Shown here: positions 1-38,499 of the stretch, piece after piece | How positions within the stretch are numbered: position 1 is the stretch's first letter | How the letters are laid out: every line of letters begins with the position of its first letter | Assembly (NCBI GenBank): GCA_028712445.1 | Contig: JAQTPY010000007.1 | Location: forward strand, 1 to 38,499 | DNA length: 38,499 nucleotides | Reading direction: 5' to 3' | Origin: Minisyncoccota bacterium | Lineage (GTDB): Bacteria; Patescibacteriota; Minisyncoccia; Minisyncoccales; RBG-13-42-11 | Notes under the pieces: generated by a model | What the model was told of the DNA's origin: nothing | Databases searched by the model: none | The model's input: the letters and a program-made list of their open reading frames with translations, nothing else | Position numbers and translations under genes: made by a program

Positions 1-3
1 AAA

Positions 4-720
4 ATGTTAAAAGATTTAATCGATCAATTTTTTTTAAATAGGGAAAGAGACAGAGATCAGCACCATTTCTATATAACTGATGCGGGCAAATGCCCGAGAG
101 CCATTTTTTTTAAATTCAAGAACGTTCCACGGGAAAAAATGACTCCGGCGGTCCTAAGAATGCTGGATCATGGCGATTACGTTCAAATGCACATTCTAAA
201 CTGTCTTTTCAGCTTGGGAATCGTTAGGGCTTCGGAAATCAAAATTCCTCCCCAGGAAGTTATTTCAGGAAGAGCAGATGCAATTGTGACCATAGAGAAT
301 GAGCTCTACGTAGTTGATTTCAAGAGCATGAACAGTTTTAAATTCAGCGGATTGATCAGTCCTCTTGAGGAAAATGTAAATCAGATTCAGCTCTATCTTC
401 ATTATTTCAAGATTCCAAAGGGAATACTCCTTTACGTGAATAAAGATACGCTGGCTTTAAAAGAGTTCTATGTTAATTATGATGAAGCGCGCGCAAAGAA
501 TCTTCTGGAATCTTTAAATAAATTAAAAGCAAAAATAGATAAAGACTGTTTACCCGAAAGAGTGCAGGATTATCCGGTAAATTTTCAGTGCAGGTTTTGT
601 CAGTTCAAAGATATCTGCCGTACGGCAGGCGGGGAAGAAATAGAGTGGCTGACTTTCAGAGAAAAAGTGGAAACTCTTCAGGAAAAGAAATTAGGGGAGG
701 ATAAAAGAGAAACTGCTTAA
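4..720 (+). CDS. Cas4/RecB-like PD-(D/E)XK nuclease with probable Fe-S cluster
   Basis: A 238-residue protein with the core of the PD-(D/E)XK nuclease fold. GRAD at 89-92 supplies a first acidic residue, VVDFKS at 103-108 gives the D105-x-K107 pair, and Q127-x3-Y131 matches the QxxxY motif of the RecB/AddB/Cas4 group. One N-terminal cysteine (C30) and three C-terminal ones (C196, C199, C205) have the spacing of the 4Fe-4S pocket that staples Cas4 and AddB nuclease domains. It would therefore cut or resect DNA, probably in repair. No cas genes or repeats are nearby, so a CRISPR role is unsupported. The ATG at base 4 is the first in frame, but the left edge hides any upstream start or ribosome binding site. 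Its last 30 bases overlap the convergent PEGA gene tail to tail. Confidence 0.75.
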   Translation: MLKDLIDQFFLNRERDRDQHHFYITDAGKCPRAIFFKFKNVPREKMTPAVLRMLDHGDYVQMHILNCLFSLGIVRASEIKIPPQEVISGRADAIVTIENELYVVDFKSMNSFKFSGLISPLEENVNQIQLYLHYFKIPKGILLYVNKDTLALKEFYVNYDEARAKNLLESLNKLKAKIDKDCLPERVQDYPVNFQCRFCQFKDICRTAGGEEIEWLTFREKVETLQEKKLGEDKRETA

Positions 721-1701
721 TTTATCTCCCTCAAAAACATATAGTTTATCATTCTCTTTATTAAAGAAAAGCTTTATCTCTTCAGCTGTGCTTTTTTTGG
801 TATCGAGCTGCATTAAGTTATAAATATTTATCCCGTTCCTATTGTCTACTTCAGTCACTTCTATATTATTATTACTGCGGAAAAGCAGATAGTCGTTATT
901 AAGCCAAAGGCAATCGTCAATCTTTTCAGAGAGTCTTAACAGAAAAAGTTTCTCACCATTCCTTTCCTGGGAGTTTTTATTGTTTTCTCCAGGAAACATG
1001 ATCCAGATTTCATGGTCTGAAAAATAAACAAGTTTTTTTAAATCAGGGGAGAGGGCGGATCCTTTAACCGGTTCAAAGAATTTTTCAAAAGATTGGCTTT
1101 CTTCGTTATAGACAGAAAGAATTCCATTTTCTTTTAAAATTTTGAGATTCCCCAAAGAATATTCTTCTTCCTTTTTTTCAACCGCAATTTCAGTATTGGA
1201 AGACAATTCTGTTTCAGCACCATTTTCCAAATTGTAGCTGAACCAAGCCGGACTCGACGGGGAAAATTTTCTGTAAATTAAGCTTTTTTGTTCAGGATCA
1301 ATCCGTCCTTCTTCAATATTTTGGACCAGGATAGTCGGCTGAAAATTTTTATCAAAAAGTACGATATTTTTTGCTTCTGTCACTTGTTTTTCTGTTATCT
1401 CTAAGTCTTTGATCCACGAATGGAAACCTTCTTTTTTTATTTCGATCCTATATTTTTTAGGCAAGAGGTTTTCAACCAAAACCGAACCAAAGAGAAAATC
1501 TGTTTTTTCTTTTAATTTTCCATCAATATATACCTCAGCCTGTCTGGGCCAAACCTTTAAAAAAAGCCCCCCTGTCCTGCTTATTCTTTTTGTTTCAAAG
1601 TCAAACCTGTACCCCTGCGTATAAAGAAGGGCCGTAGGGGCCATCAAGAAGAAGGTTGTCAGAAGGGTCAAAAAGAGGATTGTTCTTTTTCTTTTAGTCA
1701 T
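691..1701 (-). CDS. Membrane-anchored PEGA-domain protein with beta-propeller-like C-terminus
   Basis: A 336-residue protein with a basic N-terminus and one hydrophobic segment (about 8-28) that acts as an anchor or uncleaved signal. Residues 45-115 form a PEGA-type beta domain, with VYIDGK and LLPKKYRIEIKKEGF as its recognisable pieces. The rest contains several short beta-strand-like repeats reminiscent of TolB or WD-type propellers, which I cannot assign with certainty. PEGA domains occur in surface-layer and envelope proteins, so an extracytoplasmic structural or binding role is inferred. The gene diverges from mreB, and the two promoters overlap. The predicted transcript start lies only about 5 bases before the ATG. 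The 3' end overlaps the nuclease gene by 30 bases. Confidence 0.65.
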   Translation of the reverse strand: MTKRKRTILFLTLLTTFFLMAPTALLYTQGYRFDFETKRISRTGGLFLKVWPRQAEVYIDGKLKEKTDFLFGSVLVENLLPKKYRIEIKKEGFHSWIKDLEITEKQVTEAKNIVLFDKNFQPTILVQNIEEGRIDPEQKSLIYRKFSPSSPAWFSYNLENGAETELSSNTEIAVEKKEEEYSLGNLKILKENGILSVYNEESQSFEKFFEPVKGSALSPDLKKLVYFSDHEIWIMFPGENNKNSQERNGEKLFLLRLSEKIDDCLWLNNDYLLFRSNNNIEVTEVDNRNGINIYNLMQLDTKKSTAEEIKLFFNKENDKLYVFEGDKLSSFSFILP

Positions 1702-1712
1702 TCCAATAGTCT

Positions 1713-1741
1713 ATATTAGCTTCATTGAAAAAAATATTCAA
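1713..1741 (-). promoter_or_regulatory. Promoter of the PEGA gene
   Basis: Read on the minus strand, TTGAAT (1736-1741) is followed after 17 bases by TAATAT (1713-1718). The predicted start near 1706 leaves a leader of only about five bases before the ATG at 1701. Its -35 lies inside the spacer of the opposing mreB promoter. Confidence 0.6.
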
Positions 1742-1753
1742 TTAAGCTAAGAT
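1725..1753 (+). promoter_or_regulatory. Promoter of the first mreB
   Basis: TTGAAA (1725-1730), a 17-base spacer and TAAGAT (1748-1753). The predicted start near 1760 gives a leader of about 17 bases with no Shine-Dalgarno sequence before the ATG at 1777. Confidence 0.6.
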
Positions 1754-1776
1754 AAAGAAAGTTAGACATACCCACT

Positions 1777-2778
1777 ATGCGTAAAATTGGTATTGATTTG
1801 GGAACCTGCAATTCATTAGTTTTTATCCCTAAAAAGGGGGTCGTTTTGCGGGAGCCGTCAGTAGTTGCCGTTGATCTGGATGAAAATAAAATTCTGGCAG
1901 TAGGGGAAGCAGCCAAAGAAATGACCGGTAGAACTCCCGACACGATCAGGGTTTACAGGCCGCTAAAAGACGGAGTAATTGCAGACTTCAGAGTGACTCA
2001 GGCGATGATAAAATATTTTATTGATAAGGTCTCAGGCTTTTGGCGATTTATTAAACCAGAACTGATGATCGGTGTTCCTGCGGGAATCACTTCTACCGAA
2101 AGGAGGGCTGTAATTGAAGCTTCTATCAATGCCGGGGCAAAACAAGCTTATTTAGCCAAGGAGCCGATTTTGTCTGCAATCGGAGCTGGTATTCCTATTA
2201 ATTCCTGCTCCGGAAACATGATCGTTGATATCGGGGGAGGAACAGCTGAAGTGGCTGTAATTTCTTTAGGAGGAATTGTCACTTATCACTCTCTCAGAGT
2301 GGCTGGAGACAAGATGGACATAGCAATTTCAGATTATGCCAAAAAGAAATATAATTTGGCTATAGGCGAACAGACATCTGAAGAGATAAAAATGAAAATA
2401 GGCACTGCTTTACCGGAAAAAGAAGAGAAGGTGGTTGACGTTAAGGGGCGGGATTTGATTTCAGGACTTCCGCGGACGATTAAAATGTCTTCAAATGAAG
2501 TTGCTGAAGCTTTGTCTGACATTATCGCAGAAATAATTCATTCCATTAAAATCGTTCTAAGAGAAACTCCTCCCGAACTTTCAGCAGATATAATCGACAA
2601 GGGGATGGTGATCGCGGGCGGAGGAGCTCTTGTTGGAAATATTGCTGAGAGAATATCCCAAGAAACAGGCGTTCCTTGTTTTGTTGCCGAGGATCCTTTG
2701 CTTTGTGTGGCCAAGGGAACAGGGGCCATTCTTGAAAGCCTGGATGTTTATAAAAAAAGCATAATGTCGAAAAGATAA
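1777..2778 (+). CDS. mreB: MreB-family bacterial actin, paralogue 1 (no membrane helix)
   Basis: A 333-residue actin-fold ATPase that would polymerise to guide cell-wall growth or shape. The ATP-binding signatures are clear: phosphate loop 1 (IGIDLGTCNS, residues 4-13), phosphate loop 2 (DIGGGT, 151-156) and the adenosine motif (GMVIAGGGALVG, 276-287). Unlike the second copy and typical MreB, it starts directly at the first beta strand and has no amphipathic N-terminal helix for membrane binding. The loop normally reading EEPMAAAIGA is KEPILSAIGA, so the copies have diverged. It heads a tightly packed run and its stop codon overlaps the next start (TAATG). It could be an Mbl-type variant; the family call is firm, the specific role is not. 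Confidence 0.9.
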   Translation: MRKIGIDLGTCNSLVFIPKKGVVLREPSVVAVDLDENKILAVGEAAKEMTGRTPDTIRVYRPLKDGVIADFRVTQAMIKYFIDKVSGFWRFIKPELMIGVPAGITSTERRAVIEASINAGAKQAYLAKEPILSAIGAGIPINSCSGNMIVDIGGGTAEVAVISLGGIVTYHSLRVAGDKMDIAISDYAKKKYNLAIGEQTSEEIKMKIGTALPEKEEKVVDVKGRDLISGLPRTIKMSSNEVAEALSDIIAEIIHSIKIVLRETPPELSADIIDKGMVIAGGGALVGNIAERISQETGVPCFVAEDPLLCVAKGTGAILESLDVYKKSIMSKR

Positions 2779-3656
2779 TGATCATTGGTCATCAAAAGCA
2801 ATGGCGTTTTCTCGAGAAGTGCGCTAAAGAGGGAAGGTTTTCCCATGCTTATTTATTTTCAGGTGTCAGTCAGATCGGGAAAAAAAAGATTGCCTTGGAA
2901 TGGGTTTCTTTGCTTCTGGGACAAGACATTAAAAAGGGTCAGCTGCATCCGGACGCGATTTTTATTGAGCCTGAAGAAAAAGAGATTCAGATCGGACAGA
3001 TTAAAAATCTTATTTGGAATCTGTCTTTAAAACCTTATTCTGCTCCTTTGAAAACAGCGATAATTGATAGAGCTCATTCAATGAACAGGGAAGCCCAAAC
3101 ATCTCTTTTAAAAACTCTCGAGGAACCCAGAGGAAAGAGCGTGATAATTCTGTTAAGCGAAGAACCGGAATATCTTTTACCGACGATCGTTTCGAGAGTG
3201 GAAACAATAAAATTTTATCCTGTCAATGATAAGGAAATTAAACCCTATCTGAAGGAGAGGGGCTTATCTGAAAAGGATATCTTAGAAATATTGGGGATGG
3301 CATGCGGTAAACCCGGTTTAGCCATAGACTTGGCTTCCGATCCTCAAAAAATCCAAAGCTTTAATCAGAAAATATTGGATTTAAATAAAATCCTCGAGGG
3401 GAGTTTAGCGTCTCGCTTTCAATACGCTCAGTTTTTAGACGATAATCCTTCAGAGATAAAAGAAACTTTGAGTATCTGGCTTTCTTTTTTTCGAGGTATT
3501 CTGCTTTCTAAAATAGAAAAGAGAGAAGAATATTTAAAATATCCTGCTGAAAAATTAAAAAAGATATTAAAATCAATTGAAAACACGATATTATTAACCT
3601 CTACCACCAACATCAATTCGAGATTGGCTTTGGAGAATTTAATGTTAGAATTTTAA
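2778..3656 (+). CDS. holB: DNA polymerase III delta' subunit-like clamp-loader protein
   Basis: A 292-residue AAA+ clamp-loader protein of the HolB/DnaX group. Evidence includes the N-terminal IIGHQKQ segment, HAYLFSG (23-29) leading into a P-loop-like stretch, an IDRAHSMNREAQTSLLKTLEEP segment split over 96-117, and TIVSR (136-140) at the usual sensor position. The P-loop is degenerate (GVSQIGKK, 29-36), as expected for a non-hydrolysing delta' subunit. The four-cysteine zinc module normally found between the P-loop and Walker B of HolB and DnaX is absent, and the SRC motif reads SRV. The start overlaps the mreB stop by one base. The product would help load the sliding clamp with DnaX and HolA. 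Confidence 0.75.
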   Translation: MIIGHQKQWRFLEKCAKEGRFSHAYLFSGVSQIGKKKIALEWVSLLLGQDIKKGQLHPDAIFIEPEEKEIQIGQIKNLIWNLSLKPYSAPLKTAIIDRAHSMNREAQTSLLKTLEEPRGKSVIILLSEEPEYLLPTIVSRVETIKFYPVNDKEIKPYLKERGLSEKDILEILGMACGKPGLAIDLASDPQKIQSFNQKILDLNKILEGSLASRFQYAQFLDDNPSEIKETLSIWLSFFRGILLSKIEKREEYLKYPAEKLKKILKSIENTILLTSTTNINSRLALENLMLEF

Positions 3657-3663
3657 TTAATAT

Positions 3664-4218
3664 ATGTATAAAGAAATAATCAAAAAAATTCAACCCGAAC
3701 TAGACAAAGTTATAATGTTTTTAGAAAAAGAATTATCCAAAATCCGCACCGGCAGGGCCAATCCTTCCCTGGTTGAGGATTTGGTTGTTGATTGTTTCGG
3801 CCAGAAGTTTCCCTTAAAGCAATTGGCGGCGATTTCTGTTCCGGAATCAAAGCAGATTTTAATTCAGCCCTGGGATAAGTCTTATATTGAAGGAATTGTT
3901 TTTGCTTTAGGCAAGACCGGCGTCGGGGCAAGTCCGATAGTGGATAAGGATTCTATCAGAATAAATTTGCCTCCTATGACAGAAGATTATCGCAAAAGCT
4001 TACAGCGTCTGATCTCTGATAAACAGGAAGATGCAAGAAAAACGATCAGGCATTGGAGAGAAGAAGCTTGGGCGGAAATACAGGATAAGGCCAAGACAGG
4101 GGAAATCAGGGAAGACGACAAATTTCATGCCAAGGATGATCTCCAAAAGTTAGTAGATGATTTTAATGAAAAAATAGATAATTTGGGAGATAAGAAAAAA
4201 ACGGAAGTTGCTGAGTAG
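3664..4218 (+). CDS. frr: Ribosome recycling factor
   Basis: A 184-residue protein of normal family length that splits post-termination ribosomes together with EF-G. Diagnostic segments are LSKIRTGRANPSLVEDL (about 24-40), PLKQLAAISVPE, IQPWDKSYIEGI, and the C-terminal helix with DDLQKLVDDFNEKID. The two-domain layout, a three-helix bundle interrupted by a small beta domain, fits the whole length. It begins 7 bases after the holB stop, in an AT-rich stretch without a Shine-Dalgarno sequence, and is followed 15 bases later by rseP. In many bacteria uppS, cdsA and dxr lie between frr and rseP; here they are absent. Confidence 0.95.
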   Translation: MYKEIIKKIQPELDKVIMFLEKELSKIRTGRANPSLVEDLVVDCFGQKFPLKQLAAISVPESKQILIQPWDKSYIEGIVFALGKTGVGASPIVDKDSIRINLPPMTEDYRKSLQRLISDKQEDARKTIRHWREEAWAEIQDKAKTGEIREDDKFHAKDDLQKLVDDFNEKIDNLGDKKKTEVAE

Positions 4219-4233
4219 TTTTAATTTTATTTC

Positions 4234-5319
4234 ATGTTTTTCACTATTTTAATCGTTTTTTTAAGCATAATCAGTCTGTTGGTAATCCATGAATTTGGTC
4301 ATTTTATAGTTGCTAAAAGATTCGGGGTAAGGGTTGAAGAATTCGGCGTTGGTTATCCGCCCCGACTTTTTGGTAAAAAATTAGGGGGTACTCTCTACTC
4401 AGTCAATCTTCTTCCTTTTGGCGCTTTTGTCAGGGTTCCCGGGGAAATAGGTGAGGGGGGAAATCCGGGCAGTTTTTCAGGCAAACCTGTCTGGCAGAGA
4501 ATGTTGATAGTCGCGGCTGGAGCGCTGTCGTTTTGGATTGTCGCTTCAATCTTGTTAACCTTCACTTTTATGATAGGTGTCCCCCAGGCGATATCAGACG
4601 ATGAGGAAGGCCCCTTAATCGATCCTAGGGTGCAGATTGTGGCTTTAAATCCAGGCTCGCCGGCCAAAGATGCTGGTATCAGGATAGGAGATATAGTTCG
4701 CCAGATAAAGAGCAACGGGTCTTCTTTTGAAATTGAGAAAGTAAAAGAAGTCCAGGATTTAGCTGATATTCATCGCGGAAAAGAAATTACTTTGACCATT
4801 CAAAGAGGGTCTGAAATGTTAGATGTAAATCTAGTTCCCCGTGTTTCTCCGCCAATCGGAGAGGGAAGCATGGGAGTGGCCCTGGCTAGAACATCTTTGA
4901 AATCGTATTCTATCTGGCAAGCCCCAAAAGAAGCCTTATTAAGCACGGTTGATCTTACAAAACAGATTGTTTTGGGGTGGTATGGGGTTTTGGTTAGTCT
5001 GTTTTCCGGTCAGGGGGTGCCAAAGGGTGTTGAGTTTGTAGGAATAATCGGGATAGGATCTATGATGACCCAGGCTTTCCAGGTCGGAATAAGTTATTTC
5101 CTCCAGTACATAGCTTTAATTTCCCTTTATCTGGCAGTAATGAATATTCTTCCTATTCCCGCTTTAGACGGAGGCAAGATTATTTTCCTGGTGATCGAAA
5201 AATTAAAGGGCGGGCCGGTAAACAGAAAGGTTGAACAGGGGATTACGACCTTCTTCTTTATGTCTATGCTTGTTTTGATGGTTTGGGTTATGATAAAAGA
5301 TATAATAAGGATATTCTGA
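4234..5319 (+). CDS. rseP: RseP-family site-2 intramembrane zinc metalloprotease
   Basis: A 361-residue M50 protease that cuts membrane-embedded substrates such as anti-sigma factors or signal-peptide remnants. The zinc motif is HEFGH (19-23) in the first transmembrane helix, and the third ligand lies in NILPIPALDGGK near residue 315 (NxxPxPxLDG). A hydrophobic segment after residue 90 and two near the C-terminus complete the usual topology. Only one PDZ domain is visible (about 135-205, with NPGSPAKDAGIRIGDIV), against two in Escherichia coli RseP; single-PDZ forms are common in Gram-positive-type RasP. No sigma factor or anti-sigma gene is in the window. It ends one base before proS starts. 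Confidence 0.9.
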   Translation: MFFTILIVFLSIISLLVIHEFGHFIVAKRFGVRVEEFGVGYPPRLFGKKLGGTLYSVNLLPFGAFVRVPGEIGEGGNPGSFSGKPVWQRMLIVAAGALSFWIVASILLTFTFMIGVPQAISDDEEGPLIDPRVQIVALNPGSPAKDAGIRIGDIVRQIKSNGSSFEIEKVKEVQDLADIHRGKEITLTIQRGSEMLDVNLVPRVSPPIGEGSMGVALARTSLKSYSIWQAPKEALLSTVDLTKQIVLGWYGVLVSLFSGQGVPKGVEFVGIIGIGSMMTQAFQVGISYFLQYIALISLYLAVMNILPIPALDGGKIIFLVIEKLKGGPVNRKVEQGITTFFFMSMLVLMVWVMIKDIIRIF

Positions 5320-5320
5320 C

Positions 5321-6574
5321 ATGAGGCAATCTAATCTTTTCACAAAAACAAAAAAAGAGACGCCAAAAGGAGCAACTTTTATCAGCCATCAATTGTTATT
5401 GAGAGCAGGCTTTGTCTATCAGTTTGCATCTGGCATCTATGCTTTATTGCCTCTTGGATTTCGGGTTCTGCAAAATATAGAGAAAAATATAAGAGCTGAG
5501 TTCAATAAAATTGGCATCCAGGAATTAAGAATGTCTGTTTTACATCCGGCTGAACTTTGGAAAAAGACTGGCCGATGGGAAGCAGCTGGAAAAGAATTAT
5601 GGAAGACGAAAAGTAGAACAGGGGAAGATATGGCGTTAGCTATGACACATGAAGAGACTATATCCGCAATAGCGGCAGATATCCTGAGAAAAGAAAACGA
5701 GTTGCCTTTTATTGTTAATCAATTTTCTACAAAAGTAAGGGATGAAGAAAGGCCAAGGGGTGGTCTTCTTAGACTGAGAGAGTTCTTGATGCAAGACGCT
5801 TATTCTTTTGATAAAGACGAAAAGGGTCTTGATTCTAGTTTTGATAAAATGATAGGAGTCTACAAAAATATATTTGAAAAAATGGATATTCCGGCGATAG
5901 CCGTGAAAGCCTCTGCTGGTTTGATGGGGGGAGCGGATTCTTATGAATTTATGGTAGTTTCTTCTTCGGGTGAGGATGAAATAGTTTTTTGTTCAAAATG
6001 CGGTTTTGGCGCAAATGTAGAAATCTTTAAAAAGGGAGATGAGTGTCCAGAATGCAAAAATGCCACGGAAATTAAAAAATCAATCGAAGTGGGTCATGCT
6101 TTCAAGCTAGGAACTAAATACAGCAAAGCTATGAATATTATGTACGAAGACTCAAAAGGAGAAAAACATTATGTGCAGATGGGGTGCTATGGTATAGGGA
6201 TGGAAAGATTAATAGCTACAGCAGTCGAGATTAGTCACGATGAAAGGGGAATTATTTGGCCCAAGACAATAGCGCCTTTTAATGTTCATTTATTGTCTTT
6301 AAGGGGAGGGGAAAAAGCGGCCGATAAGTTATATCAAGATTTAGAAAAAGAAGGCATTGAGGTGTTTTATGACGATATGGAAGACAAATCAGCCGGTGAG
6401 AAGTTTGCTGATGCTGATTTGATAGGTATTCCTTTGAGAATTGTCGTTTCAGAAAGAACAATAAAGGAGGATTCTGTTGAAGTTAAAGAGAGAGATAAAA
6501 AAGAAACCAAGCTCATAAAGTTAAAAGAATTAATTGATTATTGCGTAAGCAACAAACTTGTTTATGTTAAGTAA
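5321..6574 (+). CDS. proS: Prolyl-tRNA synthetase, short form without editing domain
   Basis: A 417-residue class II synthetase that charges tRNA-Pro. Motif 1 lies around SGIYALLPLGFRVLQNIE. Motif 2 includes KVRDEERPRGGLLRLREFLMQDAY (split over about 135-158). Motif 3 is GCYGIGMERLIA. The C-terminal anticodon-binding domain follows (about 320-410). Between motifs 2 and 3 the usual bacterial editing insert (INS, roughly 180 residues) is missing. What remains is a short segment with two cysteine pairs (CSKC and CPEC) that precedes EVGHAFKLGTKYS. Short ProS without INS is known from alphaproteobacteria, where free-standing deacylases may proofread; none is seen here. It overlaps the second mreB by 11 bases. 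Confidence 0.93.
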   Translation: MRQSNLFTKTKKETPKGATFISHQLLLRAGFVYQFASGIYALLPLGFRVLQNIEKNIRAEFNKIGIQELRMSVLHPAELWKKTGRWEAAGKELWKTKSRTGEDMALAMTHEETISAIAADILRKENELPFIVNQFSTKVRDEERPRGGLLRLREFLMQDAYSFDKDEKGLDSSFDKMIGVYKNIFEKMDIPAIAVKASAGLMGGADSYEFMVVSSSGEDEIVFCSKCGFGANVEIFKKGDECPECKNATEIKKSIEVGHAFKLGTKYSKAMNIMYEDSKGEKHYVQMGCYGIGMERLIATAVEISHDERGIIWPKTIAPFNVHLLSLRGGEKAADKLYQDLEKEGIEVFYDDMEDKSAGEKFADADLIGIPLRIVVSERTIKEDSVEVKERDKKETKLIKLKELIDYCVSNKLVYVK

Positions 6575-7616
6575 GTTATTGTCTTACATTTCGCAGGACA
6601 TAGGGATTGATCTTGGAACCGCAAACTCTTTAGTTTATGTCAGGGGAAAGGGAATAGTCATCACTGAACCTTCAGTCGTGGCAGTGAATGTTAAAACTGG
6701 CCAGGTTTTAGCCATTGGTCAGGAAGCAAAGAAAATGGTGGGAAGAACTCCCGCTCATATTGTAGCTACCCGTCCGCTTGTTTCAGGCGTGGTTTCAGAT
6801 TTCGAGGTGACAGAGCAGATGTTAAGATACTTTATTGAGAAAGCTAATAAGAAAAAATTTCTTTTAAATCCCAGGCCGAGAGTGGTAGTTGGAATTCCCT
6901 GCGGAGTGACAGAAGTTGAAAAGAAAGCTGTTCATGATGCTGCCAAAAACGCTGGAGCCAGAGAAGTATATCTGGTTGAAGAGCCCATGGCTGCAGCTAT
7001 TGGCGCCAGGTTGCCTGTTCAGGAGGCCGGTGGAAATTTTGTTGTTGATATCGGAGGCGGGACAACAGAGGTCGCTGTAATATCTTTGGGAGGAATAGTT
7101 TTAGCCAAAAGCTTGAGAGTAGCCGGAGACAGGCTGAACGAAGATATTATTCAGTTTGCTCAAAATGAGTTCAAATTATTGATTGGAGAAAGGACAGCAG
7201 AGGCTTTAAAGATCGGAATTGGATCTGCTTATCCCTTGAAAGAAAAGAGGCAATTGCCCATGAGAGGAAGGAATCTGGTGACGGGGCTTCCTGAAGAAAT
7301 CATGGTTTCTGACGAAGATATCAGAAGAGCTTTGGAAAAATCAATCAAGCAAATAGTTTATGAAATTAAGACTGCTGTCGAAGAAACTCCGCCCGAACTT
7401 CTGGCTGATGTCATGGCTTCAGGAATTTACATGGCTGGGGGAGGCTCCCAGTTAAGGGGTTTGGATATTTTGATTCAGAAGGAAACGAAAATTCCGACAA
7501 AAATAATCGAGGATCCTATGACTGCGGTTGCCAGGGGCGCGGGAATGATTCTTGAAGATCTGGACAATCTTAAAGAGGTCTTGGTCGAGACTAAGGATTT
7601 GGAGCCGCCAAAGTAG
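6564..7616 (+). CDS. mreB: MreB bacterial actin, paralogue 2 (with membrane helix)
   Basis: A 350-residue MreB with phosphate loops IGIDLGTANS and DIGGGTTEVA and an adenosine motif around GIYMAGGGSQLRG. I place the start at the ATG at 6564, which gives MLSKLLSYISQDIGIDLG. A TTG two codons upstream is possible but less likely. The first 10 or so residues form a short amphipathic helix like the membrane-targeting helix of Gram-negative MreB, which the first paralogue lacks. The catalytic-loop signature VEEPMAAAIGA is canonical. The start lies inside the end of proS (11-base overlap), implying translational coupling. No mreC, mreD or rodA appears in the window. This copy is the better candidate for the main shape-determining filament. 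Confidence 0.93.
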   Translation: MLSKLLSYISQDIGIDLGTANSLVYVRGKGIVITEPSVVAVNVKTGQVLAIGQEAKKMVGRTPAHIVATRPLVSGVVSDFEVTEQMLRYFIEKANKKKFLLNPRPRVVVGIPCGVTEVEKKAVHDAAKNAGAREVYLVEEPMAAAIGARLPVQEAGGNFVVDIGGGTTEVAVISLGGIVLAKSLRVAGDRLNEDIIQFAQNEFKLLIGERTAEALKIGIGSAYPLKEKRQLPMRGRNLVTGLPEEIMVSDEDIRRALEKSIKQIVYEIKTAVEETPPELLADVMASGIYMAGGGSQLRGLDILIQKETKIPTKIIEDPMTAVARGAGMILEDLDNLKEVLVETKDLEPPK

Positions 7617-7629
7617 AAAGATAACCACT

Positions 7630-7920
7630 ATGATCTCAAAAAAAGAAGTAGAACATGTAGCCCAGCTTGCCCGCTTGGGGCTTTCAGATAATGAAATTAA
7701 GGAATACCAAAAGGAGCTTTCCCAGATTTTAGATTATATTGAAAAATTGGGAAAAGCGGATATTTCCGATGTAATCCCCACAAGTCATGCGCTGGAAATG
7801 AAAAATGTTTCAAGAAAAGACGAACCCGATCTTTCATCGGCCGAAACAGTAAAGAAACTTTTGGAAGCGGCTCCAGACTTGGAAGACAATTACATTAAAG
7901 TAAAATCAATTTTAAAGTAA
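7630..7920 (+). CDS. gatC: Asp-tRNA(Asn)/Glu-tRNA(Gln) amidotransferase subunit C
   Basis: A 96-residue GatC, the small subunit that wraps around GatA and GatB. Hallmarks are the N-terminal [19 protein letters not shown] segment and the central helix [16 protein letters not shown]. The extended tail contains DEPDLSS and ends in the NYIKV motif near the C-terminus. The frame is open further upstream inside mreB, but the family start fits the ATG at 7630, 13 bases after the mreB stop. Its stop overlaps the gatA start (TAATG). gatB is about 20 kb away in this window. Confidence 0.92.
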
Positions 7921-9335
7921 TGGATATTACCGGCCTGACTATCAACCAGATAAAAAAAGGATTAAGAAATAAGGATTTTTCAGCAGTTGAACTGTGCCAG
8001 TGTTTTTTAGATGGAATAAAAAAGAAAAACAAAGAAATTTTCGCCTTCCTGTCGGTTGATGAGCAGGGCGCCATTTTGCAGGCTGAAAAGATAGACGAAT
8101 CAATCTCAAAGAATGAATCTTTGCCGTCTTTGGCTGGGGTTCCCTGCGCCATCAAAGACAATATTCTGGTTGAAGGATTAAAATGTACGGCCGCTTCAAA
8201 GATGCTTGAAAATTACAATGCTCCTTATAATGCAACCGTTGTTGGAAAATTAAAAAAGGAAGGATGTGTGATTTTAGGAAAGACAAATCTTGATGAATTT
8301 GCCATGGGTTCCTCGACCGAGAATTCAGCTTTCGGTCCGACTAAGAATCCGAATGATCCATCCAGGGTCCCTGGCGGATCCTCGGGGGGTTCGGCTGCAG
8401 CTGTGGCTGCTGATTTTGCCCCTTTTTCTCTGGGTTCCGATACAGGAGGTTCTATTCGCTTGCCAGCCTCTTTCTGCGGAGTAGTAGGGTTAAAGCCCAC
8501 TTACGGGGCTGTTTCAAGATATGGTCTAATAGCTTTTGCTTCTTCTTTAGATCAGATAGGGCCCCTTGCCAGGAATATTGAAGACTGCCAAACTATTTTT
8601 AATACTATAAAAGGTAAAGATCCGCTTGACTCAACCAGTGTTGAATTTCCTGAAAAAGGAAAGGAAGATATAAAAATTGAAAATTTGAGGATAGGGGTTC
8701 CTAAAGAATATTTCGTTGAAGGAATCGATCCTGAAGTCGAAAAAACAATTAAGGAGGCAATTTTAAAATATGAAAAAATGGGGGCTAAAATTGAGGAAAT
8801 CAGTCTGCCCAATACCGAATATGCGCTGGCTGCTTATTACATAATCAATCCATCTGAAGCTTCGGCAAATCTGGCTAGGTTTGATGGAATAAAATACGGA
8901 TTCAGCGAAAAAAACGCTAAAAATTTATTCGAAGTTTATTCAAAAAGCAGAGGTAAGGGATTTGGCAAAGAAGTCAGGAGAAGGATTATGCTGGGGACAT
9001 TTGCATTGTCTTCAGGATATTATGATGCCTACTATCTCAGATCTCTGAAGGTAAGAACCCTTTTGAAAAATGATTTTGAAAATGCTTTCAAAAAAGTTGA
9101 TGCGATTTTTACTCCTATTTCCCCGGTATTGCCCTTCAAAATCGGGGAGAAGATTGAAGATCCTCTTTCAATGTATTTGGTTGATATTTATACGGTTTCG
9201 GTGAATATGGCTGGTTTGCCGGCTCTTTCTTTACCTGTTGGCAAGGTTGGGAATCTGCCCGTAGGTCTCCAGATTATCGGAAAACCCTTCCAGGAGAATA
9301 ATATTCTGGAAATAGGCAAAAGATTTTATGAATGA
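7920..9335 (+). CDS. gatA: Asp-tRNA(Asn)/Glu-tRNA(Gln) amidotransferase subunit A
   Basis: A 471-residue amidase-signature protein that releases ammonia from glutamine and channels it to GatB to amidate mischarged tRNA. The catalytic Lys-cis-Ser-Ser triad is visible: K79 in CAIKDN, S154 in PGGSSGGS (151-158) and S178 in GSDTGGSIR (172-180). The length is normal. Together with gatC upstream and gatB at 27753 it forms a complete GatCAB, implying indirect synthesis of Gln-tRNA and/or Asn-tRNA. The start overlaps the gatC stop by one base, and the 3' end overlaps the next gene by 8 bases. Confidence 0.95.
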
Positions 9336-9852
9336 TGATTTAATAACTGCAATTCTTAGTTTTATTTTAGCTCCCCCTTTCTGGGGCTGGCTTGGGTTTG
9401 TGAGAATTGGCTTTATTATTTCAGCGATCGCTCTCTCTGCTGCCACAATTTATTTTTTATTTAATACTTCCTGGCTGAATTACGCTTATCTGGAAGACAT
9501 GTCTGAATTTTTGACCTTCAAACCTCAAGGCGCGCGGAAAATATTAAAAATTTGGGCTAAATTAAGGGCAAGACTGGAGTCCGGGTCTGAAGCAGAATAC
9601 AAGCTAGCTGTTCTTGAGGCCGACAGCATGCTGGACGACACTTTAAAAAGACTTAATTATAAAGGAGAGAATTTAGCTGAAAGGTTGAATAAATTAACGG
9701 CAGCTACTCTTCCCAGCATCGAAGACGTAAAAGAGGTCCATGAGATAAGAAACAATATCGTTCGCAATCCTGATTTTGTTTTATCTCTGGACGAAACCAG
9801 AAGACTCTTGGACATATATGAGAGAGCATTGACTGAACTTCAGGTATTGTAA
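9328..9852 (+). CDS. Small membrane protein of unknown function
   Basis: A 174-residue protein I do not recognise. Two hydrophobic segments, about residues 6-22 and 27-47, are followed by a soluble, mostly helical region of about 125 residues rich in charged residues. That region includes [25 protein letters not shown] and [14 protein letters not shown] (split over roughly 95-150). The latter resembles helical proteins often found as conserved hypotheticals in Patescibacteria. It overlaps gatA by 8 bases, so it is probably co-translated with gatA and ends that operon. The cytoplasmic helical domain suggests an interaction role, but no catalytic motif is visible. Confidence 0.6.
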
Positions 9853-9855
9853 GGT

Positions 9856-9884
9856 TTGACTTTGATTGAAAAATTAGCTAAAAT
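9856..9884 (+). promoter_or_regulatory. Promoter of the initiator tRNA
   Basis: TTGACT (9856-9861), a 17-base spacer and TAAAAT (9879-9884), starting four bases after the stop of the upstream gene. The predicted start near 9891 is about 22 bases before the tRNA. Confidence 0.7.
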
Positions 9885-9912
9885 ACAAAAGATGCCTTAG
9901 GGCAAAATCCAT

Positions 9913-9983
9913 CGCGGGGTGGAGAAGTAGTATCTTGCGAGGCCCATAACCTTGAGACGCCGGTGCAAGTCCGGCCCCCGCAA
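9913..9983 (+). tRNA. Initiator tRNA-Met (CAT), divergent
   Basis: A 71-base cloverleaf with anticodon CAT (9945-9947). Initiator features are the unpaired C1/A72 ends (CGCGGGG against CCCCGCA) and the A11-U24 pair. Departures from consensus are several. Position 33 is C instead of U. The anticodon stem has A-U, G-C, G-C instead of three G-C pairs. The T loop reads TGCAAGT, so position 55 is G. The D loop is seven bases (AGTAGTA) with a single G instead of GG. The 3' CCA is not encoded (A73 is followed by CAA). The strong promoter argues that it is expressed. No other initiator tRNA is in the window. Confidence 0.8.
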
Positions 9984-10007
9984 CAAATGCACTTTACGAT
10001 ATTATTG

Positions 10008-10049
10008 AACCCACGATATAATATTAAAATATAATATAATCGGTGGGTT
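10008..10049 (+). repeat. Imperfect inverted repeat upstream of the HTH gene
   Basis: AACCCAC-GAT on the left (10008-10017) is mirrored by ATC-GGTGGGTT on the right (10039-10049) around a TATAAT-rich centre. It ends four bases before the ATG of the next gene. Several TATAAT hexamers inside could act as -10 elements. It could be an operator, a terminator-like fold or a target site for the adjacent HTH protein. Confidence 0.5.
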
Positions 10050-10052
10050 AAA

Positions 10053-10754
10053 ATGGCCAAATCGCAAGAAAGAAATATTGCAATTAAATTACGCAAAGAG
10101 GGAGAAAGTATCAGAGATATTGCAAAAAGGATAGGCATCTGCAAGAGCACGGTAAGTCTTTGGTGTAGAGATATTGAATTAACAAAAGATCAGTTAGATA
10201 AGTTGCACAATAAAATGATCAGGGGAGGATATGTTGGGCGCTTAAAGGGAGCGAGGATGCAATATGAGGGTCGGTTGAAAAGAGAAAAAGACCTTCAAGA
10301 GAGGGGGATCACATTGGTTGGGGGCTTGTCTGAAAGAGATTTGTTTATAGCTGGTATATCCTTATACTGGGGAGAAGGCGATAAAAAACGAAGAGATTTT
10401 AAAATAGTTAATTCGGATCCAGATTTAATAAAATTTGTTTTGAATTGGATTAGAAAAATATTGAAAATCAATAATCAAAGATTGAGTGCTTCTATATTTA
10501 TAAATAAACGCCACGGGGCGAGACTGGAAGAAGTGAAGGATTACTGGATTAGAATTACTAGGATTCCGCAGGAACAATTTACGAAAACGATATTGATAAA
10601 AAGTAGAAGCAAAAAAAATTATGACAATTTCCCAAAACATTATGGGACAATAGCAATACGTGTCAAAAATCCCGCTCCCTTGCATGGTTTAATTTTAGGC
10701 CTTATAGAGGGTTTAAAAAAAGGAGGACTTGAAAAAGAAAAAATATTTAAATGA
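10053..10754 (+). CDS. Helix-turn-helix protein with LAGLIDADG-like C-terminal domain
   Basis: A 233-residue putative DNA-binding protein. The N-terminus (about 1-45) is a resolvase- or Hin-type helix-turn-helix with GESIRDIAKRIGICKSTVSL. From about 95 the segment LFIAGISLYWGEGDK, followed by FKIVNSDPDLIKFVLNWI, resembles a LAGLIDADG unit (helix, glycine-acid turn, then an SDPxLI strand-helix). This would be one unit, so a dimer would be needed for cleavage. It is highly basic. It lies between two CAU-anticodon tRNA genes, ends five bases before the second, and is preceded by an inverted repeat. No Shine-Dalgarno is seen. It could be a homing-endonuclease relative or a domesticated regulator. 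The helix-turn-helix is fairly clear; the second domain is inference. Confidence 0.6.
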   Translation: MAKSQERNIAIKLRKEGESIRDIAKRIGICKSTVSLWCRDIELTKDQLDKLHNKMIRGGYVGRLKGARMQYEGRLKREKDLQERGITLVGGLSERDLFIAGISLYWGEGDKKRRDFKIVNSDPDLIKFVLNWIRKILKINNQRLSASIFINKRHGARLEEVKDYWIRITRIPQEQFTKTILIKSRSKKNYDNFPKHYGTIAIRVKNPAPLHGLILGLIEGLKKGGLEKEKIFK

Positions 10755-10759
10755 ACTTT

Positions 10760-10833
10760 GCCGAGGTAGTTCAGCTGGCTAGAACGCCGCACTCATAAGG
10801 CGGAAGTCGTGAGTTCGAGTCTCACCCTCGGCA
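10760..10833 (+). tRNA. tRNA with CAT anticodon (elongator Met or Ile2)
   Basis: A 74-base cloverleaf: acceptor GCCGAGG/CCTCGGC, D stem GTTC/GAAC with a GG-containing loop, anticodon loop CTCATAA, T loop TTCGAGT, A73 and no encoded CCA. The base pair closing the anticodon loop is an A31/G39 mismatch. The CAT anticodon could be elongator Met or, after lysidine modification, Ile2; the sequence alone does not decide. It starts five bases after the stop of the HTH gene. Confidence 0.88.
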
Positions 10834-10846
10834 CGGAATTAATTTT

Positions 10847-10922
10847 GGGCCTGTAGCTTAGTCCGGTTTAAAGCGCCTCCCTGTCACGGAGGAGACCGTG
10901 GGTTCAAATCCCATCGGGCCCG
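10847..10922 (+). tRNA. tRNA-Asp (GTC)
   Basis: A 76-base cloverleaf: acceptor GGGCCTG/CGGGCCC (one wobble pair), anticodon loop CTGTCAC with GTC at 10883-10885, T loop TTCAAAT. G73 is the usual aspartate discriminator. CCA is not encoded. It lies 13 bases after the second CAU tRNA and is probably on the same transcript. Confidence 0.93.
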
Positions 10923-10938
10923 CAAAGAATCGCTCAGA

Positions 10939-10977
10939 AAAGGGGTTTTTGGTTTTCAAAGACCCTTGATTTTTTTT
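10939..10977 (+). terminator. Terminator of the tRNA cluster
   Basis: An imperfect hairpin, AAGGGGTTTTTG on the left and CAAAGACCCTT on the right, followed by a run of eight T. It lies 16 bases after tRNA-Asp. Confidence 0.6.
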
Positions 10978-11056
10978 AAATTAATGGTAAATTAAAGACA
11001 GAATAATTATTTGTTTTTTTTATAATTATATAAGTGATTTTTAAGGAGGTAAGATC

Positions 11057-11716
11057 GTGCCACATCTGTTAAAGAAAAAAGGTGGTCTATTGATTTTAGC
11101 TGAGATGATTTATAATCATAAAGCCATAGATTTCGGGGCTTTTAAGTTAAAACTGCATGAGACAAATCCGACTGCACCGCTTTCGCCGATATATTTTAAT
11201 CTGCGAAAGCCACCAGACGGCCCGTTGACCAACGAAGACGTGATCATGATCGGTGAAGCGATTTTTGACATGGTTGAGGGCGCTGGGCTGGAATTTGACT
11301 TGATAGCTGGCATCCCCAAGGCAGGGGAACCATTTGCCAAGGTCGTATCCCGCCTTTCCGGAAAGCCCCTGATTTTCTTGGGAAAAAAGACCGATGGAGA
11401 TCGACGGAAGATTGACTCCATTGTTTCTGGCAAATATTTCTGCGGTCAGCGCATCCTTCTTATAGATGATCTGATTACCCAGGCACATACCAAAATGGAG
11501 GCTATTCTGGTGTGTGAAGCTGCTGGGCTGATTGTCGTTGGATTAGCTGTTTTGATTGACCGTGAACAGGGCGGTTCATCTGAATTGGCAGCGGCAAAAT
11601 ATCGGTTAATGGCGGCATTTCCTTTGTCTCAGCTTCTCCAGTATTACGTTGAAATAGGCAAGATTACTGCCGAGAAAAGCGATGAAGTGTTGGCCTACAT
11701 TAATGCCAACAAATAA
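11057..11716 (+). CDS. pyrE: Orotate phosphoribosyltransferase-like protein
   Basis: A 219-residue type I phosphoribosyltransferase. The PRPP-binding loop is ILLIDDLITQAHTK (about 133-146). Other OPRTase signatures are FGAFKLK followed by SPIYFNLR near the N-terminus, DLIAGIPKAGEPFAK in the middle, and IDREQGG (about 168-174). The expected reaction converts orotate and PRPP to OMP. The start is GTG, supported by a strong AAGGAGGT (about 11043-11050), which is rare in this window. A TATAAT at 11021-11026 may be its -10. The gene stands alone between the tRNA terminator and its own terminator, with no other pyr gene nearby. The segment between FKLK and SPIYF is longer than usual, so a related salvage activity cannot be excluded. 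Confidence 0.75.
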   Translation: MPHLLKKKGGLLILAEMIYNHKAIDFGAFKLKLHETNPTAPLSPIYFNLRKPPDGPLTNEDVIMIGEAIFDMVEGAGLEFDLIAGIPKAGEPFAKVVSRLSGKPLIFLGKKTDGDRRKIDSIVSGKYFCGQRILLIDDLITQAHTKMEAILVCEAAGLIVVGLAVLIDREQGGSSELAAAKYRLMAAFPLSQLLQYYVEIGKITAEKSDEVLAYINANK

Positions 11717-11744
11717 GATTAAAGAGTTCTTGATTAAGCAATAA

Positions 11745-11782
11745 ACGGCTTTGCAGATCAGTATTTGCGAGCCGCTTTTTTA
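11745..11782 (+). terminator. Terminator after the pyrE-like gene
   Basis: CGGCT (11746-11750) pairs with AGCCG (11770-11774) across a 19-base loop, followed by CTTTTTT. Confidence 0.6.
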
Positions 11783-11787
11783 TTTGC

Positions 11788-11803
11788 GAGCGCAGCGAGA
11801 AAA
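11788..11803 (+). repeat. Copy 1 of a dispersed AGCGNAGCG motif
   Basis: GAGCGCAGCGAGAAAA, the most divergent of four intergenic copies of a short motif with consensus TAGCG(A/C)AGCGTTAAAA. Confidence 0.4.
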
Positions 11804-11864
11804 CAAGGTTTTAAGGAGTCGAATTCCGAAGGTTCTTATTTTCAGTTTTCCCCAGTTGCATTGA

Positions 11865-11893
11865 TTGAATTTAAGTTAAATTTAAGGTAAAAT
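11865..11893 (+). promoter_or_regulatory. Promoter of pheST
   Basis: TTGAAT (11865-11870), a 17-base spacer and TAAAAT (11888-11893). The predicted start near 11900 coincides with the base of the hairpin that follows. Confidence 0.65.
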
Positions 11894-11900
11894 AAGAACA

Positions 11901-11924
11901 ATGAGGATGATAAATCATCCCCAT
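11901..11924 (+). promoter_or_regulatory. Hairpin at the 5' end of the pheST transcript
   Basis: ATGAGGATGAT pairs with ATCATCCCCAT (10 of 11 pairs, one A/C mismatch) around a very small AT loop. No T run follows, so it is not a simple terminator. It lies 35 bases before the pheS ATG, at the predicted 5' end of the message. It could protect the RNA or be a regulatory element; no T-box features are visible. Confidence 0.5.
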
Positions 11925-11959
11925 TAACCTTGAATTTTCTGCGGAAAATTAGAAATAAT

Positions 11960-12973
11960 ATGGATCCGGAATTAATTAAGGAAAACGCAAAAAAAGAAAT
12001 CTCCGAGGCGGAAAATTTAGAGAAGCTGAATGGGGTTTTAAAGAAATATTTTGGAAAAGAAGGAGAGCTTAATTCTGTTTTAAAATCTCTTTTAAGCATG
12101 CCGCCTGAGGAAAGAATCAGATTGGGAAGCCAGATCAATGAGGTTAAGAGTTTTTTGAGAAATCAATTTGATCAAAAAGCATCCGAATTGAAAAAAAACT
12201 TAGAAGAGAGGAATGGAAGAAAGGAAAAAATAGATGTTTCTGTTCCCGGGAAAAAGCCCCGGGTGGGAACCTTGCATCCATTGAGCCGCGTTAAAAAAAG
12301 GTGCGAGGAGATTTTTCAAAGCATGGGTTTTGAGGTGGTTGAAGGGCCGGAAATGGAAAGTGAATGGTATAACTTTGATGCCTTGAACATTCCTCACGAT
12401 CATCCCGCAAGAGATCTCTGGGACACTTTTTATTTAAAAAACGGGCTTTTGTTAAGAACGCATACTTCTCCCAACCAAATTCGCTACATGGAAAATCATC
12501 AGCCGCCTTTAAGGATAATAGTTCCGGGAACTGTTTTCAGACACGAGGCCACGGATCCTTCCCATGAGTTTCAGTTGATTCAACTTGAAGGATTAATGAT
12601 AGATAAGAAGGTTTCGGCAGCTAACTTTAAAGCGATAATTGAGGGATTCTTCAAAAGATTTTTCAATAAAAATATTAAAGCAAGGTTAAGGCCGGATTTT
12701 TTTCCTTTTGTCGAACCTGGTTTTGACGTTAGTATAAGCTGCGTTGTTTGCGGAGGAAAGGGCTGTTCTGTCTGCAAAAAATCAGGATGGATAGAAGTGG
12801 CCGGGGCAGGAATGGTCCATCCCAATGTTTTTAAAAACGCGGGATTGATTCCTGGTGATTGGCAGGGCTGGGCTTTCGGGTTCGGGATAGAAAGATTAGC
12901 CATGATGAAATACAAGATTAACGACATCAGACTTTTCCGCTCGGGTGATTTGAGGTTTTTAAAACAATTTTGA
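11960..12973 (+). CDS. pheS: Phenylalanyl-tRNA synthetase alpha subunit
   Basis: A 337-residue catalytic subunit of the class II PheRS tetramer. I choose the ATG at 11960 (MDPELIKENAK), which matches the family start; a TTG 30 bases upstream would add ten residues. The N-terminal coiled coil (about 1-85) is followed by the catalytic core, with HPLSRVKKRCEEIFQSMGF, TVFRHEATDPSHEFQLIQLEG (split over motif 2) and FGFGIERLAMMKY (motif 3). A four-cysteine segment (CVVC and CSVC) precedes GWIEVAGAGMVHP, as in many bacterial PheS. It lies 15 bases upstream of pheT. The hairpin and promoter upstream suggest it leads its own transcript. Confidence 0.95.
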   Translation: MDPELIKENAKKEISEAENLEKLNGVLKKYFGKEGELNSVLKSLLSMPPEERIRLGSQINEVKSFLRNQFDQKASELKKNLEERNGRKEKIDVSVPGKKPRVGTLHPLSRVKKRCEEIFQSMGFEVVEGPEMESEWYNFDALNIPHDHPARDLWDTFYLKNGLLLRTHTSPNQIRYMENHQPPLRIIVPGTVFRHEATDPSHEFQLIQLEGLMIDKKVSAANFKAIIEGFFKRFFNKNIKARLRPDFFPFVEPGFDVSISCVVCGGKGCSVCKKSGWIEVAGAGMVHPNVFKNAGLIPGDWQGWAFGFGIERLAMMKYKINDIRLFRSGDLRFLKQF

Positions 12974-12984
12974 CGCTTCGCTAA
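12968..12984 (-). repeat. Copy 2 of the dispersed AGCGNAGCG motif
   Basis: Read on the minus strand it is TTAGCGAAGCGTCAAAA, 15 of 17 identical to copy 3. It overlaps the pheS stop and fills the gap before pheT. Confidence 0.45.
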
Positions 12985-12988
12985 AAGC

Positions 12989-15019
12989 ATGAAATATTCA
13001 TATAATTGGCTGCAATCATTTTTTAAAGAAAAGCTTCCTTCTCCAGAAAAACTGGCCAGTTTATTGACTTTGCATTTTGCTGAAGTTGAGGAAATAAAGA
13101 AAGAAAAAGGGGATTGCGCAATCAGTATTGATGTAAGGCCTAACAGGGCAGCTGATTGTCTTTCTCATTTGGGAATAGCCAGGGAAATAGGGGCTATATC
13201 CAACCTTAAATTAAAAACCTTAAACTATAAACCCATTGAGGACAAAAAATTAAAGACTAAAGATTTCGTTTCAGTTGAAATAAAAGACAAGGAAGCCTGT
13301 CTGAGATACACAGCAAGAGTGATTACGGGAGTGAAAGTGGACTCTTCACCTAAATGGATGCAGGAAAGATTGGAAACTTGCGGCTTAAGGCCCATAAACA
13401 GCGTTGTAGATATTACAAACTATGTAATGCTTGAGACCGGCCAGCCTTTGCATGCTTTTGACGCAGATAAATTAAAAGGAAAGAAGATTATCGTCAGGAG
13501 GGCTAAGGAAGGAGAAAAGCTAGTCACCCTAGACGATCAGAAAGTTGTTTTAGATAAAGACATTTTAATTATAGCTGACGCAGAGAATCCTCTGGCTTTG
13601 GCCGGGATTAAAGGAGGTAAGGGGCCGGAAATAGACAGTCAGACCAGGAACGTTGTCCTTGAATCAGCCAACTTTGATTACAGTGTAATCAGGAAAACTT
13701 CCCGCAAGATAAATTTAAAAACAGATGCTTCTTTAAGATTTGAGCATGGGTTAGACCCTAATCTGACTGAGTATGCTGCAAACAGGGCGTCAATTTTGAT
13801 TCAAGATATCACCCAAGGAAAGGTGGCACAGGGGATAGCCGATGTTTATCCTAGAAGAATTATTTCAAAGAAAATAAGATTAAAATTAGAATATGCTAGG
13901 AGTTTGCTCGGGAAGAATATTTCATCTTTGGAAATGATAAAAATTTTAAAGATCCTGGGCTTTAAGACAAAACAGATGGGGAAGGATGTTTTAGACGTGA
14001 CTGTTCCTACCATAAGAAGAGATGTCCTGCTCCAAGAAGATTTAATTGAAGACATAGGCAGGATTTATGGTTACGAGAAAATTGAACCTGTTTTTCCAGC
14101 ATCTTCTTTAATTCCTCCTTTTAAAAATTTGGATATTTATTGGGAGGACATGGTCAAAGATTCTTTAAAACAGGTTGGTTTTAACGAAGTCTACAATTAT
14201 TCATTTTTTGGAGATAAAGAAGCTGATATTTTCGGATACAAAAATGAACTGATCGAAGTCCGGAATCCGATCAGTTCGGAGCAAAAGTATTTACGGGCAA
14301 TCCTGGTCCCGGGCCTGCTGAAGAATATTGAGAAAAACATTAATTACGAGAAAGAAATAAAAATTTTTGAATTAGGAAATGTTTTTACAAATCCAAAACA
14401 GGAAAAGAAGCAATTGACCGGACTGATTTTGGAAGGAGATTTTTACCAATTAAAAGGAATAGTTGATTTTATTTTAAATAATCTTGGAATAAGCAATATT
14501 TCATATAGAGAATATAATTTTCCGCCTCAAGAAATTAAAACTTGCGTCTGGCATTCCCAAAGGTACGCAGAAATTGAGGCGAATGGGGAAAAAATAGGAT
14601 TTTTAGGCGAATTATCTAAAGAAGTTGTTAGTAAATTTGGAATAAAGGAAAAGATTGTTTCTTTTGATATTGATTTTGCCAAGCTCACAGATAATGCTTC
14701 TGAAGAGCAAGAATACAGGCCGATTTCAAAATTCCCGGCAGCGGTCAGGGATATAGCCATCCTGGTTCCCCTGGAGGTGAAGGCAGATGATGTTTTAGAT
14801 ATGATAAACAGTGCTGGAGGCATGCTGGTAAGGAATGTTGATTTATTTGACATTTATGAGGGAGAAGAGCTGCCTGAGGGGAAAAAGAATCTGGCTTTTC
14901 ATATAATATTCCAAAGTGAGGAAAAAACTTTGAATTCTGAAGAAGTAGATGGTCTTCAAGATAAAATTATTAAATTTCTGGAATTGAATCCGGACTTTCA
15001 AGTAAGAAAACAAATTTGA
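12989..15019 (+). CDS. pheT: Phenylalanyl-tRNA synthetase beta subunit without the EMAP tRNA-binding domain
   Basis: A 676-residue PheT, about 120 shorter than the roughly 795 of Escherichia coli. It opens as usual (MKYSYNWLQSFF...LHFAEVEEI) but jumps at about residue 40 straight to ISIDVRPNRAADCLSHLGIAREI. The EMAP/OB-fold tRNA-binding domain normally inserted there (about 110 residues) is missing. The B3/B4 editing region (RPINSVVDITNYVMLETGQPLHAFD), the B5 domain and the C-terminal FDX-ACB anticodon-binding domain (about 580-676, RPISKFPAAVRDIAI onward) are present. With PheS it forms the alpha2-beta2 enzyme. It sits 15 bases after pheS and 9 bases before gyrB. Confidence 0.93.
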   Translation: MKYSYNWLQSFFKEKLPSPEKLASLLTLHFAEVEEIKKEKGDCAISIDVRPNRAADCLSHLGIAREIGAISNLKLKTLNYKPIEDKKLKTKDFVSVEIKDKEACLRYTARVITGVKVDSSPKWMQERLETCGLRPINSVVDITNYVMLETGQPLHAFDADKLKGKKIIVRRAKEGEKLVTLDDQKVVLDKDILIIADAENPLALAGIKGGKGPEIDSQTRNVVLESANFDYSVIRKTSRKINLKTDASLRFEHGLDPNLTEYAANRASILIQDITQGKVAQGIADVYPRRIISKKIRLKLEYARSLLGKNISSLEMIKILKILGFKTKQMGKDVLDVTVPTIRRDVLLQEDLIEDIGRIYGYEKIEPVFPASSLIPPFKNLDIYWEDMVKDSLKQVGFNEVYNYSFFGDKEADIFGYKNELIEVRNPISSEQKYLRAILVPGLLKNIEKNINYEKEIKIFELGNVFTNPKQEKKQLTGLILEGDFYQLKGIVDFILNNLGISNISYREYNFPPQEIKTCVWHSQRYAEIEANGEKIGFLGELSKEVVSKFGIKEKIVSFDIDFAKLTDNASEEQEYRPISKFPAAVRDIAILVPLEVKADDVLDMINSAGGMLVRNVDLFDIYEGEELPEGKKNLAFHIIFQSEEKTLNSEEVDGLQDKIIKFLELNPDFQVRKQI

Positions 15020-19047
<4,028 letters not shown>

Positions 19048-19064
<17 letters not shown>

Positions 19065-19533
19065 ACCGTGTTCGAATAATAATATTTTCAGCAAAGATGC
19101 GTTAAGGTCGGTTTTTCTGGCCATTTTGGCTGTGGCTTTGATAAGCGGTGCACTTTCCTGGCAGTACAACAAAATAGCCAAATCCGAAAAAAAACTATCT
19201 TCCTTGGAAGATTTGATTGAAAGAAGCTTAGCTCAAGATGCTTTAGATAAGTTCATGGTAGCCAGAAACAGCGGAGAAGAAGATCAGGTGACCGCCTTTT
19301 TAACTGAAAAAGCTTTTGAGCAAAGGAATGAATCACCTTTAAGTGAGGGGTTTAAAAATTATTCCGTGATCAAAGGACAAAAAACTGAATCAAGGGTGGC
19401 CGATGACGGACATGCCTATGAATTTACGATTGAAATCACTGAAAAAAACGGGATGGGAGAGACTCTAGAGAGGATAATATTGCTAAAGATTTTAGATAAA
19501 TACTATATTGATTCCGTAGAAATTGCCGGATAA
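19048..19533 (+). CDS. Small single-pass membrane protein of unknown function
   Basis: A 161-residue protein with one transmembrane helix (about 18-40, with SVFLAILAVALISGALSW). A short helical linker follows (44-75), then an extracytoplasmic domain of about 85 residues that alternates strand and helix and ends in IILLKILDKYYIDSVEIA. The shape recalls small NTF2-like or DUF4878-like export-linked domains, but I see no defining motif. It overlaps the surface-protein gene by 17 bases, so the two are probably co-translated and may act together at the membrane. Confidence 0.6.
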
Positions 19534-19538
19534 GAGGT

Positions 19539-19567
19539 TTGACACTTAGGAATTGGTTTGGTATTAT
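19539..19567 (+). promoter_or_regulatory. Promoter of secE-nusG-rplK
   Basis: TTGACA (19539-19544), a 17-base spacer and TATTAT (19562-19567). The predicted start is near 19574, directly before a terminator-like hairpin. Confidence 0.75.
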
Positions 19568-19575
19568 TTGGGTGT

Positions 19576-19595
19576 AGCCCGGGTAGGGCTTTTTT
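19576..19595 (+). terminator. Terminator-like hairpin just after the secE promoter
   Basis: AGCCC (19576-19580) and GGGCT (19586-19590) form a five-pair stem around GGGTA, followed by a T run to 19595. It may end the upstream operon, or act as an attenuator because the promoter lies upstream of it. Confidence 0.6.
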
Positions 19596-19596
19596 A

Positions 19597-19616
19597 GAAC
19601 TTTCGAGAGAAAGTTC
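19597..19616 (+). promoter_or_regulatory. GNRA-capped hairpin in the secE leader
   Basis: GAACTTTC and GAAAGTTC form a perfect eight-pair stem closed by a GAGA tetraloop, 46 bases upstream of the secE ATG. Confidence 0.6.
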
Positions 19617-19617
19617 C

Positions 19618-19634
19618 ATAGCGAAGCGTTAAAA
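19618..19634 (+). repeat. Copy 3 of the dispersed AGCGNAGCG motif
   Basis: ATAGCGAAGCGTTAAAA, directly after the GNRA hairpin; differs from copy 4 at one base. Confidence 0.5.
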
Positions 19635-19662
19635 CTAAAGGACATAATTCCCATAAAAATTT

Positions 19663-19866
19663 ATGAATATTGCCGCAATCCCCACGAAAATATTTAATTA
19701 TTTTAAAGAAGTGAGGGTGGAAATGAAAAAAGTAAACTGGCCGGCCAGAGAACAAACTGCCAGATACACGCTTATTGTTATCGGGGTATGTTTGACTGTG
19801 GCCGCATTTCTTGGAGGGTTAGATTACTTGTTTACTTTTCTCAGAGACAAATTCATTATTAAGTAA
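19663..19866 (+). CDS. secE: Preprotein translocase subunit SecE
   Basis: A 67-residue single-span SecE of the short bacterial type. The conserved amphipathic segment EVRVEMKKVNWPAREQT (about 17-33) precedes one transmembrane helix (about 36-57). It clamps SecY in the membrane to form the protein-export channel; secY is not in this window. The order secE-nusG-rplK is the classic bacterial arrangement. No Shine-Dalgarno is present before the ATG; the transcript leader carries two hairpins and a copy of the dispersed motif. Confidence 0.93.
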   Translation: MNIAAIPTKIFNYFKEVRVEMKKVNWPAREQTARYTLIVIGVCLTVAAFLGGLDYLFTFLRDKFIIK

Positions 19867-19876
19867 AGATTGCTGA

Positions 19877-19933
19877 CGCAATAAACAAGTTTGATGCTTA
19901 CGCAATAAACAAGTTTGATGCTTACGCAATAAA
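19877..19933 (+). repeat. Tandem repeat between secE and nusG
   Basis: A 24-base unit (starting CGCAATAAAC and ending GATGCTTA) occurs twice without a mismatch at 19877-19900 and 19901-19924, followed by a 9-base partial third copy. It occupies the place where a nusG ribosome binding site would be expected. Confidence 0.9.
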
Positions 19934-19936
19934 ATC

Positions 19937-20482
19937 ATGCCAAAACAACAAATTCCACAAGAGAGAAATTGGTACGTCCTGCACACCTATTCCGGCTATG
20001 AAGATGCGGTTGCCAAGAACCTCAAGCAAAGGATTGAGTCTCTGGGCATGGAGGATAAAATATTCAACGTTTTGGTTCCTAAAGAAAAAAAGATAAAGAT
20101 AAAAGCCGGCAAAAGGAAGATTATTGAAGAAAAAATATATCCGGGATATGTTTTAGTTGAGATGGTTGTCACCGATGATTCTTGGTATGTTGTCAGAAAC
20201 ACTCCTAACGTCACCGGATTTGTCGGAGCGGGCACCACGCCTGTCCCTGTTTCTAAAGAAGAAATTGATAATTTGAAAAAGAGAATGGGAACAGAAGAGC
20301 CTCAGTACAAGATTGAGGTAGGAGTGGGCGATTTAGTTAAAATAAATGACGGTCCATTTAAGGAATTTGAAGGAAAGGTTTCAGAGATAGATGAGGAAAG
20401 AGGAAAAGTTAAAGTTCTGGTGAATATGTTCGGCAGAGACACGCCTGTAGAATTGGATTCATTACAAATTAAAAAACTTTAA
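19937..20482 (+). CDS. nusG: Transcription elongation/termination factor NusG
   Basis: A 181-residue two-domain factor. The N-terminal NGN domain (about 10-110) opens with [18 protein letters not shown] and contains YPGYVLVEM and [12 protein letters not shown]. The C-terminal KOW domain (about 125-180) has [18 protein letters not shown]. It binds RNA polymerase and couples it to Rho or to ribosomal S10. Start: the ATG at 19937 follows the tandem repeat with no Shine-Dalgarno sequence. It is followed five bases later by rplK. Confidence 0.96.
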
Positions 20483-20487
20483 AATAT

Positions 20488-20910
20488 ATGGCAAAAAAAA
20501 TTAAAGCAATTGTTAAACTTCAAATTCAAGCAGGAAAAGCAACGCCTGCGCCTCCTGTGGGGCCCGTTTTAGCGCAGAACGGTGTTAATATTCCCGAATT
20601 TTGCCAAAAGTTCAATGATGCCACCAAAGACACTCAGGGATTCAAATTGCCTGTCGAAATCACTGTTTTTGAAGACAGGACTTATACCTTTAAATTAAAG
20701 CAGCCGCCTGCTTCAGAATTATTAAAGAAAGCAGCTGGCATTGAGAAGGGGTCTGGCATGCCTAATAAAACAAAGGTGGCCAAGATCACCAAAGCTCAGC
20801 TGAGAGAGGTGGCTGAGAAAAAACTTCCTGATTTGAATGCGAATGATATTGAAAGCGCGATGAAGATTATCGAGGGGACAGCCAAGAATATGGGAATTAC
20901 TGTAGAGTAA
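20488..20910 (+). CDS. rplK: 50S ribosomal protein L11
   Basis: A 140-residue L11 of normal length. The N-terminal domain carries [20 protein letters not shown] and [12 protein letters not shown]; the C-terminal rRNA-binding domain has [18 protein letters not shown] and the closing [10 protein letters not shown]. It forms the GTPase-associated stalk base. rplA, which nearly always follows rplK, is absent on either strand here; a P-loop kinase gene follows after 48 bases instead. Confidence 0.97.
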
Positions 20911-20958
20911 TTCCTTGTTTTTTGTTCCAAGTTTATTTTTCCACTCGCGCTTTACTTT

Positions 20959-21537
20959 ATGGCAAACATGAAAAACAAAATTGTTTGTGTTGTTGGTATG
21001 GCTGGAGCGGGAAAAAGCCTGGTTTCAGACGAGCTTGTTAAAAAAGGTTTTTCCTATTTAAGATTCGGCCAGATCACTCTAGACAAAATAAAAGAAAGGG
21101 GGATTGAACTTAACGGCGAGAATGAGAGGAAAGTAAGAGAAGAGTTGAGAAGAGAATACGGAATGGGTGCTTTTGCAACCCTGAATCTTTCTAAAATTGA
21201 GGAACTATTAACAAAATCCAACGTAGTCGTTGATGGCCTTTACAGTTGGAGCGAATATAAAATATTAAAAGAGAAGTATGGGGACCTTCTTTGTGTGGCA
21301 GCGGTTTTTGCCCCTCCTTCTTTAAGATACGAGAGGTTGGAGGGACGGCATGGAGAGAATGATGAGGAGAAGAGATTCAGGCCTTTTACCAAAGAAGAGG
21401 CAAAAAGAAGAGATTATGCTGAGATTGAAAATATCGAAAAGGGTGGCCCCATCGCCATGGCAGACTTTACCATAATTAATATAGGAAGCGTCAAAGAAGT
21501 GATAAAAGAGGTGAATAAGTTGTTAAGGGAAATATAA
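20959..21537 (+). CDS. P-loop nucleotide/nucleoside kinase-like protein
   Basis: A 192-residue P-loop protein with Walker A GMAGAGKS (about 13-20). A VVVDGLYSWSEY segment (about 89-100) resembles the Walker B and substrate region of dephospho-CoA and nucleotide kinases. An arginine-rich lid follows, with RYERLEGRHGENDEEKRFRPF (split around 124-145). A C-terminal DFTIINIGSVKEV closes the fold. It does not match a single kinase I can name. Similar small kinases occur in archaea and Patescibacteria. Its place before dCMP deaminase, ThyA and DHFR suggests a deoxynucleotide kinase, an inference from context. An in-frame ATG nine bases downstream is an alternative start. Confidence 0.65.
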   Translation: MANMKNKIVCVVGMAGAGKSLVSDELVKKGFSYLRFGQITLDKIKERGIELNGENERKVREELRREYGMGAFATLNLSKIEELLTKSNVVVDGLYSWSEYKILKEKYGDLLCVAAVFAPPSLRYERLEGRHGENDEEKRFRPFTKEEAKRRDYAEIENIEKGGPIAMADFTIINIGSVKEVIKEVNKLLREI

Positions 21538-21566
21538 TTGAAGAAAGGATTAAGGTAGGATATAAT
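21538..21566 (+). promoter_or_regulatory. Promoter of the deaminase-thyA-folA operon
   Basis: TTGAAG (21538-21543), a 17-base spacer and TATAAT (21561-21566), beginning right after the kinase stop codon. The predicted start near 21573 gives a leader of about 24 bases. Confidence 0.7.
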
Positions 21567-21596
21567 GGTTTAATATTATTAATTTAAGGCAAAAAG

Positions 21597-22124
21597 ATGG
21601 TGAGTCTCTCTAACCCAAAAACAAAAAGATTGAGTTGGGATGAAATGTTTATGAACTTAGCTTCGCTTGTCTCTAAAAGAGCAGCCTGCAGATTTCACGA
21701 GGCAGGCGTAGTGTTTGTGGACAAGAATCACAGAATAATCTCTTTGGGATATAATGGTCCCACAGAGGGGGATTACCATTGCATTGAGGTGGGTTGCGCC
21801 AAAGTTGACGGAGATCCGGAAACAAAGAAGCTTCGTCGATGTCGTGGCGCTCATGCTGAAATAAATGGGATTATAAACTGCCAGGATCCTACGAGATTGA
21901 GAGGATCGACCGCTTATTCGCTGCTTTTTCCCTGCTATGACTGCATGAAAGCTTTTAATAATGCCGGCATAGCGGAAGTCGTATATTTGATAGAGTATAA
22001 GCGCATCCAGACTGGCGGAGAAAAACAGGAAGAGGAGAATGAGGCCTGGGATTTGGCAAAGAAAAGGGGAATTAAGGTAAGGAAATATGAGGGAAAGGTT
22101 ATAGGAGATGAACTATTAATTTAA
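21597..22124 (+). CDS. Deoxycytidylate (dCMP) deaminase-like protein
   Basis: A 175-residue zinc deaminase. H86-A87-E88 and P112-C113-x2-C116 are the zinc and proton-shuttle motifs of the cytidine/deoxycytidylate deaminase family. The N-terminal SWDEMFMNLASLVSKRAAC and the GYNGP segment are typical of ComEB/dCMP deaminases. Extra cysteines (C62, C67, C82) recall the second zinc site of that group. It would convert dCMP to dUMP, the substrate of the ThyA encoded five bases downstream. The first promoter-proximal gene of its operon, with only a weak AAGG before the ATG. Confidence 0.85.
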   Translation: MVSLSNPKTKRLSWDEMFMNLASLVSKRAACRFHEAGVVFVDKNHRIISLGYNGPTEGDYHCIEVGCAKVDGDPETKKLRRCRGAHAEINGIINCQDPTRLRGSTAYSLLFPCYDCMKAFNNAGIAEVVYLIEYKRIQTGGEKQEEENEAWDLAKKRGIKVRKYEGKVIGDELLI

Positions 22125-22129
22125 AAAAA

Positions 22130-23119
22130 ATGGAAAAAAGACATCCTGAATACCAATATCTGGATCTTCTAAGGGAATTAATCGAAAAGGGCGTTGAACA
22201 GGTTGACGCCGGCACGGGAGTTAAAACCTACAGTCTTTTTGGCAGGCAGTTTAAATTTGATTTATCGGATAGTTTTCCATTACTGACAACCAAGAAAGTT
22301 TATTGGAGAGGTTTGCTTTATGAGCTTTATTGGTTTATAAGCGGACAAAAGAATATTAAGTATCTTGTTGATAACAATATTCATATCTGGGACGATTATC
22401 CTTTTAGAATTTACCATGAAAAAGTAACCAAGGGCGCAGAGAAAGATATGACCAAAGAGGAGTTTATCGAAAGAATCGCCAAAGATTCTGATTTTGCGCA
22501 AAAGCATGGGAATTTGCCTAAAGTTTACGGAGATATGTGGCGCCACTGGCCCGCCAAAGACGGCAGACAAATAGATCAGTTAAAATGGGTGATAGACACC
22601 ATCCGCAGGGATAAAAGCGCTCACAATGCCATTGTCAATGCCTGGAATCCAGAATATCTTTATGAAATGGCCAAACCCGAAGAGTCTTGCCGTTTTCCCA
22701 TTTGCCATAATATGTTCCAGATCAATGCCAATGGCGGAAGGTTGTCTCTCCAGCTTTATCAGCGTTCATGCGACGTATTCTTGGGAGTGCCTTTCAATAT
22801 AGCTTCTTATGCCTTGCTGACGATAATTTTGGCCCAGGTAACGGGCAATAAGCCAGGGGAGTTTATTCATACTTTTGGAGATATCCATTATTACGAAAAT
22901 CATTTGGAGGCATTAAAAGAGCAATTAACACGCGAGCCCAAGCCATTCCCGACCGTGAAATTGGACCAAAATGTTAAAGAAATAGATGATTTCAGGCCTG
23001 AAAGCGTGGAAATTATAGGATACGATTCTCATCCTCCAATTAAAGCTGAACTTTCTCCGGTTGGAGGAATGGTGACTAAGGAGTGGAAAGATTTCGTTCA
23101 GAAAAAAAATAAGAATTGA
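22130..23119 (+). CDS. thyA: Thymidylate synthase with an altered phosphate site
   Basis: A 329-residue ThyA, longer than the 264 of Escherichia coli because of a small-domain insert (about 90-130). Present are the catalytic cysteine C192 in ICHNMFQI, QRSCDVFLGVPFNIASYALL (211-230, including the base-reading Asn) and DIHYYENH. Three of the four arginines that grip the dUMP phosphate in E. coli (R21, R126 and R127) have no counterpart. The first region reads VDAGTG (25-30) and the SRRIIVSAWN stretch reads AHNAIVNAWN (164-173). A seven-residue insert with extra Lys and Arg (about 182-188) precedes the cysteine. Its neighbours, a dCMP deaminase and DHFR, fit thymidylate synthesis. Confidence 0.9.
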   Translation: MEKRHPEYQYLDLLRELIEKGVEQVDAGTGVKTYSLFGRQFKFDLSDSFPLLTTKKVYWRGLLYELYWFISGQKNIKYLVDNNIHIWDDYPFRIYHEKVTKGAEKDMTKEEFIERIAKDSDFAQKHGNLPKVYGDMWRHWPAKDGRQIDQLKWVIDTIRRDKSAHNAIVNAWNPEYLYEMAKPEESCRFPICHNMFQINANGGRLSLQLYQRSCDVFLGVPFNIASYALLTIILAQVTGNKPGEFIHTFGDIHYYENHLEALKEQLTREPKPFPTVKLDQNVKEIDDFRPESVEIIGYDSHPPIKAELSPVGGMVTKEWKDFVQKKNKN

Positions 23120-23137
23120 TTTTCAGAATAAACTTTT

Positions 23138-23611
23138 ATGATTTCGATGATTTGCGCTGTCGGTAAAAACAGAGAAATTGGGTTCAAAAACCGCTTGCTC
23201 TGGAATTTGCCCAAAGATTTAAAACATTTTAAAGACATAACAAACGGGCATACTGTTGTTATGGGGCAGAAAACCTTTGAATCTATAGGGAAAGCGCTTC
23301 CTGACCGAAAAAATATAGTACTTTCGCTGGACCCGAATTTTAATGCCGAAAACTGTGAAATTTCTGATAATTTAGAGGGAATTGCAAAAGCATACAAAGA
23401 TTCAGAGGAGGAAATTTTTATAATGGGAGGAGCCAGTATTTACAAACAGTTCATTAAATACGCTTCAAAACTTTATTTGACCTTAGTCGATGATTCTCCT
23501 GAGGCAGATGTTTTTTTTCCCGATTATTCTGATTTTAAAAATATTACATCTGAAAGCCCGGAGCAGGAAGAGAACGGAATTAAATACAAGTTTGTAGAAT
23601 TGGGCAGATAA
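23138..23611 (+). CDS. folA: Dihydrofolate reductase
   Basis: A 157-residue DHFR of standard length that regenerates tetrahydrofolate after the ThyA reaction. Signatures are ICAVGKNREIGFKN at the N-terminus, LLWNLPKDLKHFK with catalytic D27, VVMGQKTFESIG for NADPH binding, and EEIFIMGGASIYKQF. Position 21, proline in most DHFRs (LPW), is leucine here (LLW); P21L is a known trimethoprim-resistance substitution in E. coli. It lies 18 bases after thyA in the same operon. A weak terminator follows. Confidence 0.94.
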   Translation: MISMICAVGKNREIGFKNRLLWNLPKDLKHFKDITNGHTVVMGQKTFESIGKALPDRKNIVLSLDPNFNAENCEISDNLEGIAKAYKDSEEEIFIMGGASIYKQFIKYASKLYLTLVDDSPEADVFFPDYSDFKNITSESPEQEENGIKYKFVELGR

Positions 23612-23624
23612 AGCTAGAAAGTTT

Positions 23625-23653
23625 AAATCCCTTCTCTTTGACAGGGCTTTTTT
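23625..23653 (+). terminator. Weak terminator after folA
   Basis: CCCT (23629-23632) and AGGG (23643-23646) close a short hairpin followed by CTTTTTT. The loop and right arm contain the TTGACA of the next promoter. Confidence 0.45.
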
Positions 23654-23666
23654 GTTGTGTTAAAAA
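23638..23666 (+). promoter_or_regulatory. Promoter of the NUDIX gene
   Basis: TTGACA (23638-23643), a 17-base spacer and TAAAAA (23661-23666). Predicted start near 23673. Confidence 0.6.
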
Positions 23667-23726
23667 GTGATATCTAACAGTAAACGAATAGCACACGAAC
23701 AAAAAAATAGGGAATTGGAGGACAGC

Positions 23727-24329
23727 ATGTCAGATATAATGGTGGTAAGCAGAAAAGACCTTTTTGACGATCAGAATTTCTTTACAGGTTTTCAGCCCCA
23801 TTCCGATCAGGACTTCCTGGCTCGCATTTTAAAACATTGCCAATGGATGGAAAGGAGCGTGGCTGAAAGCGATCCTGCATATAAACAGCCAATCGCTTAT
23901 ACGGTTATCTTAAGCGTAGACGGCAAAGTTTACGCTTATCAAAGATCGAAGACGGATGAAGCGTATCCTGAAAAGCGGCTCCAGGGAAAATTCTCTTGGG
24001 GTTTGGGCGGGCACATAAAGCCGATCGACAAAAATCCGGCTTTGAATTTGATTTCTGCGAGTATGCGCAGGGAGTTGGAAGAAGAGATCGGAGGAAATTG
24101 CGATTTGCAAAGCGCCAAACTGCTAGGATATATAAATCTGGAGTACGGGGTGCACGCCGTTCATTTCGGTCTCTTATACATAATCAAAACCAGTTTGATA
24201 GTAATTCGGCCGAAAGATCCGGAGATCATTTCAGGAGACTTCAAAAGTCTCTCAGATTTGGAAAACTTGCCTGACGTTGAGGAGTGGTCGAAAGTAGCGC
24301 TCGACCCCTTAAAAAACCATTGCCGTTAA
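23727..24329 (+). CDS. NUDIX hydrolase
   Basis: A 200-residue NUDIX-fold protein. The Nudix box runs from GGHIKPIDKNPALN to RRELEEEIGG, with the REXXEE core and the following glycines; the box carries a short insertion after the first glycines. Family members hydrolyse a nucleoside diphosphate linked to another group, or isomerise isopentenyl diphosphate; the substrate is not evident. I place the start at the ATG at 23727 because GGAGG (23717-23721) lies at the right distance; a GTG 60 bases upstream would overlap the promoter. It stands alone, with its own promoter and strong terminator, inside a nucleotide-metabolism region, which hints at nucleotide-pool cleaning. Confidence 0.8.
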   Translation: MSDIMVVSRKDLFDDQNFFTGFQPHSDQDFLARILKHCQWMERSVAESDPAYKQPIAYTVILSVDGKVYAYQRSKTDEAYPEKRLQGKFSWGLGGHIKPIDKNPALNLISASMRRELEEEIGGNCDLQSAKLLGYINLEYGVHAVHFGLLYIIKTSLIVIRPKDPEIISGDFKSLSDLENLPDVEEWSKVALDPLKNHCR

Positions 24330-24336
24330 TAAACCC

Positions 24337-24369
24337 AGCCCCGTTTCTAGATAGCGGGGCTTTTATTTT
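24337..24369 (+). terminator. Strong terminator after the NUDIX gene
   Basis: AGCCCCG (24337-24343) and CGGGGCT (24355-24361) form a perfect seven-pair stem, followed by TTTATTTT. Confidence 0.88.
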
Positions 24370-24407
24370 GTGTCAAAATTTATTAATATAAACTAAATCA
24401 ATAATTT

Positions 24408-24947
24408 ATGTTTCTAGGAGCCAAACAATTGTTACAACTAGTGAAAGAGAAGAAGTTGATGGAGGGACTTTGCGAAAGAGAATTGACTACTCCCGAAGGA
24501 GCAGGTTTTGATATTAGAATAGGGGAACTGTATAAAATAGAAGGAAAAGGATTCATGGGGGTGACGGAAAGAGAAACTCCAAGAATGGAATTAATTGCTA
24601 AGTTCAAAGAGGGAAAGACTGTGAAGGTTTCTCTTGAGCCGGAAACTTATTACCTTATGAAAACAATAGAGAAGGTGAATATGCCCATGGATCTTTTGGC
24701 AATATCTACTCCCAGGTCTACATTATTCAGGTCGGGAGTATATATCTTTGGCGGCCAAGTTCCTCCCGGATATTGCGGCGAGTTATCTATGGGAATATAT
24801 AATTTTCGCAAGGAACCATTTGATTTGGAAATGGGAGCCAGGGTTTTGCATATTATGTTTTCTGAAGTGGAAGGAGAATCGAATCTTTATAAAGGACAAT
24901 GGCAGGGAGGGAGAATTACTACAGAGGAAAAAGAAAAACAAATATAA
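24408..24947 (+). CDS. dCTP deaminase/dUTPase-fold protein with altered active site
   Basis: A 179-residue protein of the trimeric Dcd/Dut fold. GAGFDIRIG (31-39), STPRSTLFRSGV (100-111) and the QVPPGYCGELSMGIYN stretch (117-132) align with the family. In Dcd the last block reads DPG(W/Y)xGxIxLExxN. Here the aspartate position is P119 and the deaminase glutamate (E138 in E. coli) is G129. Both signature acidic residues are therefore missing, so neither deamination nor dUTP hydrolysis by the usual mechanism is assured. It may use other residues, or bind nucleotide without catalysis. It lies after a terminator and 15 bases before glyA, in a deoxypyrimidine gene cluster. Confidence 0.75.
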   Translation: MFLGAKQLLQLVKEKKLMEGLCERELTTPEGAGFDIRIGELYKIEGKGFMGVTERETPRMELIAKFKEGKTVKVSLEPETYYLMKTIEKVNMPMDLLAISTPRSTLFRSGVYIFGGQVPPGYCGELSMGIYNFRKEPFDLEMGARVLHIMFSEVEGESNLYKGQWQGGRITTEEKEKQI

Positions 24948-24962
24948 ATAGATAAAACTTAT

Positions 24963-26291
24963 ATGAAACTAAATACCACAGATCCTAAAATCTACGAGTT
25001 GATACAAGCTGAACTGAAAAGAAGAAGAGAGGGCTTGGAAATGATTCCTTCAGAAAACCACACGTCTTTAGCTGTTCTTGAGGCCCTGGGATCGGTTTTG
25101 ACCGATAAATATGCTGAAGGTTATCCTGGAAAAAGATATTATGGGGGAAATCAATACATTGACCAGATTGAGGAATTAGCTATTGCGCGGGCAAAGGAAG
25201 CATTTGGTGTTCCTTATGCCAACGTTCAGCCCTATTCGGGAAGTCCCGCCAACATCGCAGTTTATTTGGCTACTTGCAACATTGGAGACAAAGTAATGGG
25301 TCAGAATCTTCCTGATGGCGGTCATTTGACCCATGGCTGGAAAGCGAATTTATCTGCAAAACTTTATAATTCCGTTCCTTATCACGTTAAAAAAGACGGT
25401 TATATTGATTTGGAAGAGGTGCAAAAACTTGCCCAGGAAAACAGGCCAAAACTCATTTGGTGCGGAGCGACAGCTTATGTCAGAGAATTTCCTTTTGAAG
25501 AGATGTCTAAAATTGCTGATGAAGTCGGCGCCTATTTTGCTTGTGATATAGCTCATATTGCGGGCTTGGTTATTGCTGGGGCTCACAAAAGTCCGGTCAA
25601 TTATGCTCATATTGTGACCACAACTACTCATAAAACCCTTCGTGGTCCCAGAGGAGGACTTATCATGGTAACCAAAAAGGGATTAGAAAAGGATCCTGAG
25701 TTGGGAGACAAGATAGATAAAGCAGTGTTCCCCGGGGGACTCCAGGGAGGCCCCCATGAGAACCAAATAGCTGCCATAGCAGTGGCTTTAGGAGAGGCTT
25801 TAAGGCCTGAGTTTAAAGAATATGGAAAGCAGATAGTAAAGAATGCCAGGGAACTTGCTGGCAGTTTGACAGAAAGGGGAGTTAAGATTGTTTCAAACGG
25901 AACAGATAATCATATGATAGTGATTGATCTTACTCCGGACGGACCAGGCAGGGGAGTTTTTCTCCAGGATGCTTTAGATGAAGCAGGAATTACTGTGAAC
26001 AAGAATACCATACCTCAAGACCCCTCTTCTCCTTTTTATCCCAGCGGAGTAAGGTTGGGCACTCCTGCTATTACCACAAGAGGCATGAAGGAAGAAGAAA
26101 TGAGGACAATAGGAGATTGGATTTCCCAGATTGTTAGTGAAATTAAAAAATATAGATTGCCGGAACTTAAAGAAGAGAAGGCAGATTATATTAAGAATTT
26201 CAAGGATGAAATAAGGCAAAATAAATTGATTGGAGAAATAAAACAAAAAGTTCTGGAACTTTGCAAGAAGTTCCCAGTATACGAAGAATGA
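24963..26291 (+). CDS. glyA: Serine hydroxymethyltransferase
   Basis: A 442-residue PLP enzyme that converts serine and tetrahydrofolate to glycine and methylene-tetrahydrofolate, the one-carbon donor for ThyA. Diagnostic parts are MIPSENHTS (28-36), YAEGYPGKRYYGG (50-62), DIAHIAGL (195-202) and the PLP lysine K224 in TTTTHKTLRGPRGG (219-232). Length is normal with a slightly extended C-terminus. It starts 15 bases after the Dcd-like gene without a Shine-Dalgarno, and its stop overlaps the folD start (ATGA). Confidence 0.97.
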   Translation: MKLNTTDPKIYELIQAELKRRREGLEMIPSENHTSLAVLEALGSVLTDKYAEGYPGKRYYGGNQYIDQIEELAIARAKEAFGVPYANVQPYSGSPANIAVYLATCNIGDKVMGQNLPDGGHLTHGWKANLSAKLYNSVPYHVKKDGYIDLEEVQKLAQENRPKLIWCGATAYVREFPFEEMSKIADEVGAYFACDIAHIAGLVIAGAHKSPVNYAHIVTTTTHKTLRGPRGGLIMVTKKGLEKDPELGDKIDKAVFPGGLQGGPHENQIAAIAVALGEALRPEFKEYGKQIVKNARELAGSLTERGVKIVSNGTDNHMIVIDLTPDGPGRGVFLQDALDEAGITVNKNTIPQDPSSPFYPSGVRLGTPAITTRGMKEEEMRTIGDWISQIVSEIKKYRLPELKEEKADYIKNFKDEIRQNKLIGEIKQKVLELCKKFPVYEE

Positions 26292-27076
26292 AGATTTTGA
26301 ACGGGAAGAAAGAGGCAGAAAAGATTTATTCTAATTTAAAGAGAGTCATCAAAGACGAGCCCTCATTGGCCGTTATATTAGTGGGGGATGATAAATCTTC
26401 AAAGCTCTATATAAAGAAAAAGAAGAAAGCGGCAAAAGAAATTGGGATTAAAGTTTCCCAATATGTTTTTCCTTCAAACTCGAAGGATGCTGAAGTTATC
26501 GAAACGATAAATAAGCTTAACCGTGATTCTTCTGTCAATGGGATTATCGTCCAGCTGCCCTTGCCTGTAGGATTCAATACAAACAAGATAGTAGGGTCCG
26601 TTTCTAAACAGAAGGATGTAGACGGTTTTACCAAGGGCAAACTGGTTTTTGACCCCCCGTTGCCTGCCGCAATTCTCTTTGCTCTTAATAAAATTGGCGG
26701 GAAGAGAAAAACAATAGTGGCTTTGGCAAATTCAGATATTTTTGGAAAAACATTGAAGGATTTTCTTGAAAGAAAAGAGATAAAGATTGATTACATGTTA
26801 AGAAAGGATTTTTCTTTAGATAGGATTAAGAAAGCGGACGTCGTAATAAGTGTTTGCGGATGTCCGGGATTTTTAAAAGGAGATATGTTTAAAAAAGGAG
26901 TCGCCTTGATTGACGCGGGAATGAAAATTTCCAAAGGAAAGGTGGCAGGGGATGTGGAAAAAGGAAGCGTTAAACAAAAAGCGTCATTTTTGACTCCAGT
27001 TCCCGGCGGATTAGGACCTCTAAATGTGGCATTATTATTAAAAAATGTTTATTTGGCATGGAAATTGCAAAACTAA
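26288..27076 (+). CDS. folD: Bifunctional methylenetetrahydrofolate dehydrogenase/cyclohydrolase FolD
   Basis: A 262-residue FolD that interconverts methylene-, methenyl- and formyl-tetrahydrofolate. The substrate Tyr-x3-Lys motif is in SSKLYIKKKKKA. VQLPLP and KDVDGF are conserved, as is the C-terminal PVPGGLGPLNVALLL. The usual PCTP segment reads PPLPAAI and the dinucleotide region (ANSDIFGKTLKDFL) is less typical, so cofactor preference may differ. I use the ATG at 26288, which overlaps the glyA stop by four bases; the frame is open nine codons further upstream. It overlaps deoC by 19 bases, giving a glyA-folD-deoC run. Confidence 0.92.
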   Translation: MKILNGKKEAEKIYSNLKRVIKDEPSLAVILVGDDKSSKLYIKKKKKAAKEIGIKVSQYVFPSNSKDAEVIETINKLNRDSSVNGIIVQLPLPVGFNTNKIVGSVSKQKDVDGFTKGKLVFDPPLPAAILFALNKIGGKRKTIVALANSDIFGKTLKDFLERKEIKIDYMLRKDFSLDRIKKADVVISVCGCPGFLKGDMFKKGVALIDAGMKISKGKVAGDVEKGSVKQKASFLTPVPGGLGPLNVALLLKNVYLAWKLQN

Positions 27077-27750
27077 TTGACCAAACTTTTTTAAAAAAAG
27101 GAGCTACCAAAGACGAAGTCAGAAACGTAGCTGAAGAATCAAAAAAATACGGATTTCGCGGGCTTTGTGTTTTTCCAGAGCATACCAAAATAGTCAAAGA
27201 TATTTTAAAAGATTCAGGAGTTAAAGTCACCACCTTGATTGACGAGCCAACAGGCAGCAGTTCTCACGAAGAAAGGATGAGTTTGGCAGAAAATGCAAAG
27301 AAATCAGGTTCTGATGAAATAGACGTTGTAATGAAGATAGACATTTTCAAAAATGGCAATTATGAGGAAGTTTTGGACGACCTTAAGGGAATCTGCGCAG
27401 TTTTGCCCACAAAGGTAATAATCGGATCAGGTTATTTAACAGATGAGGAAATTAGGAAGGCCTCGGAATTAGTAAAAGAGTCAGGCGCCATATGCGTTAA
27501 GACAGCGACCTTGAACGATCCCTTGGATCATTCTGAATTGGAAGAAAAAGCAAAACATATTAGATTAATGAGAGAGTCTGCTCCCGGTATTTTAGTTAAG
27601 GCTGCAGGAAGCATTCGCACTTTGTCTGATTTGGAGATGATGGTTGAAGCGGGAGCTGATATTATTGGAACAAGTTCGGGAGTGGAAATCGTTAATGAGG
27701 CAGCTGGCAGTGGTTCCAAAACAGACGAAGATTGGCGTAAGTTAGAATAA
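27058..27750 (+). CDS. deoC: Deoxyribose-phosphate aldolase
   Basis: A 230-residue class I aldolase (TIM barrel) that splits deoxyribose 5-phosphate to glyceraldehyde 3-phosphate and acetaldehyde. The Schiff-base lysine is K148 in CVKTATL, the second lysine K181 is in LVKAAGSIRT, and the catalytic aspartate D89 is in DEIDVVM. The start lies within the end of folD (19-base overlap), so translation is coupled. In a cell with little central metabolism this step can feed salvaged deoxynucleosides into glycolysis, or run in reverse; direction cannot be told. gatB starts two bases after its stop. Confidence 0.92.
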   Translation: MEIAKLIDQTFLKKGATKDEVRNVAEESKKYGFRGLCVFPEHTKIVKDILKDSGVKVTTLIDEPTGSSSHEERMSLAENAKKSGSDEIDVVMKIDIFKNGNYEEVLDDLKGICAVLPTKVIIGSGYLTDEEIRKASELVKESGAICVKTATLNDPLDHSELEEKAKHIRLMRESAPGILVKAAGSIRTLSDLEMMVEAGADIIGTSSGVEIVNEAAGSGSKTDEDWRKLE

Positions 27751-27752
27751 TT

Positions 27753-29192
27753 ATGTTTAAACCAACAATAGGTTTAGAGGTGCATATTGAGCTCGAGACA
27801 AAAACAAAGATGTTTTGTTCCTGTTTGAATGATTCTGAAGAAAAAGCGCCCAATAAAAATGTTTGTCCGATCTGTATGGGTCATCCAGGGACACTGCCTG
27901 TAATTAATGAAGAAGCTGTAAATAATGTGATAAAAACGGGGCTTGCTTTTGGCAGTCAAATACCTGAGAATTCAAAATTTGATAGAAAGAACTATTTTTA
28001 TCCTGACTTGCCCAAAGGATATCAAATCTCTCAATATGACCTTCCCCTCTGCGCTGGAGGATCTTTGGAAATCGGAGGAAAGAAAATAAGGATAAGAAGA
28101 GTTCATTTAGAAGAAGATACTGGCAGATTAATTCATCCTCCAGGAGCAGATTACTCTTTGGTTGATTTTAATCGCGCAGGAGTGCCTTTAATGGAATTGG
28201 TGACAGAGCCCGACATAGCTTCCTCCAGGGAGGCAAGCGATTTTGCGCAGGAGCTTCAATTAATATTGCGTTATCTCGGGGTTTCAAAAGCTGATATGGA
28301 GAAAGGCCAGTTAAGAGTCGAAGCAAATATATCAATAGGGAAGGGAGAAAAGCTCGGGACTAAAGTTGAAATAAAGAATTTGAATTCTTTTAAGGCCGTG
28401 GAGAAAGGGATCGATTATGAAATAAAAAGGCAGACCGAACTTTTGGAATCAGGCAAAAAAATTATCCAGGAAACAAGAGGATGGAACGATGAGAAGGGGA
28501 CTACTTTTTCTCAACGAGAGAAAGAAGAAGCCCATGATTACAGGTATTTTCCCGAGCCTGACCTTCTACCGTTAAGCCATTCAGCAATTTTTATTAATGA
28601 AATTAAGTCATCAATCCCGGAATTGCCTGCGCAAAGGCGGGAAAGACTGAAGAGAGAATATGGTTTAGATGAAAAGGAGGCAGAGCTTTTGACAAAAAAT
28701 AAAGATCTGGGGGAGTATTTTGAAAAGGTTGTCAGCGAATTTGACCCCAACTTATCTCGTGATAAATTAAACGATTTGATTAATACTTCCGCCAATTATT
28801 TAATTTCTGATCTACAGGGTCTCTTGAGGGGAGTGTCCGTAGCTGATTCCGATTTCCGAATTACTGCAGAAAACTTCGCTGATTTCATAGATTTAATAAA
28901 TGAGGGGAAAATTTCCAGCAAGATGGCAAAAATTATCCTTGCTGAAATGTTTAGTAGCGGAGATGATCCTAAGCATATTATTGAAGAAAAAGGTCTGACT
29001 CAGATTACCGACTTGGGAGAAATAGAAAAGATAATAAAGGATATTGTCGATAAAAATCCAAGAGTGGTTGAAGATTATAAAAAAGGCAAAGCCAATGCTT
29101 TGCAATTCCTCGTCGGGCAGGTGATGGCTGAAACAAAAGGTAAAGCCAATCCTCAAATTGTAAATAAGATTTTAAAAGACACATTGACTTAA
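27753..29192 (+). CDS. gatB: Asp-tRNA(Asn)/Glu-tRNA(Gln) amidotransferase subunit B
   Basis: A 479-residue GatB, the kinase-like subunit that activates Glu-tRNA(Gln) or Asp-tRNA(Asn) before amidation. Features are IGLEVHIELETKTKMFC at the start, a zinc site with CSC and CPIC (about 23-42), DFNRAGVPLMELVTEPD (141-157 region) and VEIKNLNSF. The C-terminal helical tail ends in VGQVMAETKGKANPQ. It completes GatCAB with the genes at 7630-9335. It lies two bases after deoC at the end of the metabolic run, an unusual separation from gatCA. The promoter of the next gene overlaps its last codons. Confidence 0.96.
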   Translation: MFKPTIGLEVHIELETKTKMFCSCLNDSEEKAPNKNVCPICMGHPGTLPVINEEAVNNVIKTGLAFGSQIPENSKFDRKNYFYPDLPKGYQISQYDLPLCAGGSLEIGGKKIRIRRVHLEEDTGRLIHPPGADYSLVDFNRAGVPLMELVTEPDIASSREASDFAQELQLILRYLGVSKADMEKGQLRVEANISIGKGEKLGTKVEIKNLNSFKAVEKGIDYEIKRQTELLESGKKIIQETRGWNDEKGTTFSQREKEEAHDYRYFPEPDLLPLSHSAIFINEIKSSIPELPAQRRERLKREYGLDEKEAELLTKNKDLGEYFEKVVSEFDPNLSRDKLNDLINTSANYLISDLQGLLRGVSVADSDFRITAENFADFIDLINEGKISSKMAKIILAEMFSSGDDPKHIIEEKGLTQITDLGEIEKIIKDIVDKNPRVVEDYKKGKANALQFLVGQVMAETKGKANPQIVNKILKDTLT

Positions 29193-29211
29193 TTTAAATA
29201 AATTGTAGAAT
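29184..29211 (+). promoter_or_regulatory. Promoter of the MraZ-like gene
   Basis: TTGACT (29184-29189), a 16-base spacer and TAGAAT (29206-29211). The -35 lies inside the last codons of gatB. Predicted start near 29218. Confidence 0.65.
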
Positions 29212-29243
29212 ATAAATAGAATCTTTATTTATGGGGGTGCAAG

Positions 29244-29591
29244 GTGTTTTTTGGAGAACATGATTCTCACGTTGTTGGAAACCGTATTTCAATACCGATC
29301 AGGTTGAGGAAGGGAATGGGGGATTCAGTTTTTCTTGCGCCAGACAAAAGGAGCGGATGCGTGTCTCTTATTCCTTGTGAGTCTGACCATCTAATTTCAA
29401 GAGACGCTCTAAGGGCCGAAATCGATCTCTATAATAGAATTCAGATTCCTAATTCTTTGTCAAAATTTTTTCCCAACAGAGACATCGTTTTTTTAGGAGT
29501 AGGGAATTCTATCGAAGTTTGGGATCGGGAAAAGTGGAAAGATTACAAGGCGAAACCAAGCTTCAGGGAATTGTTGGCGTCGAAAATTTAA
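29244..29591 (+). CDS. MraZ-like transcription factor (short form)
   Basis: A 115-residue protein with two SpoVT/AbrB-like half-domains. The N-terminal one opens FFGEHDSHVVGNRISIPIRLR. The second has EIDLYNRIQIPNSL, with the DxxxR motif, and ends VFLGVGNSIEVWDREKWKDY (split), very like the MraZ C-terminus. MraZ is usually about 140-150 residues; here the helical linker between the halves is about 25 residues shorter. MraZ binds repeated sites before the division and wall operon in other bacteria, but no mraW or fts gene is adjacent here. The GTG start is supported by GGGGGTG (29233-29239), which pairs with the anti-SD through a G-U wobble. Confidence 0.7.
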   Translation: MFFGEHDSHVVGNRISIPIRLRKGMGDSVFLAPDKRSGCVSLIPCESDHLISRDALRAEIDLYNRIQIPNSLSKFFPNRDIVFLGVGNSIEVWDREKWKDYKAKPSFRELLASKI

Positions 29592-29596
29592 TCATG

Positions 29597-29629
29597 AAGG
29601 AGTTTGTCTTCTAGGCAAGCTCCTTTTTT
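29597..29629 (+). terminator. Terminator after the MraZ-like gene
   Basis: AAGGAGTTTG and CAAGCTCCTT form a ten-pair stem (one T-G wobble) around a nine-base loop, then a T run. Its right arm overlaps the 3' end of the convergent miaA. Confidence 0.85.
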
Positions 29630-30519
29630 CTTAAGAAATTTTTAATTCGCGCTTCCGCTTCTTTATAATTTTTGATCCACTTGATCCTTTTGTCTCTTTT
29701 AAACCAGGTCATTTGGCGCTTGGCAAAATTTTCAATATCTTTCTGGAGACCTGTCACCATTTCCTCGCAACTTATTTTGTTTTGAAGAAACTGGGCAATC
29801 TGACGATATTCGAGGCCGAAATCTTCCAACTTTTTCCAGGAGATTCCTGAATTTTTTAGCATCTTTACTTCATTTATCATTCCTTGTTTTAATCTTTTTA
29901 AGAGACGTTTTTTAATTAATATTGCCAGTTTTTCTTTCTCTTTCTTAATTCCAAGAAACAAGACCGGATAAGGAAGAGGTTCTTTTTTTAGTTCGGGCAC
30001 TGCTTTTCCTGATTTGATTACAATCTCTAAAGCCCTTACTAGTCGTCTTCTATTACTCTTATCTATATTTTTTGCTCTTTTAGGATCAATCTTTTTTAAT
30101 TTTTCAAACAATTCTTCAGTTGATAATTTTTCAAGCTTTAATCTTAAAAGACGGTCGGGCTTTACGGGAGGAATAATTATTCCGTCAATTAAGGATTCAA
30201 TATAAAAGCCGGTCCCTCCGCAGATTATGGGAATTTTTTTTCTTTTTAGAATATTTTTTAGCGCCTTTAATGCTAGCTTCCTATACTGAACTACTGTAAA
30301 TCTCTTTTTGGGGGAAGCTACATCTAAGAGATAATGGGGGACACCCTTCATTTCGTTCTTTGTTATTTTTCCTGTACCGATATCCATTCCCTTATAGACT
30401 TGCCTTGAATCGGCTGAAATTACTTCTCCGTTGAATTTTTTGGCAATCCTAACCGCCATTCCGGATTTACCGGAAGCTGTGGGGCCTAAAATGACAAAGA
30501 CTACTTTTTTGCTAAGCAT
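29611..30519 (-). CDS. miaA: tRNA dimethylallyltransferase
   Basis: A 302-residue MiaA that adds a dimethylallyl group to A37 of tRNAs reading codons that begin with U. The P-loop is GPTASGKS (about 12-19), followed by EVISADSRQVYKGMDIGTGK. GVPHYLLDV, GGTGFYIESLIDG and the C-terminal RQMTWFKRD are all family hallmarks. It starts inside the end of miaB (19-base overlap on the minus strand), so the two successive enzymes of the ms2i6A pathway are translated together. It ends within the terminator of the convergent MraZ-like gene. Confidence 0.95.
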   Translation of the reverse strand: MLSKKVVFVILGPTASGKSGMAVRIAKKFNGEVISADSRQVYKGMDIGTGKITKNEMKGVPHYLLDVASPKKRFTVVQYRKLALKALKNILKRKKIPIICGGTGFYIESLIDGIIIPPVKPDRLLRLKLEKLSTEELFEKLKKIDPKRAKNIDKSNRRRLVRALEIVIKSGKAVPELKKEPLPYPVLFLGIKKEKEKLAILIKKRLLKRLKQGMINEVKMLKNSGISWKKLEDFGLEYRQIAQFLQNKISCEEMVTGLQKDIENFAKRQMTWFKRDKRIKWIKNYKEAEARIKNFLRKKELA

Positions 30520-31514
30520 AATTTAATCAATACTTTCTCCCTCCTCTTTTTTTCTTCCCAAGGCACGTTATCTGCCATCTTCGAAGCCAGAGTGCCGGGT
30601 CTGGGAGAATATTTGTTGATGTAAGCTATGTTAAAACTAATTTCTTTAAAGAGTTTGGCTGTATTTTCAAATTGTTTCTTTGTTTCCCCTGGAAAGCCGA
30701 TGATGACGTCTGTTGAGAGATTGATTTCAGGAACCCCTTTTCTTATTCTTTTCACCAGGTCTTTGTACTGTTTTACCGTATATTTTCTGTTCATTTTTTT
30801 CAATATGCTATCGTCTCCGGACTGCACGGGTAAATTTATATATTTGGCGATTTTATCTGAATTCGCCATAACGTCAATCAATTCGTTGGAAAAATTTTTA
30901 GGATGCGGAGAGGTGAATCTAATTTTAAAATCACCGGGAATCTTGCCTGCCATTTTTAAAAGTTTTGGGAAGTTAACTATGGAATTTGAGGGAGAGGTAT
31001 AATCGTTTACATTTTGGCCCAGAAGCCAGACTTCTTTAAATCCTTTTTGAGCTACCCTTTTTACTTCCTTCAATATTTTTTTGTGATCAATGCAGATTAA
31101 GGGGCCTCTTACGTAGGGGACAGCGCAATATGAACAAAAATTATTGCAACCGTTGGATATTGGGATTAGAGCCTCACTTTTGCTCTGATATTTAGGAGAA
31201 TATTTTAAATAATATTTTTTATCAACAATTTCGTCAAAAAATTCCTTGAACTTATTTTTGTCTTTATTCAGGATACAGCCCGTTAGTATTGTTTTAACCC
31301 TTGGATTCTCCGATTTTATTTTTTTTATTTTTTGAATAATTCCAAAGACTCGGTCTACGGCAGATTGTCTTACTGAACACATATTCACCACAAACAAATC
31401 TGCCTCGTTTTGGTTCAGGGTTATTGAATAACCTTTTTTATCTAAAAAAGCAGCAATTCTCTCTGAATCAGCTTCATTTGTTTGACAGCCGAAAGTGACA
31501 ATAAAACATTTCAT
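30501..31514 (-). CDS. miaB: tRNA methylthiotransferase MiaB without TRAM domain
   Basis: A 337-residue radical-SAM enzyme that methylthiolates i6A37. C10, C46 and C80 of the N-terminal domain and C123, C127, C130 (CNNFCSYC) supply the two 4Fe-4S clusters. The SAM domain continues to SPRPGTLASKMADNVP. The protein then ends about 25 residues later, so the C-terminal TRAM RNA-binding domain (roughly 65 residues; typical MiaB is about 440-475) is missing. The next gene, miaA, already begins before its stop, so no frame-shifted remnant exists. A related MtaB or RimO role is possible, but the miaA partner favours MiaB. Confidence 0.88.
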   Translation of the reverse strand: MKCFIVTFGCQTNEADSERIAAFLDKKGYSITLNQNEADLFVVNMCSVRQSAVDRVFGIIQKIKKIKSENPRVKTILTGCILNKDKNKFKEFFDEIVDKKYYLKYSPKYQSKSEALIPISNGCNNFCSYCAVPYVRGPLICIDHKKILKEVKRVAQKGFKEVWLLGQNVNDYTSPSNSIVNFPKLLKMAGKIPGDFKIRFTSPHPKNFSNELIDVMANSDKIAKYINLPVQSGDDSILKKMNRKYTVKQYKDLVKRIRKGVPEINLSTDVIIGFPGETKKQFENTAKLFKEISFNIAYINKYSPRPGTLASKMADNVPWEEKKRREKVLIKLCLAKK

Positions 31515-31520
31515 CTTACT

Positions 31521-31549
31521 ATTCTATATGAGAAATACTCTTTTTTCAA
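31521..31549 (-). promoter_or_regulatory. Promoter of miaB-miaA, probably leaderless
   Basis: On the minus strand TTGAAA (31544-31549), 17 bases, TAGAAT (31521-31526). The last -10 base is only seven bases from the ATG at 31514, so transcription should start at or next to the start codon. Confidence 0.65.
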
Positions 31550-31551
31550 TC

Positions 31552-31579
31552 AAAAAACCCCGTTTTGGCGGGATTTTTT
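31552..31579 (-). terminator. Terminator after the DUF5667 gene
   Basis: On the minus strand CCCG and CGGG flank a six-base loop, with A runs before and a T run after (extended by A-T pairs with one mismatch). It separates the DUF5667 gene from miaB. Confidence 0.75.
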
Positions 31580-31586
31580 GATTTGA

Positions 31587-33017
31587 TTATTGTCCAACTC
31601 GGTTTGAGGTATTTTTGAGCAGATCGTTTAAGCATTCAATTTTCGTTTCGAATGTCCTGAGGCCCAGATACATGTAAGCGCCACAGAACTTTTTTTCCTG
31701 GCAAGATCTGTTTTTACTATCATACCACCAGAGATTTTTACAGGCAGCTTCGGTCGAGGGTGTTATTGCGCCGGAATTCTCTTCAGGTTCTTCTGTTTCT
31801 TCGGATATATTTCTGCAAGTTCCTTTGTAATCAACTGTAATTCCTTCTCTTGCCGCAAAGCATTTGTTGCTGTAGGTTTTTCCATTTCTTCCGCAAACAG
31901 GATCCCAAAGAGTGATGCAGGCAGTATCATCTGAACTGTCAGAACCTTGATTGGTTTCTGCGGGAATGACGCATTTAAAATTCTTTACACATCCTTCGTC
32001 ATCTTTTTCAATAACAACTCTGCCTTTTGGACAGAAATCAGCGGCGGGCTTGCTTACAGAGGTGCAATTTCTTTCCGTTGCCCTTTCTTGCGCATTTTCA
32101 AGCACTTTTGTCCTGATTTGGATAAGGTTTTCTTTGATTCTGGGGATTGCGGATGATTCCAGTTTTTCCCTTAAAGTATCAAGAATTTCCACTTTTCTAT
32201 CCTCTTCCACTTCAATCTTCTCTATGTAATCCTTAAACCTTTCCTGATCTGCCGGAGACATTTTTTCCAGGTCTCCCTGGAGTCTTCTTAAAGCATTTTC
32301 CTGCGCCTTTTGGATTGATTCTCGGGCCTGTTCGGGAACTTTTTCAGCCAGTCTTTCCAAAACCTCGAGATTTTTGAAGTTTTTAAAATCGCTTCCTTTG
32401 ATTTCTTCCAGATTTTTTTCAATTCTTTCCTGGATATTCTCAGCGTTTTCCAGGCGGTTCATTACTTGGCCGAATTTTTCAAGATGTCTTTCTCTTGCTT
32501 CTTTTATTTTTTCAAAAGTTGTCGAACTAACCTGGTTTTCGAGTTTAACCAGGACGCGTTCCTGAAGAGTTTGCTGTTTTATGAATTTATCCAGAAATTT
32601 TCCAACCCGTTCATTCTCCGTTGCTTTTTCCTTAATTTTTTCAGCAACTTTTTGCGCTTCCTGGGTTTCCTGTTGATAGTTTTCCAGAGCTTTTTGGATT
32701 CTTTCCTGAGATTTATTTTGAGCTACCATCTTTTGGACTTCGAGTAATTTTTCATTGCTGAATTTCTCCTTAAGTTGAGCTTTCTTCAAGTTGTCGAAAG
32801 TGAAAATACTTTGGATGTCTCTGCCGATTTCTTTGAAAACGTAAAAAGGATGGTCGGGAAGAATGTTGGGCTCATCCACTTCAAGATCTGCAGCTGAAAC
32901 TTCTTCATCTAGGGCTACGTCTTGGTTTGCGGCGGTCAAATCAGTCGTTTCGTCTGCCAAGACAAATCCCACATTGAACATTAAAATTGATGACAGTAAA
33001 ATGATTAAATGTTTCAT
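31587..33017 (-). CDS. Secreted DUF5667 coiled-coil protein with Kazal and Kunitz-like modules
   Basis: A 476-residue exported protein. A signal peptide (1-22) is followed by a DUF5667 domain (about 50-150, ILPDHPFYVFKEIGRDIQSIF then KKAQLKEKF, split). A long charged helical stalk runs to about 315. A small cysteine-rich segment (C318-C349) is followed by a Kazal-type module (about 365-401: C367, DPVCGRNGKTYSNKC with C375 and C386, C401). The last module (C426, WWYD, C439, C445, FETKIEC with C462) resembles a Kunitz/BPTI domain that has lost some cysteines. DUF5667 is typical of Patescibacteria. Protease inhibition at the cell surface is inferred from the two modules. The start codon lies 55 bases after the upstream gene, without a clear promoter. 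Confidence 0.78.
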   Translation of the reverse strand: MKHLIILLSSILMFNVGFVLADETTDLTAANQDVALDEEVSAADLEVDEPNILPDHPFYVFKEIGRDIQSIFTFDNLKKAQLKEKFSNEKLLEVQKMVAQNKSQERIQKALENYQQETQEAQKVAEKIKEKATENERVGKFLDKFIKQQTLQERVLVKLENQVSSTTFEKIKEARERHLEKFGQVMNRLENAENIQERIEKNLEEIKGSDFKNFKNLEVLERLAEKVPEQARESIQKAQENALRRLQGDLEKMSPADQERFKDYIEKIEVEEDRKVEILDTLREKLESSAIPRIKENLIQIRTKVLENAQERATERNCTSVSKPAADFCPKGRVVIEKDDEGCVKNFKCVIPAETNQGSDSSDDTACITLWDPVCGRNGKTYSNKCFAAREGITVDYKGTCRNISEETEEPEENSGAITPSTEAACKNLWWYDSKNRSCQEKKFCGAYMYLGLRTFETKIECLNDLLKNTSNRVGQ

Positions 33018-33072
33018 TGAGTTTAACAGTTTTAATTATTATTCAAGATCAAGTTAGTATCGACCTTTTTAA

Positions 33073-34716
33073 TTAATGGATTTCTTCCTTTTTTTCTTTC
33101 AGAAAACTTCTCCATTGTTCCAAAAACTCGATGAAAAGCTGAAAAGGCATGTCAATAAGAGAATTAAAGAAGACCATGATGATGTTGTATTTCACAAAGC
33201 GGGCAGAAAGCCATTTTCCAAGACTGACTACCGGCAAGGAAAAAAGATCTATCAGGAAACCCAGAAAAGTTCCTTTAGGTTCTGTAATTTGGAGCTCCTT
33301 TGACCTTTCTCTTAATTTGACTCCCGCAAAAGAGATTAAAGATACAAAAATGGTGAAGATTACATAGGAAACGGGGGGAAACTGCAAATAATAAAGACCA
33401 ATGAATATTGCGCCGAAAGAAAGGAATGAGGCCAGTAAATAAAAGAAGGAAATGAAAGCGTTCATCAGCCATCCTCTTTTTCTCCTGACTTCAATTGTAT
33501 AGCTGCCGTTTTTCTCTTCTGAATAAAGGATTTTCATTACTTCCATAATGACCATTTGTCTGTTTTCTTTTGGAGGAGATGTGATAGTTAAGACTAAAAA
33601 GGCCATCAGGAGGGGTGGAAAAAGAATGCTTGTTGCTAAAGCGGGAATACTGAATTGTCCTGTTAATGCTCTGTCTATCGGGATTTCCAAAGCTAAAGCC
33701 AGCAGGATTTTACTGGCAAAAATGGAAAGCGTGGCGTAAATGGCAGCTCTTCTTATTCTTAACCTCGAGGTTTTTAATCTTTTATCATAAGCTTCAATCA
33801 CTAATCTTTCAGTTTCATCAGCTTTTTGAAGCTTATCCTGTATACTCACCGGATCGCGAGAAACAACGTCGCCTATTATTAAATAAGGAGTGTCATATTT
33901 TTCGCATATTCTGTAGAATTTTTCAGCTAAAGGATGGCGCAAGTCATTGCTTATCTTCTCGCATACAGAATAAATATTATCAGCTATGTCCTGAAGGAGC
34001 TTGTCGTTTCTGCTTAAATTTCTCCAATCAGAATATTTTCTTTTTAATAAATCATAGGAAATAATGGGAGTGTCTAGTTTTAAAAGGGCCCTGTGAATGG
34101 CGATATATATTTGAGTGTTCTTTTCTTCCTCATTAATCCCTCCTATAGTGAAAACCCCTTCTCTGACCTTAATCTTGTTTTTTATTGACTCCATCATGTA
34201 TTCGATCAGAGCCTGCTCTTTTTGAGGGGAGGAGAGTATTTCTTCTATTTCGCAGGAAGCTATTTCAAGAAGCCAGTCGTGTATTTGAAGGCCAGTGCTG
34301 GAATTTTTATTTATTTTTTGAGGAATAAAGGACTGGGGAGCCAAAGAAGAAAGTTTGTCTAGGATAAAAATATATTTATCAAGCGCTTTTTGTATTTCTG
34401 GAATTTTTGAAGCTGGAATCTTGTCATTGGGAAAATGTCCCCCGCGTATCAGCTCCAAAATCAAGGGCTCGGCAATTTTTTCACTTTCTTTTATTAAAAA
34501 AAGACGCCTCTTTAATGATCGGCTGATTGCAGCTCTTCTCATCAGATGTTCTTCTTTCCAATCGACAATTCCTCTTATTTTTTCATAAAAAGAGGCGACT
34601 CGTGAAGCGACTTCGTCAACATGTATGGTTGAGACATCTCCTTTTTTCTGGTTTGCCTGATACCAATTCTGATAGCGGCTTATTAGTGTTTGGGTTTCTT
34701 TTGATAGATTAGACAT
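33073..34716 (-). CDS. Multi-pass membrane protein of unknown function
   Basis: A 547-residue protein I do not recognise. Residues 1-320 are soluble and helical, with many charged residues and no catalytic motif that I can see. Hydrophobic segments follow at about 324-344, 357-379, 418-442 and 447-466. Two amphipathic or weakly hydrophobic stretches near 483-500 and 510-530 lie in a charged tail. A large cytoplasmic helical domain followed by a membrane bundle suggests an envelope scaffold or sensor. It is flanked by thrS upstream and the DUF5667 surface protein downstream on the same strand. Confidence 0.6.
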   Translation of the reverse strand: MSNLSKETQTLISRYQNWYQANQKKGDVSTIHVDEVASRVASFYEKIRGIVDWKEEHLMRRAAISRSLKRRLFLIKESEKIAEPLILELIRGGHFPNDKIPASKIPEIQKALDKYIFILDKLSSLAPQSFIPQKINKNSSTGLQIHDWLLEIASCEIEEILSSPQKEQALIEYMMESIKNKIKVREGVFTIGGINEEEKNTQIYIAIHRALLKLDTPIISYDLLKRKYSDWRNLSRNDKLLQDIADNIYSVCEKISNDLRHPLAEKFYRICEKYDTPYLIIGDVVSRDPVSIQDKLQKADETERLVIEAYDKRLKTSRLRIRRAAIYATLSIFASKILLALALEIPIDRALTGQFSIPALATSILFPPLLMAFLVLTITSPPKENRQMVIMEVMKILYSEEKNGSYTIEVRRKRGWLMNAFISFFYLLASFLSFGAIFIGLYYLQFPPVSYVIFTIFVSLISFAGVKLRERSKELQITEPKGTFLGFLIDLFSLPVVSLGKWLSARFVKYNIIMVFFNSLIDMPFQLFIEFLEQWRSFLKEKKEEIH

Positions 34717-34740
34717 CGTTAATCTTTTTTATCAATTTTT

Positions 34741-34768
34741 ATTTTAACGCTGCGCTATAAACTCGCAA
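34741..34768 (-). promoter_or_regulatory. Possible promoter of the multi-pass membrane protein gene
   Basis: On the minus strand TTGCGA (34763-34768), 16 bases, TAAAAT (34741-34746). The spacer and -10 contain copy 4 of the dispersed motif. Confidence 0.4.
34742..34758 (-). repeat. Copy 4 of the dispersed AGCGNAGCG motif
   Basis: On the minus strand ATAGCGCAGCGTTAAAA, one base different from copy 3; lies between thrS and the membrane protein gene. Confidence 0.5.
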
Positions 34769-34770
34769 GC

Positions 34771-36465
34771 TCATTTTAACATTTCTATGAATTTATTCAG
34801 TTCCATCGCCCCCAGATCCTTCATGCCTCTTTCTCTGACGCTTACCGTATTCGATTCGATTTCTTTGTCTCCGACTATGACAAGATAGGGGATTTTCTGC
34901 AATTCTCCGTTTCTTATCTTTTTTCCGACCGTCTCGTTTTCATCATTAATCTCAACTCTGAAAGAATGCAGCTCTTTTTTTATTTTTTCAGCATAGTCTA
35001 AGTGTCTGTCTGATATTGGGATTACGCGAATTTGGACAGGAGAAAGCCATAAAGGGAAAGCTCCCGCATAATGTTCAATGAGTAAAGCCATAAATCTTTC
35101 GTAAGATCCCAAAATCGCTCGGTGGACCATTACAGGATTTTCTTCCAATCCCTCTTTATTCTTGTACGTCAAGTTAAACCTTTTTGGGGTGGCAAAATCA
35201 ATTTGTACTGTAGGGATTTGAATCTCTTTTCCAGAAGCATCTTTAAACATGAAGTCTAGTTTGGGGCCATATAGGGCAGCTTCTCCAGGACATTTTTTGG
35301 CTGCCAGATTCATTTCGTCTGAAACTTCCTGAAGTATCTTTTCGCATAAATCCCAATCTTTCTTTTCACCTATATATTTGCTAAAGTCTTTTCCTCTTGT
35401 TGAAAGAGAAACCCAATGATTTCCCCAGAGACCGATTGATGTATAGAAGTCCTTTATTATGTTAACCAATGACTTAATCTCATCCTTTACCTGCTCTCGA
35501 GTGCAGAATGTATGGCCATCTTCGCATGTAATGGCGTAAACACGGGTCAATCCGCCGACTTCTCCCGGTTTTTCGGCTCGGTATTGTTTTTCTGATTCCA
35601 TGTATCGAATAGGTAAATCTCTATAAGATCTCGGACGGGAGGCATATATTTGTGTTTGATGAGGACACTGAACAGGCTTTATTACAAATTTATGTCCTTT
35701 TGGCGAAGAAACATGAAATAATTCATCAGCAAATTTCTTGGCATGTCCCGAAATTTCGTAAAGATCTATTTTTGCCAAATGAGGAGTCGAAACTTTTTCA
35801 AAACCATAATTTCGGCATATTTTCTCCACTTCTTTTTGCAACTCCTCCTTTAATATGGTTCCTTTGGGAGTAAACATCGGAAGACCTGGACCGACAAGGT
35901 CGGAAAAACAGAAAAGGTCTAATTCTTTTCCAAGCTTCCTATGATCTCTTTTTTCCGCCTCCTCCTGCATTTTTATAAACTCATCAAGCTCTTTTTTTGT
36001 TTCAAAGGCAATCCCATAAATACGGGTAAGCATCGGATTTTTTTCATCGCCTTTCCAGTAAGCGCCAGCAATCTTAGTTAATTTGAAGGCGCTTAAAGGC
36101 AGTTCCTTTGTGGATTTTATATGGGGACCCTTGCAGAGGTCTGTAAATTTTCCAGTTTCATAAATAGTGACATTTTTTCCTGGCAGTTCTTTGATCAATT
36201 CCAATTTATAAGGTTGATTTTTGAATAGTTTTTTTGCTACAATCTTGGAAACGGATTTTTTTACAAACTTAAGATCTTCCTTAATTAACTCCTGCATTCT
36301 TTTCTCAATTTTAGGCAAATCGTCCTCCGTTAAAGGGGCGGGGAAGTCAAAATCGTAATAAAAACCGTTCTCAATTGCGGGCCCTATGCCAAGTTTGGTC
36401 TTAGGATAAATGTCCAAGACCGCAGCGGCCAGGATATGCGATAAAGAATGTCTTTTTGTTTCCAT
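34771..36465 (-). CDS. thrS: Threonyl-tRNA synthetase without TGS domain
   Basis: A 564-residue class II synthetase. It starts directly at the N2 editing domain: METKRHSLSHILAAAVL with the HxxxH motif, GIGPAIENGFYYDFD, and the CxxxH site in LCKGPH. The TGS domain (about 60 residues) that normally precedes it is missing. The catalytic core shows PVQCPHQTQIYASRPRSYR, RYMESEKQYRAE and VHRAILGSYERFMALLIEHY; the anticodon-binding domain closes the protein. I choose the ATG at 36465. A GTG 18 bases upstream is also open, but it lies before the predicted transcript start. Translation is probably near-leaderless. Confidence 0.94.
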   Translation of the reverse strand: METKRHSLSHILAAAVLDIYPKTKLGIGPAIENGFYYDFDFPAPLTEDDLPKIEKRMQELIKEDLKFVKKSVSKIVAKKLFKNQPYKLELIKELPGKNVTIYETGKFTDLCKGPHIKSTKELPLSAFKLTKIAGAYWKGDEKNPMLTRIYGIAFETKKELDEFIKMQEEAEKRDHRKLGKELDLFCFSDLVGPGLPMFTPKGTILKEELQKEVEKICRNYGFEKVSTPHLAKIDLYEISGHAKKFADELFHVSSPKGHKFVIKPVQCPHQTQIYASRPRSYRDLPIRYMESEKQYRAEKPGEVGGLTRVYAITCEDGHTFCTREQVKDEIKSLVNIIKDFYTSIGLWGNHWVSLSTRGKDFSKYIGEKKDWDLCEKILQEVSDEMNLAAKKCPGEAALYGPKLDFMFKDASGKEIQIPTVQIDFATPKRFNLTYKNKEGLEENPVMVHRAILGSYERFMALLIEHYAGAFPLWLSPVQIRVIPISDRHLDYAEKIKKELHSFRVEINDENETVGKKIRNGELQKIPYLVIVGDKEIESNTVSVRERGMKDLGAMELNKFIEMLK

Positions 36466-36473
36466 ATTCAGAT

Positions 36474-36502
36474 ATTCTAGCACAAATCAAGCTGTATATG
36501 AA
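36474..36502 (-). promoter_or_regulatory. Promoter of thrS, probably near-leaderless
   Basis: On the minus strand TTCATA (36497-36502), 17 bases, TAGAAT (36474-36479) with an extended -10 (TGC before it). The ATG at 36465 lies only nine bases past the -10, which also supports that start over the upstream GTG. Confidence 0.55.
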
Positions 36503-36527
36503 GTGAAAAAAAGGAAAAGCAGGGGAA

Positions 36528-36555
36528 TTGACAAAAGAAAAGATTGTGATATAAT
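36528..36555 (+). promoter_or_regulatory. Promoter of the DHH-like gene
   Basis: TTGACA (36528-36533), a 16-base spacer and TATAAT (36550-36555), the closest to consensus in the window. Predicted start near 36562, giving a leader of about 100 bases. Confidence 0.8.
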
Positions 36556-36595
36556 TTAGGGCACGTAAATCTAATCTTCAACTCGTTTTAAATAA

Positions 36596-36661
36596 ATGGG
36601 TTTGAAAATAGGAAACAGTTCTTTGAAACTTTGGAAAAATATAGAACTAATGGAGGTTTAA
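36596..36661 (+). CDS. Possible 21-residue leader peptide
   Basis: An ATG-started frame of 21 codons plus stop in the leader of the DHH-like gene; it ends one base before that gene's TTG. The GGAGG for the TTG lies within its last codons. It has no Shine-Dalgarno of its own and may be chance. Confidence 0.25.
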   Translation: MGLKIGNSSLKLWKNIELMEV

Positions 36662-36662
36662 T

Positions 36663-37163
36663 TTGAAGTATTTAATTATTGCCGATCAGGGTTTGGATGG
36701 TGTGATTTCAGCGGCTAGCGCCATCATATATTATGATTTTCCTTTGGGGGAGACAGAAATTCTGTTTACCCAACCTTTCGCTCTAGATAGGGTGGAAATT
36801 CCAGAGGAAGCAGAAAGGATAGTAGTTGTTGATGTAGGGTTCAACAATGAAAATCCTGAAATGACCAGGGCTTTTATAAAGCGCTTAGGATCCAAGCTTT
36901 TAGGCTGGTTCGATCATCATTCGGGCTGGCCCGAAGACATCGCAGGCAATCCGGCATTATTCGTAATAATACCACAGGCCAAAAGCTGCGGAGGAATGAT
37001 TCCTTCGGGTGATCCTGAATTAAGGGCTAATGCCAATATCGCAGATACCCATGGAGAGCTAAGTCCTTGGGCTCAGATCATCGAGGAGGATTTAAAAGTC
37101 AATCCCTTGGACAATGAAGCCAGATTGGCAGCCGTACACAAAATACTTAAACGAACCAAATAA
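36663..37163 (+). CDS. DHH-family phosphoesterase-like protein (N-terminal domain only)
   Basis: A 166-residue protein related to the DHH superfamily (RecJ, NrnA). Motif III is intact (GWFDHHSGW), motif II reads VVVDVGFN and motif IV may be NIADTHGE. Motif I, HxDxDG in the family, reads DQGLDG (8-13), so the first histidine and aspartate are changed. The DHHA1 substrate domain is absent. It could be a degenerate nuclease or nucleotide phosphodiesterase, or a binding protein. The start is TTG at 36663, set by GGAGGT (36652-36657). It has a near-consensus promoter and a strong terminator, standing alone between thrS and dnaE. Confidence 0.6.
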   Translation: MKYLIIADQGLDGVISAASAIIYYDFPLGETEILFTQPFALDRVEIPEEAERIVVVDVGFNNENPEMTRAFIKRLGSKLLGWFDHHSGWPEDIAGNPALFVIIPQAKSCGGMIPSGDPELRANANIADTHGELSPWAQIIEEDLKVNPLDNEARLAAVHKILKRTK

Positions 37164-37168
37164 CCAAA

Positions 37169-37204
37169 AGGGGACAAAGCTATGCTTTGCCCCCTCATTT
37201 TTTT
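37169..37204 (+). terminator. Terminator after the DHH-like gene
   Basis: GGGG-A-CAAAGC and GCTTTGCCCC pair (one bulged A) around a TAT(G)-type loop, followed after CTCA by a run of seven T. It ends at the 3' end of the convergent dnaE. Confidence 0.82.
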
Positions 37205-38499
37205 AACTTTCAATTATTTCTTCGACTCCTTCACAGATTAATTTAGGAGTGCCGTCTTTAGAGTCTACGCGACCTGAAACTAAGATTATTTTATTCTCCT
37301 GGAAGGCGTTGGGATAAGTTTCAATTATTCGAGGGAAGACGACAACTTCTATTCTGTCGTTCATGTCTTCCAAGTTTACGAACAGCATGGGTTTTCCTGT
37401 TCTTGTTATTATCTTTTTAATAGTGGAAACAATTCCACCCACCTTAAAAAGATTCCTTGATGGCCGGGTTGGAAGCTTCGATATTGGCAAAGCTCTTTTC
37501 TCAAGAATTTCCTTGTAGTTTTTTAAAGGATGGCTGCTGATAAAGAGTCCCAGAAGTTCTTTTTCCCAAGCAAGCTTATCTTTTTCTGAGGCCAGTTCAG
37601 CTTTAGCTAAAATTATTTTGTGAGTAAAGTTGATTGAGTCAAAAAGTCCTGACTGTCCGTTGGTTTTTGTTTTTTGATTTTCTTTGGAATATTCAAGAAG
37701 CCTTTCCATATTAAAGAGAAGCTTGTTTCTGTCTTCCATCTTGTCAAAAGCTCCTGCTTTAATTAAGCTTTCCAGAGATTTTTTATTCAAATCTTTGGTT
37801 TGGACTCTATTGATGAAATCTTCAACTGACTTATACGGCCCCCTGGCCTTTCTTTCTTCGACAATGGCTTCGACTATGCCTGTTCCTACGTTTTTTATAG
37901 CCAAAAGTCCGAACCTGATTTGGTTTTTCTTTGGAACCACTCCGAAGTTAACAAAGCTTTCATTGATATCTGGCGGCAAAACTTCAAGCCCCATTTTTTT
38001 GCATTCCTGAATTAAAATTGAAATTCTCTCCACATCGTGTTTTTCTGAAGTCAAAAGAGACGACATGAACTCCGGAGGATAGTGAGCTTTAAGGTAAGCT
38101 GTCTGATAAGCTATGGTGGCGTAGGCCGCAGCGTGTGAACGGTTGAAGGAATAAGAAGCGAAGGGCTCAATCCAGTACCATATCTGCTGGGCAATATTTT
38201 GGTCGATGTTGTTTTTTACCATGCCTGAAATGAATTTTTCCTTCTGATCCATCAAGAGTTTTTTAATCTTCTTTCCTATGGCTTTCCTTAATATGTCGGC
38301 CTCGCCCAAAGTGAAACCCGCCATTTGCTGGGCAATTTTCATTATCTGTTCCTGATAGACCGCGATTCCCTGAGTGTTTTCCAGAATCGGTTTCAATTTA
38401 GGATGCAGATAGGTGACCTCTTCTTTTTTGTTTTTCCTTGCAATATAGTCCGGGATCAGTTGCATGGGGCCCGGGCGGTAAAGGGCCACCATGGCAATA
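37203..38499 (-). CDS. dnaE: DNA polymerase III alpha subunit, C-terminal part (cut by window edge)
   Basis: About 431 C-terminal residues of the replicative polymerase. The frame continues to the right edge (IAMVALYRPGPM), so the N-terminal PHP and catalytic palm domains lie outside the window. Visible parts are the fingers segment (QGIAVYQEQIMKIAQQMAG, EADILRKAIGKK), ASYSFNRSHAAAYATIAYQTAYLKAHYP, the helix-hairpin-helix region (FGLLAIKNVGTGIVEAI) and the C-terminal OB fold (FKVGGIVSTIKK...MLFVNLEDMNDRIEVVVFP). The ATG seen at 38492 is internal, not the start. The end at IIES is short compared with E. coli DnaE, so the tau-binding tail is probably absent. Confidence 0.95.
   Translation of the reverse strand, partial: IAMVALYRPGPMQLIPDYIARKNKKEEVTYLHPKLKPILENTQGIAVYQEQIMKIAQQMAGFTLGEADILRKAIGKKIKKLLMDQKEKFISGMVKNNIDQNIAQQIWYWIEPFASYSFNRSHAAAYATIAYQTAYLKAHYPPEFMSSLLTSEKHDVERISILIQECKKMGLEVLPPDINESFVNFGVVPKKNQIRFGLLAIKNVGTGIVEAIVEERKARGPYKSVEDFINRVQTKDLNKKSLESLIKAGAFDKMEDRNKLLFNMERLLEYSKENQKTKTNGQSGLFDSINFTHKIILAKAELASEKDKLAWEKELLGLFISSHPLKNYKEILEKRALPISKLPTRPSRNLFKVGGIVSTIKKIITRTGKPMLFVNLEDMNDRIEVVVFPRIIETYPNAFQENKIILVSGRVDSKDGTPKLICEGVEEIIES

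Follow-up and report, generated by a model that had tools for sequence, protein, structure and literature searches.

The window analysed here, a stretch of 38,499 nucleotides from contig JAQTPY010000007.1 of a Minisyncoccota bacterium, carries on its reverse strand a gene for a protein of 476 residues, the features of which are collected in Table 1. The domains, fold predictions, conservation, distribution and gain of the tail module described below were all obtained by computation. The signal peptide is the sole hydrophobic stretch of the protein, and no lipobox Cys, second transmembrane segment or C-terminal/wall anchor was seen in its sequence. The protein would be located outside the cell; for the surface protein proposed in an earlier note on this DNA, a signal peptide is present, and an attachment to the surface has no counterpart in the sequence. 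The DUF5667 domain (48.6 bits against a Pfam cut-off of 27) and the Cys-free, Glu/Lys-rich extension that follows it amount to ∼265 residues without Cys and plausibly form a long helical stalk or rod, after which come three small Cys modules. NCBIfam holds no model for the protein, and no paper on DUF5667 was found in the literature searched.

Table 1. Features of the DUF5667-Kazal-tail gene and its product (window coordinates; residues refer to the 476-residue protein)
Feature	Position	Strand	Basis
Whole gene, 476 aa, predicted secreted DUF5667-Kazal-tail protein	31587..33017	-	ORF + Pfam
Signal peptide, residues 1-21 (hydrophobic core 3-20, cleavage VLA/D)	32955..33017	-	Sequence
DUF5667, residues 51-138	32604..32867	-	Pfam PF18915, E 1.1e-12
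Glu/Lys-rich region, residues 139-316, putative helical stalk	32070..32603	-	Composition; kept in orthologues
Four-Cys module, residues 318-349, predicted beta hairpin	31971..32066	-	Orthologue conservation + AF2 strands
Kazal domain, residues 364-401	31815..31928	-	Pfam PF07648 over cut-off; Foldseek 4hgu
Putative P1 residue Thr369 (Cys367 + 2)	31911..31913	-	Alignment with GmSPI-2
Acidic linker, residues 402-425	31743..31814	-	Net charge -6 over 24 residues
Tail module, residues 426-462, predicted loop-deleted Kunitz-like fold (Cys 426, 439, 445, 462)	31632..31742	-	Alignment + AF2/Foldseek

The first of the three modules, which follows the stalk and precedes the Kazal domain, is missing from the earlier note. 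Its Cys pattern is C-x10-C-x13-C-x5-C; it is kept in six orthologues (alignment A4), AF2 places strands at A4 residues 17–22 and 28–34, and no Pfam family matched it. An antistasin identity, suggested by a likeness seen by eye, was dropped in view of the lack of a Pfam antistasin match. In the window and the orthologues the module reads P-x3-FC-x2-G-[RK]-x8-GC-x5-C, and a look-alike is present in an archaeal protein (L014) that is also a carrier of the tail.

Both DUF5667 and the Kazal domain, which the earlier note had combined in this protein, score over their Pfam cut-offs. For the Kazal domain the scores are 30.4 bits against 22.8 with Kazal_2 (PF07648) and 30.2 bits against 21 with Kazal_1 (PF00050), and since the cut-off is exceeded the match is not ascribed to chance. 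Bacterial Kazal domains are already known from Pfam. Cysteines 367, 375, 386 and 401 correspond to the second, third, fourth and sixth cysteines of a classical Kazal domain; the six-Cys arrangement of the latter (bridges 1-5/2-4/3-6) is absent, and a non-classical, two-bridge type fits. As four Cys are likewise found in the GmSPI-2 type, this excludes the classical subgroup and not the Kazal family. The reactive loop (C-x-P1-x5-C) is of normal length, reading C367-IT-LWDPV-C375. An AF2 model of the hairpin together with the Kazal domain was obtained at pLDDT 85, and the best Foldseek match of the Kazal model is 4hgu (TM 0.86 by target length, rmsd 1.3). Profile, fold and inhibitor-type loop all agree with the Kazal domain previously proposed at residues 365–401, and a profile search found no second Kazal domain in the 0.7-Mb genome of the window.

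By sequence, GmSPI-2 of the wax moth Galleria is one of the two closest relatives of known structure (phmmer E 5e-10), and the Kazal domain of the window shares with it four Cys, two bridges, seven residues between the first two Cys, a Thr at P1 and the motif WDPVCG-x2-GKTYSN-x-C, at 49% identity in the structural alignment. GmSPI-2 differs in being a stand-alone insect peptide with Glu at P1′, whereas the domain of the window lies close to the C-terminus of a long bacterial protein with DUF5667 and has Leu at P1′. GmSPI-2, with two bridges and Thr7 at P1, is an inhibitor of subtilisin and of proteinase K (PMC4169406); Thr369 is assigned to P1 because the seven residues from Cys367 to Cys375 are the same in number as in that peptide. 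The Kazal profile is matched by all 12 aligned relatives, in which P1 is Thr in six, Ala in three, and Met, Glu and Asp in one each, with Lys or Arg in none, and in which P2′ is Trp in 11. Several Kazal domains with Glu at P1 inhibit subtilisin (PMC3082530). By this comparison the loop Ile-Thr369-Leu-Trp would occupy the active site of a serine protease and act there as a pseudo-substrate, tightly bound and cut only slowly. Its non-basic P1 would suggest that the enzyme resembles subtilisin/proteinase K or elastase, and the most likely source of such an enzyme would be the host or neighbours.

Proteases of a host or competitor, named in the earlier note, are putative targets. A Pfam search of the genome found no S8 subtilase, which would make any subtilisin-type target a foreign one, and a foreign subtilisin-like protease is the most economical guess for the target of the Kazal domain. 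Thr at P1 does not by itself fix the target, and the three trypsin-like proteins encoded in the genome (two HtrA-like, two with the GNSGG serine motif) could be internal ones, with the Kazal domain restraining HtrA-type proteases of the cell itself. We regard such endogenous control as highly improbable, as a Kazal domain (E ≤ 0.001) is found in 15 of the 287 Patescibacteria sampled, its own genome included, a patchiness that suits an external target better; we also know of no regulation of HtrA by Kazal domains.

A different possibility is that the hairpin and the Kazal domain form a structural or ligand-binding unit of the follistatin/agrin kind, devoid of an antiprotease role. The model of the two modules is matched, among others, by structures with follistatin domains (Fstl1, hevin, follistatin), phmmer aligns follistatin over query residues 23–99, and P1 is mostly Thr or Ala across the order, which is less variable than an arms-race inhibitor would predict. 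Matches that span both modules do so at an rmsd of 11–13, however, suggesting that the two modules together may not amount to a follistatin domain, and the Kazal domain alone fits the inhibitory GmSPI-2 and LDTI at about 1 Å (Foldseek), with a loop of the same length as in inhibitors. A follistatin-like unit is accordingly considered doubtful, while retaining some weight.

Within the order to which the genome belongs, the gene for the stalk and Kazal core is a stable one. The protein is matched in 27 of 39 genomes of the order (that of the window included), and its best relatives are 43–59% identical across most of the protein. The orthologues have neighbours in common with the window, namely a 547-residue membrane protein, threonyl-tRNA synthetase or a MiaB-like gene; because orthologues in related genomes adjoin these same neighbours, eukaryotic contamination as a source of the gene was ruled out. 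The 547-residue protein (window 33073–34716), which adjoins the stalk-Kazal gene in many relatives, is conserved, ends in FLEQWR-x-FLKEKKEEIH and has no Pfam or NCBIfam match. Several orthologues stop at or shortly after the Kazal domain, and others (e.g. L031, L037 and L040) have other C-terminal additions. The tail is absent from all orthologues examined, including the closest (L029, 59% identical), in which the Kazal domain is followed by a short linker; the tail was thus most likely gained in the lineage of the window, as judged from these alignments. In one further orthologue (L036) the DUF5667 stalk runs into several hundred residues without a Pfam match and no Kazal domain lies within the part examined, which suggests that heads are exchangeable on a common stalk.

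The cysteines of the tail lie exactly where the earlier note had placed them, in what it described as a reduced Kunitz domain. The Kunitz profile of Pfam (PF00014) gives the tail of the window a sub-threshold 11.5–12.3 bits against a cut-off of 21 (E 0.2–0.36) and matches only three of nine tail relatives at all (best E 0.013), and a search of PDB sequences with a tail profile returned a chance match alone (Atg9, E 1). AlphaFold, run on nine tail sequences, predicts a hairpin together with one short strand and a helix at the C-terminus (pLDDT 81), and in a Foldseek search of the PDB with this model nearly all matches are Kunitz domains, which take all of the first 26 places, with probabilities of up to 0.99 (2knt: probability 0.99, TM 0.60). 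None of the Foldseek E-values is below 0.1; poor E-values come with short folds. In hhalign the tail is aligned in register with a Kunitz alignment at E 1.2e-3 and a probability of 20%, as against E 0.14 and 0.4% for a Cys-rich Kazal alignment used as a control, and Cys439 and Cys462 fall on Cys30 and Cys51 of Kunitz, a predicted bridge. The predicted hairpin and C-terminal helix, and the motifs aromatic-x-x-Asp-x5-Cys and Phe-x-[ST]-x3-Cys in register, are thus held in common with Kunitz/BPTI domains (PF00014; 2knt, 1bik, BPTI), and the tail is probably Kunitz in fold.

By the same alignments, the tail appears to stand outside the Kunitz family proper. Besides the score below the Pfam cut-off, it lacks the bridge 5-55, position 55 being hydrophobic in all nine aligned members and Cys5 not conserved, and its second bridge is shifted. 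The Cys spacing of 12–13/5–6/16 compares with 15/7/11–12 in classical Kunitz domains, so that the intervals of bridge 14-38 are lost from both Cys1–Cys2 (12–13 against 15) and Cys2–Cys3 (5–6 against 7). The PROSITE-type signature, which we take to be F-x2-{I}-G-C-x6-[FY]-x5-C, is found in none of the nine members and in five of eight Kunitz controls, the GC-x6-[FY] part being absent from the tail. The 3-residue gap in the hhalign alignment falls directly after Cys14, that is, within the P1-P3′ segment that enters the protease, and each of the nine members is three residues short between Cys14 and the aromatic strand. If the strands are aligned instead on Tyr-Asp-x5-Cys, the first and third tail Cys come to lie at BPTI positions 17 and 36, presumably opposite each other across the hairpin. 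Under either alignment the inhibitory loop of the tail is read as shortened, a loss taken from alignment and not from model geometry. The KxFCGxYxYxGL core is moreover conserved in all nine members. Inhibitor loops usually vary, and such conservation points to a common fold or ligand rather than to a diversifying inhibitor loop. The tail would accordingly represent a diverged Kunitz fold that has lost the Cys5-Cys55 bridge together with three antiprotease-loop residues, and its most likely role is in binding (adhesion or docking) and not in canonical inhibition.

The two protease-inhibitor folds of the earlier note are thus related to the families that it named, and an inhibitory role is retained for the Kazal domain, whereas for the tail a standard reactive-site loop is absent by alignment, which in part is an outcome that the note itself had named as refuting its proposal. 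The idea of two protease inhibitors is in this sense half borne out. Were the protein nonetheless double-headed, with the Kazal domain and the tail each blocking a serine protease, P1 of the tail would be Lys427 after Cys426, and the tail of the window does open with Cys-Lys, as BPTI does, in a fold predicted to be Kunitz. Only two residues separate the first tail Cys from Leu-Trp-Trp-Tyr-Asp, as against five in BPTI, and the position next to the first Cys is occupied by K, Q, Q, R, S, S, K, S and S in the nine members, so that no basic P1 is conserved. In one member (L069) the mature protein is predicted to start about three residues before the first Cys, leaving no upstream loop segment there. 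We consider a double-headed inhibitor unlikely, and keep it in view because Kunitz domains of standard build do occur in Patescibacteria, both beside a Kazal-like module (L050, L065) and alone (L049). Our preferred reading, to which we give somewhat better than even chances, is that of a single working Kazal inhibitor head directed against foreign subtilisin-like proteases and a Kunitz-fold binding tail, both borne on a rod made of DUF5667 and its extension and tipped by small disulfide modules.

The Kunitz domain of L049 (G275:C8:44321-44476) belongs to a protein of ∼130 residues with a membrane segment, is of the classical six-Cys type with Lys at P1 (54.5 bits), and is close to animal Kunitz domains such as those of SmCI and TFPI. 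L050 (G054) and L065 (G251) resemble lipoproteins, and in both a Kazal-like Cys module, recognized by eye and with no Pfam match, is followed by a six-Cys Kunitz domain with a loop of normal length that scores about at the Pfam cut-off in L050 and below it in L065; from their sequences these two are possible true double-headed inhibitors. All three share with the protein of the window the phylum and an extracytoplasmic position, and L050 and L065 also the Kazal-like module. They differ from the tail in their full six-Cys Kunitz domain and normal loop length, and from the protein as a whole in being membrane- or lipid-anchored by sequence and lacking DUF5667. Most other sub-threshold PF00014 matches in Patescibacteria were partial or interrupted and were set aside.

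Relatives of the tail are found in eight other genomes, in stretches 50–63% identical that mark it as a real conserved module: one each of Vogelbacteria, Peribacteraceae, Nomurabacteria and a further member of the Patescibacteria, two of Staskawiczbacteria and two of Woesearchaeota; L069 is a copy in one more genome of the archaeal phylum. The module is rare, with three clear cases in 380 Patescibacteria genomes (that of the window included) and occurrence in two of 194 genomes of the archaeal phylum. Weak matches in G065, G266, G207, G140, G090, G176 and G377 (E 1e-2 to 1e-5) were judged to be chance, being mostly short and in several cases interrupted by internal stops, and tblastn found no relative on viral contigs. 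The tail occupies the N-terminus, the middle or the C-terminus of differently built secreted proteins, some of which also carry SLH, PG_binding_1 or PKD domains over the cut-off or F5/8-C below it, and the closest pair between bacteria and archaea (L013 and L014) is 67% identical. On these grounds it looks like a mobile surface module. Patescibacteria and Woesearchaeota are separate groups of small-celled, probably host-dependent prokaryotes, and it is a tentative proposal, to which we allow not quite an even chance, that the tail is a branch of the Kunitz fold that gave up part of the antiprotease loop, was retained for binding and has been passed as a mobile module among their surface proteins.

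Kunitz domains are usually regarded as animal proteins, and the literature searched yielded no paper on either Kazal or Kunitz domains from Patescibacteria. No Pfam family covers the loop-shortened, Kunitz-like module of Patescibacteria and Woesearchaeota, which appears to be undescribed in the sources searched; the cryptic pacifastin-like inhibitors reported from bacteria in 2026 offer a parallel from a different family (PMC13388995). A reduced Kunitz form in secreted proteins of Patescibacteria and DPANN, here beside a canonical Kazal domain, raises the testable question of whether small, mostly host-dependent cells disarm proteases of their partners, and domains of ∼40 residues are easy to express. 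The tail would in addition offer a natural example of the use to which the BPTI fold is put once its inhibitory loop has been shortened. In one of the woesearchaeal proteins (L018) the tail module is followed by about ten CP-x2-C-x-CD-x2-G repeats.
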